Of a stretch of DNA of 64,000 bases, positions 1-64,000 are shown piece after piece. Made by a program: the position numbers and the translations under genes. The notes beneath the pieces were generated by a model. It searched no databases, was not told where the DNA came from, and saw only the letters and a list, made by a program, of their open reading frames with translations. This DNA is from Armatimonadaceae bacterium (GTDB lineage Bacteria > Armatimonadota > Armatimonadia > Armatimonadales > Armatimonadaceae), in assembly GCA_030447685.1 (NCBI GenBank), contig JAUJOK010000014.1, positions 9,781-73,780 on the forward strand, in the 5' to 3' direction. Numbering within the stretch: position 1 is the stretch's first letter; every line of letters begins with the position of its first letter.

Positions 1-440
1 AGTAGACATGCTTGCCCGCCTGGAGCGCGGCCAGCACGATCTCCCGGTGCTGATGTGAGGGCGTACAGACCCAGACGGCTTTCACGTCTTTGTCATCGAG
101 AACCTTGCGATAATCCTCGACGGCGGTCGCTTTCGGGTGCAGTTCCAGAGCGCGCTTGTGCAGCGGGACATAGGTATCGCACACGTAGCGAACCGTCGCG
201 CCGGGCACATGGACAAGCGACTGCAGGTGAAGTCGTCCCTGCTCGCCCAGACCGATAACGGCGCAGCCCACGGGCGCGACATTGGCCGCCGCCGCCGCGC
301 CTCCCGATGCGGCGGCGGGCGCTTGAATCTCTTCGGCGCGCAGCGCGGAGGAGCCGCCGACCAGCAGTCCCAGCGCCAGCGCGGAGCCGCCGGTGAGCAG
401 GTCGCGCCGATTAAGGGTGTTCTCTTTGTTTTCCGCCATG
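1..440 (-). CDS. Gfo/Idh/MocA-family oxidoreductase, Tat-exported, partial
   Basis: The frame opens with ATG at 440 and runs off the left edge, so only the first 146 residues are present. The N-terminus has a twin-arginine signal (NRRDLL, then a hydrophobic stretch and an Ala-rich cleavage region), implying folded export. The nucleotide-binding motif of the family follows (GCAVIGLGEQGRLHLQ), then a first beta-alpha unit ending VCDTYVP and the VWVCTPSHQH stretch typical of NAD(P)-dependent sugar dehydrogenases. It lies 23 bp downstream of the ThuA-DUF1080 gene on the same strand, so the two probably form an operon for sugar or glycoside turnover. Such pairs are common in Armatimonadota, Planctomycetota and Verrucomicrobiota. 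The substrate cannot be told. Confidence 0.88.
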
Positions 441-463
441 GGTCTTGCCTGAATCTTTCTAAA

Positions 464-1867
464 TCACCGCGCCGCCGACAAAGCCGAAACCGCCGGAGAC
501 AGCGTCTTCACGCGAATATTTCTATAGGCGACGGCGCTGTGGTCGCCCTGAAGCAGAACCGGCCCCGGCTCCGCCACCTTGTCGTCCAGCGCCAGCCCGC
601 AGACGCCCTCGACAGGCGCGTTGTCGATAATCTTCGTGCCGTTCAAAACGACGGTGATTCGATTGCCGATGACCGTCGCTTCCACCTGCTGCCACTGACC
701 GGCGGGCCTGCTGGCGAATACCGACGGCGTCACCTTGCCGTAGATCGCCCCGTTTCCCGTGGCCGTGGGCTTTCCCGACTCAAAATCATCGGACACCTGT
801 ATTTCATAGCGCCCCCGCAGATAAAAGCCGGAATTGCCGCCTTTAGGAACCAGATATTCATAACGGACGGTGTGGTCGCCGAAGGTGGCATCCGTGACCA
901 GATCGGTGCCGCCGCCCTCGTTCACCAGCATCGCGTTCTGGACACTCCAGGACGCTTTTCCGCCTTTGTGGCGCAGGTGCCAGCCGGACAGGTCACGCCC
1001 GTTGAAAACGGCCCGGAATCCCTGACGTTTTTCATCCGCCGAAAGTTCTGACGCCGCCTGCTGCGGCTTGGCATCGCCTTTTTCCAGTCCCAGCGCCCAG
1101 CGAATGCCGCCCATCAGATGCTTCTGGTACCAGTCCGCCTTCCAGACTTCGTCACGATGCCCCAGCGCCGTGTAGAAAACGCGCCCCTTCCCCTCCATAC
1201 GGTTCCAGGCTATCGGATAGTCGCCGGGCGCGCCGCTGTTGGGATGCTTGTCCAGGGTGAGCAGGCCATGCACGCGGCTGCGGTCAAAGCTCTTGAACTG
1301 GTAAATCTCGTCGAAAACTTTGAAGGAAGGGGTCAGATGCTTGACGGCGGGATGCTTCGGGTCTTCCACCCGGCACTCGACCTCGCTTTGCGGGCCGTGC
1401 GTCTTGAACTCTCCTCCGATCATCTGGATATAGGGCGCGTAGCCGTGATAGGTGTCCGTGGCGGCGTGCGCGCCGATAAAGCCGTGGCCGTCCGCGATCC
1501 ACTTCATGAAGGCGTCCCGGTCGGGCAGGGGCAGGTCGCCGGTCGTATTGACAAAGAATACGCCGTCATAACGCTTCAAGCCCTGCGGCGTCATCTTCTG
1601 GGCCATCTCGGCGTCGGTACGCACATAGTCCACGGTAAACGCGCCGCCGCTTTTCGCGGCCATCTGCTGAAGCGTCTGCTCGGCGACGGGAATAGAGCCG
1701 TGGCGGAATCCTTTGGTGACGGTGACGATCAGCAGGCGCTTGGGAGCCGCTGCCCGGCAGGACGCCGCGCCGAAAATACCCAGTGCGAACGAAGCAGCCA
1801 TTAAGCAGAGGACGGCGCTGACGGCAGTGGGGAAAAGGCGGAATGCACGCGGAGCGGGCGGAATCAT
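464..1867 (-). CDS. ThuA-like plus DUF1080 (3-keto-disaccharide hydrolase) secreted protein
   Basis: 467 residues. A hydrophobic segment around residues 12-40 reads as a signal peptide. Residues about 43-260 match ThuA-like proteins (LLIVTVTKGFRHGSIP at the start, FVNTTGDLPL, GFIGAHAATDTYHGY, GRVFYTALGHRDEVW near the end), a glutamine-amidotransferase-like fold tied to disaccharide use. Residues about 283-455 match DUF1080 (FRAVFNGRDLSGWHLR, GGNSGFYLRGRYEIQV), a concanavalin-like fold of which some members hydrolyse 3-keto-glycosides. The fusion, next to a Gfo/Idh oxidoreductase, suggests an extracytoplasmic 3-keto-glycoside pathway. The function is inferred from families. A sigma-70-like promoter lies about 100 bp upstream. 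Confidence 0.9.
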   Translation of the reverse strand: MIPPAPRAFRLFPTAVSAVLCLMAASFALGIFGAASCRAAAPKRLLIVTVTKGFRHGSIPVAEQTLQQMAAKSGGAFTVDYVRTDAEMAQKMTPQGLKRYDGVFFVNTTGDLPLPDRDAFMKWIADGHGFIGAHAATDTYHGYAPYIQMIGGEFKTHGPQSEVECRVEDPKHPAVKHLTPSFKVFDEIYQFKSFDRSRVHGLLTLDKHPNSGAPGDYPIAWNRMEGKGRVFYTALGHRDEVWKADWYQKHLMGGIRWALGLEKGDAKPQQAASELSADEKRQGFRAVFNGRDLSGWHLRHKGGKASWSVQNAMLVNEGGGTDLVTDATFGDHTVRYEYLVPKGGNSGFYLRGRYEIQVSDDFESGKPTATGNGAIYGKVTPSVFASRPAGQWQQVEATVIGNRITVVLNGTKIIDNAPVEGVCGLALDDKVAEPGPVLLQGDHSAVAYRNIRVKTLSPAVSALSAAR

Positions 1868-1968
1868 ACGCTTGAATTACTCTCCCTTGAAGTATGCAGC
1901 ACCCACAGCAAAAAGAAAAGGCCGGGGGAGCGAGCGATGCGGGCACGTTCCCGCAAAACATTCTTTAT

Positions 1969-1997
1969 AGTATATCGCGTTCCGGCGTGAGCGGCAA
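1969..1997 (-). promoter_or_regulatory. predicted promoter of the ThuA-DUF1080 operon
   Basis: Read on the minus strand: TTGCCG, 17-nt spacer, TATACT. The spacing is ideal and the start codon is about 100 nt downstream. It faces away from the promoter at 2030-2058, so the 288-bp gap between the two genes is a divergent promoter region. Confidence 0.5.
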
Positions 1998-2029
1998 GAT
2001 ACGTCTGCTCGGTTTCACCGGGAACTCGG

Positions 2030-2058
2030 TTGACACGCTGCCTTCCCCGGTTTATAAT
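2030..2058 (+). promoter_or_regulatory. consensus sigma-70 promoter of the lipoprotein gene
   Basis: TTGACA at 2030-2035, 17-nt spacer, TATAAT at 2053-2058. This is a perfect match to the housekeeping consensus and the best promoter in the window. The expected start point is near 2065, giving a leader of about 90 nt. Confidence 0.8.
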
Positions 2059-2155
2059 AACAGACACAGCCGGAGAGCGAACACCCACCTTCAGCCGCAG
2101 CCCTCATCTCCTCCTGCTGATCGTCTTTCCTTAGTTATCGGAGGTTATCTATTCC

Positions 2156-2566
2156 ATGCGTTTGAAAAGAAGCGTGTTTTTGGCCGTGCTGGCATTACTG
2201 CCGGTGGTATTGGCAGGCTGCGGCGGCGGTGGGGACGACTCACCCGTCGCCGGCAGATACCAGGGGCCGTTCACGTTTAACAGTCCCCAGGGAAATCAGG
2301 TGGGAACCATTGACGCCACCATTGACAATAACGGCACTATAACCGGCACCGCCGCCAACATCACAACGGGTCGCACGGCGACGCTGACCGGCACCCTTAA
2401 CGACGAGGGACAGATCCAGACGACTTATTCTTTTCCCGGAAACATCGTGGTCAACGCCAGCGGCCCCGTCGGTTTTAATGCTGCCGGGCATCTGGTGGGT
2501 ACGCTGCCTGCCACAATTCAAGGCAGCCCCTTTGGTACGATCAACTTTGAGTTGACACGGCAGTGA
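2156..2566 (+). CDS. small secreted lipoprotein, unknown function
   Basis: 136 residues with a type II signal peptide: MRLKRS, a hydrophobic core and lipobox LAGC followed by a Gly-rich linker. The mature part (VAGRYQGPFTFNSPQGNQVG onward) is Thr/Gly/Asn-rich with alternating beta-type repeats (GTIDATIDNNGTITGTA, TATLTGTLNDEGQIQ). This looks like a small beta-sandwich or beta-barrel of the kind seen in surface lipoproteins. A ribosome site (GGAGG) precedes the ATG. It has a perfect consensus promoter and a strong hairpin after it, so it is probably a well-expressed single-gene unit. I do not recognise a named family. Confidence 0.8.
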   Translation: MRLKRSVFLAVLALLPVVLAGCGGGGDDSPVAGRYQGPFTFNSPQGNQVGTIDATIDNNGTITGTAANITTGRTATLTGTLNDEGQIQTTYSFPGNIVVNASGPVGFNAAGHLVGTLPATIQGSPFGTINFELTRQ

Positions 2567-2611
2567 CCTCGAACAGAGTCAGATCGTAACGCAAGCCTGA
2601 GGTTCGACGCC

Positions 2612-2654
2612 GCAACAGGCCCGGCCTGCTTGATGAGCAGGCCGGGCCTGTTGC
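2612..2654. terminator. perfect 19-bp hairpin between convergent genes
   Basis: The arms 2612-2630 and 2636-2654 are fully complementary with a 5-nt loop. There is no long T-run on either side, so termination is likely but not textbook. It would serve both the lipoprotein gene and the M50 protease gene. Confidence 0.65.
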
Positions 2655-2669
2655 CGCTGCTTTATCCCA

Positions 2670-3845
2670 TTACCGGGTCTGCTCGCGCTCCTCGCGGGCG
2701 CGGGCAATCTGGCGTAGCGTCAAAAACTCCATCAGGTTTTCCGCCGTCAGCATGCCCACCAGGTGTCCGTCTTCCATAACCAGGACCGGCGCGACCTGAA
2801 CACCATTGGGTCGTGTCAAAACCTCTTCCAGCGGTTCGTTCGGGGCGACGAAAACCACATCGCGCGTCATCGCGCCCGAAACATAAGCGGTTTCTCCGGC
2901 CTGCGCCAGAGCGCGCAGCAGGTTCCCCCGCGAAAGAACGCCCACCACCTCGTCGCCGTGGGTGACGGGAAAGTCCTGCTGCGTGGTGTCCAGCAGCACC
3001 TCGGCGGCCCGGCGCAGCGAATCGCCGACATTCAATGTTTCGAACTGCCGAACCATCGCGGCGGAAACGGGCGCGCCCTCCATCACTTCGCGGCTGTCTT
3101 CCGCCTGCGCCTCCTGCCCCGCGCCGAAATAGACAAACAGCGCGATCAGCATCCACAGGAACTGCCCGTTCATAAAGCCGTAAATGCCGAACGCAATCGC
3201 CAGGCCCTGCCCGATAGAGGCGGCGATACGGGTGGCGCGCGGACGGCCCATGCTGAGGGCCAGGATAGCACGCAATACACGCCCGCCATCCATCGGAAAG
3301 GCGGGCATCATATTGAAGAGCGCCAGAAACAGGTTGGCGCGCAGAAGCATGGTCAGTGCATCGCCCTGGAAGGCGCGGACGGACGTGAAATCCGCAGCCT
3401 GGGGCGCATTGCCCGTGATCGTCAGATACAGCCACAGAATTGCCGCGATGACCACGTTGACGGCAGGCCCGGCGAGCGCGATCCACAGTTCATGCCGGGG
3501 CCGGGGGACGCCCTCGATAGAAGCGACGCCGCCGATTGGATAAAGCACGATGTCGCGCACCGGATAGCCGTAACGCTGGGCGACCAAGGAGTGCCCCAGT
3601 TCGTGCAAAGCGACACAAGTAAAGATACCGACCAGGAAAAGCGCCATTCCCAGGCCGCCCCGCCCGATCCCGCTCACGGCGAACCAGACCACCATCAGCA
3701 GAAACGTAAAGTGCAGCCGCAGGGGAATCCCCGACACCGTCGCGATACGCAGCGACCAGGAATCACCGCGCGCGCCGCCGCCGGAGGGGGCAGGCGGGCG
3801 TGCGCCATTATTGTCGCCGGTCGGGGAGTTATTGGGCAGGGTCAT
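2670..3845 (-). CDS. M50 site-2-type zinc metalloprotease with CBS pair
   Basis: 391 residues. An integral-membrane protease of the rhomboid-unrelated S2P/SpoIVFB class, expected to cleave substrates inside or near the membrane. The zinc site HELGH is at 81-85 in a hydrophobic helix. The second motif (NMMPAFPMDGGR) supplies the Asp ligand at about 186. Five or six membrane segments span residues 40-245. After that come two CBS domains (about 255-375), which often bind adenine nucleotides and gate the protease. The first 30 residues are a Pro/Gly-rich cytosolic tail. The start codon overlaps the stop of the upstream acetyltransferase (ATGA), so the two genes are translationally coupled. Confidence 0.93.
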   Translation of the reverse strand: MTLPNNSPTGDNNGARPPAPSGGGARGDSWSLRIATVSGIPLRLHFTFLLMVVWFAVSGIGRGGLGMALFLVGIFTCVALHELGHSLVAQRYGYPVRDIVLYPIGGVASIEGVPRPRHELWIALAGPAVNVVIAAILWLYLTITGNAPQAADFTSVRAFQGDALTMLLRANLFLALFNMMPAFPMDGGRVLRAILALSMGRPRATRIAASIGQGLAIAFGIYGFMNGQFLWMLIALFVYFGAGQEAQAEDSREVMEGAPVSAAMVRQFETLNVGDSLRRAAEVLLDTTQQDFPVTHGDEVVGVLSRGNLLRALAQAGETAYVSGAMTRDVVFVAPNEPLEEVLTRPNGVQVAPVLVMEDGHLVGMLTAENLMEFLTLRQIARAREEREQTR

Positions 3846-4354
3846 TCCGTTTCTTCTTTCAACGAAGCCACTCCGTTTTCACGAGCAAGGTCCTCTATCC
3901 CATCCCGCGTCAGGCGATAATAGTGCCAATCCTGAAGATGCCTGCCGCCGCGCCGCCGGTAAAAGTTCTGGGCCACCTCGTTCCAATCGAGAACTACCCA
4001 TTCCATGCGCCCGCAGTCACGCGCCAGGGCTTCAGATGCCAGCGCTTTGAATAAAACGGAACCCGCCCCGCGCGTTCGCGCCTCCGGCAGCACGAAAATA
4101 TCCTCGATATACAGCGTCGGCTGCGCCAGAAACGAGGAATAGGTCTCGAAAAAGAGCGCGTAACCGACCGGCACGCCCCCCTCGTCGGCCAGCAGCGTTT
4201 GGAAGCGCGGCGGTTCGCGCTCGAAGCCATCCGCAGCCAGACGCTCCCGCGCCGCTGCGTCCGGGCGCGCCAGCTTTTCGTAATCGGCCAGCGCATCGAT
4301 CAGTTGCAGCAGCGTGTCTGCGTCTTCACGCCGCGCCTGTCGAACGGTTATCAA
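3842..4354 (-). CDS. GNAT acetyltransferase, diamine/thialysine-like
   Basis: I place the start at a TTG (4354), 170 residues, because AGGA lies 8-9 nt ahead and the protein then begins LITVRQARREDAD, as GNATs do. An in-frame ATG at 4399 would add 15 residues, but a TACAAT -10-like box falls inside that extension. Family marks: DYEKL, PPRFQTLLAD, GYALFFETYSS, LYIEDIFVLPEARTRGAGS (the acetyl-CoA loop) and VLDWNEVAQNFYRRRGG. These are closest to the spermidine/spermine and thialysine N-acetyltransferases. It is coupled by 4 bp to the M50 protease gene. The true acceptor is unknown. Confidence 0.88.
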   Translation of the reverse strand: MITVRQARREDADTLLQLIDALADYEKLARPDAAARERLAADGFEREPPRFQTLLADEGGVPVGYALFFETYSSFLAQPTLYIEDIFVLPEARTRGAGSVLFKALASEALARDCGRMEWVVLDWNEVAQNFYRRRGGRHLQDWHYYRLTRDGIEDLARENGVASLKEETE

Positions 4355-4515
4355 GTTGCTGTCCTCATGCCGTTTTATTGTACCTGCTTGCCGGGACATT
4401 GCTGACGCGGGGCGTGGTCTGAAGGATGACCTATCGGCGAATCTCGGTGTATACTGGGGACGGCGGGCGAGAAGCGAAAGATAGAATCGGCCTGCCGTAA
4501 AGGAAAGAAAACCCG

Positions 4516-5190
4516 TTGGACAGCATTCTCGATCTCTTCCTGCACCTTGACGAACACCTCAAAACCATTATCACCCAGTACGGCACCGGAACCTACGCTA
4601 TTCTTTTTGCTATTATCTTCGCCGAGACCGGGCTTGTCGTGACGCCGTTCCTGCCGGGGGACTCGCTGCTTTTCGCGGCGGGCATCTTTGCGCATCCGCA
4701 GCACGGCCCTTTAAATATTGGGCTTTTGATGGCGCTCCTTACCGTGGCGGCTATCCTGGGTGACACCCTCAACTACCATATCGGCAAGCTGTTCGGGCAC
4801 CGGCTTTTCCGCAACGAGAAGTCGAAGGTCTTCAAGCGTTCCCATCTAGACAAGACCCACGCTTTTTTTGAAAAGCATGGCGGCAAAACCATCATCATAG
4901 CGCGCTTCGTTCCCATCGTGCGCACCTTTGCGCCGTTCGTGGCGGGCATGGGCAGCATGTCCTATGGCAAGTTCCTCTTATACAACGTCGTCGGCGGGGT
5001 GCTCTGGGTCGTTATCTGCGTGTCGGCGGGCTATTTCTTTGCCAACGTGCCGGTGGTCAAAGATCGCTTCGAGCTGGTAATCTTCGCCATTATCGGTGTC
5101 TCACTGATTCCCGCCGTGGTGGAAGTTTTGAATCACCGGCTTGCTTCCCGCCGCTCCGCCGCGCCTGTCACTTCCACCGAAAAGCGCTGA
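4516..5190 (+). CDS. DedA-family membrane protein
   Basis: 224 residues starting at TTG with an AAAGGAAAG ribosome site just before it. DedA/SNARE-associated family: polytopic inner-membrane proteins. Some members recycle undecaprenyl phosphate or move phospholipids and affect membrane potential. Marks: FAETGLVVTPFLPGDSLLF, the GDTLNYHIGKLFG stretch and the basic loop FVPIVRTFAPFVAG, all typical of the family. About five membrane helices are expected. It is divergent from the GNAT gene and is followed 28 bp later by an oxidoreductase gene. Confidence 0.92.
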   Translation: MDSILDLFLHLDEHLKTIITQYGTGTYAILFAIIFAETGLVVTPFLPGDSLLFAAGIFAHPQHGPLNIGLLMALLTVAAILGDTLNYHIGKLFGHRLFRNEKSKVFKRSHLDKTHAFFEKHGGKTIIIARFVPIVRTFAPFVAGMGSMSYGKFLLYNVVGGVLWVVICVSAGYFFANVPVVKDRFELVIFAIIGVSLIPAVVEVLNHRLASRRSAAPVTSTEKR

Positions 5191-5218
5191 GGCGTCGGCA
5201 AGGGGAGAGAGGCACGAG

Positions 5219-6301
5219 ATGCGGATCACGTATAACCACGAATATCCCCGCCGGGTCCGGCTCGCGGCCATCGGCTGCGGCGGGCACGCCCTGCGAAATA
5301 TCTTCCCGACCTACCAATTCGCGCCGGTGGACCTGGCGGCGGTGTGCGACCTGGACCGTGAGCGCGCCGAGGCGTGCGCGCGGCTTTTCGGGGCGGGTGC
5401 GGTGTACGCCGATTATCGGGAGATGCTGGAACGGGAACGGCCCGAAGCTGTGGTGATCGTTACCAATTACGACGAGAACGGTCGCCCGCGCTACCCCGGC
5501 ATCGCGATAGACGCGCTGCGGGCAGGCGCGCACGCCTGGATCGAAAAGCCCCCCGCCGCCAGCGTCGCCGAGGTGGAGGCGATGATAGCCGCGTCCGACG
5601 AGACGGCCCGGTTCGTCGGGGTCGGCTTCAAGAAGATGTTCTTTCCCGCCAATGTCAAGGCCAAAGAGATTATTACGCGCCCGGAGTTCGGGGCCGTCAG
5701 CACGATTACCGCGCGTTACCCGCAGTCTCTCCCGCCGGAAGCCGACCGGAGCGATTCGCGCAGGATGTGCGGCTTTCTCGATCATATCGTGCATCCCTAC
5801 TCGGTTTTACGCTATCTGGGCGGGCCGATAGAATCGCTCCAGGTGGAGCGCAGCCGCATCAACGGAGCCTCGTTTACCCATATCCGGTTCGTCAGCGGTG
5901 CGGTGGGCAGTCTGCATCTGGCGCACGGGCAGTCGGGAATGTCGCCGCTGGAGCGCACCGAGATTATCGGCGACAGCGCGAACGTGGTCGTGGACAACAA
6001 TGTCCGTGTCACCTACTACCGGCGCGGCGGGGCCGAAGGCGGCTATGGGCGCGCGGGCACATTTTTCGGCAGCGATGACGCCGCGCCGCTGCACTGGGAG
6101 CCGGAGTTCTCGCTCGGACAGCTTTATAATAAGGGGCTGTTTCTGCTGGGCTACGCGCCGGAGATACGCTATTTTTGCGAATGCGTGCTGGAGAATCGCG
6201 CGCCCGAAGTCGGCAGCCTCGCCGATGCGCGGGAACTGCTGCGCGTCTTTGAAGCCTACCAGCAGCGCCCGGACGGCGAACGCGTGGTTATCGCTCGATA
6301 G
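5219..6301 (+). CDS. Gfo/Idh/MocA-family oxidoreductase (cytosolic)
   Basis: 360 residues from ATG 5219, chosen because AGGGGAGAGAGG lies just upstream; an earlier in-frame ATG at 5141 is inside dedA. The Rossmann motif is RLAAIGCGGHALRNIFP. The family's EKP motif (AWIEKPPAAS) and GVGFKKMFFPA follow, and residues about 130-330 form the alpha/beta C-terminal domain. The HPYSVLRYLGG stretch holds the usual catalytic-region His. No export signal. It probably oxidises a sugar or cyclitol with NAD(P); the substrate is not predictable. It ends one base before the convergent peptidase gene. Confidence 0.9.
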   Translation: MRITYNHEYPRRVRLAAIGCGGHALRNIFPTYQFAPVDLAAVCDLDRERAEACARLFGAGAVYADYREMLERERPEAVVIVTNYDENGRPRYPGIAIDALRAGAHAWIEKPPAASVAEVEAMIAASDETARFVGVGFKKMFFPANVKAKEIITRPEFGAVSTITARYPQSLPPEADRSDSRRMCGFLDHIVHPYSVLRYLGGPIESLQVERSRINGASFTHIRFVSGAVGSLHLAHGQSGMSPLERTEIIGDSANVVVDNNVRVTYYRRGGAEGGYGRAGTFFGSDDAAPLHWEPEFSLGQLYNKGLFLLGYAPEIRYFCECVLENRAPEVGSLADARELLRVFEAYQQRPDGERVVIAR

Positions 6302-7129
6302 TCAACTCGTAACGGCGCTCTGGTGCCGGGGCTGCCGCCGCAGATGGAGGATGACGCGGGCAGCCGTATCCTGGCGATAATAACCGCGCAGAACGTGATA
6401 CAGACGCTTGTGCCTGCGGCGCAATTGACGGGGCTTTTCAAAGAAGGCTTCGGTCACCACGGCGAAGAACTCCCCGGCGTCGTTCGCGCCGTAGTCGGAT
6501 AAGACCTCGGGGCTGCCGCCCTGCCTGGACTCCTCGATAAGACGCTCGTACTCCTGGGTCATCACCTCATACCACTCGTCGTACTGCGCCTGGCTGTGCA
6601 GGCGCGGCGTCCCCTCTACTGTTCCGTCGGCCATATCCAGCGTATGGGCGAACTCGTGGAAAACGACATTGTGGCCGTCGCCGGGGTTTTGCCCGCCCGC
6701 CCGCGCGTCCGCCCAGGAAAGCACCACCTGCCCCGACATCCACGCTTCTCCGAGGCGGACGCTGCTGCTGCGCTCATCCACCACGCCGCTATCCCCCACC
6801 TCGCGCTCCGGCGCTTTGTACGCGGCGGGATACACCAGGACGCTTTCCACCTTCGGATAATAGTCGTGGTTCTCCAGGCCCAGAGTCAGCAGGCATGCCT
6901 GGGCTGCGATAGTCACCTGTATCTCGTCGGTCAGGGTCAGGCCGCCGCAGCCTTCCCAGTTTTTCTCTTCCCGAAAGATACGCAGGTCGTCGCGAAGCCT
7001 GCTCTGCTCGGCCTCGGACAGATAGGCGTAGTGGGGCACGTTCGCGTCCAGAAACGGCAGCCACGCTTCGGGAAAGGGTTCGCCCACGAGGTTTTCGCGG
7101 CGGCGCTCTGTAAAAAACGAAAATAGCAT
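6302..7129 (-). CDS. MtfA-like zinc metallopeptidase (DUF980/M90)
   Basis: 275 residues. The zinc motif HEFAH sits in NVVFHEFAHTLDMADG, the signature of MtfA, which in E. coli binds the repressor Mlc and so controls glucose PTS expression. Other family marks: FHEFAH preceded by GQVVLSWADARAG, and YGANDAGEFFAVVTEAFFEKP near the C-terminus, which carries the third zinc ligand region. The N-terminus (PFPEAWLPFLDANVPHYAYL) matches MtfA too. No signal peptide, so it is cytosolic. It is tail-to-tail with the preceding oxidoreductase gene with no spacer. The regulatory target here is unknown. Confidence 0.9.
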   Translation of the reverse strand: MLFSFFTERRRENLVGEPFPEAWLPFLDANVPHYAYLSEAEQSRLRDDLRIFREEKNWEGCGGLTLTDEIQVTIAAQACLLTLGLENHDYYPKVESVLVYPAAYKAPEREVGDSGVVDERSSSVRLGEAWMSGQVVLSWADARAGGQNPGDGHNVVFHEFAHTLDMADGTVEGTPRLHSQAQYDEWYEVMTQEYERLIEESRQGGSPEVLSDYGANDAGEFFAVVTEAFFEKPRQLRRRHKRLYHVLRGYYRQDTAARVILHLRRQPRHQSAVTS

Positions 7130-7162
7130 CTTGTTCCCCTGCCGCGTGGGCCTCTCCCCCTT

Positions 7163-7951
7163 CTATATGAACAGGCCGCCGGAGATGTTAAGCTCACAGC
7201 CGGTGACATGGCTGCCCTCGTCCGAAGCCAGGTACAGCACGCCCGCGGCAATATCTTCCGGGGTCTCGTGGCGGCCCAGCGGGCGCTTTTCCCCGGTCTC
7301 CTGGAGATACGCCTCGCCGCCGCCGTGGGTCCGGTCGCGCAGCGCGACTTCCTGCGGGGTCGCCATCCAGCCGACAATCACCCAGTTGACCCGGATTTTG
7401 TCCTTCAGCAGCGCCGCCGCCATGACCCTGGTGAGTGTCAGCAGCGCGCCTTTGAAGACGAATAGGCGATACGGTCGAGATTGCCGCCCCGGTACGCCAT
7501 CGTCGTCCCGATATTGATGATTGAGCCGCCGCCCTGTTCGCGCATCAGCGGAGCCGCCGCGCGGCTGCATACGAACGGCCCGCGCACGTTTGCGGCATAC
7601 GCGGCGTCCCACTGCTCCACGGTGATTTCGTCGAACGGATGCTGCGCCAGCGCGGCGGCATTGTTCACGAGTATATCCAGCCGCCCGAACTGCTCTTTCG
7701 CCGCCTGAACCAGCGCCAGACAGTCCGCTTCATCCGCCACGTCCGCGCGCTGGAAAAACGCCTTGCCGCCGCCGCCGCCTGCCTGATTGATCTTCTCGGC
7801 GACCGCTTCGCCCTCTTCGCAATGCCTTCGCGCCGCCCCGAAACCACCGCTAAACGACGCCCTCCGAGGCCATCATCTGCGCGATGCCTTCGCCCAATCC
7901 GCCGGTCGCGCCGGTAATGATCGCCACTTTGCCCGCTAAACGACTGCCCAT
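7163..7951 (-). pseudogene. SDR-family oxidoreductase, three frameshifts
   Basis: Starting at ATG 7951 the translation gives a good short-chain dehydrogenase N-terminus (GKVAIITGATGGLGEGIAQ, the TGxxxGxG cofactor motif). It is interrupted near 7855, again near 7815 and again near 7443. Stitching the frames restores a normal SDR of about 260 residues: NNAA (LDILVNNAAALAQ), the catalytic YSSSK, and the C-terminal substrate loop ending ISGGLFI. Each break is best repaired by adding one missing base. Either the gene is decaying or this part of the sequence has deletion errors. The neighbours aconitase and MtfA are intact. Confidence 0.8.
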
Positions 7952-8037
7952 AGTCCGCCGTATCCTCCTGTGTCCTTCGCTATCTTACGCCTTCCCTGTC
8001 GTTACTCCTGCCGGTCGCATTTTCCTCAGAATCTGTA

Positions 8038-8070
8038 AAGGCAGGGGGGCTTTTTTAGCCCCCCTGCCTT
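8038..8070. terminator. GC-rich hairpin between acnA and the SDR gene
   Basis: Arms AAGGCAGGGGGGCT and AGCCCCCCTGCCTT (14 bp, perfect) with a T-rich 5-nt loop. It follows the acnA stop by 16 bp on the minus strand. The trailing T-run is short. Confidence 0.65.
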
Positions 8071-8086
8071 CGGACACCGAATCACT

Positions 8087-10972
<2,886 letters not shown>

Positions 10973-11024
10973 TGGTTTTCCTTAGATGTGAATAATTTCG
11001 AGGAGAAGTTTGTTGTCCGCGCTT

Positions 11025-11053
11025 ATTTTACCGCCTGCACACCCATAATACAA
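11025..11053 (-). promoter_or_regulatory. predicted acnA promoter
   Basis: Minus strand: TTGTAT at 11053-11048, 17-nt spacer, TAAAAT at 11030-11025. The expected start is near 11018, about 45 nt before the acnA ATG. Confidence 0.6.
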
Positions 11054-11058
11054 ATGAT

Positions 11059-11074
11059 GATTTCTCATAAAATC
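11059..11074. promoter_or_regulatory. possible LysR operator in the acnA-lysR gap
   Basis: Short inverted repeat GATTT-N6-AAATC, centred about 48 bp upstream of the predicted acnA start point and 44 bp before the LysR ATG. The position suits a LysR-type site, but the inner spacing is T-N10-A rather than the canonical T-N11-A. Confidence 0.3.
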
Positions 11075-11109
11075 CATGCGATCTACGTATGGCAGCGGCA
11101 AGAGGTAGG

Positions 11110-12009
11110 ATGGTGGAACTGCATCAACTGGAAGCGTTCGAGGCCGTGGTCGCGCATCGCAGCTTTACGCGGGCGGCGGTGGCGCTGCATCTGACGCAGC
11201 CCGCCGTGACGCGACAAATCGCGGCGCTGGAAAAGGAGCTGCGCGCGCCGCTTTTCGACCGCCTGGGCCGCACCGTGCAGATGACCACGGCGGGGGAAAC
11301 CCTCCACCGCTATGCCGAGTCCATCGTGCGTCTCGCGCGTGAGGCGCGGCATGCGGTCGCGGACATCGAAGCGGGTGCGGCGGGACGTGTCGCCGTGGGC
11401 GCGAGCAGTACGCTGGCTACGTATGTGCTTCCCCCCCTGCTGCGCCGCTTCCGAGAAGCGTATCCCCGCGTTGAAATTACCGTCCATACCGGCGTCTCCG
11501 CGCAGGTGCTGGAGATGGTGCGGGTGAACGAGGCTGACATCGGCCTGGTGACCGGTGACGTGCCGGACCGGGCGCTGACCGCGACGGCGCTGGCGGATTA
11601 TGAAACGGTGGTCGTCGTGCCGCCGTCCCACCCGCTCGCCGCCCGCTCTTCCATCAGCGCGTCGGAACTGGCCGGAAGTCCGCTGATTATGATGGAAGCC
11701 GGAACCAACCTGCGGACCTATGTGGACGGCCTGCTCAGCGCGGCGGGCGTCGAAGAGCAGGTGACGATGGAACTGGACAACGTGGAGGCGATAAAGCGCA
11801 TGATCGAGGCGGAACTGGGGCTTTCGATGCTGCCGGAGGTATCCGTCAGCGCCGAGGTCGCCTCAGGCCGCCTGGTCGCCCTGAAGCTGACCGGTGTGCC
11901 GCACGCCCGGCGGCGCATCCGGCTCGTGCATCGGCGCGACAAATACCTGCCCACCGCGCTTCAGGCATTCATGCGCCTGCTGCAAACAGCGGCAAAAAAT
12001 ACCGGATAA
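11110..12009 (+). CDS. LysR-family transcriptional regulator
   Basis: 299 residues from ATG 11110, preferred over 11089 because GAGGTAGG lies just ahead and LysR proteins start close to the HTH. The winged HTH is at residues 1-60 (LHQLEAFEAVVAHRSFTRAA, LTQPAVTRQIAALEKEL). The effector domain begins near 90 (GRVAVGASSTLATYVLPPLL) and resembles the CysB/CbbR/CysL group. It is divergent from acnA, so control of aconitase or of a linked carbon/sulfur function is a fair guess. The inducer is unknown. Confidence 0.92.
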   Translation: MVELHQLEAFEAVVAHRSFTRAAVALHLTQPAVTRQIAALEKELRAPLFDRLGRTVQMTTAGETLHRYAESIVRLAREARHAVADIEAGAAGRVAVGASSTLATYVLPPLLRRFREAYPRVEITVHTGVSAQVLEMVRVNEADIGLVTGDVPDRALTATALADYETVVVVPPSHPLAARSSISASELAGSPLIMMEAGTNLRTYVDGLLSAAGVEEQVTMELDNVEAIKRMIEAELGLSMLPEVSVSAEVASGRLVALKLTGVPHARRRIRLVHRRDKYLPTALQAFMRLLQTAAKNTG

Positions 12010-12022
12010 ACATCGTTGGCAG

Positions 12023-12051
12023 TTGAAAAGCCCTGGCCCCCGTGGTAGAAT
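12023..12051 (+). promoter_or_regulatory. predicted promoter of the 57-aa protein gene
   Basis: TTGAAA at 12023-12028, 17-nt spacer, TAGAAT at 12046-12051. The expected start is near 12058, giving a leader of about 90 nt. Confidence 0.6.
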
Positions 12052-12150
12052 TCGGAGGTTTGCCGGAACCTTAGCTGACTGCTGCGGCAAGCCGCCACTT
12101 GAATGCGTTTGAAATAAACCGGCTAAAAACCGTCTACGAGGACAACATTG

Positions 12151-12324
12151 ATGAGCAGCACCGAATCCGCCGAGACAGCCATGCTTTCTGAAACCGAAGT
12201 GCCTTCCGCTGAATGGGTCAAAGCCGTGTCCGACTTCCTCGACACCGACCCGTCCGACCTGCTGGCCGAACTGGGCTACTACGACCGCCCCGAAGAGACA
12301 AGTGAGGCCGCTGCTGCCAAGTAG
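12151..12324 (+). CDS. 57-residue acidic protein, unknown
   Basis: Too short for most gene callers. It reads MSSTESAETAMLSE through SEWVKAVSDFLDTDPSDLL-like sequence (AEWVKAVSDFLDTDPSDLL) to AELGYYDRPEETSEAAAAK and two consecutive stops. GAGGA lies 8 nt before the ATG. The middle (about residues 18-43) should form an amphipathic helix, and both ends look disordered and acidic. Support for a real gene: its own sigma-70-like promoter, a proper ribosome site and a strong terminator 27 bp after the stop. No family recognised. Confidence 0.7.
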   Translation: MSSTESAETAMLSETEVPSAEWVKAVSDFLDTDPSDLLAELGYYDRPEETSEAAAAK

Positions 12325-12350
12325 TAACCACGGCTACGGTTTTCCGAGAT

Positions 12351-12391
12351 GAAGCGGGGAGGAGACAGTATCTCCTCCCCGCTTCGTTTTT
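12351..12391. terminator. intrinsic terminator, 15-bp stem plus T-run
   Basis: Arms 12351-12365 and 12371-12385, perfectly paired, loop CAGTA, followed by GTTTTTATT. It ends the 57-aa gene and lies at the 3' end of the convergent GH65 gene. Confidence 0.85.
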
Positions 12392-14324
12392 ATTGCGGCG
12401 ACAGCGTGCGCCCCTGCGGCGTCACCGTCAGCGTGTACGGTGTCCCGGCATGCTGAATACCCGTAATCGTCAGCTTTTTCCAGGCAGCGGGCAGGGCCAT
12501 GGGACGCCGTGACTTCGCTCTTTCATCGAAATCGTCCCAGCGCAGATCACCGAAGCCGTAGACGACGCTTTGCAGCACGCCGCCCGCGCCCGTCACGAAC
12601 ACGGCCCGTCCAGGCTGCGCTTTTCCGAGAACAGCAGGAACGGCCCGCGCACGAACGGGCGGTAGGAATCTCGGAAATACTGCTCGGCTTCCTTTGCCGC
12701 CCCAGTCGCGCCGCCAGCAGCGCATGGATGGAGGCGGTCGCGGTGACCGTTTTTGATGGGGCGTGCGGCGTGGAAGTCGAACGTGTTCTGCGCCGTCTTT
12801 TGGGGCATCGGCAGCGCGGCGGATACAGAACTAACTCTCCGTCAGCCTGTTTGGTTTTTACGCCGTCATCGGCTTCACGGGCCAGGTAGCGGTCACTTGC
12901 TTTATCGTAGGGCAGGGCGATATTTTTTGCCACGTTCGTCCACTTCGGATTCGCCCGCTGTCCCAGCACGCGTGCCGCGTCCCCTGCCGCCATCAGGCAG
13001 TAGCGCACCAGGGCGTTGGTATAGGTGTTGTTGTCCACCATTCCCTTTAGCTCGTCCGGGCCGAAGACGCGCCGAATGTCATACTTGCCGGTCACGGGAT
13101 TTTTCTTCGCCCGCGATGCGAAGTAGTCGGCGACCCCGGAAAGCACGGGCCAGCCCGCTCGCGCAGCCAGGCTTGTCCTGTGTCGCCAGCCAGTACTGCC
13201 AGTGCGCCCAGCCGACGCCCGCCGTCACATGCCGCCCTGTGGAAAAGCCGCCCGGCGCGACCTCTTTGCCGGTCGCCGCGCTTTCCCAGGGGAAAGTCCG
13301 CGCCCGCAAAGCCCTGCGCCTTCGCCCGCCGCCGCGCCTCCGGCAGATGCCGGAAACGGTAATCGAGGATGTTTTTCGCCAGTTCCGGGTGCTGCGCCAG
13401 CAGAGCGGGGAACATCCAGACGTCGGCGTCCCAGAAGATATGGCCTTTGTAGAAGTTGCCGGAAAGCGTCTCCGGTGCGATGGAGTCCGCGCCGCCGGGC
13501 CGCACCGACTGGAGCAGATCGAACATCAGCTTATGGACAAGCTGCTGCGCCTCCGGGTCGCCGTCGATAATAATGTCTTTCTTCCACAGCTTTGCCCATG
13601 CCGCTGTATGTTCGGTCAATAGCTTATCGAAGCCAATGGCAGCGGCTTCATATACCGCTTTACGCGCTGCCGCGAGAGAATCTGATGCTTCACGAGAGGT
13701 ATATGTCGCAATGTAATATGTCCGCACGCCATCTCTGTCCGGTGTCTGGGCAACTGCCGTGGAGACAGTAAGAGGGCCAGAAGTATAGACGAAAACGTTC
13801 ACAGGATTGACAATATCCGGTCGCACTTCCTCGTCGCCCTGAATATTCGGCAAGTTTTCCGCGCGCAGCACAGCAACATGCGGTCTGTCACGACAAAGAA
13901 ATGCTGTGATGGTGGCCTTGTCTCTCCTGGTAACGAGCAGACCCCGCCGCATGTCCAGCGTCTGAGAATATCTGCCTTCCAATAATTTCGAACGCAGATT
14001 CAGCGTATTCCAGACCGGTAATCCAGCTAGAACCTCCCCCGGTTCTGTGTAGGCTCCCGCCACGTAACAGACCGTGTCTTTTCCGGACAGCCCATCCGGC
14101 CCGAAGGTCGCGCCGAGGTAGCCATTACCGAGGAAGATGCCGTGGTTGCCCCGACTCGCGTTCGGGTCGGTGGTGGTGAGCAGCCACGGGTCGGTCTGCG
14201 CGAACGCACCCGCGCTCCGGTCGGCGTTGAGCGCCTCCAGTGTCAAACGCGGTTCGCCGTCGTTCCTATTCCCGTTGGGGCAGCCGGTGGTAAAGAGCAG
14301 CAGGGCGAGGAGGAAGAAGGCCAT
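12390..14324 (-). pseudogene. GH65-like glycoside hydrolase lipoprotein, multiply frameshifted
   Basis: The likely start is ATG 14324, giving a lipoprotein signal (MAFFLLALLLFTTGC). The longer open frame to 14501 is just readthrough of a repeat element. Residues to about 390 are intact: GNHGIFLGNGYLGATFG, the FWDADVWMFPALL motif, and NILDYRFRHLPEARRRA, typical of GH65/ATHL1-type enzymes acting on alpha-glucosides. From about 13290 the frame breaks repeatedly; WESAATGKEVAPGGF, GWAHWQYWLA, ADYFASRA, YTNALVRYCLMAAGD and the C-terminal beta-domain (WKKLTITGIQHAGTPYTLTV) appear in three frames. Most breaks are repaired by single added bases. Confidence 0.82.
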
Positions 14325-14328
14325 TGGG

Positions 14329-14462
14329 CCTCTCCCCCCTGCCCCCTCTCCTAAAGGAAAGGGGGAGCCTGTACTTCGGAAGGCTTTACAAAGCCCGACG
14401 CATTCGCCGAGGCATCGGAATAACTGGCACACCCCCTTCCCTTTAGGGAGGGGGGGGCAAGG
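14329..14462. repeat. palindromic element, type A, copy 1
   Basis: About 134 bp with long imperfect inverted ends (CCTCTCCCCCCTGCCCCCTC against CCTTTAGGGAGG plus a G-run). Each end is itself a hairpin around a CCTTTAGG-like centre. It is the same family as 56321-56461 but in the opposite orientation: both carry GTGTGCCAG next to one end and GGCTCCCCCTTTCCTTTAGG next to the other. It lies between the methyltransferase stop and the GH65 start and replaces the expected leader of the latter. Confidence 0.7.
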
Positions 14463-14497
14463 AGTCCGCGACGCCGTTGGGGTAGGTTTCCTGAATT

Positions 14498-15310
14498 TCA
14501 TTCTTTCTCAGCGACAAATAATAATCGGTCGGATTTGGGGCCGGGGGGACGCCTGCCGTAGTTACCGAACACGTCGATGCGAACAAAGCCTGCCGCGCCC
14601 AGCCATTCGGTGATTTCGGGAACGGTGTAGGCGCGCTGGATATGCGTCTCCGTGAAATGGCGCATCTCGCCGGTTTCGCTGTCGCGCACCCAGAAGTCCA
14701 TCTCGACACGGCACAGGCGCGTTTCCCGATCCCAATACGATTTCCATACGTGATGAATCGGGCCGAGCGTGCCGGTCTGGTCAAAAAAGCCGTGGGCAAG
14801 CGCGTACATCGCGTTCAGGTCGAAGGCGAAAACTCCGCCCGGCGCGGTATGCACAAAAATTCGCTGGAACGCCGTTTGTAATGCCGCCGAATCCGTGATG
14901 TAGTTCAGCGAATCGAACATACTGACAACGAAATCGAAGGTCTGACCGGGAAGATCAAGCGCAGCGGCGTCCTGCTGCGTGTAGCGGATAGGATAGCCTT
15001 TTGCCTGGGCTTTGGTGCGCGCGATAAGCACCATCGCTTCAGAAAGGTCGATGCCGCAGACGGGGGCGTAGCCGCGTCGGTGCAGCAGTTCGCTGACCAG
15101 GCCGGTGCCGCAGGCGATGTCGAGTGCGGACTTTGGAGCCTTGCCGCGTTCGCCGCGCGCCTCGGCTTCGATGCGGCTCAGCCATTGCCCGTGGGGAACA
15201 CCCGCCATGAGCGTGTCGTACACAGCGGCGACATCTTTATATTGCTTGGCCGTCCACGGGGCCACGTCCGTCCCTTGGTCATCGGTCAACCCTGGCAATC
15301 CTTTCGGCAT
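14498..15310 (-). CDS. SAM-dependent class I methyltransferase
   Basis: 270 residues from ATG 15310; the frame is open further upstream, but a TATAAT box at 15335-15330 lies inside that extension. Motif I is SALDIACGTGLVSELL (residues about 55-70), motif II carries the acidic residue in VCGIDLSEAMV, then DFVVSMFDSLNYITD and the post-core GGVFAFDLNAMYAL. This matches the UbiE/methyltransf_25 group whose members methylate small molecules. Some unknown glycine/sarcosine-like or lipid substrate is possible; nothing in the context decides it. Confidence 0.88.
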   Translation of the reverse strand: MPKGLPGLTDDQGTDVAPWTAKQYKDVAAVYDTLMAGVPHGQWLSRIEAEARGERGKAPKSALDIACGTGLVSELLHRRGYAPVCGIDLSEAMVLIARTKAQAKGYPIRYTQQDAAALDLPGQTFDFVVSMFDSLNYITDSAALQTAFQRIFVHTAPGGVFAFDLNAMYALAHGFFDQTGTLGPIHHVWKSYWDRETRLCRVEMDFWVRDSETGEMRHFTETHIQRAYTVPEITEWLGAAGFVRIDVFGNYGRRPPGPKSDRLLFVAEKE

Positions 15311-15329
15311 AGATGTTGCATCCCGACCC

Positions 15330-15335
15330 ATTATA
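15330..15335 (-). promoter_or_regulatory. -10 box of the methyltransferase gene
   Basis: A perfect TATAAT on the minus strand, 20 nt before ATG 15310. No clear -35 was seen. It supports the shorter start. Confidence 0.45.
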
Positions 15336-15427
15336 GCGCGGGGCGCGGCGGCGCGGCAAACCGGGCGCGGCAGGTAAAAAAAGCGGCTGTCCCTATGTTC
15401 AGCGGCCCGCTTTGCCATAATGCAGGA

Positions 15428-17345
15428 ATGGATGCGGGAATGCGGATGAATTCTACTACACCCAATTTGCCGTCTCGTGAGGCGGAGGAGCAGAATTTCG
15501 CAGCGGCGGCTGCCGGAGGCGCTTCAGATCGGGGCGCATCGGAAGGCGAGCGGCGCGAGCGGCAGCTTGCGGCGCTGTACGAGCTATGGCGGGCGGTTCC
15601 CTATACGGCGGTGGATCGCCTGCTGCAAATGCTGGCCGAGCGGGCGGCGGCGGCGATGGACGCGCATACCTGCTCGCTGCTGATGCGCGAGCGGTTGGGC
15701 GACGCGATGACCGTGGCGGCATCGGTGGGCCTGCCGCAGGATGTGGCGGAATCGACGCGGCTTCTGGTGGGCGAGCGAATCGCTGGGCGGGTGGCGGCGA
15801 CCGGGCAGCCGGTGCTGCTGGGCGGCGACCCGATGAACCACCCGCTGCTGGCTGCGGGAAGCGGCGACGTTCAGGCGCGGCCCGACGTGGCGAGCGCGCT
15901 GTGCGCCCCACTGATGGCCGCTGACGGCGAAGTATTGGGGGTGCTGTGTTTGTCGCGGCTGGTTCCGGCCCCGCCGTTCACGGAGGCCGACCTGCGGGTC
16001 TTTTCGCTGTTCGCCGCGCAGGCAGGCTCGGTTGTCGCACAGGTGCGTTTGCGGGCGGAGCGAGCGCGGCGAGACCAGGAACTGGCCGCGCTGGGCCAGG
16101 TGGCCGAGGCGATACGCGCCCGCCTGCCCGAAGAGGCGCTGCTGCGGCAGCTTGCGGAAGGGGTGCAGGAGGTAATCGGGTTCGAGCGGTGCCAGGTGTG
16201 GCGGCGCGAGGACGAAGGCGAGACGTGGACGCTGGCCGCCGGACGTGGCTTCCGGCGCGGGGCGCACAGCCTGCCCGCGAACGCGCTGCGCCTGCCGCCG
16301 GGGCTGTGCGATCTGCGCGGGCCGCGCCTGATTGCCGACATCGCGGCGGAAGATGCCGAAGTGGCCCGGTTCGTCCACAGCCTGGGTGTCACCTGTGGCG
16401 TAGTCGCGCCGGTGCTGGTGCAGAGCCTGTGCGCCGCCGTGGTGCTGGCGGACGTGACGCCGGGCAGCGGGCGGTTCGGCGCGGAGATGCTGGAAACGCT
16501 TGGCGGACGTGACGCCGGGCAGCGGGCGGTTCGGCGCGGAGATGCTGGAAACGCTCAGCCTGTTTGTCGATCATGTTGCCGTGGCGATTGAAAATGCGCG
16601 GCTGTTTGCGGATTTGACGCGGGCCGGCTGCGAGGCAGCGGCGCTGGAGCGGGAGATGGCGCGCACGGCGAACCTGGCCGCGCTGGGACAGTTGGCGGCA
16701 ACCGTGGCGCATGAACTGCGTAATCCGCTTAGCTCGATCAAGGCGGCGGCGCAGTACCTGATTGCGGACTGCGCGGATGCGGAAGACGCCACCGTGCGCG
16801 ATTTCCTCAATATCGTGGTCGAGGAGGTCAACGGGCTGGGAAGCATGACCACCGACCTGCTGGAGTTCGCGCGCCCGCCGCTGCCGCACCGCGAGCGCTG
16901 CGATCTGGTCGCCATCACGCGCGGGGAGGTGGACTTTCTGCGGGCGGAGCTGGAAAAGGGCAACATCACTGTGCAGGAGTCGTATGCGACCCCGGCCTGG
17001 ACGGACGCGGACGCCGGACAGGTGGGGCGTGCGCTTCGCAATCTGCTGCTGAACGCGGCGCAGGCGATGCCGGAAGGCGGTCGCCTTTCCGTCTCCGTTC
17101 ACGCGGTTCCCGACGGGAACCAGTACGAATTGACGGTGCAGGATGCGGGGCCGGGAATCCCGGAGGCGATTCGAGAGCGCCTGTGGGAGCCGTTCTTTAC
17201 CACCAAAGCGCGCGGCACCGGCCTGGGCCTGGCGCAGGTGCGCCAGGTGGTCGAGGCGCACGGCGGAACCATTACGGCGGAAAACGCCCCCGGCGGCGGC
17301 GGCGCGCGTTTCGCCCTGCGCCTGCCGGGAACGCAAGAAAAATAA
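15428..17345 (+). pseudogene. GAF-GAF NtrB-like sensor histidine kinase, broken by a 55-bp duplication
   Basis: Two GAF domains (about residues 40-205 and 230-380), then HisKA with the phospho-acceptor in TVAHELRNPLSSIKAA, then the ATPase domain (N-box NLLLNAAQAM, G1 DAGPGIPE, F-box FFTTKARGTGLGL). No membrane segment, so it is a soluble sensor; GAF domains bind small ligands. The frame is broken in the second GAF domain by an exact tandem copy of 55 bp. Deleting one copy restores a continuous protein (VLADVTPGSGRFGAEMLETL, then SLFVDHVAVAIENARLF). The response regulator gene follows after 12 bp, so the two form a two-component pair. Start chosen at ATG 15428; in-frame ATGs at 15440 and 15446 are alternatives. 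Confidence 0.87.
16446..16555 (+). repeat. perfect 55-bp tandem duplication
   Basis: 16446-16500 and 16501-16555 are identical over all 55 bases and the flanking bases differ. Because 55 is not a multiple of three, it throws the kinase gene out of frame. Confidence 0.97.
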
Positions 17346-17357
17346 AGGAAACAGCGA

Positions 17358-18656
17358 ATGTCTGAGTCGGAGATGCCAATAGCCGGTGCGCCCACCATCC
17401 TGGTTGTAGATGACGAGCCGAATCTGCGGCGCGTACTGGGAGCCGTGCTGACGCGCGACGGCTACAATGTCCTTATCGCCAGCGGGGGCCGCGAGGCGGT
17501 GCGGGCCGCCAAAGAGCAGACCGTCGACCTGCTCGTCACCGATTTCCTGATGCCGGACATGAGCGGGCTGGAAGTGCTCGGAGCGGTGCGTAAAGAGCAC
17601 CCGGACGTTCGCGCGCTCTTGATTTCGGGACATGGAACCGTGCGCTCGGCAGTGGATGCCATGCGCCTGGGAGCCTTCGATTTCATCACGAAGCCGTTCG
17701 ATGTGGAGCAGGTTCGCGCGACCGTAAAGCGCGCCCTGGAAGCGTCGGCGGAAGAGGTATCCACGCCGTCTGCCGCCCCGTCCGCAAGTCGCGCCGCTTC
17801 GCCTGCCGCCGCCGGTCGGGCCGGAGCGCGCGCGGACAGCAGCGGCGTCGGTCGTTCTCTGGTGGGCGATGCGCCCGCGACCCGCAAGATGAAGGAGCGG
17901 CTGATAGCGGCGGCGGCATCGAAAGTCACGGTGCTGCTTCTGGGCGAGTCCGGCACCGGCAAGGAGGTGGCGGCGCGCCTGCTGCACGAGGCGTCGCCGC
18001 GCCGGAAGGGGCCGTTTGTGGCCGTAAGCTGCGCCGCGCTGCCGGACACGCTGCTGGAGTCGGAGCTGTTTGGGCATGAAAAGTCGGCGTTCACGGGCGC
18101 GCTGGCCGCCAAGCCGGGCCGTTTCGAGCTGGCCCATGGCGGCACGCTGTTTCTGGATGAGATCGGCGACATCCCGCATATCACGCAGGTCAAGCTGCTC
18201 CGGGCGCTTCAGGAGCGCGAGGTGGCCCGCATCGGCGGTGTAAAGACGGTTCCCGTGGACGTGCGCGTGGTGGCGGCGACCAACCGCGATCTGTGGCAAG
18301 CCGTTCAGGAAGGGACATTCCGCGCCGACCTGTATTACCGGCTGTGCGTCGTGCCGGTCACGCTGCCGTCGCTGCGCGAGCGCCGGGAAGATATTGCGCC
18401 CTTGGCGGAGCACTTTCTGGCTGCTTTCGCCGCCGAAAACGGGCGAAGTTTCCCGGAAGGAATCGCCCCGGAGGCGCTGCGCGTGCTGGAGGAGCATGAC
18501 TGGCCGGGCAATATTCGTGAACTGCAAAACGCGCTGGCGTACGCCGTCGTTCTGTCCGCGCCGGAGGCATGCCGTATCGAGCGGGACGCGCTGCCGCCCG
18601 TGCTTGCCGCATCCTCTTTAAGTGACGCTTCGCTGCGCCTGGTGGCAAACGCGTAG
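17358..18656 (+). CDS. NtrC-family response regulator lacking the Fis DNA-binding domain
   Basis: 432 residues. Receiver domain about 12-128 with the phospho-acceptor Asp62 (VTDFLMPDMSG) and conserved Lys112. An Ala/Ser-rich linker follows. The sigma-54 AAA+ domain runs about 168-410: Walker A GESGTGKE (196-203), Walker B GGTLFLDEIGD, sensor region VVAATNRDL, and arginine finger region YYRLCVVPVTLPSLRERREDI. The sigma-54 contact loop reads SAFTGA (243-248) instead of GAFTGA. The protein stops soon after NIRELQNAL and has no C-terminal Fis HTH. It may act without specific DNA binding, as FlgR of Helicobacter does. It follows its kinase by 12 bp. Confidence 0.92.
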   Translation: MSESEMPIAGAPTILVVDDEPNLRRVLGAVLTRDGYNVLIASGGREAVRAAKEQTVDLLVTDFLMPDMSGLEVLGAVRKEHPDVRALLISGHGTVRSAVDAMRLGAFDFITKPFDVEQVRATVKRALEASAEEVSTPSAAPSASRAASPAAAGRAGARADSSGVGRSLVGDAPATRKMKERLIAAAASKVTVLLLGESGTGKEVAARLLHEASPRRKGPFVAVSCAALPDTLLESELFGHEKSAFTGALAAKPGRFELAHGGTLFLDEIGDIPHITQVKLLRALQEREVARIGGVKTVPVDVRVVAATNRDLWQAVQEGTFRADLYYRLCVVPVTLPSLRERREDIAPLAEHFLAAFAAENGRSFPEGIAPEALRVLEEHDWPGNIRELQNALAYAVVLSAPEACRIERDALPPVLAASSLSDASLRLVANA

Positions 18657-18671
18657 CTTCGAAAAAGGCTG

Positions 18672-18712
18672 TATAATGGGAGGGATGAGCGCCCGGTGAT
18701 TTCACCGGGTGC
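18672..18712 (+). promoter_or_regulatory. -10 box and leader hairpin upstream of the BY-kinase-like gene
   Basis: TATAAT at 18672-18677, then a hairpin at 18689-18712 whose core arms are CCCGGTGA and TCACCGGG around a 2-nt loop. The region to the start codon (18713-18888) is about 175 nt of GC-rich leader with further potential pairing. I could not match it to a known riboswitch. Confidence 0.4.
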
Positions 18713-18888
18713 CTCCCTTCCCACAGGGCGGGCGCGTCCCGTGGGTTCACGCAGGCAAGGACCGGCGGAGGGAACGCCCCCATAGGGTTCTTGTTTTTTC
18801 GTTCCCAACCATACGTTCCGCACCACGGGCAGGGTTACCCGCAGTGGTATTACGCGGTTTTCCCGCAGGAGAAGAAGAGAATCATCTC

Positions 18889-21603
18889 ATGGAATTTTGG
18901 AGACTTTACCGCCTCGTTTACGCAAAGCGCTGGCTGATCCTGGCTATCATGCTGACGGCGGCGTGTGTGATCTTTATAGGTTCGCTGCTTCAGGGGCACC
19001 GCAACTGGTATCAGGCCACCGCCCAGATTCAGCCGAATGAGCGCAGGTTTACCGCCGCGCCCGCCGAGACGGACACCCACACCGCTGCCCACAGCCGCCA
19101 GGATGTCGTCTCCGGTCTTATTACGACGCTGCGCAGTAACTCTGCCCTGCGCTTCAAAACGGCGGAGCTTCTGAGCCTGCCGGAAGAGGAGCGTTCCGCA
19201 CGGGTGGCGGCGGTTCTGGACAGGAACGGCACCTTTACGCATCAGGAAGGCCTGATCGCCAGCGCGGTGGAAAAAGAGATTGAAGAAGGACGGCTGCCCG
19301 TGGCGGAAGGCAGGGAAAAGATCCGCCAGGATATTGCCGCGCTGCACAAAAACTACGCCGACGCTCTGTCCCAGGCGCGGGACGATAAAGGCTCCTTATG
19401 GATGGAAGGCATCCGTGATAAAGAGAAGCTCAACAAGCTGCTTCGTGATAATCTGACGTTCGAGCCGGTGGAAGGGCCGCTTAGCACGGAAAACACCCGC
19501 GACATCACCAGCGTCATTAATATCCAGGCTACGGATGGCCGGGAGGCCGGGGCCGAACTGCTCGCCAATATGGTCTGCGTCGCTTTGATCGATTATCACA
19601 TTGAGAAGGGCAAGGAAAGCTTCGGCGCGCAGAAAAAGCAGTTGACAGCCAAGCGCCAGGACCAGCAGAAGAAACTGGATCAGGCGCAGAAAGAGCTGCT
19701 GGCTTACCAGCGACGTCCTGAAGTCGTTGCGCTCAATCCCGACCAGGCCGCCGGAACAAGCCTGGCTGTCAAGTATGGCGCGGACCGCAACGCCCTTCAG
19801 GCGGAGGTCGATGCGGCCCGTCAGGAGGTTTCCCAGGCGACAGCGGCGCTTTCCAATGAACGCCCCACCACCACCCGCGAGATGCCTGCTGCGGAAGATG
19901 CGTTCGTTCGTTCGCTGGTCGCGGACGTTGCCCGGGCAAAGATCGAGTTCGACAAAGTGGCCGCCGCCAAGATGGAAAACCATCCCGATTACAAGGCTGC
20001 CCGTGAGGCGTGGACAGCGGCGCAGAATCAGTTAAACGCCGCTCGATCACGCAATACCACCGTCACGACTCCCAACCCGCTCTGGGATACGTACAAGGAC
20101 CGGCTCACCCAGGCGCAAACACGGCTGCGCGGAGCGCAGGCCAAGCTGCTCACCACGGAACGGCAGCTTGCTCAGGAACAGGCCAAAGTGGCGAACCTTC
20201 CTGCTGCCCAGGCTCGGCTTACCGAACTGCGCAAGCGGGTGGCGCTTTACGATAAGGCTGTCTCGCAGATAGACGAACAGCTTACGCAGATAGACCTTAA
20301 AATGTCGGAGCAGGACCTGGCCGGCACGCTGGCTATCGCCAGCCAGGCGGACGCCCGCCCGATGGGCGGAACGAAATCGCGCGGGACGCTGATTGTCTAC
20401 GGCATGATATTGGCGCTGATCTTCGGTGTCGCCCTCGTCATTGCCATGGATGCGCTCGACAACTCCATCCGCGATACGTCGGATGTGGAAAAACTGCTGG
20501 GTCTGCCCATCTGCGGCATCATTCCCGCGCAGCTTCCCGACCCGAACCGCGCCCCGCGTATCACCTATCTGGACCCGCTTTCGCCGGTTTCGGAAGCATA
20601 TCGCCTGCTGCGCACCGACCTTCTATTCACCGCGCAGGACCGCCCGTTCAAATCGCTTCTTCTGGCAACCGGCAAGCCCGGTCAGGGCGCGACCACCACG
20701 GTCTGCAACCTGGCTATCTCCCTTGCGCAGGCCGGTAAGCGCGTGATTCTGGTGGACGCCGACTTGCGCCGTCCCCGGCTGCATACGATCTTCAATACCA
20801 CTAACGACGTCGGGCTGACCTCGCTCCTAACCGACGGGTGCGAGATCGAGGAGGCGCTCAAGGCCACCGAGATCGACAATCTGCTCCTTCTGCCTTCGGG
20901 GCCGCTGCCGCTCAACCCGTCGGAACTGCTGGCCTCGCCCCGCATGCGCGCCCTGCACGAGCAGCTCAAGCCGCACACGGACTACATTCTGTTCGACACG
21001 CCCAGCGCGATTGCGTTCTCGGACTGCACGGTGCTCTCCTCGTTCGTGGATGCCGCCCTGATGGTGATTCGCGCAAGCAACGTTCCGCGCGGCTCGGAGC
21101 TTCAGGTCAAGTCCATGCTGACCAAGGCGCGGGCCAATATCCTGGGCGTTGTTTTGAACGGCATGAATCCGGATCGGGTGGACTCCGTTCACTACCACTA
21201 CCACTACTATCCGGTGCTTACCACCAACGGCCCCGTCGGCGCGCTGGGCAGCGGCAATGGGAACGGCCACCACGGCGCGGCGGCGCTGCCGCTGGCGCTG
21301 CCCGGCGAGGGCGGCACGATGCCGCAGCCGGTGGCGACAGCCGCCGCCGCATCTGCTTCTGCCTCGGAGAGTTCAGCTCCCGTTCTGGCAAACCCCAGCA
21401 GCGGCGTCGGCGACAAGACCATCTCCTTTATTTCGCCCGTGCAGGCAGGCCGTGTCGCACCGGCACCGCCCTTCGTGGAACCACACCAACAGAGCTTCTG
21501 GAAGCGTGCCAAAGCGGCTGCACCCTGGATCGCGCTGGCGGTGGCTATAGCGGTGCTGGTGCTCCTGCTGAATAGCTCCGTGGGACCCGCCGCCAGGCCG
21601 TAA
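18889..21603 (+). CDS. Wzz/BY-kinase-like exopolysaccharide chain-length protein
   Basis: 904 residues from ATG 18889. Wzz-type N-terminus with a membrane helix (about 14-34), a long periplasmic coiled coil (about 220-470), a second helix (about 505-525), then a cytosolic BY-kinase-like domain (SPVSEAYRLLRTDLLFT; Walker A' VILVDADLRRPRLH; Walker B ILFDTPSA). The P-loop reads GKPGQGATTTVCNLA, where the usual GKS/T lysine is Ala; a Lys is kept at the earlier MinD-like position. A Tyr/His cluster (HYHYHYYP) follows, then a long Ala/Pro/Gly linker and an unusual third helix at the C-terminus (WIALAVAIAVLVLLL). The role is control of polysaccharide polymerisation or export. Confidence 0.87.
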   Translation: MEFWRLYRLVYAKRWLILAIMLTAACVIFIGSLLQGHRNWYQATAQIQPNERRFTAAPAETDTHTAAHSRQDVVSGLITTLRSNSALRFKTAELLSLPEEERSARVAAVLDRNGTFTHQEGLIASAVEKEIEEGRLPVAEGREKIRQDIAALHKNYADALSQARDDKGSLWMEGIRDKEKLNKLLRDNLTFEPVEGPLSTENTRDITSVINIQATDGREAGAELLANMVCVALIDYHIEKGKESFGAQKKQLTAKRQDQQKKLDQAQKELLAYQRRPEVVALNPDQAAGTSLAVKYGADRNALQAEVDAARQEVSQATAALSNERPTTTREMPAAEDAFVRSLVADVARAKIEFDKVAAAKMENHPDYKAAREAWTAAQNQLNAARSRNTTVTTPNPLWDTYKDRLTQAQTRLRGAQAKLLTTERQLAQEQAKVANLPAAQARLTELRKRVALYDKAVSQIDEQLTQIDLKMSEQDLAGTLAIASQADARPMGGTKSRGTLIVYGMILALIFGVALVIAMDALDNSIRDTSDVEKLLGLPICGIIPAQLPDPNRAPRITYLDPLSPVSEAYRLLRTDLLFTAQDRPFKSLLLATGKPGQGATTTVCNLAISLAQAGKRVILVDADLRRPRLHTIFNTTNDVGLTSLLTDGCEIEEALKATEIDNLLLLPSGPLPLNPSELLASPRMRALHEQLKPHTDYILFDTPSAIAFSDCTVLSSFVDAALMVIRASNVPRGSELQVKSMLTKARANILGVVLNGMNPDRVDSVHYHYHYYPVLTTNGPVGALGSGNGNGHHGAAALPLALPGEGGTMPQPVATAAAASASASESSAPVLANPSSGVGDKTISFISPVQAGRVAPAPPFVEPHQQSFWKRAKAAAPWIALAVAIAVLVLLLNSSVGPAARP

Positions 21604-21623
21604 AGGGCGGCGGCAGTGCCATT

Positions 21624-21658
21624 AAAAAAGGGAGGCGCATCACGCGCCTCCCTTTTTT
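21624..21658. terminator. bidirectional intrinsic terminator
   Basis: Arms AAAAAAGGGAGGCGC and GCGCCTCCCTTTTTT (15 bp) around ATCAC. It has A- and T-runs on both sides, so it works for the BY-kinase-like gene and the convergent C11-like gene. Confidence 0.92.
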
Positions 21659-21671
21659 CTGCCGGCTTATA

Positions 21672-23018
21672 CTATGGCGGCCCCTGCACCAGGAACGACT
21701 GCCAGTTCGGGGCAGCCTTTGCAAAGGCCAGGTCGATGTAACGGTTCCCGAACAAAGGCCCGACGCCATCGGCTTGATCCAGATCGATACTGCGGTATCG
21801 CGCCGGAGACGGCAGGAAGATCGCCAGGCCCCGTGAATTGGGATGACCGCTTCCATTGACGTTCACCACCAGCGATGCGCCTACGGCGCTTTGCACGTCC
21901 CGCGCCGCCGCCTGGACCCCCCCATCATTTACTCTGCCGATCAGCAGTTCCGTGAAGTGGAGCAGGTCGTGGTTTTCGGGGTACTGATACTCTTCCGCAT
22001 CGCTGCGGGCGGCAGCGATAGCAGAGCCGTGCTGCGCCGTCGCCGAGCGCAGGGCATCCCCGAGACGGTTTACCGAAGCCGCGACCCCTTCCAGCTTCGC
22101 GGCATCCAGCAGCGAGTGCGTGATGGAGGAGCTTTCTCCGTAGGAGGCAATCGTATCGCGCACGATATGGGCACCGAATTCCCGACCGTCCATGTTCGGG
22201 TTCTGCACCAGCTTCGCCAGGAAGCGGTCATACGGGTAGCCCTCACCGGGCGGGCTTTCCTCGGAACCGGCGATATAGCGGGCTTCATTGCGTATCTCGT
22301 AGGCTACCTCGGCCATCTGCATGAGCGAGGCATCGAAGGCCAGCAGGTCCCACTTGCGCCCGTTCAGGCGAACAGCGTCAGGAAGCTGTATCGTATCGAT
22401 ATGCGAGCCGGTCAGGTCATCGTAGGAGACGCCGCGCCCCTTGACCGAGCGCCACCCGGCCCCGTGGTTCCAGATGACCAGGGCATATCTTTCGGCGGGA
22501 AAGGCGGCCACGCCCCAGTCGATAAACTTTCTCAGGGCGTCCGCCTTACCCATATCCACCGTATTATTCTGCTCCAGAACTTCGGACGATATACGATTCC
22601 GGTTATTGTCTTTACGTATCAGGAAGCGGCGCGTACCGGTATCCTTCCAGTCCGGGAAGTCCGGATCGTACCGGGGCGAGTTGAACTTCTTGACCTGGAC
22701 GACGATATTGACATCGTCCGTGGAGCCGACCGCCTCCATCTGGTTCATGTTCAGGCCCGCATAGGGATCCAGGTTACTGACGCCGTTGAGGAACACCAGA
22801 AACGTCCACTTTTTTTGCGGCGGGACCGTATAGCGCGTTACACGGTTCCATCCTTCCTGGACGGGCGGCGGTTCCGTCCCCGGCCCTGGTCCGGGGCTGC
22901 CGCCGCCCCCACCGCAGCCGACAGCCGTCAGCAGCAGGCCGAGAAGAAAAAAGGGGGGAACGCCTTTGGAAAGCGTATGCCATAACCGGCGGGGGGATCT
23001 TCTGCAAAAACCGTTCAA
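21672..23018 (-). CDS. C11 clostripain-family lipoprotein with Cys-to-Ser at the nucleophile
   Basis: 448 residues from a TTG at 23018, chosen because AAAGGAG lies 8 nt ahead and a lipoprotein signal follows at once (basic RRSPRRL, hydrophobic core, lipobox AVGC, poly-Gly). The frame is open upstream but without such support. C11 marks: WTFLVFLNGVSNLDPY, the catalytic His in YALVIWNHGAGW, and the nucleophile motif, which reads AFDASLMQMAEVAYE where family peptidases have DACLM. The catalytic Cys is therefore Ser. GSEESPPGEGYPYDRFL matches the family after it. The protein may be a pseudo-enzyme or binding protein on the outer surface. Confidence 0.87.
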   Translation of the reverse strand: MNGFCRRSPRRLWHTLSKGVPPFFLLGLLLTAVGCGGGGGSPGPGPGTEPPPVQEGWNRVTRYTVPPQKKWTFLVFLNGVSNLDPYAGLNMNQMEAVGSTDDVNIVVQVKKFNSPRYDPDFPDWKDTGTRRFLIRKDNNRNRISSEVLEQNNTVDMGKADALRKFIDWGVAAFPAERYALVIWNHGAGWRSVKGRGVSYDDLTGSHIDTIQLPDAVRLNGRKWDLLAFDASLMQMAEVAYEIRNEARYIAGSEESPPGEGYPYDRFLAKLVQNPNMDGREFGAHIVRDTIASYGESSSITHSLLDAAKLEGVAASVNRLGDALRSATAQHGSAIAAARSDAEEYQYPENHDLLHFTELLIGRVNDGGVQAAARDVQSAVGASLVVNVNGSGHPNSRGLAIFLPSPARYRSIDLDQADGVGPLFGNRYIDLAFAKAAPNWQSFLVQGPP

Positions 23019-23216
23019 AAAACTAACTCCTTTGCTGTGAGCGCGGTGTGTGGGGAAAGGCCGCCTTGCCTTGTATACGGCATCGGCCATTGTTTTGTCA
23101 CTCTTTTTCTGGTGATTGAGACATCCGCAGAGCATTTTCGCTTCAAATTCCGGTGACAGTACGCAATCGAGCAGAGATTCCTGTCTTCCGAGATATACAA
23201 GCCGCCATAAATAAGT

Positions 23217-23248
23217 TATAATGGACACAACCCGTGCCGTATACGGCA
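23217..23248. promoter_or_regulatory. TATAAT box and 14-bp palindrome before the diguanylate cyclase gene
   Basis: TATAAT at 23217-23222. From 23235 to 23248 lies the perfect palindrome TGCCGTATACGGCA, over the expected leader start. Ten bases of it (GTATACGGCA) recur at 23073-23082 in the leader of the divergent C11-like gene. A shared repressor site for both genes is possible. Confidence 0.45.
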
Positions 23249-23263
23249 GGAGAGACACACTAA

Positions 23264-25006
23264 ATGTTGTTCCAGTCGCCGCGCACTGCTGTTTTTCCTA
23301 TCGTCGCTGCCATCGGGGCGGTGTGGCTCTGTCTCGCCCTGCTGTACCCCGCGCCGGGTATCACGGCAGAGTGGTACCTGCTGGCGGGCCTTCTGCTTTT
23401 CCTGGCCCGCGCTTTGCCCGTGACCTCCACCCGCGAGCGCCCTGTCACCTTTGTCGCGGCGGTGGTTTGCGCGGGAACCGTGGTGGTGGGACCGTGGGCG
23501 GCGGGAACTCTGGCGCTGGGCATTTACGTTGTGGACTCCCTCCTTTTCCGGCGGCAGAACCTCTGGCACGACCTGGAAGACAACGTTCTCTGCACGCTTG
23601 CCACGGCTCCTCTGGCGGTTCTGTATCATCTGTTTTCCCTGCCAGTGCCGCTCCCAGGCGTCCATCTGCGATTTCTGGCCGTTCTCGTTCCCGGCGCTAT
23701 TTTATACTTCGTCTGCACCGCTGCGCCTTTGCTGCTGGCGCTTCGGTTCGCCACACCCGCGCGGCGCGAGGACGTGCGGATGACTCTGGCGGCACAGACC
23801 ACGACATTTTTTGCGGGGCTTCTGCTTGTCGGTCTGCTGATCGGATTGCGGGAAGACAATTTTCTGGTGGGTTTACTGGTGTTTGCCATTAGCACAGCAG
23901 CGATTGTCGGAGCGATCCGCGCGACAATGGAACTGAGCACTCTGCGAAAGCAGGTTCAGGCAACGGAAGTGCTGGGGCGGCAGGCTGTCGAGGCACAGGA
24001 CGAAGGCGCGTTGCTGGCCCATCTTCTGGCGGCGGCGCGCGATCTGGTCGCCTTCGATCAAGCGGCTATCTGGGCGACGGATCCAAGCGACGCGCGCCTG
24101 GAGATTCGCGCCGCGTGGCCGGAACGAATAAGGACGGATCTGCCGGAATCGCTGGAGTTTGGCGAGGGAATCGTGGGGCGCGTGGCCGAGCGACGGCGCG
24201 GCATCATCATTGCCGCCGGCAGTGACCCGCGCTGGCGCGGAGCGGTCGTCGCGCCGGGACTAAGCGCAAAAATGACATCGGCGCTGGTGGTGCCGCTTAC
24301 CACGGCGGAGCGCACGGTCGGCGTCGCCCTGTTCGCCCACACCGACCCGGGCCGGTACGCGCCCCGCGACATGAAGCTGATGCAATCGGTCGCTAATCTG
24401 GTCGCAAGCGCCATCGAGAACGTCCGCCTGCACCAGAACCTGCGCGCTCTGGCGGTCACGGATGAACTCACCGGACTTTTGAACCGCCGCCGCCTCCAGC
24501 AGATATTGACCGAGGAGGTGTGGCGTGCGCGGCGGTATGAGCGCCCGCTTTCAGTAATTCTCTGTGATGTGGACAACTTCAAGCAGTATAATGATACCTA
24601 TGGGCACCCACAGGGCGACGAGGTGCTGCGCCGCGTGGCGCGCGTTTTGAAGAACAGCACGCGCACCGTCGATAGCGTCGCCCGCTATGGTGGTGAAGAG
24701 TTCTGCGTGATCCTGCCCGAAACGGGCCGCCTCCAGGCTGAGCGCATGGCCGAGCGGCTTCGCCTCGACATGGAGCAGGCCGCCTTCCCCGGCGAAGGCG
24801 GCGCCGATACCGAACAAAGAACCATGAGCTTTGGCGTCGCTTCCTATCCAGAAGATATGCGTGACCCGGAGCAGCTTATCCCGCTTGCCGATGCTGCCCT
24901 GTACCGGGCGAAGCGCGAAGGTAAGAACCAGGTTCAGGGAGTGCGAAGCGCGCCTGCCACGGCACCCGGCCCGGCACGCCGCTCGCGCCGCATCGCCTCG
25001 CATTAA
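23264..25006 (+). CDS. membrane GAF-GGDEF diguanylate cyclase
   Basis: 580 residues. Six or more membrane helices fill residues about 8-230. A GAF domain (about 245-395) and a GGDEF domain (about 405-565) follow. The active site is RYGGEEFCV, which should make cyclic di-GMP. The inhibitory I-site RxxD (RTVD) lies five residues before GGEEF, so product feedback is expected. The metal-binding Asp is in ILCDVDNFKQYND. Cyclic di-GMP often drives exopolysaccharide synthesis, and the BY-kinase-like gene lies 1.7 kb away. The sigma-factor gene starts 24 bp after its stop on the same strand. Confidence 0.93.
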   Translation: MLFQSPRTAVFPIVAAIGAVWLCLALLYPAPGITAEWYLLAGLLLFLARALPVTSTRERPVTFVAAVVCAGTVVVGPWAAGTLALGIYVVDSLLFRRQNLWHDLEDNVLCTLATAPLAVLYHLFSLPVPLPGVHLRFLAVLVPGAILYFVCTAAPLLLALRFATPARREDVRMTLAAQTTTFFAGLLLVGLLIGLREDNFLVGLLVFAISTAAIVGAIRATMELSTLRKQVQATEVLGRQAVEAQDEGALLAHLLAAARDLVAFDQAAIWATDPSDARLEIRAAWPERIRTDLPESLEFGEGIVGRVAERRRGIIIAAGSDPRWRGAVVAPGLSAKMTSALVVPLTTAERTVGVALFAHTDPGRYAPRDMKLMQSVANLVASAIENVRLHQNLRALAVTDELTGLLNRRRLQQILTEEVWRARRYERPLSVILCDVDNFKQYNDTYGHPQGDEVLRRVARVLKNSTRTVDSVARYGGEEFCVILPETGRLQAERMAERLRLDMEQAAFPGEGGADTEQRTMSFGVASYPEDMRDPEQLIPLADAALYRAKREGKNQVQGVRSAPATAPGPARRSRRIASH

Positions 25007-25030
25007 ACAGGCTTTTCCGGTTTTTCTTCT

Positions 25031-25843
25031 ATGTCCGCAGTACACCCGACGCATGACTCCGAAGCTTCCGACGCCTGGCCTGTCGTGCGCGCCCTGACAA
25101 GAGCGCGTAAGGACGGCACACCCTATTCGCGTGAGCCGCATACGGAAGCGCAGATACGGCGTCTATGCGCAATGGCGGAGCGGGAGCGGTATGCCTGCTG
25201 CGAAATAGGCGACCGAAATCACCCGGATTTCGTGGGAGAAGAGGCACTGGTCTACTGCCTGCGCGCCTACCAGGCTCAGGGCGACACAGACAGAGCCTGG
25301 CAGATTGCCGAGCGGCTTACCGAGCGTGTGGCCGGGCATATCCGGCGCAAGCTCGCCCGCTGGCGCTTGACGCCCGACGATGCGGATGAGTGCGCGCGGG
25401 ACCTTTTTGCCGCGCTCTACGAGGCCGTTTTTAACAGGGAACCGGCGGCGGAGTTCTGGGAAGTGCGCTTCTGGGTCTGCCTGGATCGCCGCCTGTGGAA
25501 CCTGATCGAAAAGCGTCAGGCCACCGCCGATCAGGAGTGGTCCGGGGCGGAGCGCGAAGATGAGGTGCGGGAAACCGAAGATTCGCTGCTGCGCGTTCCG
25601 GATACGCGGCCCGGCCCGGAGGAACTATTGGAACAGCGGGAAGCGCTCGCTCTGCTGACCGAAAATGAGCGCCTGAGCCTTTATTTATGCCGGGTGGAAG
25701 GCTGGCCGGAAGAGAGCGACGACCCGGAGCGCCCTTCCGCCGCACGCGCCCTCGGGGTGACGGGCCGCACCATCCGCAACTATCTGAGGCGCGCGGAAGC
25801 GAAGCTGAGAGCGTGGGAGCAGGAAAGTAAGGAAGATCGATGA
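25031..25843 (+). CDS. sigma-70-like (ECF-type) RNA polymerase sigma factor
   Basis: 270 residues. Residues about 95-165 resemble sigma region 2 (LTERVAGHIRRKLARWRLTPDDADECARDLFAALYE-like pattern, then EFWEVRFWVCLDRRLWNLI). Residues about 200-262 form region 4 with an HTH (LLTENERLSLYLCR, ARALGVTGRTIRNYLRRAEAKL). The N-terminal 60 residues are extra and charged. The gene overlaps the next by the ATGA arrangement, so it is co-translated with an HTH protein that may control it. No recognisable Shine-Dalgarno lies ahead, which fits coupling to the upstream gene. The promoter specificity is unknown. Confidence 0.78.
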   Translation: MSAVHPTHDSEASDAWPVVRALTRARKDGTPYSREPHTEAQIRRLCAMAERERYACCEIGDRNHPDFVGEEALVYCLRAYQAQGDTDRAWQIAERLTERVAGHIRRKLARWRLTPDDADECARDLFAALYEAVFNREPAAEFWEVRFWVCLDRRLWNLIEKRQATADQEWSGAEREDEVRETEDSLLRVPDTRPGPEELLEQREALALLTENERLSLYLCRVEGWPEESDDPERPSAARALGVTGRTIRNYLRRAEAKLRAWEQESKEDR

Positions 25844-26442
25844 TGAGAAGTACATTACAGGAAAATAACGAAGCCGAGGCCGTTTTGATCGCCTTTGCAC
25901 AGGCTGGGACGGATGCGAACCTGGCGGACTGGACAGGGCGTTACCCGCAATATGCCCGCGATCTGGTACGCCTGGCGGCGGAGCGATGGGAAGGGCCGAA
26001 CACCCTCGCGGCAGAGGATGCCGGAGCGGACGCCCGGATGCTTGCTATCGGGCACGCCGTCCTGAACACCCGCCGCCAAGAGGCGCAGGCCGCGCCGCTG
26101 ACCAGCCTGGTGACGGCGGCAAAGGCACGCGGTCTGGATGCCGAGACAGTGGCCGCGCGCCTGCATCTGCCGGTTGCTTACTTCTGGAAGCTGCATCGCC
26201 GCCTGTTCGCGCCGGATTCGCTTCCGCGCACACTGGTAACGGAGATAGCGCAGGCGCTGGGCAGCACCACCGATGAGGTCGCCGCCTATCTGCGGCAGCA
26301 GCCGACGCTCGCGGCGGGCGCAAGCTACCGCGCCGACACTTCTCCACGGGTTGGGGCACGGGAAGATTTTGCGGCTACTCTGGCCGCCGATTCGGAACTG
26401 ACACCGGCGCAGCGGGCGCGCTGGAGCGAGACGGAGGCGTAG
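25840..26442 (+). CDS. XRE-like HTH protein, possible partner of sigma factor and ImmA protease
   Basis: 200 residues, start ATGATG overlapping the sigma stop. Residues about 18-50 (FAQAGTDANLADWTGRYPQY) resemble the 'W-RYP-YA-DL' segment seen in regulators next to ECF sigma factors. Residues about 87-152 look like a cro/XRE helix-turn-helix (TAAKARGLDAETVAARLHLP, LPRTLVTEIAQALGSTTDEV). The tail is Arg/Ala-rich. ImmA/IrrE proteases typically cut an adjacent XRE-type repressor, and such a protease is the next gene. I infer that this protein is the repressor or anti-sigma of the cluster. No exact family match is claimed. Confidence 0.65.
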   Translation: MMRSTLQENNEAEAVLIAFAQAGTDANLADWTGRYPQYARDLVRLAAERWEGPNTLAAEDAGADARMLAIGHAVLNTRRQEAQAAPLTSLVTAAKARGLDAETVAARLHLPVAYFWKLHRRLFAPDSLPRTLVTEIAQALGSTTDEVAAYLRQQPTLAAGASYRADTSPRVGAREDFAATLAADSELTPAQRARWSETEA

Positions 26443-26448
26443 CGATCC

Positions 26449-27120
26449 GTGGCGGCGGCAAGCGACGGCTGGTCATCGGTGCGGCAGGAAGCCTGCCGCC
26501 GTCGTGCCGCTCTGCTTGGTGACGACAGCAGCGACACTGATGCGGAGACGACGCTTGCCGCCGCCATCCGCGCGGCGGGTCTGGATTGCCATGCCCGCCC
26601 GCCCGATGATGCGCTTTTATCCGGGGCGCATGCTGTCCTCGATACCGAAGCCGAAGCCATCTGGTTCCGCAGCGATCTGCCACCCGAAACACGCCGCCTG
26701 ATAATCGCCCACGAACTGGCCCATCTGTGGCTGCACCACACGGAAGACGGCGAAACGGCCCATCCGGCGGAGGCCGTCTGCCGGACGGAGGCCGTCTGCC
26801 GGTGCGCCGAGTCGGATTTCGAGGAGCCGGAGACGGCCACGCTGGTCGGCTACGGCCCGCGTGAGCGCGGCGAGATTGAAGCCAACATATTCGCCCGTGA
26901 GTTCCTGCTGCCCACCGCGCTGCTCCGCCGGTGGTTCTGGGAAGAGGGCCTCTCTGCCGACGCTATCGCTGAGCGCGCCGGTCTCCCCGCTCCCGCCGTA
27001 CGCTGTGGGAGAGGGGGAGCCGGAGGGGGAAGGCCGAACTGCCTGCGGTATTTCATTCTTCCTCCCCTCTCCCATAGCGTGGGGGAGGGGGTTGGGGGGA
27101 GGGGGCAAATATTCCCTTGA
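26449..27120 (+). CDS. ImmA/IrrE-family zinc metallopeptidase with repeat-derived tail
   Basis: GTG start at 26449, 6 bp after the HTH gene; 223 residues. HEXXH zinc motif HELAHLWLHH at residues 88-97, and the third-ligand region EIEANIFAREFLLP near 142-155, both standard for peptidase M78. Family members cleave XRE repressors (ImmA/ImmR; Deinococcus PprI/DdrO after DNA damage). Residues after about 185 (RCGRGGAGGGRPN onward) are translated from a palindromic repeat, so the natural C-terminus has been replaced. Residues about 105-116 contain a duplicated 6-residue unit (AEAVCR-TEAVCR), from an 18-bp tandem repeat at 26768-26803. Confidence 0.87.
   Translation: MAAASDGWSSVRQEACRRRAALLGDDSSDTDAETTLAAAIRAAGLDCHARPPDDALLSGAHAVLDTEAEAIWFRSDLPPETRRLIIAHELAHLWLHHTEDGETAHPAEAVCRTEAVCRCAESDFEEPETATLVGYGPRERGEIEANIFAREFLLPTALLRRWFWEEGLSADAIAERAGLPAPAVRCGRGGAGGGRPNCLRYFILPPLSHSVGEGVGGRGQIFP
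26981..27107. repeat. palindromic element, type B, copy 1
   Basis: About 127 bp with GC-rich inverted ends around ACGCTGTGGGAGAGG and its near-complement CCTCTCCCATAGCGTGGGG. It shares GAGGGGGAGCC and CACCCCTCTCCCA-like segments with 57997-58129. It covers the 3' end of the ImmA gene and the 5' end of the helicase gene. Confidence 0.65.
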
Positions 27121-29755
27121 CAACAGCCAGCGCGCGGCGGCGTATGCGGAGCGCGGGCCGCTGCTGGTAGGGGCAGGGCCAGGAACGGGAAAGACGCGGA
27201 CGCTGACGGCGCGGGTTTTCCATCTGGTGCGCGAGCGGGGAGAGCGCCCGGAATCACTGCTGGCCCTCACCTTTTCCCGCCGCGCTGCCGAAGAGATGCG
27301 AGAACGGATCGCGGCGGAAGAGCCGGAAATTGCGCGCCGCGCCTTTATCAGCACATTCCACGCCTATGGCCATGACCTGCTGCGCCGTTACTGGCAGGAG
27401 GCGGGCCTGCCGCCGCGCCCGCTTCTGCTGGACCGTACCGATGCGTTCGCCCTGCTGGAGCGGCGCGTCGGGACGCTGGGACTGAATACGCTGCGCTATC
27501 TTCATGACCCGACCTTTCCTTTGCCGGATATTCTCTCCGCCATCACCCGCGCCAAGGAGGACTTGATCGCGCCGGATGAGTTCGCGGCCCGCGCGGCGGC
27601 GTGCGGAGACGAGCGGCTGAAGGAGGTTGCGGCGGTTTATCGGGTTTATGAGGACCTGCTGCGCGAAGCAGGCGCAGTCGATTTCGCCGATCTGGTGGCG
27701 CGGCCCGTGCGCCTGCTTCAAAACAATCCGCGCCTGCTCCACGCCGAGCGGGCGCGATGGCGGCATCTGCTGATAGATGAGTATCAGGACGTAAACCGGG
27801 CAGGCGCGCTTCTGGTTCGCCTGCTGGCCGGAGACGACGGCGCGGGGTTATGGGCGGTCGGCGATCTGCGGCAGGCTATCTATGCCTTTCGCGGCGCATC
27901 CCCGGCCAACGTCTCCGCGTTCGAGACGGATTATCCTACCGGTCGGCGGACGGAACTCGCTGTCAATTACCGTTCCCGACCCAACCTGGTCACGCTTTTC
28001 GGCGCGACGCAACAGCAGCAGCATTCCCGTGGCAGCGAGGACGCGCCCCTCTGGCATGCCTCGCGGGACGGGGAAGCGGCAGCGGTGCTGGCCGTCGCCG
28101 CCGATGACGACGCGCAGGCCATGGGAATCGCCCGGCGAATGCGCCGCTTTACGGACGAGGGCTATTCGTGGGGGCAGCAGGTAGTATTGTGCCGCACGCG
28201 CGCCCAGGCGGCGGCGATGCAGGAGGCGCTGCGGGCGCGGGATGTTCCTGTTCAATCGCAGCAGGAAGGGGGGCTGCTTGCCTGCCCGGACATAAAGACG
28301 CTGCTGATTCTGCTGTCGCGTGCGTTTGAGCCGCACGGCCCGGCCCGACACAGCCTGCCTGATCTGCCTGAAGAGTTGTCGGGCACAGATAACGTCGTAG
28401 CTTTTCTGGCGCAGGCGCTGTTCGGTCCGTATGGCCTGGCGCGGCGCATGGAAAACGGGGCCGCCGTGGCGCGTCTGCTGGCGCTGGCCCAGGCTTTCCA
28501 GGAGCGCGCCTCAATACTCATAGGCGGCGAGGAGACACAGGGACGGGCATTTCTGCGGCATATCCGGCGCATGGCGCGCCTGGGCGGCGTGCCCTTCGAA
28601 GAGGATTCCGCCTGCGAGTCCGATGCCGTTCGCGTCCTGACCGTTCATGCCTCCAAAGGTCTGGAGTTCCCGGTCGTTTTCGTGCCGAATCTGTCTCAGG
28701 GGAAGTTTCCGGCGCGCGGCAGACCGTCGTTGCTTTCTCCACTCCCGCGCTCCGAGGGCGAAACCGAAACCGATGATGGCGAAGAAGAGACACGTCTGTT
28801 CTTTGTCGCCCTGACGCGGGCGCGCGATCACCTTATTCTGTCGCGAGCGGAGCGGTACAACGGACGTTCCGCCGCGGCATCGCCGCTGCTGACCTGCCTG
28901 GACGGCGCGGTAGGTTTACAGCGGGAGGTGTGGGACGCAGCCCCCCCCGCCCCCAGCCGCGCAGCGGCATCTGAGCCGCCCTCCGAGCGTGGGGGTGCCG
29001 GAAGTGTCTCCCCTTCTCCCCAAGCTGGGGAGAGGGGGCCGGGGGGTGAGGGCCGAGGCAGGGGGGGCCAACCCGCTCCTCTCGAAGCCCGTGATGCGGA
29101 ACTCTATCTGCGCTGCCCCCGCCGCTTCTTTTATGAACGGGTACTCGCTCTGCCGCATGCGGAGACGCATCCCTACAGCGGGTTTCAAAAAGCCGTGCGA
29201 CATGCCCTGCGCGCCGCCGGAGAAGGCGCGAACCCGGCGGCGGCTTTCCAGGCCTATTGGCCGCAGGTGGGGCCGGACCCGGCCCACCCGCACGAAGAGA
29301 TTTATCGATTGGCGGCGGAAGAGATCCTCACGAGCCTGCCACCGGAAACGGTTCCGCCGCAGCATCCGGCGACGGCAGTGGAGACGCTGACTGTAGCTCT
29401 GGAGCAGGGAACGCTTTCTGTCCGTCCCGACGTTTCACACGACTCCGCGCGGCTGGAATGTCACACCTTCCGTAAGCCGCCGAAGGAAGACAAAGTCGAA
29501 GTGAGCGGGCGTCACTCGCTGCTTCGCGAAGCCGCCGAGCAGGCTGGCGCGCCGAGCGGGCAGGTCATCCTGCATCTGCGTTATGTCACGGCGGGGCAGA
29601 CGCTTCCCGTCCCGGACAAGCCTGCACAGCGCAAAAAACACCTGGCAAAATACAACGAGGCGCTTCGGGGCATCCGTCTTCAGGTCTTCTCCGCTGCTCC
29701 CGACGATGCCGATGACTGCCCCGCCTGCCCCTACTTTTTCCTCTGCCCGGCGTAG
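27092..29755 (+). CDS. UvrD/Rep-family helicase with C-terminal PD-(D/E)XK-like region
   Basis: The frame is open from 26861, but real homology begins only at DNSQRAAAYAERGPLLVGAG. The start is uncertain; a TTG at 27092 after GGGGAGGGGG, both inside the repeat, is one choice (887 residues). Helicase motifs in order: GAGPGTGKTRTL; TFSRRAAEEMRERI; LLIDEYQDVNRAG; WAVGDLRQAIYAFRG; AVNYRSRPNLV; VHASKGLEFPVVFV; FVALTRARDHLILSRAE. About residue 650 a Pro/Gly stretch encoded by another repeat occurs. The C-terminus (ELYLRCPRRFFYERVL to CPACPYFFLCPA) resembles RecB-type nuclease domains with a Cys-bound Fe-S cluster, but the D-ExK residues are not clear. Likely DNA repair or anti-invader role. Confidence 0.88.
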   Translation: MGGGGKYSLDNSQRAAAYAERGPLLVGAGPGTGKTRTLTARVFHLVRERGERPESLLALTFSRRAAEEMRERIAAEEPEIARRAFISTFHAYGHDLLRRYWQEAGLPPRPLLLDRTDAFALLERRVGTLGLNTLRYLHDPTFPLPDILSAITRAKEDLIAPDEFAARAAACGDERLKEVAAVYRVYEDLLREAGAVDFADLVARPVRLLQNNPRLLHAERARWRHLLIDEYQDVNRAGALLVRLLAGDDGAGLWAVGDLRQAIYAFRGASPANVSAFETDYPTGRRTELAVNYRSRPNLVTLFGATQQQQHSRGSEDAPLWHASRDGEAAAVLAVAADDDAQAMGIARRMRRFTDEGYSWGQQVVLCRTRAQAAAMQEALRARDVPVQSQQEGGLLACPDIKTLLILLSRAFEPHGPARHSLPDLPEELSGTDNVVAFLAQALFGPYGLARRMENGAAVARLLALAQAFQERASILIGGEETQGRAFLRHIRRMARLGGVPFEEDSACESDAVRVLTVHASKGLEFPVVFVPNLSQGKFPARGRPSLLSPLPRSEGETETDDGEEETRLFFVALTRARDHLILSRAERYNGRSAAASPLLTCLDGAVGLQREVWDAAPPAPSRAAASEPPSERGGAGSVSPSPQAGERGPGGEGRGRGGQPAPLEARDAELYLRCPRRFFYERVLALPHAETHPYSGFQKAVRHALRAAGEGANPAAAFQAYWPQVGPDPAHPHEEIYRLAAEEILTSLPPETVPPQHPATAVETLTVALEQGTLSVRPDVSHDSARLECHTFRKPPKEDKVEVSGRHSLLREAAEQAGAPSGQVILHLRYVTAGQTLPVPDKPAQRKKHLAKYNEALRGIRLQVFSAAPDDADDCPACPYFFLCPA
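28941..29068. repeat. palindromic element inside the helicase frame
   Basis: A GC-skewed stretch with a hairpin at its core (CTTCTCCCC-AAGC-TGGGGAGAGGGGG) and flanks rich in CCCC and GGGG. It is related in style to the elements at 26981 and 57997. It is read through in frame and gives a low-complexity linker between the helicase and nuclease-like parts (SPSPQAGERGPGGEG). Confidence 0.55.
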
Positions 29756-29830
29756 GCTGTCTTCCGCCCTTCCCCTCCGCACCGTAGTTTCCAGGGTGAA
29801 TCCGTGGCTTTATGCAAAGGAAAGACACCC

Positions 29831-31117
29831 ATGCTCAAAACAGACAATATTTCGTCCTTCCCCGCCCAGTTTTCCGTTGTCCGCTCTGCCGTGCTGAACC
29901 GTTCCGACCTGACGGCGAACAACAACAAGTTCTATGTGCTGGAGCTGCATGAGGCGGCGGGTAAATATCGCCTGTTTACGCACTATGGGCGTGTCGGGAC
30001 GGTGGGAATGCGCGAGGCGCGCTTTGCGGATGACCGGGAAGCGCTGGAGCGCGAGTTTGAGCGGATTCTGCGGGAAAAAACCGGCCCGAAAAAAGGCTAT
30101 GTTCCGGTGGATGTCGCCAAAGCGGTTGTCGGCAGTGAGGCGCTGCAAACACAGACGGCGGATAGCTATGCCCAAACGCGCGGCGTGCGCTGCCCCTCAG
30201 CGCTGCACCCCTCCGTCGCGCGCTTTATCGACCATATCTATGATGAATCGAAGACGGAACTGGTGCGCCGCATCGACACGCCGCTGGGCGCGCTGACCAG
30301 GGAGCAGATCGAGCGCGGCACGGACAAGCTGCGCGCGTTGCGCTTCGCCATCGCGCGTGGGCGCGAGGATCGTATCCTGGCGCTGTCATCGCAGTACTAC
30401 TCGCTCGTCCCCCACCGCTTCGGCAGGCGTATAGCATTGGAGGAGGCGGCCATCAGCAGCATAGAGAAGGCGGACGAGGAAGAAGAACTTTTGCAGCTTA
30501 TGCGCGACGTTTTCTTTGTTCAGGGAGCGATGGATGCCGAGACCGACCGCAAGTACCGTGCGCTCGGCGCGCAGATTGAAGCGATGGAGGCGGACGACCC
30601 GGAAACGCGCCGGGTGACGCGGCAGATTCTGGATACGCAGTCGGCCCGCCACGGCTTCAACATCAAGGTCGGCCAGGTTTTTCGCGCCTGCCTTCCCGAC
30701 GAGCGCGCCCGTTTCGATGCCGCGCCCGGCAACAATCGCTTGCTGTTCCACGGCTCCCGAAATTCCAATATGGTCGGTATTCTTTCGCGCGGACTTCTGG
30801 TAGCGCCCAAAAACGTGCCCGTCAGTGGTTATATGTTCGGCAAGGGTATCTACTTCGCCGACCAGAGCACCAAGTCCGCGCAGTATTCCGGGCTGTGGGA
30901 CGACGGCAAGCGCGGCGGTGTCGGTTACCTGTTTCTGGCCGATGTCGCGCTGGGCCGCATCAAAAAACAGCGGGTGCCCGTTTACCGGGAAGAAGCGCCG
31001 GACGGCTTCCATTCCGTGCAGGGCTGCAAAGGCCTGTGCCTGCTCCATAACGAGTTTATCATCTATCGGCGGGAACAGTGCACTATCCGTTACGTCGCCG
31101 AAATTAAGAAAGCCTGA
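29831..31117 (+). CDS. bacterial poly(ADP-ribose) polymerase with WGR domain
   Basis: 428 residues from ATG 29831 with AAAGGAAAG ahead. WGR domain about 20-100 (NNKFYVLELHEAAGKYRLFT, HYGRVGTVG), which in PARPs senses DNA ends. The helical regulatory domain spans about 120-255 (SSQYYSLVPHRFGRR). The ART catalytic domain spans about 265-428 with the H-Y-E triad: His307 (LLFHGSRNSN), Tyr341 (GYMFGKGIYFAD) and Glu408 (LLHNEFIIYRR). The His-Tyr spacing of 34 equals that of human PARP1. It should polymerise ADP-ribose from NAD+ when bound to DNA breaks. It is unusual in bacteria (known from Herpetosiphon). It follows the helicase-nuclease gene by 75 bp and is 5 bp before the PolX-like gene. Confidence 0.95.
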   Translation: MLKTDNISSFPAQFSVVRSAVLNRSDLTANNNKFYVLELHEAAGKYRLFTHYGRVGTVGMREARFADDREALEREFERILREKTGPKKGYVPVDVAKAVVGSEALQTQTADSYAQTRGVRCPSALHPSVARFIDHIYDESKTELVRRIDTPLGALTREQIERGTDKLRALRFAIARGREDRILALSSQYYSLVPHRFGRRIALEEAAISSIEKADEEEELLQLMRDVFFVQGAMDAETDRKYRALGAQIEAMEADDPETRRVTRQILDTQSARHGFNIKVGQVFRACLPDERARFDAAPGNNRLLFHGSRNSNMVGILSRGLLVAPKNVPVSGYMFGKGIYFADQSTKSAQYSGLWDDGKRGGVGYLFLADVALGRIKKQRVPVYREEAPDGFHSVQGCKGLCLLHNEFIIYRREQCTIRYVAEIKKA

Positions 31118-31122
31118 ACCAG

Positions 31123-31650
31123 ATGAGCCGGGACATGGACACTTCGTATATCGATCAAAAAGGCCGCACACGCTGGCAGCGCAACGACGAGATTGCCGAA
31201 AAGCTCAAGGAGCTGGCGGACTTCCTCGTTATTGGCGGTTACGACGAATCGCACGCCGCGCGCTATCCCCGGCTGGCCTATGCAATCTCCCGGCACCCGG
31301 AATCTATTGTCCACCTGCACCACCAGGGACGCCTGAGCGAGATACCCGGCGTCGGCGGAACTATCGCGACAATCATCGGGGAGCTTATCGAAACCGGAAC
31401 CTGCCATAAGATGGAAGCGCCGATACAGGAAGACCGCCTGAACCCGCCGCGCACCGTGCTGGAGATAACCGCTATTCCCCGCTTCGGGGCGAAGATGGCG
31501 CGGACGCTGTATCAGGAATACGGGATCGACAGTCTGGACAGCCTGAAAAATGCTCTGGATGCGGGTGTTCTGGACGCCGTGCCAGGGATGGGCAGAAAAA
31601 CCGTGGAAACCGTGCGGCAGCATCTGGCCGAGCGCGGGAAAGACGGATAA
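31123..31650 (+). CDS. stand-alone PolX N-terminal (8-kDa plus HhH) protein
   Basis: 175 residues. Residues about 20-95 match the N-terminal 8-kDa domain of family X polymerases (IAEKLKELADFLVIGG, first HhH IPGVGG at 74-79). Residues about 105-170 match the next helix-hairpin-helix units (IPRFGAKMARTLYQEYGIDS and VPGMGRKTVETV). The sequence stops exactly where the nucleotidyltransferase core of PolX should start, so it has no polymerase or PHP domain. In DNA polymerase beta this part binds 5'-phosphates at gaps and carries the lyase. The gene starts 5 bp after the PARP stop, so they are one operon. A role as DNA-gap sensor or dRP lyase partner of PARP is inferred. ATG 31135 is an alternative start. 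Confidence 0.8.
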   Translation: MSRDMDTSYIDQKGRTRWQRNDEIAEKLKELADFLVIGGYDESHAARYPRLAYAISRHPESIVHLHHQGRLSEIPGVGGTIATIIGELIETGTCHKMEAPIQEDRLNPPRTVLEITAIPRFGAKMARTLYQEYGIDSLDSLKNALDAGVLDAVPGMGRKTVETVRQHLAERGKDG

Positions 31651-31706
31651 AGGCAAAGGATTGTTTGCCTGCTGCGTCGAATCCCACGGGAGGGAGCAGC
31701 AATCCG

Positions 31707-32627
31707 ATGAAAAAACTGAACCGGGAAGCATTCGAGCACGCCGCCGCCTTTGTCCGGGGCCATGCCCGCGCCGTCGATCAGCGGCTGTTCGACTACTATT
31801 TTACGGACGGCGCGGCGGACGCCGTTTGTGCGGCAGTGGCGGCCTATCAGAACAGCGACGGCGGGTTCGGTCATTCGCTTGAACCCGATTTTCGCCTGGA
31901 AGCGTCGTCCCCGCTGGCGACCACGGTCGGGTTTCAGTATCTGCGAAATGTCGGTGCGTCGTCCAATCAGCCGCTGGTTCAGACCGGTATCGCCTACTTT
32001 GTCCGAACCTTCGATGCGGCGCGCGAACGCTGGGAGAAAGTTCCGCCGGAGGTGAACCATGTTCCCCGCGCCTTCTGGTGGGAATACGATGAATCCGCCG
32101 CCGCTCAGCCGGGCTTCCAGCCGAACCCCGGCGCGGAGATTGTCGGCTATCTGCATGCCTACAGAACGCTCGTTCCAACAGATTTTCTGTATCAGGCGAC
32201 CGATCTGGCGCTCCGCCACCTGGAAACGCAGCCGGACGCTTTAGAGATGCATGACGCGCTGTGCTATCAGCGTCTGGCGGAAAATCTGCCGGAGCCGCAG
32301 AAATCCGAAGCCTGGGACAAACTGCGCCGTGCCGCCGCCGTTATCGTTCCCCGGAACCCCGACGAGTGGACGGGCTACACGCCAACACCGCTTCTCTTTG
32401 CGCCCTCGCCCCAATCGCCGCTGGCCTCTGTCTTCGGGGATACGCTGCTGGAACATGATCTGGACCGGCTGATCGAGCGGCAGACCCCCGAAGGATGCTG
32501 GTCGCCCGCCTGGTCCTGGGGCCGCTACGAAGACATTTGGAAAACCGCCGAGCGCGAGTGGCAGGGCTTTATCACCGTCCAGACCCTCAAAACCCTCGCC
32601 GACTATGGCCGGATTGCGCCTCTGTAA
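31707..32627 (+). CDS. terpenoid-cyclase-like alpha/alpha-toroid protein
   Basis: 306 residues from ATG 31707 with GGGAGGGAG upstream. The sequence has prenyltransferase/squalene-cyclase-type QW-like repeats (VAAYQNSDGGFGHSLEPDF near residue 45; LIERQTPEGCWSPAWSWG near 260), which build an alpha/alpha barrel. The catalytic DXDD of hopene cyclases is not seen, so a cyclase function is not supported. Related stand-alone proteins are mostly uncharacterised. It follows the PolX-like gene by 56 bp on the same strand and may be co-transcribed. Confidence 0.75.
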   Translation: MKKLNREAFEHAAAFVRGHARAVDQRLFDYYFTDGAADAVCAAVAAYQNSDGGFGHSLEPDFRLEASSPLATTVGFQYLRNVGASSNQPLVQTGIAYFVRTFDAARERWEKVPPEVNHVPRAFWWEYDESAAAQPGFQPNPGAEIVGYLHAYRTLVPTDFLYQATDLALRHLETQPDALEMHDALCYQRLAENLPEPQKSEAWDKLRRAAAVIVPRNPDEWTGYTPTPLLFAPSPQSPLASVFGDTLLEHDLDRLIERQTPEGCWSPAWSWGRYEDIWKTAEREWQGFITVQTLKTLADYGRIAPL

Positions 32628-32707
32628 GCTGTTCTTTTCCGAATCGCCGCCGCTTGCCGGAGTAACTGCAATGAACATGCTTTACTTTGGGAGGAGGCAC
32701 GGAAGAT

Positions 32708-33454
32708 ATGAATACAGCAGCGACAACGAGCGGCGGCGACAGCGCACAGGCGGCGATGACGACACTTGTTGAGGAGGCTGTGGAGGCGAAGCTGAGGTCG
32801 CGCGATCCTTTTACCGCGCTCGACATCTCCAACGAACTGAAGGCCCGCAGCTTTCCCGTACGGCACGGCGAGGTAGCAGTGGTGGTGCGCGACATCTATG
32901 CATCTGGCGCGATGGGCCATTACGATTACGACCGGCGCTTGATCGATGTGGTGACTGAGTCGGGGAAAAAGCGGACGCAGGCGTTTCTGTATCTGCACGA
33001 CGCGGTCAAGGAGCGGCAATACACGGCGCGCAGCCAGGACGCGCTGCCGCCGGTCCCCCCGGATCAGGCCCGCAGTCTGGATGATGCGGTCGCGGCAGGG
33101 AACCCACTGTCACCGCTCGCGACGATTCATCAGACAGGGAAGACTTCACGCCCCCGCGCCCTGTCTCCGGCAAAGCGTTCGCGGCATCGACGGGACGGCG
33201 CGCTGCCGATACCGCGCGCCCTGGTACAGCAGGCCGGGTGGCAGGTCGGAGCGACGCTGGCGCTTTCGGTGAACGGGACAGCGGGATTGAGGCTGGAACC
33301 GGCGAGCAACGGGAGTGGTGATGCGGCTATCGTCCGGGTCTGGGGGGACCTTCGGGTGCGGGTGTGCCGGACGAAGCTGCGAGGCACGGCGCTTACGATA
33401 GGCAGTGTGCGTTTCCAGGTGGAAAAGAGCACGCTGCGGGCTGAGCCGGAATAA
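32708..33454 (+). CDS. hypothetical protein with AbrB-like C-terminal segment
   Basis: 248 residues from ATG 32708 with GGAGGAGG 11-18 nt ahead. The N-terminal half (about 15-110) is helical and charged; the segment DPFTALDISNELKARSFPVR resembles a winged-helix. A basic Pro-rich linker (about 135-165) follows. Residues about 165-205 (LPIPRALVQQAGWQVGATLAL) look like a SpoVT/AbrB swapped-hairpin strand set, and the end is beta-rich. A DNA-binding role is plausible, but I do not recognise a named family. Confidence 0.6.
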   Translation: MNTAATTSGGDSAQAAMTTLVEEAVEAKLRSRDPFTALDISNELKARSFPVRHGEVAVVVRDIYASGAMGHYDYDRRLIDVVTESGKKRTQAFLYLHDAVKERQYTARSQDALPPVPPDQARSLDDAVAAGNPLSPLATIHQTGKTSRPRALSPAKRSRHRRDGALPIPRALVQQAGWQVGATLALSVNGTAGLRLEPASNGSGDAAIVRVWGDLRVRVCRTKLRGTALTIGSVRFQVEKSTLRAEPE

Positions 33455-33458
33455 GCTG

Positions 33459-33591
33459 CCCCGTCCCAAAAGGAACGGTCTGCTTCGTGGGGAGAAGCCC
33501 GCTAAAGCGGGTTGTATTACCCGGCAGGCATTTCAGCAGCCCCATTTATGGGGCTTTTCTTTCTGAACAGCCCGTTCCTTCAGGGACGGGG
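33459..33591. repeat. intergenic element of four hairpins with inverted ends
   Basis: The ends are inverted copies of each other: CCCCGTCCC-AAAA-GGAACGG at 33459-33478, and on the other strand CCCCGTCCC-TGAA-GGAACGG at 33591-33572. Each end is itself a stem. Between them are AGCCCGC-TAAA-GCGGGTT (33496-33512) and AGCCCC-ATTTAT-GGGGCT plus TTTCTTTC (33538-33562). The last looks like a terminator for the plus-strand gene. The layout resembles REP-type mobile palindromes. Confidence 0.6.
33538..33562 (+). terminator. hairpin with T-rich tail after the AbrB-like gene
   Basis: AGCCCC, 6-nt loop ATTTAT, GGGGCT, then TTTCTTTC. The stem is short, but the tail fits an intrinsic terminator on the plus strand. 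Confidence 0.5.
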
Positions 33592-33594
33592 CTA

Positions 33595-35325
33595 TTATCC
33601 GCCGTTGGATGCCGCTGTTCCTGCCAGCATCTCGCGGGCGTGCTGCAAAACCGTGTCGGTGAGGCGTGCGCCGCCGAGCATACGGGCGACCTCCTGAACG
33701 CGGCCCTCGGCGTCCAGGTGCGTCACCTGCACGACGGTGCGCTCTTTGTGAACGCGCTTCTCGATATACAGGTGCTCGCTGCCGCGCGAAGCGATCTGCG
33801 GCAGGTGCGTGATGCACAGAATCTGCGCGGTTTCACCCAGCTTCGCCAGTTTCTCGGCAAGCACGCTCCCGGTGCGCCCGCCGATGCCGGTATCCACCTC
33901 ATCGAACACCAGCGTCGGGACGGAAAGAATCCGTGCCAGCACCGATTTCATCGCCAGCATGACCCGGCTGATCTCGCCGCCGGAGGCGATTTTCGCCAGC
34001 GGTTTCAGCGGCTCGCCAGGGTTAGGGGAAAGCAGGAACTCGACATGATCGGCACCTTTGGCGGTAACCGGGCGCGGCTCCACGGCGACGGAAAAGCGCG
34101 TGGCGGTCATCGCCAGGTCGGCAAGCTCCTTCATCACGGCTTTGGCGAAGGGGGCGGCGGCTTTTTTGCGCGCTTCGGTCAGCTTCGCAGCCCGCGCCTC
34201 CAGTTCCCGGCCCGACGACTCGCACAGCGTTTCCAGTTCCGCAATACGCGATTCCGCGTTTTCCAGCGTGTCCAATCGCTCCGCGATCTCCTCGCGGTAG
34301 CACAGCACCTCTTCCAACGTGTCGCCGTACTTTCGCTTCAGCGTCCGCAGTGTATCCAGGCGCGTTTCTATCTGCTCCAGCCGCTCCGGATTGAACTCTA
34401 TCTCATCCCGGTAGGTGCGAACATCGCGGGCGGCCTCCTCGGCGGCATACAGGGCGTTTTGGAGCGATTCCAGCAACGGGCTGAGCCGCTCGTCCAACTT
34501 CGCCGCGTGCTCGATCTCCGCCACCGCCGTGGTCAGGCCGTCTAAAGCGCCGCCGCTTTCTCCCATAGACGAGGTTCGTCCCCGCGCTGCCGCACCGCCG
34601 CCGCCACCGTGCAGCGCGGCATATGCCCCGCCTGCCGCCTCGTGCAGCTTTTCCGCGCTTGCCAGCCGTATCCGCTCCGCCAGAAGCTCTTCCTCCTCGG
34701 CGGGTTTGGGAGCGGCGGCGTCTATCTCGTCGCGCTGGAACTGAAGCAGATCGAGGGTGCGGGCGCGCTCGCGGGCGTCCTGTTTGAGCGCGGCCAGTTC
34801 CCGCGCCGCCGCCTGCGCATGGGAATGCGCCTCTACCACTGCCGCCTTGAGTTCGAGCGTCTTCGGGCCGCACCAGGCATCCAGAATATCGGCGTGGCGC
34901 TCCACGGCAAGCAGCGACTGGTGCTCATGCTGGCCGTGGATGTCCACCAGGGCATCACCCAGTGTCTTCAGCATACCTACCGTCGCGGGCCGCCCATTGA
35001 TCCGCACGGACGATTTGCCGGAGGCGGAAAGGTCCCGCGACAAAAGCAGCAGTCCGTCTTCCGACTCGACGCCCGACGCTTCCAGCGCCTCGCGCAGCCG
35101 CTCGTTGTCGTCCTCGACCGTGAAAGCCGCTTCGACCCGCGCCCGATCCGCGCCGTGACGCACGGCATCCGCACCCATGCGCTCGCCCAGCACCAGGGCC
35201 ATCGCATCCATCAGGATGGATTTCCCCGCGCCCGTTTCGCCGGTCAGGATGTTCAGGCCCGGCCCGAACGCCAGGCGCAGCCTATCCACCAGGGCAAAGT
35301 TTTCGATGGAGATTTCGGTAAGCAT
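33595..35325 (-). CDS. recN: DNA repair protein RecN
   Basis: 576 residues, usual length. SMC-like ATPase of double-strand-break repair, which gathers DNA ends for RecA. N-terminus MLTEISIENFALVDRL; Walker A GETGAGKS near residue 30; long coiled coils about 150-370; ABC signature ASGGEISRVMLAMK; Walker B PTLVFDEVDTGIGG; D-loop TGSVLAEKLAKL; His switch CITHLPQIA. A promoter sits so close that the mRNA may be leaderless. It lies last in the run nadK, small membrane gene, recN; NAD kinase and RecN are neighbours in many bacteria. Confidence 0.96.
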   Translation of the reverse strand: MLTEISIENFALVDRLRLAFGPGLNILTGETGAGKSILMDAMALVLGERMGADAVRHGADRARVEAAFTVEDDNERLREALEASGVESEDGLLLLSRDLSASGKSSVRINGRPATVGMLKTLGDALVDIHGQHEHQSLLAVERHADILDAWCGPKTLELKAAVVEAHSHAQAAARELAALKQDARERARTLDLLQFQRDEIDAAAPKPAEEEELLAERIRLASAEKLHEAAGGAYAALHGGGGGAAARGRTSSMGESGGALDGLTTAVAEIEHAAKLDERLSPLLESLQNALYAAEEAARDVRTYRDEIEFNPERLEQIETRLDTLRTLKRKYGDTLEEVLCYREEIAERLDTLENAESRIAELETLCESSGRELEARAAKLTEARKKAAAPFAKAVMKELADLAMTATRFSVAVEPRPVTAKGADHVEFLLSPNPGEPLKPLAKIASGGEISRVMLAMKSVLARILSVPTLVFDEVDTGIGGRTGSVLAEKLAKLGETAQILCITHLPQIASRGSEHLYIEKRVHKERTVVQVTHLDAEGRVQEVARMLGGARLTDTVLQHAREMLAGTAASNGG

Positions 35326-35333
35326 TCCTGCCC

Positions 35334-35362
35334 ATTATACCGCGCCGCACACGATGGTACAA
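35334..35362 (-). promoter_or_regulatory. recN promoter, near-leaderless
   Basis: Minus strand: TTGTAC at 35362-35357, 17-nt spacer, TATAAT at 35339-35334. The ATG begins 8 nt after the -10 box, so the mRNA would have a leader of about 0-3 nt. No LexA-type box was recognised here. Confidence 0.65.
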
Positions 35363-35401
35363 ACAGTTTGCCTATATGAGCGAAGAGGACGCCCCTGGTT
35401 T

Positions 35402-35722
35402 TCAGCCCCCGCGCTTCTGCCCCGCCACGCCCTGCTGCTCGGCAGCCGCCTGGCGAATATAGGGCAATATCATGTGCATCAGTATCTGTCCACAGATGAC
35501 CCCACCGATGCCGCCGCCAAGGAAAGCGCCGACCTGCGAAAAGCCGTGCGCCGCACCGATGCTCACGCCGGTTCCGCCACAAATACCAGCGAATGCAATG
35601 CCAAGCCATGCCTGCCAATGCCGATACGCCTTCGGATAACTCAGGCGCCAGATACGGCCCCTTTCCTTGCGGGACAAAGGCGCAAGTTCCGGAATGGCTC
35701 GGAGGGTCCAATAGATCGGCAT
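35402..35722 (-). CDS. small membrane protein, unknown
   Basis: 106 residues. AGGAG lies 7 nt before the ATG. A basic N-terminus (SRKERGRIWRLSYPKAYRHW) is followed by two hydrophobic Gly-rich segments (GIAFAGICGGTGVSIGAA and VGAFLGGGIGGVICGQILMH), typical of a small two-helix membrane protein. The C-terminal tail is Gln/Gly-rich. It lies between nadK and recN on the same strand, 24 bp after nadK. No family recognised. Confidence 0.65.
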   Translation of the reverse strand: MPIYWTLRAIPELAPLSRKERGRIWRLSYPKAYRHWQAWLGIAFAGICGGTGVSIGAAHGFSQVGAFLGGGIGGVICGQILMHMILPYIRQAAAEQQGVAGQKRGG

Positions 35723-35746
35723 GGAAGGATCTCCTCGGAAGCTCTG

Positions 35747-36613
35747 TCAGGACTGAAGGCGCTCGCCGTAGCGCCAGCGCGCGCGTATCTTATGATAAAA
35801 GTTAGGGCCGCCGACGGTGAGCAGGCGGACGTTGTAGGGAGCGCGGCGCACTTCGACACTGTCTCCGGCGTGCAGGGAAACCTCTACCTGACCGTCTACC
35901 GTCGCAATGACATTATCCCGCTCGACAGCGGAAACCAATGTCAAAGAAACCGTTTCGGTATCGGGGACGATAAGCGAGCGGGCGTTGAGCGTGTGCGGGC
36001 ATACCGGGGTGATGAGCAGCACGGGCGCGGACGGCTGGACGAGCGGGCCGCCCGCCGACAGCGAGTAGCCGGTGGAACCGGTGGGCGAAGCGACGATTAC
36101 GCCGTCCGCGGCGTAGGTGGCGACTTCATCCGAACCGATAGCAGTTCGGACATGAACCATGCGGGCAGCGCCGGACTTGACAACGACATCATTCAGGCCC
36201 AGCGGCAGCTCTTCCCGCCCGTTTTCTCGGCGCACCGCGCAAGACAGCATCATTCGCTCGTCTATGCCTGCCTCGCCTGCAATGACTCGCAGGGTAGCCG
36301 ACATCAGGTCATCCGGGAGCGCCTCAGCTATGAAGCCGAACCGGCCCAGATGAATGCCGAGGATAGGGGTACCGCAGGGGGCCAGAGTGCGAGCGGCGGC
36401 AAGCAGCGTGCCGTCACCACCGAGCACCACGGCAAAATCCGACGCGGCAATCTCGGCCTGATCGGCGCGGCAGCCGAGTTCGCCAATCCGCTCCGCCGTG
36501 GAGGGCGCGGCGCGCACGGCGACGCCTTGCTCCAGAAGCGCCCGCGTCAGCCGCTCCGCCGCTGCAACCGCTTCCGGCTTGTCCTCGTTTATCAGCAGTC
36601 CAACGGTCGGCAT
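35747..36613 (-). CDS. nadK: NAD kinase
   Basis: 288 residues. Makes NADP from NAD and ATP or polyphosphate. Motifs: VVLGGDGTLLAAAR (the GGDGT phosphate site), GLNDVVV, DGVIVASPTGSTGYSLSAGGP and the C-terminal DGQ (ATVDGQVEVSLHAGD). N-terminus PTVGLLINEDKPEA is typical of the family. It is followed by a small membrane gene and recN, and preceded by the TPR gene 55 bp away. Confidence 0.95.
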   Translation of the reverse strand: MPTVGLLINEDKPEAVAAAERLTRALLEQGVAVRAAPSTAERIGELGCRADQAEIAASDFAVVLGGDGTLLAAARTLAPCGTPILGIHLGRFGFIAEALPDDLMSATLRVIAGEAGIDERMMLSCAVRRENGREELPLGLNDVVVKSGAARMVHVRTAIGSDEVATYAADGVIVASPTGSTGYSLSAGGPLVQPSAPVLLITPVCPHTLNARSLIVPDTETVSLTLVSAVERDNVIATVDGQVEVSLHAGDSVEVRRAPYNVRLLTVGGPNFYHKIRARWRYGERLQS

Positions 36614-36667
36614 GAGGGAGGGATTTGAGAGGGAGAAAAGAGTTATCTCCTCTCCCCCACCGTCTTA

Positions 36668-38353
36668 CTAATAACGCGCTCGCTGTCCCCGGAAGCGGGC
36701 AAGGTTGCTCCGGGCGTCGGCCAGGTTAGGGTTGATGGCGAGCGCCCTGCGGTACTGGGCGATTGCCAGTGAGAGCTGAGCGCGCCATTCGTAGACGACA
36801 CCGAGATTGTTGTGGGCGTAGGCGTTTTTGGGATCAAGCCGGATGGCCCGCTTAAACGCCGCTGCCGCCGCATCGTAGTTCTTCGTCCGCTGGTATGCCA
36901 GCCCCAGAGCGTTCTGCGCTTCGGACGAGCGCGGGCGCAGGTTCGCCGCCGCCTGGTACAGGCGGATGGCTTCGGCACTCTGGCCCCGGCCCAGCAGATA
37001 GCCCGCGAGCAATGCGCGGGACTCGTAGTCCTTCGGGTCGAGGCGGGCTGCCCTGCGCCATGCGGTCGCCGCACCGGCTTTGTCACCCGCCCGGCTCGCT
37101 GCCGCTGCCAGGTTGCGGAACGCCAGCGGAAGCTGCGCGCGCAGGGGCGATTGCGGGTTGGCGGCAACGTCCGCCTCGGCCACGCGCACGGCGTTGCGGA
37201 AGTTGGCAACGGCTTCGGCGGCGCGCCCCTGGTTGAAGCGGATAAAGCCCAGGTTCAGATGCGCGCCGAAGAGATTCGGGTCGGCGGCGAGGGCCTGTTT
37301 ATAGGCGTCGGCGGCTTCGCTGAACCGTTTCACCTGGGCAAGCTGCACGCCCTGGTTGAAGCGCGCCACGGCTATAGAGGCGGGGTCGGGGGTGGTTCCC
37401 GCCGCCGCGAGGGCGGCGGCAGCATCGAACGCTTCGGCGGCTTCAGCCCGGCGACCCGTTCTTTGATAGGCGTTCCCCAGATTAATCAGCACCGCTTCCT
37501 GTTTCGGGTCCAGTTCTCGCGCCCTTTTCAGGGCCGTAATCGCCGCCGCGTAGTTCCTGCGCTCCAATTCCAGTTCGCCCAATGCCGCCTGTGAAGCCGC
37601 ATTGTCGGTATTAATGGCAATGCTCCTGCGATACGCCTCGGCGGCTTCCCCGGTTTTTCTCTGCTCCCGGAGTACGCTGCCCAGGTCGGCCCACAGGCGG
37701 GCGTCTTCTGGCTGACCGGCGGCCTCTCTCAAACGAATCGCTTCGCGATACGTCTCTTCCGCCTGGCCGTATTCTCGCTTACGCCGCAATGCCGACCCCA
37801 GGTTTATGCGCGCCTCCACGGACTGCGGCTGGTCCTCCGCCACTTTGCGGAAGAATGTAATCGCCCGATCCGCCGCCTGGTCTCCGGCCTCACCGGGCGC
37901 GTTTGCCAGCGTCAACAGCGCGCTGCCCAGGTTTGTTTGCGTTGCCGGGTCAGGGCGCAGGGTGAGCGACTTTTCCAGCAGCGTAATGGCGCGCTCGGTT
38001 TGCGTGGGATCCTGGGTCTCCCCTTTCAACAACAGGAAGCCCAGCCAGGAAAGCGCTATCGGGTCGTTCTCGTTGGCGGCGACAGCGGCTTCCAATTCCC
38101 GCGTCGCCGTCGGAATGTCACCGGCGTTAAACGCCGCGATCCCTCGGCCCAATGCGCTGTCGCGGGGAGCGGCAGCGGCGGCGGGCGTTTCCTGCGTGGG
38201 TGGTGGCGGCGCTTGCTGTGCGGGCGGCGTCGGCGTGGCGGGCGCGGGCGGCGTCGGCGGTGTGGCAGGCTCGGTTTCCTGCGCCCCGGCAGAAGACCCG
38301 GCGGACAAAAAGGCGACAAGTGCGGCAAAGGCCAGAAGACGATTTATTTGCAT
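36668..38353 (-). CDS. exported TPR-repeat protein
   Basis: 561 residues. Signal peptide MQINRLLAFAALVAFLSAGSSAGAQ, then a Pro/Ala-rich stretch (about 25-60) and some twelve tetratricopeptide repeats to the end (for example DSALGRGIAAFNAGDIPTAT, YGQAEETYREAIRLREA, AYAHNNLGVVYEWRAQLSLA). It should be a periplasmic or surface scaffold for protein complexes. It starts 5 bp after the sigma-factor gene, so expression with that sigma factor is likely. No catalytic domain. Confidence 0.88.
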   Translation of the reverse strand: MQINRLLAFAALVAFLSAGSSAGAQETEPATPPTPPAPATPTPPAQQAPPPPTQETPAAAAAPRDSALGRGIAAFNAGDIPTATRELEAAVAANENDPIALSWLGFLLLKGETQDPTQTERAITLLEKSLTLRPDPATQTNLGSALLTLANAPGEAGDQAADRAITFFRKVAEDQPQSVEARINLGSALRRKREYGQAEETYREAIRLREAAGQPEDARLWADLGSVLREQRKTGEAAEAYRRSIAINTDNAASQAALGELELERRNYAAAITALKRARELDPKQEAVLINLGNAYQRTGRRAEAAEAFDAAAALAAAGTTPDPASIAVARFNQGVQLAQVKRFSEAADAYKQALAADPNLFGAHLNLGFIRFNQGRAAEAVANFRNAVRVAEADVAANPQSPLRAQLPLAFRNLAAAASRAGDKAGAATAWRRAARLDPKDYESRALLAGYLLGRGQSAEAIRLYQAAANLRPRSSEAQNALGLAYQRTKNYDAAAAAFKRAIRLDPKNAYAHNNLGVVYEWRAQLSLAIAQYRRALAINPNLADARSNLARFRGQRARY

Positions 38354-38358
38354 GGTAA

Positions 38359-39132
38359 TTAGTTCCGGAAAAGTTCCTGATCGCGACCAAGATAACCCCG
38401 CATGCGCAGCACCGCCTGCGTATGCAATTGATAAACCCGCGATTCCGATACCGTCAGCACCTTGCCGATCTCCTTGAAGGTCAGTCCTTCGTAGTAGTAC
38501 AACGCGATCACCAGACGCTCGCGCTCGGGAAGGCGGTCGATGGCCTTACCCAGTTGGCGGATCCGTTCGCGTATTTCGGCGTCACCGGCGGTGTTCGCAG
38601 CATCGTCGGGAAGCACATCGGAAAGGTGCAGGTTTTCCGATCCCTCGCCGCCCAGAAGCAGGTCATCCAGCGAAAGAACACTGGTGCGGCCCGTGTCCGA
38701 CATGAGCTTCGCCAGATCGTCCTGGGAGATGCCCAGGTGGCCGGCGACCTGCTCTTCGCTGGCGGGAGCGCCCGTTGTGGATTCGATATGCGAAAACGTA
38801 CGCTCCAGAGTTTTAGCGCGCTCGCGCACCGACCGGGGCACCCAGTCTTCTTCACGCAGCGATTCCAGGATCGCGCCGCGAATCAGCGCGATAGCATAGG
38901 TTTCGAACTTGACTTGACGCCCCGGATCGAATTGATCCACGGCTTTGATCAGTCCCATGGAACCCGCCGTGTACAGGTCTTCGCGCTCCAGATTCGGGGG
39001 AAGGTTCGCCACGACACGACCGGCGGTTATTTTGACAAGATAGGCGTAGTTGTCAATGATAGACTCACGAGCCTTCTGGTCATTATTTTTTTTAAAGCGC
39101 CGCCAGGCGTCTTCCATGGTTCGAAGGGGCAT
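38359..39132 (-). CDS. FliA/WhiG-type RNA polymerase sigma factor
   Basis: 257 residues. Regions 2 (about 20-95: LVKITAGRVVANLPPNLERE, GLIKAVDQFDPGR, KFETYAIALIRGAI), 3 (about 100-165, LERTFSHIESTTG) and 4 (about 190-250: LPERERLVIALYYYEGLTFK, EIGKVLTVSESRVYQLH). The GAILESLREEDWVPRSVR stretch is the hallmark of the FliA/WhiG/SigF group, which serves flagella, development or stress. No flagellar genes lie nearby. It is the first of a compact run with the TPR gene. Confidence 0.93.
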   Translation of the reverse strand: MPLRTMEDAWRRFKKNNDQKARESIIDNYAYLVKITAGRVVANLPPNLEREDLYTAGSMGLIKAVDQFDPGRQVKFETYAIALIRGAILESLREEDWVPRSVRERAKTLERTFSHIESTTGAPASEEQVAGHLGISQDDLAKLMSDTGRTSVLSLDDLLLGGEGSENLHLSDVLPDDAANTAGDAEIRERIRQLGKAIDRLPERERLVIALYYYEGLTFKEIGKVLTVSESRVYQLHTQAVLRMRGYLGRDQELFRN

Positions 39133-39149
39133 ACGTCGGCTTTCGTGTG

Positions 39150-39485
39150 TTACTCATCCGCCTTGTCATCCCGCAGCAGGTCCGCAATCGGGGTGCCCGG
39201 GGTGATCACGTTCACGTTTTTGCCCGTAACGGGCGCATCGGAAACCGTTGTGGAAGCAGCAGCATCCTCGTCTCCGGCAATCGGCTTCCCATCTGCGGCA
39301 GCGCTCAAATGCGGCAATATCACCCGGCGCACCACGAGGCCCGCCAGAAGCAGCACGACAAAGGTGATGCCGATACGCTGCGCCGACTCCCAAAGGTCGA
39401 AGCCGTTCCACAAACAGACCGTGCCGACCAGAACGGCTACCACCGCGGCAAGACGTAGCGGCAGTGTGTCCACAAAGTCGCGCAT
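39150..39485 (-). CDS. small membrane protein, unknown
   Basis: 111 residues. Two hydrophobic segments (about 11-28 and 38-58, ITFVVLLLAGLVVRRVILPH), then an acidic tail (about 70-111). It may act with the sigma-factor gene that starts 17 bp downstream on the same strand, for example as a membrane-bound regulator, but that is only inference. Its start has no ribosome site and is close to a -10 box. Confidence 0.6.
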   Translation of the reverse strand: MRDFVDTLPLRLAAVVAVLVGTVCLWNGFDLWESAQRIGITFVVLLLAGLVVRRVILPHLSAAADGKPIAGDEDAAASTTVSDAPVTGKNVNVITPGTPIADLLRDDKADE

Positions 39486-39497
39486 CAGCGTTGCCCC

Positions 39498-39503
39498 ATT
39501 ATA
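39498..39503 (-). promoter_or_regulatory. extended -10 box of the small membrane/sigma-factor operon
   Basis: Minus strand TGCTATAAT (extended -10) with the start codon 12 nt downstream. The transcript leader would be about 5-7 nt without a Shine-Dalgarno site. No -35 match. Confidence 0.5.
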
Positions 39504-39754
39504 GCACAGCGGTACAATAAAAGAGAAGAAGAGTTAACGCCTTTGACGTCGCCCTTCCAAAAACCAGCAGTTATCCGCGCAAGGGTTCCCGGCGGGAACT
39601 TCTTTACCTAAAACCTGGTATTTTATAGTGATTAAATAGGCTGGGATAGGGGAAGAATAGAACAGCGCACCAAGTGGAGACGCGGGTGTTCGCTGCGCTT
39701 ATATCGTATACCCGCCCAAAAGCTTCACAGAATCATGAGGAGGTTTGCAAAACC

Positions 39755-40117
39755 ATGTATCGAAAATTCACCGCTCTACTGGCGGCTGGTCTGTCGGTAG
39801 CGATGACGCTGGCCTTGGCAGGCCCTGCGGCGGCGCAGGCCCGCCAGAGGGACAAGAACAACATGCGGAACCTGGGTATCGGCCTGGGCGCTGCTGCCGT
39901 TCACCAGGCGATCAAGGGCAAAAAGACCAACGCGATCATTCTGGGTGCGGGCGCGGCCTATTCCGCGAAGAAGTACGAGGATCAGCGCAAGGCGCAGAAC
40001 CGCGATAACCGCAACCGTATTTCACGCGTCTACCGGTATCGCAATGGCCGCCGGGTCGGCTATTACAAGTACATCAATGGCCGCAAGGTCGGTTACTACC
40101 GGGTGTCCAACCGCTAA
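39755..40117 (+). CDS. small basic secreted protein with YY repeats
   Basis: 120 residues. A strong ribosome site (GAGGAGG) precedes ATG 39755. Signal peptide MYRKFTALLAAGLSVAMTLA with a PAAAQA cleavage site. The mature part is very basic; residues 40-75 are Gly/Ala-rich and possibly membrane-interacting (LGIGLGAAAVHQAIKGKK, AIILGAGAAYSAKKY). The C-terminus holds two copies of a short repeat (GRRVGYYKYIN and GRKVGYYRVSN). It ends in a strong terminator. No family recognised. Confidence 0.72.
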   Translation: MYRKFTALLAAGLSVAMTLALAGPAAAQARQRDKNNMRNLGIGLGAAAVHQAIKGKKTNAIILGAGAAYSAKKYEDQRKAQNRDNRNRISRVYRYRNGRRVGYYKYINGRKVGYYRVSNR

Positions 40118-40127
40118 GCGCGTCTGT

Positions 40128-40171
40128 AAAAAAGACCGGAGCCTCTTGCAAGAGGCTCCGGTCTTTTTTTT
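40128..40171. terminator. perfect 21-bp intrinsic terminator, bidirectional
   Basis: A perfect palindrome from 40128 to 40169 (arms of 21 bp, including A6 and T6 runs) centred on TTGCAA. It is the strongest terminator in the window. Confidence 0.95.
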
Positions 40172-40215
40172 CGATTCCGGAGTCAGCGACGCCCCGGGTT
40201 TCGCAGACTCCTGCC

Positions 40216-40570
40216 CTACTCCTTCTTGAACAGAAAGCGGGCGAAAAAGGGTCGGTTAGCGGCAACGATACGATAGCCCAACTCCACAGCCCAGATAAAG
40301 GGCGGCAGCGCCAGAATCCGCGCCGGGATCCGCCAGCCGATCTGCTCCAGGAGGAACAGCGACGCCCGCCCGGCGCGTAGGATCTCCCCTTCCATCGTCA
40401 CCACATGAACGGCTTTCTTACAGGCGGCGAACAGTTCCGGCGTCATCGGCGGCGAAGGGGCCTCTTGATAGGCGACGAAGCGCAGACTGCCATAAACATC
40501 TTTCCGCCTGACCCAGGCGGTCGCGCGCCGTCAGAATCCTCACCCGCCGTCCCAGAGAACCCAGTGCCTG
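40216..40570 (-). pseudogene. DCC-family (DUF393) thiol-disulfide protein remnant
   Basis: The C-terminal 76 residues are intact from an internal ATG (TPELFAACKKAVHVVTMEGE, LFLLEQIGWRIPARILALPP, GYRIVAANRPFFARFLFKK), which is the usual end of DUF393 proteins. Upstream (RVRILTARDRLGQAE, then RFVAYQEAP in another frame) parts of the N-terminal half can be read, but frames are broken and the DxxCxxC active site that defines the family is missing. I read it as a decayed gene. Confidence 0.6.
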
Positions 40571-40597
40571 CCATCCAATAGCGTTATAACCCCGGCG

Positions 40598-41434
40598 CTA
40601 TCGGGTCCGCTGGTACAGCAGCGGGTTCAGGTCGCTCACCGCAGGCTCTCCCGGCTGTACGCCGGGGTGCCAGACGCGCAGATCGGTGAGGCGGTTCTCG
40701 TTGTCCGGGTTTTGCAGGATACGGGTGCCATCGGCGTAGTAGATAATCGTCATCACCTCGCGGGTCTGGTCAGTGTCGTTGCCGGGCGCCCAGTGCAGCG
40801 TCCAGCCGCTATGGAACGTCGCGTCGCCCGCCTTCATCGCCGTGTTCACCTGCGGATAGCCGCGCTCCTTGACGAAATCGTCATACCGATCCTGCGACTC
40901 ATCGGAGATAGCCATGTGCCCCAGAAAGCCGCCCGTGTGCGAGCCGCTGGCGAATGTGACCGGCCCCATAGTGACGGAGACATCCACGAGCGGCATCCAG
41001 AGCGTAATGGTGTTGTCGGTGTCGAGCGGCCAGTAGAACTGATCCTGATGCCAGGGCGTGTGCCCCCCGTGCGCCTCTTTATACAGCGCCTGATCGTGAT
41101 ACAGGCGCACGCCATCCACCCCCATCAGATCGGCGGCGACCTGAGCGAAGCGGCGGGCAAGAACGAATCGAGCAACATTCTCGTCCCGCTTCCATAGGTT
41201 CGTGATCTGCAAAAACGCCTTGCCGTAGGTGTTGCGCTCATGGAGCGGCTTGTAGTGGCGCGATCCCTCTTCGACGACCCGGCTGATGTGCGGGCGGTAC
41301 GCGGCAACTTCATCGGCAGAGGCCAGATTTCGAATGACGATATGGCCGTCGCGCTGATACTGCGCCCGCTGCTCTTCGCTTATCGGGTAGGCTTCGGACA
41401 GGTCCGGCAGGGCGGACAGGGTCGGTGTCGCCAT
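40598..41434 (-). CDS. phytanoyl-CoA dioxygenase-family protein
   Basis: 278 residues from ATG 41434, chosen because AAGGAG lies 8 nt ahead; the open frame starts earlier. Fe(II)/2-oxoglutarate-dependent oxygenase: iron ligands His and Asp in TPWHQDQFYWPL, distal His in HSGWTLHWAPGN, 2-oxoglutarate Arg probably in TREVMTIIYYAD. The N-terminus YQRDGHIVIRNLASADEV is standard for the PhyH family. The substrate is unknown; members hydroxylate ectoine, lipids and secondary metabolites. Confidence 0.92.
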   Translation of the reverse strand: MATPTLSALPDLSEAYPISEEQRAQYQRDGHIVIRNLASADEVAAYRPHISRVVEEGSRHYKPLHERNTYGKAFLQITNLWKRDENVARFVLARRFAQVAADLMGVDGVRLYHDQALYKEAHGGHTPWHQDQFYWPLDTDNTITLWMPLVDVSVTMGPVTFASGSHTGGFLGHMAISDESQDRYDDFVKERGYPQVNTAMKAGDATFHSGWTLHWAPGNDTDQTREVMTIIYYADGTRILQNPDNENRLTDLRVWHPGVQPGEPAVSDLNPLLYQRTR

Positions 41435-41581
41435 CGTCACACTCCTTGTATCGGGTAGGATATAGCCGATAATTCGGCGCGGCGGAGCGCGTACCTGCGT
41501 GGAGTCGGGAGCGAGCGGGTGCAACCGGAAGACATCGGCGCGTGTCAGACACAAAGAACGCTTTTAAGGATACCAACGCAC

Positions 41582-42238
41582 ATGGAGTGGATGGAACCGG
41601 ATTGGGAAGAGCTGGATAAGAAGGCGGACGGCATCGTAGCGCGTTACGCTCTGGTTTCCGGCGCGTGGAACGTGCTGCCGCCACCGCTGGACATGATGGG
41701 AGTGGCGGCGACATTCAGCAAAATGGTGACCGAGCTTGCGGGCGTGTATCAGGTTATCGTCTCGTCCTCACGGGCGCGGCAGATGGGCTGGGCCATTGCC
41801 AGTACCACGGCTTCCGTGCTCGGAATCGCCTTTGCCGGTTCGCGTCTGGTGCGCCTGATTCCCGGCGGTGGCTGGGTGGCGTCGCTCGTTTTGCAGGCCC
41901 CGCTGGTGGGCGCGGTCGCCTGGGCCGCCGGGGACGCGCTCAAGGACTATTTCAAGCAGACGCGGCGCGGCGTGGAGCCGGGAATCAACTCCCTGCGTGA
42001 TTCGTTCAGCAAGACACTGCATATCAAGCTGCGAGGGGCGAAGGAGGCGGAAAAGAACGGAGCAGCAGCAGCATCGCCGGACAAGAACGGTGCGTCCTCC
42101 GCCGCCGCCGCTGCGCCGCAGCCGACCGTAAGCAGCGCCGTCGAAAAGATCGCCGGACTGCACGAACTTTTGCGTCAGGGCGCAATCACCCAGGAAGAGT
42201 TCGACGCGAAAAAGGCCGAACTGCTTTCGCAGATGTAA
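41582..42238 (+). CDS. DUF697-like membrane protein with SHOCT tail
   Basis: 218 residues from ATG 41582. Residues about 20-125 resemble DUF697 (VLPPPLDMMGVAATFSKMVT, ASTTASVLGIAFAGSRLV, a Gly-rich membrane pair), a domain found next to small GTPases. A charged Ala-rich linker follows. The last 30 residues are a SHOCT domain (KIAGLHELLRQGAITQEEFD), a short oligomerisation motif. AAGGA lies about 10 nt ahead. The partner is unknown. Confidence 0.72.
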   Translation: MEWMEPDWEELDKKADGIVARYALVSGAWNVLPPPLDMMGVAATFSKMVTELAGVYQVIVSSSRARQMGWAIASTTASVLGIAFAGSRLVRLIPGGGWVASLVLQAPLVGAVAWAAGDALKDYFKQTRRGVEPGINSLRDSFSKTLHIKLRGAKEAEKNGAAAASPDKNGASSAAAAAPQPTVSSAVEKIAGLHELLRQGAITQEEFDAKKAELLSQM

Positions 42239-42257
42239 CGGTTCCGGCGCTTCCCAG

Positions 42258-42303
42258 CAGACCAGGGACACCTTCTGATACATGGGAATATATCCCTGGT
42301 CTG
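42258..42303. repeat. 11-bp inverted repeat between DUF697 and PEP-CTERM genes
   Basis: Arms CAGACCAGGGA (42258-42268) and TCCCTGGTCTG (42293-42303) around 24 nt. The loop has a second GGGA that could pair with the same TCCC, so two structures compete. It is followed by TGTAAAAAT rather than a T-run. It may be an attenuator or a protein site. Confidence 0.4.
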
Positions 42304-42422
42304 TAAAAATACGGTATTTTCTCTTTTGCCGCGATAACAGGGAAGGAAATGGGCAGGAGTGTCGCGGAATATTCTTTCTGCCTCAACTAACCGGCATCTG
42401 CCCAAGAAGGATTTCACCCTGC

Positions 42423-43115
42423 ATGTTCCATCGTCTTTTCCTCCCAGCCGCCACTGCGCTGGCAGCAGCTTTCATCGCCTTCTCCGCGTGCTCCGCCGCA
42501 CAGGCGCAGATTACCTATGAGTACGCAGGGCCAACTATCGTGATCCCAACATCCCCAAACTCCGTTGGCACAGCCGATCCCTACCCGGCCAGAATCAGTG
42601 TGGGCGGGAATGGGGATCACCTCATCACGAATCTTACGGTAACGCTGACAAATCTGACCCACACCAATCCAAATGACCTGAACATCCTTCTGGTTAAGGC
42701 GGGCAGCAGCACCGCGAATACTCTTCTGATGTCGGACGCGGGCGGAACCGCGGATATTTCCAACGTGAACTTGACCTTCAGCGATGCCGGGTCACAGATG
42801 CTGCCGGATGAGACGCAGATTTCCTCCGGTACCTTCAAGCCGACGGACTACCAGGAAGACAGCGACGCTTTTCCGGCCCCAGCCCCCGGCGGGCCTTACA
42901 GCCTGTTTCTGTCCGCCTTTAACGGACAGCTTGCCGACGGCGACTACGACCTTTATATTTTAGACGATGCTTCTCTGGACACAGGCAGCCTGAGTCGCTT
43001 CAGTATAACCCTGACCACCGTCGTTCCCGAACCCGGCACGTTCGCGCTAATTGCCAGTGCCGTCGTTCCCGGCATAGCCGTCGTCCGCCGCCGCCGCTCT
43101 CGTCGCAAAAGCTGA
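42423..43115 (+). CDS. PEP-CTERM-anchored secreted protein
   Basis: 230 residues from ATG 42423. Signal peptide about 1-28 (cleavage after AQA). The body (LTNLTVTLTNLTHTNPNDLN, ILLVKAGSSTANTLL, YDLYILDDASLDTGSLSRFS) resembles the P-domain-like beta-sandwich of proprotein-convertase-type secreted proteins. It ends with the PEP-CTERM sorting signal: VPEPGTFALIA, hydrophobic helix, then RRRRSRRK. PEP-CTERM proteins are processed by exosortase and go to biofilm matrix or exopolysaccharide. This implies an exosortase elsewhere in the genome. Confidence 0.9.
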   Translation: MFHRLFLPAATALAAAFIAFSACSAAQAQITYEYAGPTIVIPTSPNSVGTADPYPARISVGGNGDHLITNLTVTLTNLTHTNPNDLNILLVKAGSSTANTLLMSDAGGTADISNVNLTFSDAGSQMLPDETQISSGTFKPTDYQEDSDAFPAPAPGGPYSLFLSAFNGQLADGDYDLYILDDASLDTGSLSRFSITLTTVVPEPGTFALIASAVVPGIAVVRRRRSRRKS

Positions 43116-43130
43116 ATCTCCCCGCCTCGA

Positions 43131-43178
43131 AGCATAACCCCCCGGGGCGCGGACTGCGTGCGCCCCAGGGGTTATGCT
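43131..43178. terminator. long hairpin between convergent PEP-CTERM and arsS genes
   Basis: Arms AGCATAACCCCC-GGGGCGC (43131-43150) and GCGCCCC-GGGGTTATGCT (43160-43178), about 19 bp with one mismatch. It covers the arsS stop codon. Confidence 0.7.
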
Positions 43179-44149
43179 ACCACACCGCCGCAGGAAGAGC
43201 CTGCGCCTGCCGTGCAGCCCAGGCAGTGTTCGCCGGTGACGATAGCGCGGCGCGACAGCAGATAGAGATCGAAGTCCTTGATATGGCGCGGACTGCTCTG
43301 CTCCACCGGCATCTCCAGCATCTGATTGAAATCGCAGTCGTACAGCGTCCCCTCCCAGCCCACCGACACCAGTGAGCGGCACATCACGTTTACAGCGGCA
43401 GCGGGGTTGAAGGCGGCGGCCAGCTTGTCCAGGTAGCGCCCATAGTTGCCGGAACACTCGAGAAAATGGCGGAAGCGGGCAATGGGCATGTTGGTGATGG
43501 TAAAGAGGTTATTGAACACGATGCCGTAGCGTCTCCCCATCTCCGCTTTGTACTCGGCCTCGATAGCCGCCTGGGCGGGCGGCAGAAACGCGCCGGTGGG
43601 GTTATACACCAGGTTCAGGGCGAGGCCGGAGCCGGGCTGCCCGTAACCCAGGCGGTTCAGAAGCCGCAGCCCTTCGATGCTCTGATCGAAGACTCCCAAA
43701 CCCCGCTGCGCGTCCGTGCGCTGCGCCAGATAATAGGGAAGCGACGCCACGACCTCCACCCGATTCGCCGCCAGAAATTCGGCCAGATGTTCCCTGCCCG
43801 GCACAAACAGAATGGTCAGGTTGCACCGGTCGATGACGTGCCGCCCCAGCGCGCGCGCCTCTGTCACCAGATATTCGAAATGTGGGTTCAGCTCCGGGGC
43901 GCCGCCGGTAATATCGAGGGTAGCGATCTGCGGGCAGCGGCGCAGCGCGTCGATAACCAGTTCCGCCGTTTCGCGCGCCATCTCCTCAGTGCGGTTCGGC
44001 CCGGCTTCTACATGACAATGCTTGCACGCCTGGTTGCACCGCTTGCCGACATTGACCTGAAGCGTGTTTATCTCCGCCGCCCGCAGTGGAAACTGTCCCG
44101 CTGCGTCCAATTTGGCATCGAAAACCGGCAGCGCTATGGTAAGGGGCAA
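43172..44149 (-). CDS. arsS: arsenosugar biosynthesis radical SAM protein ArsS
   Basis: 325 residues. Radical SAM cluster motif CNQACKHC (Cys 38, 42, 45), the GGAPELNP motif, and the C-terminal Cys-rich end HCLGCTAGAGSSCGG that binds auxiliary Fe-S clusters. The sequence VNVGKRCNQACKHCHVEAGP is the family hallmark. ArsS attaches the adenosyl part to dimethylarsinous acid on the way to arsenosugars. It starts 2 bp after the AhpD-like gene. No arsM (arsenite methyltransferase) was seen next to it. Confidence 0.93.
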   Translation of the reverse strand: MPLTIALPVFDAKLDAAGQFPLRAAEINTLQVNVGKRCNQACKHCHVEAGPNRTEEMARETAELVIDALRRCPQIATLDITGGAPELNPHFEYLVTEARALGRHVIDRCNLTILFVPGREHLAEFLAANRVEVVASLPYYLAQRTDAQRGLGVFDQSIEGLRLLNRLGYGQPGSGLALNLVYNPTGAFLPPAQAAIEAEYKAEMGRRYGIVFNNLFTITNMPIARFRHFLECSGNYGRYLDKLAAAFNPAAAVNVMCRSLVSVGWEGTLYDCDFNQMLEMPVEQSSPRHIKDFDLYLLSRRAIVTGEHCLGCTAGAGSSCGGVVA

Positions 44150-44151
44150 CT

Positions 44152-44484
44152 CTACATGCTCACTTTCTCGACCGAGCGCAGCGCCTGAAGGCCGTGTATC
44201 AGCGCCGCGCCGCCGCGCACGCTGGATGCGACATGAATCGCCTCAGTCATCTGCTCCGTATTGCCACCCGTCTCCAGACAGGTCTGCGCGAACGAATCGA
44301 TGCAGTACGGGCACTGTATCGCGTGCGCCACGGCCAGACCGATCAGCGCCTTCTCCCGCTTCGTCAGCGCGCCTTCTTCCAGCGTCGCCCCATACCAGGC
44401 GAAGAACTTCTCCATCAAATCCGGGCGTTCTTTGCCTATCTCCGCAAAGCGGGAAAGATCGTTTTCGTCGTAATAGTCGGCCAT
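44152..44484 (-). CDS. AhpD/carboxymuconolactone-decarboxylase-like protein of the ArsS pair
   Basis: 110 residues. Redox motif CPYC in AHAIQCPYCIDSFAQTC, then EQMTEAIHVASSVRGGAAL, as in AhpD-like proteins. NCBI-type annotation names such neighbours of ArsS 'arsenosugar biosynthesis-associated peroxidase-like protein', and the length and start (MADYYDENDLSRFAEIGKER) fit. It may supply thiols or detoxify intermediates. Confidence 0.9.
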   Translation of the reverse strand: MADYYDENDLSRFAEIGKERPDLMEKFFAWYGATLEEGALTKREKALIGLAVAHAIQCPYCIDSFAQTCLETGGNTEQMTEAIHVASSVRGGAALIHGLQALRSVEKVSM

Positions 44485-44529
44485 AGTTGCTTATCTTCCG
44501 TAATCCGATAAAGCCGGGGAAAGTTCCGT

Positions 44530-44620
44530 CTATTTCCAGGTCGCCTCACTGTAGATGCGCTTCATCAGGCGATGGCTGGGAAAGCGGGGCGGTGGCGTAG
44601 TTTCGTTCAACGGTGAGTTT
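44530..44620 (-). pseudogene. 3' remnant of a Gfo/Idh/MocA oxidoreductase gene
   Basis: Read on the minus strand, the frame ends PSHRLMKRIYSEATWK and a TAG at 44532-44530. The intact oxidoreductase at 47648 ends VALLERIYSEAAWK, and the DNA of the two ends is visibly alike over about 60 bp. Upstream of about 44600 the likeness stops. This is the cut-off end of a related gene whose body is missing. Confidence 0.55.
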
Positions 44621-44657
44621 TGCTATACCCGAAGGTCAACCCTTCGGACGGACATGG

Positions 44658-46136
44658 CTATGGATGCTCGTTTCCTAACGCGGCGGCACGGGATTCTACT
44701 GCCTCCGCTTCGGCCTCACGCCCCATAACGCGTAGGAGACGAGCGTAGTTTGTTCGCCGGGCGACTGCGTTAGGGTGGTCAACTCCAAGAGCATTTTCGG
44801 CAATTGCTACCGCGCGTTTAATCAACGGTTCCGCCTCAGCATATCGTCCCTGTGAAAAGTAGATAGCTACCAGGGCACCAAGGTGTGACGATAAATTAGG
44901 ATGCTCCGACCCCAACGCCTGCCCTGCTATCTCTAAAGCCTGTTTTATCAACGGCTCGGCCTCAGCATGTCTGCCCTGCCTGATGTATAAGTCCGCCAAG
45001 TTATGAAGAGCAATCGCGTAATTGTGATGCTTTTCTCCGATAGTTTGCTGCACTATCTCCAATGCGTGTTTATATAATGGCTCCGCTTCGACATACTTGC
45101 CCTGCGTTGCATACAGATGCGCCAGATCGTTAAGGTTCATAGCAACATTCGCGTGATTGGAGCCTAAGATATTCTCCTCTAAGGCTATGGCTCTTTTATA
45201 AAGCGATTCTGCGGCGGCGTATTTATTTTGCTGGTCATAAAGTGCTGCTATATTAAACAAGCTTCGCGCTTGCCCCGCCTGGCTTTGATCTGTGTTCAAA
45301 GCCGCCATCCACATATCCAATGCCTCGGACGTATCGCGTTCAGAGGCTGTTATCGATTCCGGCCCGAGCAGCACCTCTGACATCTCGCGAATTAGCAGGG
45401 CAGCAAGTTCCCGCGCTTCTTCCACGGCCCCGACGTTACGAAGAGCGCTGGCCGCAACAACTGCTATACGGCCTACCTCCCACACGGGAGCGCCTGCCAC
45501 AAGTGCCCTACGGAAACGTTCAACAAGGTAAGCGGCTTGACGCTGGGCATCGGCAAGGTTGACGAGAGCGCGGTCGGAGAGGGAGAAGGCGAGCAGTTCA
45601 CTGCCGGGAGGCGGGGCGACCGGTTCCGCCAAGTGCAGGCGGACGAAGAACCACGAATTCAGGTCCGGCAATGCCTGGAGGAACAGACTGGTGACGGCAG
45701 GTGTCATCCACCATATCTGGCAGACCGGAAAACGGGCCAGACGATCCCGGTTGAAGTTCAAAACGCGCAGCGAGTCCACCAGTGGAACGTTTGGGTCAAA
45801 GGCCGTAGCAAACCCGGCCAAAGACACGAGGCAACGTTCCGGTAACGCTTCGAGCCGTTGCAGGAGGAAGTCCACCACGTAGGCGGCGGCCTTGTAGCGC
45901 ACCGGCAGGTCAATCTCATGGAAGGGAATACCGGCGGCTTCACACTTCTGGCGCAGTTCGTCCACCACGGCACGGCGGGCAAACTCGTTGTCGTACTCGA
46001 CGCGGGCCAGCCCTTCCGGGGCACGTCTGGCCCAGGTGAAAAGGCGTGCGACCGTATGGGCTACGGAGCCGGGCGGTGCTGCCGTATCCGCCGCAGGTGC
46101 GGCTGCCGCCACCCCATCGTCGGCGTCAGGCGGCAC
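44658..46136 (-). CDS. TPR protein with N-terminal STAND-like domain (ATPase-TPR pair)
   Basis: 492 residues from a GTG at 46136, 9 nt after AAGGAG and overlapping the ATPase stop by 11 bp. Residues about 20-200 (SVAHTVARLFTWARRAPEGL, AGIPFHEIDLPV, VDSLRVLNFNRDRL, FPVCQIWWMTPAV) form a domain found ahead of TPRs in NTPase-like conflict proteins, but without a P-loop. Residues about 290-480 hold kinesin-light-chain-type TPRs of 42 residues (AAAESLYKRAIALEENILG, EAEPLYKHALEIVQQTIGEK). The 3' half is visibly poorer in GC than its neighbours, a sign of recent transfer. Likely acts with the ATPase. Confidence 0.75.
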   Translation of the reverse strand: MPPDADDGVAAAAPAADTAAPPGSVAHTVARLFTWARRAPEGLARVEYDNEFARRAVVDELRQKCEAAGIPFHEIDLPVRYKAAAYVVDFLLQRLEALPERCLVSLAGFATAFDPNVPLVDSLRVLNFNRDRLARFPVCQIWWMTPAVTSLFLQALPDLNSWFFVRLHLAEPVAPPPGSELLAFSLSDRALVNLADAQRQAAYLVERFRRALVAGAPVWEVGRIAVVAASALRNVGAVEEARELAALLIREMSEVLLGPESITASERDTSEALDMWMAALNTDQSQAGQARSLFNIAALYDQQNKYAAAESLYKRAIALEENILGSNHANVAMNLNDLAHLYATQGKYVEAEPLYKHALEIVQQTIGEKHHNYAIALHNLADLYIRQGRHAEAEPLIKQALEIAGQALGSEHPNLSSHLGALVAIYFSQGRYAEAEPLIKRAVAIAENALGVDHPNAVARRTNYARLLRVMGREAEAEAVESRAAALGNEHP

Positions 46137-47547
46137 CGGGAACCACTCCTTCCGCGTTCGCTTCGATCCCGCCCTGCCGCTGGAGTATCGAAACAACGAG
46201 CGGATGCACCCCGAACCACCCCTCACCGTTGAACTCCTGAACGGCGCGGGCGCGCAGCAGCGAATGGAGCACGGCATCGGCGACTTCCGCCTTCTTGTCT
46301 CCGTCATAGATGCGCTTAAGACGCTCTACCTTGTTCTCGTACGTGATATTCGCCGCGCGGTCGTCCGGGCTTTCACCCAGGGCGCGGGTGTAATCGAGGC
46401 GCAGCCGGTTGATCGCCGTTTCCACGTCCGTTGCCTGTATCGTGCCGTTTTCGGCCTCGTCCCGGTCCAGCGCCTCGTCGGCGGCCTGCACGATCAGGGA
46501 AAACAGGTCGCGCAGGTTGCCCCCCGAAGCCGCAAGAAGACGATCAAGCTGCCCCGGCGCGAACAACTCCGGCGCAACGCGGGCGAAGACCACCGTGCGG
46601 AGGGCCTGCCGCCCCTGGATATGCTCCTGGTGATCGGGCGTAAAAACCGGCGTATCGGGAATGCTGTGGCGATGGCCCCGCTCGAAGGGCAGGCCCGTGG
46701 CGCGGTTGGAGTAGAGGAGAGCGACGGGAATGGTAAAGATCAGGTGAGCGCGCAGATCGTTGAAGATGTTGGCGTAGTTGACGAACAGGTCTTCGGTGCG
46801 CTCCAGAGTTATCCCCGACTTCTCGAAGTCATCGCCGATGAATAGCCACTCCTTACCCGTCGCCGTTTTCAGCAGGCCGTTGCACTCATCCAGCAGGCGG
46901 TTCGCCAGGTCGATAAGCGAAAAGATGCGCTGAAGCCGGTACTCAACCACCTCTTTGTTCCGGTCGGAGGTATACTTGGCCTCACCTCGGGCATTGAAGA
47001 ACAGACCCATGACGGCGGCCCAGAGGGAGTCGCCCTTCACCCCAACACCCGCTTCCATAGAGGCGCCGACCGTTGTTCCCTCGGTGAACTTGCTTGTTTC
47101 TGTCGCGAACCAATTTTGAACGGCTTGAAGTAATGAATCGGACGGCCTTTTGCCCGCGCCACCTTCCTGCACCGGTTTCGCCGTTTCCTCAACCAGTTTC
47201 ATCATCATGACGAGAACAACGTCGAAGGGCCGAAAACCGCCGGGGTCAATGTCGGACAGGGCGCTGAACCAGAGAGGCTGGAACTTTCCAGCGACCTCCT
47301 CCCTTTCGGTCAGGTAAGCCAGTTCCGTCGTCTTCCCTACCCCCGAGTGCCCCCCCAGAACCGCTTTATAAAAGGTCGCCCCGTGCGTGCGCAGCAGGCC
47401 ACGCGCCATCCGCTCCGTCTTCGTGCCACCGCGCGCCCGGTTCAGCGACTCCTGATAATAGGCGCTAAGCAATTCGGGAGTGATGAGCGGTTTGGGGGAA
47501 AGAGTTTTATAAACGTCTTCCAGTGTCGTCGCTACCCTTGTCTGCAT
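46126..47547 (-). CDS. P-loop ATPase (ATPase-TPR pair)
   Basis: 473 residues from ATG 47547 with AGGAGA 5 nt ahead. Walker A GHSGVGKTT (66-74), Walker B in EWLFIGDDFEKSG near residue 225, then FNDLRAHLIFTIPVALLYSN and a sensor-like GGNLRDLFSLIVQAADEAL, the general layout of KAP/NACHT-like AAA ATPases. The C-terminus (about 400-470, VLHSLLRARAVQEFNGEGWF, GVHPLVVSILQ) looks like a winged helix. It is coupled to the TPR gene by overlap. Such two-gene NTPase-TPR sets are common in signalling and defence islands. No effector nuclease or toxin domain is visible. Confidence 0.78.
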   Translation of the reverse strand: MQTRVATTLEDVYKTLSPKPLITPELLSAYYQESLNRARGGTKTERMARGLLRTHGATFYKAVLGGHSGVGKTTELAYLTEREEVAGKFQPLWFSALSDIDPGGFRPFDVVLVMMMKLVEETAKPVQEGGAGKRPSDSLLQAVQNWFATETSKFTEGTTVGASMEAGVGVKGDSLWAAVMGLFFNARGEAKYTSDRNKEVVEYRLQRIFSLIDLANRLLDECNGLLKTATGKEWLFIGDDFEKSGITLERTEDLFVNYANIFNDLRAHLIFTIPVALLYSNRATGLPFERGHRHSIPDTPVFTPDHQEHIQGRQALRTVVFARVAPELFAPGQLDRLLAASGGNLRDLFSLIVQAADEALDRDEAENGTIQATDVETAINRLRLDYTRALGESPDDRAANITYENKVERLKRIYDGDKKAEVADAVLHSLLRARAVQEFNGEGWFGVHPLVVSILQRQGGIEANAEGVVPGAA

Positions 47548-47647
47548 CGATTCTCCTCGCGTTGCGGCGATAGGCCGGGAACGAACGCGGCAGCCTGCTT
47601 TTTCATTGTACCACCGGAGGCTTTTTGAGGCGGCGAACCCAGCGGCG

Positions 47648-48664
47648 TTACTTCCAGGCGGCTTCGCTGTAGATGCGCTCCAGCAGGGCGACGGTGGGGA
47701 GGGCGGAGGCGGCGTCATACAGGTCATGGGCGGTGTCGGGGCCGAAGCTTCGACGGGAGCGCAGCGCGGCGACGAACGCAGTGTCGGGGGAAAGGTCGCG
47801 GAACTGGGCCGGGTCGCCCTCCTGGGCCGGGCCACCGGCGGGGCGGATGTAGAGGGTCGGCGGGGCGTCCTCGCGCAGATGCCATCCCGCCGTGCCGTTT
47901 TCGCCGAAGATTTGAATGCGCTCCACCCGCTCCGTGGCATCGCCCAAGAGCGTGACATCGGCGCGGACTCCGTTGGTGAAAGCAAGCCGCAGAGATGCCC
48001 GAACGTCCACCTCCGCGCCGCGCCGCAGCAGTTCGGCATCCACGGTGTCCACGGATGCATCCACCAGGCGCAGCAGCAGGTCCAGCATGGAGGCGCCGGC
48101 ATCCCAGAGGAAGCCCCCGCCTTCCGAGGCGCGCAGACGCCAGGTGCGCCCGTGCGGGTCGCGCCAGGGCTGCGCACGGGTAATGACGATATGCGATAGC
48201 GGGCCGATTCGCCCCGCCGACGCCAGCAGGAAGCGGGCGTGCCCCCGGCTGCGCCGCGTAAACGACGTAAAAAGAGCCAGCCCCAGCGACCGGGCCTGGG
48301 CTACCAGGTCACGCCCTTCGTCGGCGCAGGTCACAAAGGGTTTTTCACACAGCACATGCACCCCGGCATCCAGCCCGGCCCTGACCTGACGGGCGTGCCG
48401 CGCGTGCGGAGTACAGAGTACGACCGCCTCGGCCAATCCCGCCGCCAGCAGGTCCTGCTCCGACCGGAACAGGCGTGGCCGGGTCGGCAAACGGCTGACC
48501 ATGCGCGCCAGCGCGTCGGCATCCGGGTCGCAGATGGCGACGATGTCGGCGGCTTCCTGGGAAAGCCGCTCCCGGTGGAGGTTGCCGACGGCTCCGCAGC
48601 CTACCAGACCGATGCGCGGACGGTGCGCGGACGGTGCAGCGGCGGAAGCGGTCAGAGACGCCAT
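47648..48664 (-). CDS. Gfo/Idh/MocA-family oxidoreductase
   Basis: 338 residues from ATG 48664 (AAGGA about 10 nt ahead; the frame extends upstream without support). Rossmann motif RIGLVGCGAVGNLHRERL, AEAVVLCTPHARHARQ, the EKP motif CEKPFVT, then GGGFLWDAGASMLDLLLRLV, which holds the usual catalytic-site residues. C-terminus ERIYSEAAWK. No export signal. Its 3' end resembles the remnant at 44530-44620, with the ATPase-TPR pair lying between them. Confidence 0.9.
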   Translation of the reverse strand: MASLTASAAAPSAHRPRIGLVGCGAVGNLHRERLSQEAADIVAICDPDADALARMVSRLPTRPRLFRSEQDLLAAGLAEAVVLCTPHARHARQVRAGLDAGVHVLCEKPFVTCADEGRDLVAQARSLGLALFTSFTRRSRGHARFLLASAGRIGPLSHIVITRAQPWRDPHGRTWRLRASEGGGFLWDAGASMLDLLLRLVDASVDTVDAELLRRGAEVDVRASLRLAFTNGVRADVTLLGDATERVERIQIFGENGTAGWHLREDAPPTLYIRPAGGPAQEGDPAQFRDLSPDTAFVAALRSRRSFGPDTAHDLYDAASALPTVALLERIYSEAAWK

Positions 48665-48791
48665 AACGGTTTTTCCTTCAAGAAATTCACTCTTTCTGGT
48701 TCGACGCGGCAATGCGGTGTCCCTTCCCACAATCGCTTTCCCAAACCGATAGGCGCAGGAGTTGCTCCCGTGGGCCGCGAACGTTGGCTGT

Positions 48792-49502
48792 ATGGATGCC
48801 TTACAGGGAATCTGGCTGGTGGCACGGACTCCGCGCTTGTGGCCGATGTGCTTTGTGCCGCTGCTGACCGCTCTGGTGGTCTATGTTCTGCTCGGCGTGA
48901 TAGGCGGGGTTCTGCTGGTGCCGCGCCTGCCGGGGTGGCTGGGGCTTGCGCCCGGCGGGCGCGACTGGTGGGCCGCCGAGATACTGGGCACGCTGGCATT
49001 TGTAGTTCTGTGGGTTGTGCTGTTCTCGTTCGTTTTCGTGCTGCTGGCCGGCATGTTTTCCGGTCTGCTATGGGAGCGGCTGAGCCTGGCGGTAGAGCAG
49101 ATTCTCGATCCGGGCAAGCCGCCGCCGATACCGGTTCGTCTGGGCTGCCGCGCGCAGGCGTCGGATACGTTTTCGCGGCTTTTGCTGAACGGCGTGTTTG
49201 GGGCGCTCGCGCTCGTGCTTTCCCTGGCGCTTGGCCCGATTCCCGGCCTGCTGACGGCGGCTCTGGTGGGGCTGCTGGACTTTACCTCGCCCGCTTACCT
49301 GCGCCGGGGCTATACACTGGGGCCGCAGATGGGCCGCCTGCTGGTGCGGCCCGACCGGGCCACGATGGGTTTCGCCTTCACGGCGGGACTGCTGGCGCTC
49401 GTGCCGCTTGTGGGCGTGTTCCTGATGCCGGGTCTGGTGGCGGGCGGGACGCTTCTTGCACGGCGGCGGGAAGGTCGAAATGTCGCGCTGTCGCGCCAGT
49501 AG
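48792..49502 (+). CDS. EI24/CysZ-like membrane protein
   Basis: 236 residues from ATG 48792; a TTG at 48762 is possible but too close to its ribosome site. Start MDALQGIWLVARTPRLWPMC and the four or so membrane segments (VPLLTALVVYVLLGVIGGVL; LGTLAFVVLWVVLFSFVFVL; LALVLSLALGPIPGLLTAAL; LLALVPLVGVFLMPGLVAGG) match the EI24 domain family, which includes the sulfate transporter CysZ. No sulfur-assimilation genes lie near, so transport of sulfate is not claimed. Confidence 0.82.
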   Translation: MDALQGIWLVARTPRLWPMCFVPLLTALVVYVLLGVIGGVLLVPRLPGWLGLAPGGRDWWAAEILGTLAFVVLWVVLFSFVFVLLAGMFSGLLWERLSLAVEQILDPGKPPPIPVRLGCRAQASDTFSRLLLNGVFGALALVLSLALGPIPGLLTAALVGLLDFTSPAYLRRGYTLGPQMGRLLVRPDRATMGFAFTAGLLALVPLVGVFLMPGLVAGGTLLARRREGRNVALSRQ

Positions 49503-49632
49503 GAGCTTTTGTAGGAAACGCCTGCCTGGTTTGCGCCCGAAGCGGGCGGTATGATACAATGCGACGTGCCGAACCCTGCCCGCTGAGGCGAGGATGGCGG
49601 CACGCGCAGCTTAACGAAACGCGGTAAATACG

Positions 49633-49869
49633 ATGCAAATTCGCTGGTGGAACTCGTTCATCATTCTGGCTGCCATCCTGATCGCCATCGGTTTCATCGG
49701 AGCGATTACCGGTACGCGCATGGTCTTCGATCCGGGCCGCGTCTCGTCCGGCAAGGAGTGGGTCCTGTATCTGGTGGCGGGTATTCTGATGCTGATAAAC
49801 GGCCTGCTGCCCGCGACGGGAGGAAACGGCGCGAGCGAGGATGAGAGCAAGCGGAACCCCAAGGCATAA
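49633..49869 (+). CDS. two-helix membrane protein, unknown
   Basis: 78 residues. Two hydrophobic segments (FIILAAILIAIGFIGAITG and WVLYLVAGILMLINGLLPA) with a short loop and an acidic Asn/Ser tail. It is 36 bp ahead of the zinc-ribbon protein gene. The family is not recognised. Confidence 0.65.
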   Translation: MQIRWWNSFIILAAILIAIGFIGAITGTRMVFDPGRVSSGKEWVLYLVAGILMLINGLLPATGGNGASEDESKRNPKA

Positions 49870-49905
49870 AAACGGCGTTAAACCAAGAATAAAGAGGCCG
49901 AACTG

Positions 49906-50208
49906 ATGACAGTTGTAGAACCGGATGAAAAAGTCGTAGAAGAGGTGCATTGTATCGAGTGCAATGCGCCCATACCGGCCATTCCGGCCTGGTATGCGCA
50001 GGTACGGGTGAAGTTCACCTGTGATACCTGCCGCCAGAAGTCGCCGCGCCTTGCGGCGGCGCTGCCGCCTGCTCTGGCCACCACGGAGCGGGTATCCGCT
50101 GTCGCCGATGATGTGGAGCCGGGGCTGGATGAGGTCGCCCTGGACCCTGATATTGCCGACGACCTGGATATTGACGAGCCGGATACGGACGACACCGCCG
50201 AAGAATAA
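49906..50208 (+). CDS. small zinc-ribbon protein with acidic tail
   Basis: 100 residues. Two CxxC pairs (HCIECNAP at about 16-22 and CDTCRQK at about 39-45) form a zinc ribbon. The rest is acidic and probably disordered (DDVEPGLDEVALDPDIADD). It resembles small zinc-binding accessory proteins of unknown role. A strong terminator follows. Confidence 0.7.
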   Translation: MTVVEPDEKVVEEVHCIECNAPIPAIPAWYAQVRVKFTCDTCRQKSPRLAAALPPALATTERVSAVADDVEPGLDEVALDPDIADDLDIDEPDTDDTAEE

Positions 50209-50228
50209 CGGCGAAAACGAATGCCAGG

Positions 50229-50266
50229 AAGCAGGGGCGCATTCCGGTGCGCCCCTGCTTTTTTAT
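50229..50266. terminator. intrinsic terminator after the zinc-ribbon gene
   Basis: Arms AAGCAGGGGCGCA and TGCGCCCCTGCTT around a 6-nt loop, followed by TTTTATTTTT. It lies just past the end of the convergent broken gene. Confidence 0.9.
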
Positions 50267-50268
50267 TT

Positions 50269-50807
50269 TTAACAGGCCGAGGCTGCCCCAGCCGCCTTCT
50301 CCCCCCCAGGCGAACCGAACGCGCGGCAGGTTCACCAAGGAGCGCATCGGCCAGCCGTCTTCCGAGAGACCCAGCCACCGCCGTCCCGTTTCCCGGCGCA
50401 TCACCAGCGTCAGCGGCATCCCCCCCACAAAGCGTCCCCGGTGCCGGTATTTGTGACAGTGATGGTCGTCATCACCAGCGCCTGGTTCGGCTTCTCCGGG
50501 GAGATAGTGACCTGCGGCGGGCGCACCTGCACATCGAACTCCATCCCGCGCGCGCCAGAAGATACGCCCGTGTCAACTGCATACGCCGCTTCTCCTTGTC
50601 CTTGTTCGAGGCGTCTTTATAATCTTCGGAGACAAGCCGCATCACGCCGTTCGTATCCCGTTTCCTTGCTGCCTCTTCCGCTTCCTGAAGCGCCGCGCGA
50701 ATCAGGGTTTCCGGACGCGGCTGCGCGCGCTGTCCCAGCAGCAGAAAGCCCGCCGCCGCGAACAAAAGGAGAGCCGCCGCCAGCGCGATCCAGGATCTCT
50801 TTTTCAT
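50269..50807 (-). pseudogene. secreted protein, frameshifted, coupled to UPF0182
   Basis: The start ATG 50807 overlaps the UPF0182 stop (ATGA). The first 90 residues show a signal anchor (MKKRSWIALAAALLLFAAAG) and an NTF2-like helix-rich start (LIRAALQEAEEAARKRDTNG, RLVSEDYKDASNKDKEKRRM). After about 50540 the sensible sequence (FDVQVRPPQVTISPEKPNQA, ALVMTTITVTNTGTGDALWG, then RRETGRRWLGLSEDGWPM) moves to another frame. The 3' end is uncertain; one frame stops at 50269. One or two indels, real or sequencing, explain it. Confidence 0.6.
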
Positions 50808-53800
50808 TGCGTCGCCTCTTCTCCGCCGGTTCCGGTGGAAGTGCCTGCGGGCTGCTGCTGCTGCTGCTGCTGCTGCTGGGCGCGCAGTTGCCGCAATGTT
50901 TCCCCCAGCGCTTTGATCTCCTGCCCATAGGCGGCGAAGTCCCCGCGCTTCAGGGCCGCGTCCGCGCGCTCGTACTGCGCCCCTGCCCGCTCGATAAGCG
51001 CGTCCCGCTCTGTCCCGGCGACGCCTGCGGGCGGGCGGGATTCCGGCGCTCCACTCGCGGCAACATTCGGGGCAGCAGGTGCGCCGGGACGGCCCGCGAA
51101 AAGGCTTCGCAGCGCCTCTTCCAGCGTGCCTTCCATAACGACCCGATTTTCAAAGGCGGCGATCACCCGCGTGAGCGCCGGGATACCGGCCCCCTGACCG
51201 GACGACGCTGCGCTTTCCATCGGCAAGCCCTGCACCGGCGACAACACGCCTTCCGCCGCCGTTTTCGCTCGCAGGTACAGCGGCTGGACGTACAGCAGGC
51301 TCTTTTCTATGGGTACGACCAGCATGTTCCCGCGCAAAACGCGGCTGCCCTGCTGGTTCCACAGCGTAAGCTGCGGGCTTATCCGACTGTCCTGCTGGAT
51401 GAGTGAGTTAATCTGCTGCGGCCCAAACACAGTGCGGTTGGGGGGGAAGCGGTACAATATCAGCTCGCCGTAACGGTCATTCGTCGTCCCGCCCGCGCCG
51501 GGGTCGCAGCGGGCCGCCAGAAGCGAGATCATATTTTGGCGGTTACGCGGCGTGAAGGGCGACAGCAGCAGAAACTCTTCGTTTTGCTCTTCGGGCAGCC
51601 GCATAATTACATAATACGGCGCAACGACGCCCGTTCCCGCCCCCGGAACAAATGCGGCCCCGCCTTCCTCCATGTCCGACTGGGCGCGCGCTATGTCCCA
51701 GGAGTCGTCGCGTGAATAAAACCTTTGCGGCTCGGTGACGTGGTAGTCAGCCAGAACGCGGCGCTGTATTTCGAACAGGTTCTCCGGGTAGCGGATATGC
51801 GCGCGCAGGCCCTCCGGCATCTGATCCATTGGCTTGACCAGAACCGGGAAGATACGCCGGTACGTTCTCAGGATCGGGTCTTTGTCATCGGCGGCGTACA
51901 GTGTTATGGTTCCGTCATAGGCGTCCACGGTAGCCTTGACGCTGTTGCGGATATAATTCAAGCGCAGCGGCATCCCACGAGCGTCACGCACGCCATTGAT
52001 GGCGGAATAAGGGTAGGCGTCGGTCGTCGTGTAGGCGTCCAGCATCCAGACCACGCGCCCATTGGGACTTATGACCGGGTACGGATCGGCATCGAGGCGC
52101 AGAAACGGTGCGACACGCTGAACGCGATCCGAAATCCGGCGGGCGAACAAAAGACGTGAATCGGCGGTCAGCGTGCCCGTCAAAAGCAGGGTCGGGTCGC
52201 GGAACCGCCACGCGAACGCCAGCTTCGCCAGCCCCCGCAGCGGCACGCCGCCCTTGCCCCGATAGGCATTTTCACGGTCGCCGCCGCCGTTGCCGCTGCC
52301 GCTGCCGCCACCCGCGTTGTCGCTGGGATAGTCGAACTCCGGCTGGCGCGTACCGACCACCACATAGGAAGCACGCGCGGCGTGCTGACCGTAGTAGATT
52401 CGCGGCTCCGTCAGCGTCAGGCCGGGCACGGACGATTCGGTGGGGATGTTCTTCAGGTAGAAGGTCGGCAGGCCCTCATCCGTGAAGGCATTGACCGGAC
52501 TCATGACGACGCCGAAGCCGTGTGTGTAGCGCAGGCGCTGGTTTATCCACGTCTGGGCGCGCGCATCGAGGCGCTCCGGGGCGATCTCGCGGGCGGCCAG
52601 CCACACCTGGCGGTACCCTACACCACCGCCGAAACGATAACGGTCAACGTCCACATCCGGGAAGGCGTAGTATTGGCGCAGTACCTGCTGCTGCGGGTAG
52701 GTTTCCAGCAGCGGCTCATAATCCCACAGGCGGATATTTCGCAGCGTCGCCTGGTTTCGGGCAAGATCAGCGGTGGTCAGATTCTGCTCAACGGGAAATT
52801 CCCGTACCTGAACCTTGTCGATGTTATAAGCGGCGCGCGTTGCCTTGATGGCATGCCGGATATAGGGAGCCTCCAGATTCGTCTCGTTCGGACGCACACG
52901 CGTCGCCTGAACGCTGCCGGGAATGATTACCCCGAGCACGGAGGCGACAAGCCACAAACCAAGCGCAGTCAGCGGCAGGCGGATAGCCCGCTGCCGTATA
53001 TTTACGAGCACTGCCAGCGCCGCCAGCAGAGTGACGACGACGAGAACGTTCAGCATCGGCAGACGGGCATGGACATCGGTATATCCCGCGCCGGTGAAGA
53101 TATGCCCGCCTGCCTGAAGCAGTTCGAAGCGGTCAAGCCAGTACCCGAACGCCTGCGTCAGCAGGGCCAGCGCCGCAATCGCCGACAGGTGCGCCCGCAC
53201 ATGCGGCGCAACGAAGGTTCTTCCCGCCGCCGTGTCTATGCCGCGCTGGAAGACGTAAACGACGGCCACTGCCGCCCCAACAAGCAGCAGCACCACCATA
53301 ACCCAGCTCTGCACGTACCGCAAAAACGGCAGAGTGAAGACATAAAAGCCTATATCTTTGTTGAAAAGCGGATCGACCACCGGGCTGGAAGCGTCGCCGA
53401 AAGCGGTGGCATTGCGAAACAGCAGAAAGCTGTCCCACTGCCCCGAAGCGGTCAGTCCCGAAACGATAGCGAAACCCAGCGCGCCCAGGCCGAGCACCGC
53501 CTGAAGGATGCGCCGCATATCCGACAGCGTCCGCACCACCCGCCCGTTCACGCGCGGCGCGCGGCGCGGCCTGCCCTCCCGGTCGAACAGGAAAACGTCG
53601 CCGCCCTCCGGCCCTTCGCCGGGAATATTGATCCCGATGGGCGGGCTAAACCGCTCCGCCAGGCGCAGGTTTATGTAGGCCAGCGCGAAAGACGCCGCCC
53701 CAAAGACGAGGAACAGCAGCAGCCGCGTCCCCAGCATTTTCCACAATACGCTTTCATATCCGACCTCACGATACCAGAGCAAGTCGGTATAAAAGAAGGC

Positions 53801-53896
53801 GATATTGATGCCGAAGACTACCAGCAGCAGAAGAAGGAATACCAGGGCCTGCACCCAATAGGCGCGCAAAAGTTTCAGCAACGAAAAACCTCGCAA
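50804..53896 (-). CDS. UPF0182-family membrane protein
   Basis: 1030 residues. Seven membrane helices in the first 330 residues (from YWVQALVFLLLLLVVFGINI onward), then a large extracytoplasmic domain (RIYYGQHAARASYVVVGT, DSRLLFARRISDRVQRVAPF, VKATVDAYDGTITLYA, RRIFPVLVKPMDQMPEGLRA), all signature stretches of UPF0182. The function of the family is unknown; it occurs in Actinobacteria, Cyanobacteria, Armatimonadota and others. The last 30 residues hold a run of nine Gln encoded by nine repeated CAG codons. A secreted-protein gene is coupled at its stop. Confidence 0.92.
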   Translation of the reverse strand: MRGFSLLKLLRAYWVQALVFLLLLLVVFGINIAFFYTDLLWYREVGYESVLWKMLGTRLLLFLVFGAASFALAYINLRLAERFSPPIGINIPGEGPEGGDVFLFDREGRPRRAPRVNGRVVRTLSDMRRILQAVLGLGALGFAIVSGLTASGQWDSFLLFRNATAFGDASSPVVDPLFNKDIGFYVFTLPFLRYVQSWVMVVLLLVGAAVAVVYVFQRGIDTAAGRTFVAPHVRAHLSAIAALALLTQAFGYWLDRFELLQAGGHIFTGAGYTDVHARLPMLNVLVVVTLLAALAVLVNIRQRAIRLPLTALGLWLVASVLGVIIPGSVQATRVRPNETNLEAPYIRHAIKATRAAYNIDKVQVREFPVEQNLTTADLARNQATLRNIRLWDYEPLLETYPQQQVLRQYYAFPDVDVDRYRFGGGVGYRQVWLAAREIAPERLDARAQTWINQRLRYTHGFGVVMSPVNAFTDEGLPTFYLKNIPTESSVPGLTLTEPRIYYGQHAARASYVVVGTRQPEFDYPSDNAGGGSGSGNGGGDRENAYRGKGGVPLRGLAKLAFAWRFRDPTLLLTGTLTADSRLLFARRISDRVQRVAPFLRLDADPYPVISPNGRVVWMLDAYTTTDAYPYSAINGVRDARGMPLRLNYIRNSVKATVDAYDGTITLYAADDKDPILRTYRRIFPVLVKPMDQMPEGLRAHIRYPENLFEIQRRVLADYHVTEPQRFYSRDDSWDIARAQSDMEEGGAAFVPGAGTGVVAPYYVIMRLPEEQNEEFLLLSPFTPRNRQNMISLLAARCDPGAGGTTNDRYGELILYRFPPNRTVFGPQQINSLIQQDSRISPQLTLWNQQGSRVLRGNMLVVPIEKSLLYVQPLYLRAKTAAEGVLSPVQGLPMESAASSGQGAGIPALTRVIAAFENRVVMEGTLEEALRSLFAGRPGAPAAPNVAASGAPESRPPAGVAGTERDALIERAGAQYERADAALKRGDFAAYGQEIKALGETLRQLRAQQQQQQQQQPAGTSTGTGGEEATQ
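50851..50878 (-). repeat. (CAG)9 triplet repeat in the UPF0182 gene
   Basis: Nine CTG units on the plus strand, read as CAG on the minus strand, coding poly-Gln near the C-terminus. Length changes would keep the frame. Confidence 0.9.
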
Positions 53897-54010
53897 AGTG
53901 GCTGCGCGGCGGGGGAATACAAAGCGAAACGCCGCTGCCTTGTTCTACCCTAAAATACGGGGATCAAGGCGGCGGCGTTACAGCAAGTCAGGGTGACGGT
54001 TGCGTTAAGT

Positions 54011-54153
54011 CCACCGGTTGAAAACGGCGTCTGAGTGGCGTTCCGCCAAGCACCCTTCGGGTGCGGGAGAAAGGTGCCCGCCAGGAATAAGGCGGTCATC
54101 TGTCTTTCGCCCGAAGGGCGGTTGGCCGCAGGCCGCATAGACGCCGGTTTTCA
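54011..54153. repeat. intergenic hairpin element with inverted ends
   Basis: The ends are inverted: CCGGTTGAAAACGGCGTCT at 54014-54032 and AGACGCCGGTTTTCAACCGG at 54131-54150. Inside are CACCC-TTCG-GGGTG, CGCCC-GAA-GGGCG and GGCCGC-AGGCCGC stems. It sits between the UPF0182 and clpP genes, both on the minus strand. The layout matches the element at 33459-33591, though the sequence is different. Confidence 0.6.
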
Positions 54154-54170
54154 ACCGGCGGGCGGTTTCG

Positions 54171-54825
54171 TTACCAGAGGCTTCTTCGCGATGGCTCGCT
54201 ATCGTCCTTCGTTCTCGTCGTCGCTGCTGCTCTGCCGATGGTTTCGCTGCCGCGTACCATCACCTCATCCACCAGGCCGTATTCGACGGCTTCAGGCGCG
54301 CTCATGAAATAGTCACGCTGAATATCGGCCTTGATTCGGTCCAGGTCCTGCCCGGTGTGCTCGTGGAGAATACGCGCCACCAGATCGTTCGCCTTGAGAA
54401 TCTCGCGCGCCTGGATGTCTATGTCGATGGCCGTGCCCTGAAAACCCGCCGATACCTGATGCACCATCATGCGCGCATGGGGCAGAGCGCCGCGTTTTCC
54501 TTTCGCCCCCCGCCAGCAGAACCGCCGCGATGGACGCCGCCTGCCCGATGCAGATGGTCGCCACGTCCGGCTTGATCGTCTGCATCGTGTCGTACATGGC
54601 GAGACCCGCCGTTACCACGCCACCGGGCGAGTTGATATACATCTCGATGTCGCGGTCGGGGTCCTCTTTTTCCAGAAACAGCAACTCTGCGACTACGAGA
54701 TTAGCGATATGGTCATCCACCGGCTCGCCGATAAAGATGATGCGGTCTTTGAGCAGGCGCGAATAGATGTCATAGGCGCGCTCACCACGCGCGGACTGCT
54801 CGACTACCATCGGAATCATTGCCAT
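54171..54825 (-). pseudogene. clpP: ATP-dependent Clp protease proteolytic subunit, frameshifted
   Basis: Start ATG 54825 with AGGAG 7 nt ahead. The first frame gives [58 protein letters not shown] and the active-site Ser in [16 protein letters not shown]. The second frame gives the active-site His in [14 protein letters not shown] and the end [11 protein letters not shown]. The break is in a run of Gs near 54508; two missing bases would restore [18 protein letters not shown]. ClpP is usually important for growth, so a sequence error is likely. ClpP forms the tetradecameric protease used by ClpX/ClpA/ClpC. Confidence 0.88.
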
Positions 54826-55372
54826 TGTTTTTCTCCTGCGGTAAAGGCTGCCGTCCGTCTTCGCGCCGCCGCCGCTGCGCGCAGCGGTCGCGGCGGCTGC
54901 TGGGGGCGGCGTTGGGGGCGGCTTATGGCGGCGAATCGCGGCGTCAGGCAGGCGTACAGGCGGAGCACCCATTCACCGCCGCCGCTGTTCAGCAGGGATG
55001 CCTGCGGGCCGCCGCCGCTCAATGCGTCGTGGGTCAGGCGCAGGCGGGTTCCCCGCCGGGTGTCGGCGCCAATGTCCACGTTACCAGAGTCGGCGGCTGG
55101 TCCGGCTCCGGCTGCCAGATATACGCCAGACGCTGCGCCTCTTCCACATGGAGAACTTCGCAGCCGATAAGGCCATCCCAATCACCGCGCGGCTCTGCCT
55201 GGAAGTGGAACCGGTGCCCCGGACGCGGCTCGAAATCACCGGTGGGCAGCAGCCATCTGCCCAGGTCGTCCTTATCGGTTAAAGCGCGCCACACACGCTC
55301 CGGCGGGTGGGGGTAGGTCACATCTAAATCGACGCAGTCAGCAGCAGCAACAGGGGTCGTTGTCTTTTTCAT
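54816..55372 (-). pseudogene. SRPBCC (AHSA1-like) protein, frameshifted
   Basis: The first 105 residues are typical (LDVTYPHPPERVWRALTDKD, LGRWLLPTGDFEPRPGHRFH, GLIGCEVLHVEEAQRLAYIW, TLVTWTLAPTPGG). Near 55050 the frame slips by one base; the family's end (TRLRLTHDALSGGGPQASLL) follows in another frame, which stays open to 54816. The true end may be earlier. It is coupled by 4 bp to the ArsR-type regulator, an arrangement seen often for AHSA1-like proteins. Confidence 0.75.
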
Positions 55373-55704
55373 GGGGTCTCGTTTTCGTTATCCAGATGCT
55401 CGCCGAGCGCGGCCAGCCGGTCGTGCCAGAATCGCTTATAGTTCCCTGCCCAGTGCGCCACTTCCCGCAGCGGATCGGCATTCAGCCGGTACCAACGTTC
55501 GCGGCCCACGGGCCGCATGCGGACAAGATCAGCCTCACGCAGCACGCGCATGTGCTGCGAGATAGCCGAGAGCGTCACGGCAAACTGGCGCGACAGATGC
55601 GTCACCGGCTGCTCGCCGTCGCGCGCCAGCAGGTCGAGAATAGCGCGCCGTGTCGGGTCTGCAATGGCATGGTACACGGTGGCATTCGCGGCGGGACGGC
55701 TCAT
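55369..55704 (-). CDS. ArsR-family transcriptional repressor
   Basis: 111 residues from ATG 55704. Winged HTH (VYHAIADPTRRAILDLLARD, LSRQFAVTLSAISQHMRVLR, EADLVRMRPVGRERWYRL). The metal-binding ELCV-type Cys motif of ArsR/SmtB is absent; this is the SdpR/AHSA1-linked group. A perfect operator lies in its own promoter, so it should repress itself and the coupled SRPBCC gene. Confidence 0.92.
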   Translation of the reverse strand: MSRPAANATVYHAIADPTRRAILDLLARDGEQPVTHLSRQFAVTLSAISQHMRVLREADLVRMRPVGRERWYRLNADPLREVAHWAGNYKRFWHDRLAALGEHLDNENETP

Positions 55705-55710
55705 GCAGTT

Positions 55711-55740
55711 ACTATACTTTAGCATTTACTAAAGTGTCAA
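55711..55740 (-). promoter_or_regulatory. ArsR-gene promoter with embedded operator, leaderless
   Basis: Minus strand: TTGACA (55740-55735), 18-nt spacer, TATAGT (55716-55711). The spacer and -10 box hold the perfect inverted repeat ACTTTAG-N6-CTAAAGT (55716-55735). The ATG is 6 nt after the -10 box, so transcription should start at or next to the start codon. Confidence 0.8.
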
Positions 55741-55836
55741 GCCCTTTTTGCCGAGGGAGCAAATCTGGTCTGGTTCGGGTACACCATCACTGGCCGTCAA
55801 CCGGCGGCCCTACCGAAAGAAAGGGAATAAACCCTT

Positions 55837-56319
55837 ATGAGCAAGCAGTATGATGCGCCGCCGCCGATGACCATCGACACGAGCAAGGCCTATACGGCGA
55901 CGTTCAACACCACGCGCGGCACGATTGTCTGCCGCCTATTCGCCGGCGACGCGCCGATGACCGTCAACAACTTCATCTTCCTGGCCCGGGAGAAATTCTA
56001 CGACGGCACTGTGTTTCACCGGGTCATAGCCGATTTCATGGTCCAGGGCGGCGACCCGACCGGCACCGGGCGCGGCGGCCCCGGCTACCGCTTCGCCGAC
56101 GAGACGGCGGGAAATCCACACAAGCACCAGGTCGGCTCCCTTTCGATGGCGAACGCCGGGCCGAACACGAACGGCAGCCAGTTCTTTATCACCCACGCGC
56201 CCCAGCCGCACTTGAACGGGAAGCATACCGTGTTCGGCGAGGTGACGCAGGGGCAGGAGGTCGTGGACGCGATCAGGCAGGGCGATAAGATTCAAAGCCT
56301 CACCATCGCCGAGTCGTGA
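55837..56319 (+). CDS. cyclophilin-type peptidyl-prolyl isomerase
   Basis: 160 residues with AAAGGGA ahead. Cyclophilin motifs: FHRVIADFMVQGGDPTGTG (catalytic Arg and the VQGGD stretch), SLSMANAGPNTNGSQFFIT and HLNGKHTVFGEV. No signal peptide, so it is cytosolic. It speeds proline isomerisation in protein folding. It ends one base before a palindromic element. Confidence 0.95.
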   Translation: MSKQYDAPPPMTIDTSKAYTATFNTTRGTIVCRLFAGDAPMTVNNFIFLAREKFYDGTVFHRVIADFMVQGGDPTGTGRGGPGYRFADETAGNPHKHQVGSLSMANAGPNTNGSQFFITHAPQPHLNGKHTVFGEVTQGQEVVDAIRQGDKIQSLTIAES

Positions 56320-56320
56320 G

Positions 56321-56461
56321 GCCTCTCCCGCCTGCCCCCTTTCCTTTAGGAAAAGGGGTGTGCCAGGAATACCTATGCTTCCGCTAAACCTAACGTTTTT
56401 GCAGAGCCTTTGGTGAGATTGGCTCCCCCTTTCCTTTAGGAGAGGGGGCAGGGGGGAGAGG
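56321..56461. repeat. palindromic element, type A, copy 2
   Basis: About 141 bp. Inverted ends: GCCTCTCCC-CCTGCCCCC-like left and GGGGGCAGGGGGGAGAGG right, each followed inward by a CCTTTAGG-centred hairpin. Inside are GTGTGCCAG near the left hairpin and GGCTCCCCC near the right. It is the same family as 14329-14462, reversed. It fills the gap between the convergent cyclophilin and gltD genes. Confidence 0.75.
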
Positions 56462-56525
56462 TCAAAAAACGCCGCCCACCGAATCTTCGGCAGGCGGCGC
56501 TTCGTTTTTAAACCGGTGGAAACGG

Positions 56526-57980
<1,455 letters not shown>

Positions 57981-57996
57981 ACCTATTATCCTTAAA

Positions 57997-58129
57997 AGCC
58001 CCCTCCCCCGGCCCCTCCCCCACGCTGTGGGGGAGGGGGAGCCAGAAGAAGGAGACGGAAAGCCTGACGAAACATTTCCCTCTTTCACCCCTCTCCCACA
58101 GCGTGGGGGAGGGGCCGGGGGAGGGGGCT
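57997..58129. repeat. palindromic element, type B, copy 2
   Basis: About 133 bp, ends AGCCCCCTCCCCCGGCCCC and GGGGCCGGGGGAGGGGGCT (near-perfect inverted repeat), with inner hairpins around CCCACGCTGTGGG and CCCACAGCGTGGG. It lies inside the gltB-gltD operon, between the two reading frames. Confidence 0.8.
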
Positions 58130-58134
58130 AAATC

Positions 58135-62733
<4,599 letters not shown>

Positions 62734-62804
62734 AACGTGCTCCTAACAGGATATGCCGACGATGCGCGCGATAAAGGCTCGCGGCGCTTACTCGCGTTGT
62801 TAGG
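62734..62804 (-). promoter_or_regulatory. gltB leader with ribosome-site hairpin
   Basis: Minus strand: CCTAACA (62804-62798) can pair with TGTTAGG (62748-62742), whose last bases are part of the gltB ribosome site TTAGGAG. The stem would bury the site; about 50 nt lie in the loop. It may be a translational switch; it does not look like the known glutamine riboswitches. Confidence 0.4.
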
Positions 62805-62851
62805 CGGCCACGCTGCCACGACAAAACGCTCCCTGTCTCAAGGGGGAATGA

Positions 62852-62880
62852 ATTTTACCACACCGCCTGCTCCCCGTCAA
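62852..62880 (-). promoter_or_regulatory. gltB promoter
   Basis: Minus strand: TTGACG (62880-62875), 17-nt spacer, TAAAAT (62857-62852). The start point near 62845 gives a leader of about 110 nt. Confidence 0.75.
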
Positions 62881-63041
62881 ATTGCCGAAAGTTACTGAAA
62901 TCGCGCAGTCGATTGAAGGGTTTTAATTGATAGGTGTCTTATTCTTGGACCTGTCGGGCGCATCCGACTTTCTCCTGCGGATTGCGCGACTACTCAAGGG
63001 TGAGACATATCCGCTTTCACAACGAAGCGAGGAGGTACCTG

Positions 63042-64000
63042 ATGCGGAAGTTCGCGATGGTGTTTGTTTTGTTCACGGCTCTGGTCGCCGCCGGATGCGG
63101 CGGCGGGGGCGGAAGCACCCCCGGTCCCAACGGCGGAACCGGGCCGCTGGGTGTATTCGTCACCGATGCCTTTAACGATGATTACGACCATGTGTGGGTC
63201 AGGCTGCACCGGGTCGAGCTGCTGGACGCCGCCGGAACGGCGGAAACCATCTTCGATGACCCGACCGGCGTCGAGATCGACCTGAAGACACTGCGTGATG
63301 CGTCCGGCTCGCGCTTCGCTCTGTTGAGCAACGCCGCCGTGCAGTCCCGCACCCACACCCAGGTTCGCGTCACTACAGGCAGCACGTTCATACTGTTCCC
63401 GACCGGGGCCGCCGCCGGTCAAAGCACGCCGGTCGCCGACGCCGTGGCGCGCGACGGCAGTGGCCGTCCGATCATCGTATTTCCGCTCTCCAGCCCGCGC
63501 AACCTGGGTTCGGGCACGGACGACCTCGTAATTGATTTCGACCTCGCCAGCTTCACCGTCGTGAATGGCAAGGTGGTGCCGGTTCTGCGCGAAGGAGAGA
63601 AGAACGGTCTGAACAATCCGGGCCGCCAGGAGCACCGCACCTTCAACGGAACCGTTGCCGGCCTCTCAGGAACCTCGCCCGACTTCACCTTTACGCTGAA
63701 CCAGGAAAACGGGCGCACGTTCCCGGTAGTAACGAACGCCGCGACGCGCATCTTCCATTCCGGTGCCGCCACCAATCCTCAGTTGCAGAACGGCGCGCGC
63801 GTGCAGGTTCGTGGCACGTTCGATGTTTCCACCAACCGCTTCACGGCTACCCAGGTGAAGCTGAAAAACAACGACGACAACAACCAGAACGAAGCTGAGA
63901 TCAAGGGCGCGCCGTCGGCCATCAATGCAGCCGCGGGCCGCTTCGCCGTTGCCGCCACCGAGGTTCGCGGCTTCCTTCCCACGCAGACCACGGTAACGGT
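63042..64000 (+). CDS. DUF4382/DUF5666-type lipoprotein, partial
   Basis: GAGGAGG lies 6 nt before ATG 63042; the frame runs off the right end (319 residues seen). Lipoprotein signal MRKFAMVFVLFTALVAAGC with a Gly-rich linker. Residues about 35-185 match DUF4382 (GPLGVFVTDAFNDDYDHVWV, RLHRVELLDAAG, DLVIDFDLASFTVVNGK). The following part (TFNGTVAGLSGTSPDFTFTL, NGARVQVRGTFDVSTNRFTA) matches DUF5666-like OB-fold repeats. Family function is unknown. Surface-anchored protein expected. Confidence 0.87.
   Translation, partial: MRKFAMVFVLFTALVAAGCGGGGGSTPGPNGGTGPLGVFVTDAFNDDYDHVWVRLHRVELLDAAGTAETIFDDPTGVEIDLKTLRDASGSRFALLSNAAVQSRTHTQVRVTTGSTFILFPTGAAAGQSTPVADAVARDGSGRPIIVFPLSSPRNLGSGTDDLVIDFDLASFTVVNGKVVPVLREGEKNGLNNPGRQEHRTFNGTVAGLSGTSPDFTFTLNQENGRTFPVVTNAATRIFHSGAATNPQLQNGARVQVRGTFDVSTNRFTATQVKLKNNDDNNQNEAEIKGAPSAINAAAGRFAVAATEVRGFLPTQTTVT

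What the first reader, a model, noticed from the sequence alone, without database searches (positions are those of the whole stretch)
25031..31650. Candidate DNA-damage response island: sigma, XRE-HTH, IrrE-type protease, helicase-nuclease, PARP, PolX-N
Six genes in a row on one strand, most with overlaps or small gaps. Sequence shows an ECF-like sigma factor coupled by ATGA to an HTH protein, then an ImmA/IrrE protease, a UvrD helicase with a RecB-like C-terminus, a WGR-PARP with the full H-Y-E triad and a PolX N-terminal protein. Known: IrrE/PprI cleaves the XRE repressor DdrO in Deinococcus after DNA damage; PARP and DNA polymerase beta meet in eukaryotic base-excision repair. Inference: the protease destroys the HTH regulator, freeing the sigma factor to drive the repair genes.
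Basis: partly seen in the sequence, partly recalled or inferred. Interest (0 to 1): 0.8.

Follow-up and report, generated by a model that had tools for sequence, protein, structure and literature searches.

The report
Helicase-fused protease with its own sigma factor
Three of the six genes form a widespread bacterial alarm module, in which a sigma factor, a DNA-binding protein and a protease fused to a DNA helicase normally sit upstream of ubiquitin-like immune operons, and here it sits next to a PARP gene, which offers a testable new way for bacteria to turn DNA damage into gene expression.

Summary
The six genes are real and lie on one strand, but the six-gene island is not conserved. What is conserved is a three-gene module: an ECF-type sigma factor, an XRE-type HTH protein, and one long protein with an IrrE/CapP-type M78 protease, a UvrD helicase and a RecB/AddB-like C-terminal domain that keeps its Fe-S cysteines but has lost the nuclease catalytic residues. 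All 44 fusions found in 42 genomes of the phylum are single reading frames; only the window's copy is split, by a dispersed palindromic repeat. Outside the phylum the module sits directly upstream of ubiquitin-like conjugation operons (BilABCD or multiubiquitin-ThiF) in 9 of 12 loci and 12 of 13 sampled plasmids. A shared promoter (TTTCCGGTTT-N13-CGATT) precedes both the sigma gene and the ubiquitin operon and co-varies within loci; its family variant occurs once in the whole 5-Mb genome, at window 25014-25042. Most likely mechanism (inferred): the helicase-tethered protease responds to damaged or foreign DNA, cleaves the HTH protein and frees the sigma factor. PARP is linked only in the sister genus; PolX-N is linked nowhere else.

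The parts
25014..25042 (+). Predicted promoter of the module sigma factor, TTTCCGGTT-N15-CAGTA
   Evidence: Only perfect match of the family pattern in the whole 5.0-Mb genome; 1 match in window at <=1 mismatch, 0.07 expected; geometry TTTCCG-N19-AGT in 14 of 29 Armatimonadota-phylum loci, shuffles 0.045
25031..25843 (+). ECF-type sigma factor (270 aa; true start may be the GTG near 25085 because the promoter overlaps the first codons)
   Evidence: conserved first gene of the module
25840..26442 (+). HTH protein: N-terminal YPxYA-type region, XRE-type HTH and conserved C-terminal PPxLAxGASYRSD...F..AL tail; predicted protease substrate and sigma inhibitor or repressor
   Evidence: CapH and DdrO among the best fold matches
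26449..27120 (+). M78 (IrrE/CapP-type) protease part; HExxH at 26710-26724; last helix with the family's invariant Gln replaced by repeat-derived sequence
   Evidence: Pfam Peptidase_M78 1.4e-12; alignments; junction
26995..27115 (.). Dispersed palindromic repeat that separates protease and helicase frames
   Evidence: 59 matches in own genome; long stem, z -2.6; relatives are one ORF
26861..29755 (+). UvrD-type helicase ORF (family homology starts about 27101); second, in-frame low-complexity repeat at about 28930-29070; C-terminal RecB/AddB-like domain with Cys codons at 29114, 29717, 29726, 29744
   Evidence: UvrD 1.7e-64, PDDEXK_1 5.4e-4; invariant Cys, lost catalytic residues; fold PcrA/UvrD and AdnB/AddAB
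29804..31117 (+). WGR-PARP; lineage-specific neighbour, possibly in the same transcript
   Evidence: linked only in G003; no terminator-like site on + strand between 28730 and 33538
31123..31650 (+). PolX N-terminal-like HhH protein without polymerase domain; neighbour, not part of the conserved module

Best explanation
The core is a DNA-stress controller in three parts. The M78:UvrD protein is sensor and protease in one chain: the UvrD/AdnB-like motor with its catalytically dead, Fe-S-bearing RecB-type domain engages broken, single-stranded or foreign DNA, which activates the attached protease. The protease cleaves the HTH protein encoded next to it, as CapP cleaves CapH and IrrE cleaves DdrO. 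The HTH protein had held the ECF sigma factor inactive (or had blocked its promoter); after cleavage the sigma factor transcribes its own operon from TTTCCGG-type promoters (positive feedback) and the effector genes that carry the same promoter. In most bacteria outside the phylum the effector is a ubiquitin-like conjugation operon (BilABCD or multiubiquitin-ThiF). In the window's family that operon is absent, the module stands alone on the chromosome and may feed a few DNA-repair genes; in the window and one sister genus a PARP gene has been added downstream. SHOWN here: conserved gene order, fusion, shared and co-varying promoters, adjacency to ubiquitin-like operons. INFERRED: cleavage of the HTH protein, DNA as the trigger, sigma inhibition by the HTH protein, PARP and repair genes as targets.
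For: Module SIG-HTH-M78:UvrD in family, order and other families of the phylum and in Chloroflexota, Acidobacteriota, Proteobacteria, Gemmatimonadota and Cyanobacteria. M78 active-site residues, helicase motifs and four Fe-S cysteines conserved. M78 part matches solved CapP (3.6e-6) and IrrE (2.2e-5); HTH model matches CapH N-domain (TM 0.76 on target, 2.1 A, 30% identity) and DdrO. Module directly upstream of Bil or multiubiquitin operons; at least 15 of 25 BilD-bearing plasmids carry it, and two without it have HTH + ImmA/IrrE in the same slot. Promoter motif found independently upstream of sigma and upstream of the ubiquitin operon; cross-scores 12.3 vs 4.4 +/- 0.57 and 13.8 vs 6.0 +/- 0.58 in shuffles; -35 and -10 co-vary within loci, 0 of 100,000 permutations. 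Family promoter unique in own genome. In G005 perfect promoters with the same short leader precede ung, a RibD-like and a DUF1579 gene; TTCCGG-N18-AGT is kept upstream of recD2 in four genomes. CapH+CapP is described as ssDNA-activated and as controlling Bub operons (PMC13373217).
Against: No experiment; cleavage, DNA sensing and sigma inhibition are untested. The HTH protein may be a DNA-binding repressor instead of an anti-sigma. A site upstream of sigma was found in only 11 of 21 ubiquitin-type loci at score >= 10 (start codons uncertain), although the site upstream of the ubiquitin gene was found in all 21. The repair-gene regulon is suggestive only: ung has the promoter in G005 but not clearly in the other orthologues, and several other pattern hits are not repair genes. 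In genus g6 sigma-HTH and the fusion are about 5 to 17 kb apart. The window's own copy is split and has lost a conserved helix.
Confidence: 0.65

Rival explanations
1. The HTH protein is a DNA-binding repressor like CapH or DdrO and does not touch the sigma factor; protease cleavage derepresses the sigma promoter, and the sigma factor then amplifies.
For: XRE fold closest to CapH and DdrO, both of which bind DNA; M78 partners are usually XRE repressors (established knowledge).
Against: The shared promoter element is asymmetric and of ECF type, not an evident palindromic operator; HTH is translationally coupled to the sigma gene, as anti-sigma genes often are.
Confidence: 0.3
2. The M78:UvrD protein is itself an anti-phage effector (Gabija GajB-like or AdnAB-like DNA processor) and the ubiquitin-like genes are separate cargo of the same defence islands.
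For: Helicase scores well against GajB and DRT-associated helicases; module and Bil/multiubiquitin operons travel on plasmids.
Against: The C-terminal nuclease is catalytically dead; the two promoters share one type and co-vary; CapH+CapP-like pairs occupy the same slot.
Confidence: 0.15
3. One reading: a six-gene DNA-damage island in which PARP and PolX-N are integral effectors with the helicase-nuclease.
For: Gaps of 48 bp and 5 bp, no terminator-like site between; PARP also follows the module in G003, together with a macrodomain protein.
Against: PARP orthologues in only 3 of 61 genomes, linked in the two sister genera only; PolX-N linked nowhere else; no second copy of the promoter in front of PARP.
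Confidence: 0.12
4. In the window's organism the module is decaying: the repeat insertion broke the sensor protease, and the neighbourhood of PARP is accidental; or the split is an assembly error in a G-rich repeat of a draft genome.
For: Only split copy among 45 in the phylum; invariant Gln helix lost; repeat has 59 matches in the genome; the two frames overlap by 260 bp, so a small length difference inside the repeat could join them.
Against: Active-site and helicase motifs and the unique promoter are intact.
Confidence: 0.35

Closest known systems
CapH + CapP controllers of CBASS/Bub/Bil operons (ssDNA-activated M78 protease cleaving an XRE repressor)
   Same: M78 protease (CapP is the best solved M78 match), XRE partner with CapH-like HTH, position directly upstream of ubiquitin-like immune operons.
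   Different: Protease is fused to a UvrD helicase and a dead Fe-S RecB-type domain; a dedicated ECF sigma factor with its own promoter pair is added.
IrrE/PprI-DdrO of Deinococcus
   Same: M78 protease and XRE partner; DdrO among the fold matches.
   Different: No helicase fusion or sigma factor there; here no evidence for a genome-wide palindromic RDRM regulon.
AdnAB/AddAB/RecBCD and UvrD/PcrA motors
   Same: SF1A motor; AdnB is the closest full architecture in the fold search; C-terminal C...CxxCx5C cysteines as in Fe-S nucleases.
   Different: N-terminal protease; nuclease catalytic residues lost; not in an addAB or recBCD operon.
CapK + CapS and CapW controllers
   Same: DNA-damage-responsive controllers placed upstream of Bub and Bil operons (PMC13373217).
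   Different: Kinase/STAS or WYL proteins, no protease, helicase or sigma factor.
BilABCD (bacterial ISG15-like) operons
   Same: Downstream genes in many loci score as BilA, BilB, BilC, BilD.
   Different: The upstream three-gene controller is not part of the described four-gene system; none in the window's genome or family.

Membership tests
M78 (IrrE/CapP) metallopeptidase | HExxH zinc motif plus downstream E..AN ligand region | tested here: met
   Window HELAH and EIEANIFA; invariant in A1/A4
CapH+CapP type controller | M78 protease next to XRE partner upstream of an immune operon | tested here: met
   Outside the phylum, 9 of 12 contigs and 12 of 13 plasmids; not met in the window itself (no immune operon)
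CapH+CapP type controller | ssDNA-activated cleavage of the XRE partner | not testable with these tools
   Needs purified proteins
CapH+CapP type controller | Two separate small proteins without helicase or sigma factor | tested here: not met
   Fusion to UvrD and sigma gene in nearly every locus
ECF sigma factor | Similarity to sigma regions 2 and 4 of ECF sigma factors | tested here: met
   TIGR02937 3.7e-5, below its cut-off; profile vs 6in7 2.7e-6 over positions 78-244
ECF sigma factor | Autoregulated -35/-10 promoter shared with target operon | tested here: met
   (sequence evidence only)
XRE-family regulator | XRE HTH fold | tested here: met
   AF2 model, Foldseek CapH NTD, DdrO, SinR (E-values weak, 0.07-1)
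RecB/AddB PD-(D/E)xK nuclease | Catalytic D...(D/E)xK residues | tested here: not met
   Canonical DxK replaced by RxRTG and similar, not conserved
RecB/AddB PD-(D/E)xK nuclease | Four Fe-S cysteines C...CxxCx5C | tested here: met
   C878, C1083, C1086, C1092 of L026 invariant; present in window
WGR-PARP | WGR, regulatory and catalytic domains with H-Y-E | tested here: met
   residues visible in the translation
DNA polymerase X | Polymerase catalytic domain | tested here: not met
   175 aa with HhH domains only; a full PolX of 583 aa exists elsewhere in the genome
LexA replacement (sole SOS system) | LexA absent | tested here: not met
   LexA DNA-binding domain found in own genome and all 20 relatives

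The most novel reading that the evidence does not exclude
A so far undescribed class of DNA-damage or phage sensors in which a DNA motor carries its own signalling protease and directly releases a dedicated sigma factor: a further controller of bacterial ubiquitin-like immunity that, in the lineage of the window, has become a chromosomal repair switch (recD2, ung, PARP) parallel to LexA.
Probability: 0.45. Interest if true: 0.87.

Novelty: new variant of a known kind. Interest (0 to 1): 0.76.

Why it matters
It would connect recognition of DNA structure by a helicase to transcription through one polypeptide, without RecA and LexA. It predicts the promoter and therefore the regulon, gives a concrete controller for BilABCD and multiubiquitin operons whose induction is poorly understood, and can be tested in culturable carriers. 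It also shows that genes annotated 'hypothetical, hypothetical, ATP-dependent helicase' upstream of ubiquitin-like operons form one regulatory unit.

Tried and rejected
Six-gene co-occurrence was tested with HTH, PARP and PolX-N searches in 61 genomes and rejected. LexA replacement rejected. An active nuclease was rejected on the alignments. Phage origin: no phage record holds more than 52% of the M78:UvrD query, helicase part only. A sigma-70 promoter inside the region is at chance level. A second copy of the module promoter in front of PARP was looked for and not found. ung as a conserved target was tested in ten genomes and holds clearly in G005 only. Literature searches for the module found no description; the key Bub papers (PMC12145246, PMC12885553) are not held, so a mention there cannot be excluded.
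Full report
WHAT IS IN THE WINDOW. Six + strand ORFs lie at 25031-31650 as described. Domain searches give a weak ECF sigma, a weak XRE-like HTH, an M78 protease (1.4e-12), a UvrD helicase (1.7e-64) with a marginal PDDEXK_1 end, WGR-PARP_reg-PARP, and HHH_8+HHH_5. The window is contig C71 of a 5.0-Mb draft genome that is 87.6% complete.

THE CONSERVED UNIT IS NOT THE SIX GENES. The HTH protein was found in 17 of 61 related genomes, in 11 of the 12 of its own family. Around it the order sigma-HTH-M78-UvrD recurs in the family, the order and other families of the phylum. The PARP orthologue (>60% identity) occurs in three of 61 genomes: here, in sister genus G003 directly after the module and followed by a macrodomain protein, and in G017, which has no module. 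The standalone PolX-N orthologue of G003 is on another contig; the other hits are full-length PolX, apart from a truncated one.

PROTEASE AND HELICASE ARE ONE PROTEIN. In the relatives the M78 domain and the helicase are one reading frame of about 1,000-1,200 aa. A profile over the junction found 44 such fusions in 42 of 291 genomes of the phylum, none with an internal stop; only the window's copy is split, into open frames of 225 and 1016 aa (my count of the listed matches that span both domains). The split coincides with a palindromic, G-rich repeat of about 110 bp that has 59 matches in the genome and replaces the last helix of the protease, which holds an invariant Gln in relatives. A genuine split, decay or an assembly slip in the repeat cannot be told apart here.

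THE C-TERMINUS IS NOT AN ACTIVE NUCLEASE. Across 9 fusions of the phylum and 12 others the helicase motifs and four cysteines of an AddB/Cas4-like Fe-S site are conserved, and so is the zinc motif, but the D...DxK residues are not (canonical DxKTG reads RxRTG or similar). The predicted structure of a fusion (L046; pLDDT 81, pTM 0.82) matches PcrA/UvrD and, over a longer stretch, AdnB and AddAB.

OUTSIDE THE PHYLUM THE MODULE PRECEDES UBIQUITIN-LIKE OPERONS. Sigma and HTH genes precede all 12. Nine are followed directly by ubiquitin-like conjugation genes: BilABCD in seven, BilAB up to the contig end in one, multiubiquitin-ThiF in one; PADLOC scores are decisive (BilD 1.6e-168, BilC 4e-68, BilB 1e-60, BilA 7e-51). 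On plasmids 88 records hold at least 80% of the M78:UvrD query; of 13 records inspected (chosen from the best 30, not at random), all have sigma and HTH genes and 12 have Bil (5) or multiubiquitin (7) genes next. Starting from the other side, at least 15 of 25 BilD-bearing plasmids carry the fusion a few kb upstream. Of six Bil plasmids inspected from that side, two have an HTH plus standalone ImmA/IrrE pair in the same slot, three have insertion sequences or fragments there, and Xanthomonas pXCV183 has the full module. The module is thus interchangeable in position with CapH+CapP-like pairs; CapH+CapP is reported as ssDNA-activated and as a controller of Bub operons (PMC13373217). In the window's phylum true BilD occurs in two genomes, one of them next to the module; the family of the window has none.

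A DEDICATED PROMOTER. The three module genes are closely packed, but a gap of 73-230 bp separates the fusion from the ubiquitin gene. Motif discovery by expectation maximisation on these gaps alone gave TTTCCGGTTT-N13-CGATT, and on the regions upstream of the sigma gene alone TTTCCGnTTC-N13-CGAgT. Each model scores the other set far above dinucleotide shuffles (12.3 vs 4.4 +/- 0.57; 13.8 vs 6.0 +/- 0.58; 30 shuffles each). In the 11 loci with both sites, the two sites match each other better than sites of other loci (-35: 95 vs 79.3 expected; -10: 72 vs 51.3; 0 of 100,000 permutations each). This is what one sigma factor reading two promoters should leave. In the window's phylum the geometry TTTCCG-N19-AGT precedes or overlaps the annotated sigma start in 14 of 29 loci against 0.045 in shuffles. 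The family pattern has exactly one match in the window's 5.0-Mb genome, at 25014-25042.

A POSSIBLE REPAIR REGULON. In the 98%-complete relative G005 the pattern occurs four times, each with an ATG 6-9 bases after it: sigma, uracil-DNA glycosylase, a RibD_C protein and a DUF1579 protein. A looser pattern that includes the start codon gives 46 places in 12 genomes against 6 for the reversed control (the control does not keep ATG, so this overstates the excess); repair-related ones include recD2 in G000 and G005, SRAP in G002, dprA in G012 and a NADAR protein in G007, besides clearly unrelated genes. TTCCGG-N18-AGT is kept upstream of recD2 in all four family genomes where it was found, with diverged spacers (the spacing in G002 and G006 read by eye from that output). 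ung has it clearly only in G005. I treat this as a lead, not a result.

THE HTH PROTEIN. Its model (pLDDT 80; HTH core above 90) matches XRE domains, CapH N-domain (2.1 A, 30% identity) and DdrO among the best, with weak E-values. The proteins share a conserved tail ending F..AL...WL, a candidate cleavage or sigma-binding segment.

MECHANISM. Best supported: DNA-engaged motor, activated protease, HTH cleavage, release of sigma, positive feedback and effector transcription. Shown: architecture, order, promoters. Inferred: trigger, cleavage, inhibition. LexA is present in all 21 genomes tested, so this is a parallel system, not a replacement.

NOVELTY. The regulator logic (M78 protease plus XRE partner upstream of immune operons) is known; the fusion to a DNA motor and the dedicated sigma factor with paired promoters were not found described in the searched literature, with the caveat that the two central Bub papers are not held. 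I file it as a new variant of a known kind.

Noticed in passing
window 26995-27115, 58012-58114 and about 28930-29070: Dispersed palindromic G-rich repeats, 59 matches in the genome for the first, found inside or between coding regions, one in frame within the helicase linker; G003 has a comparable repeat-rich break at the same linker.
   Followed up: partly
L035 9178-11574; L039-L042: Module variants in which the M78 protease is fused to a degenerate or much shorter P-loop ATPase (about 645-799 aa), still with sigma and HTH genes upstream.
   Followed up: no
L025 1052-1519: Macrodomain protein directly after PARP downstream of the module in G003: ADP-ribose writer and possible eraser side by side.
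   Followed up: no
window 32687-33451 and L025 139-1041: A 255-aa protein with a weak MazE/AbrB-like C-terminus follows the module in both sister genera; function unknown.
   Followed up: no
window 33595-36613, - strand: recN and what looks like an NAD kinase gene lie convergent to the operon.
   Followed up: no
window 23264-25006: A GAF-GGDEF diguanylate cyclase gene ends 25 bp before the sigma ORF, also next to it in G003; the sigma promoter lies just downstream of its stop codon.
   Followed up: partly
G000:C61:592-1818 (L161): The genome has a second, distant PARP (31% identity), similar to those of several family members.
   Followed up: no
L317 6267-10383 and 10962-17227: Paraburkholderia plasmid Bil operon with HTH + ImmA/IrrE, next to SRAP, error-prone polymerase and ImuA genes.
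   Followed up: no
L198 14199-14456: A small WGR-domain protein is encoded after the multiubiquitin operon in Sinorhizobium mexicanum.
   Followed up: no
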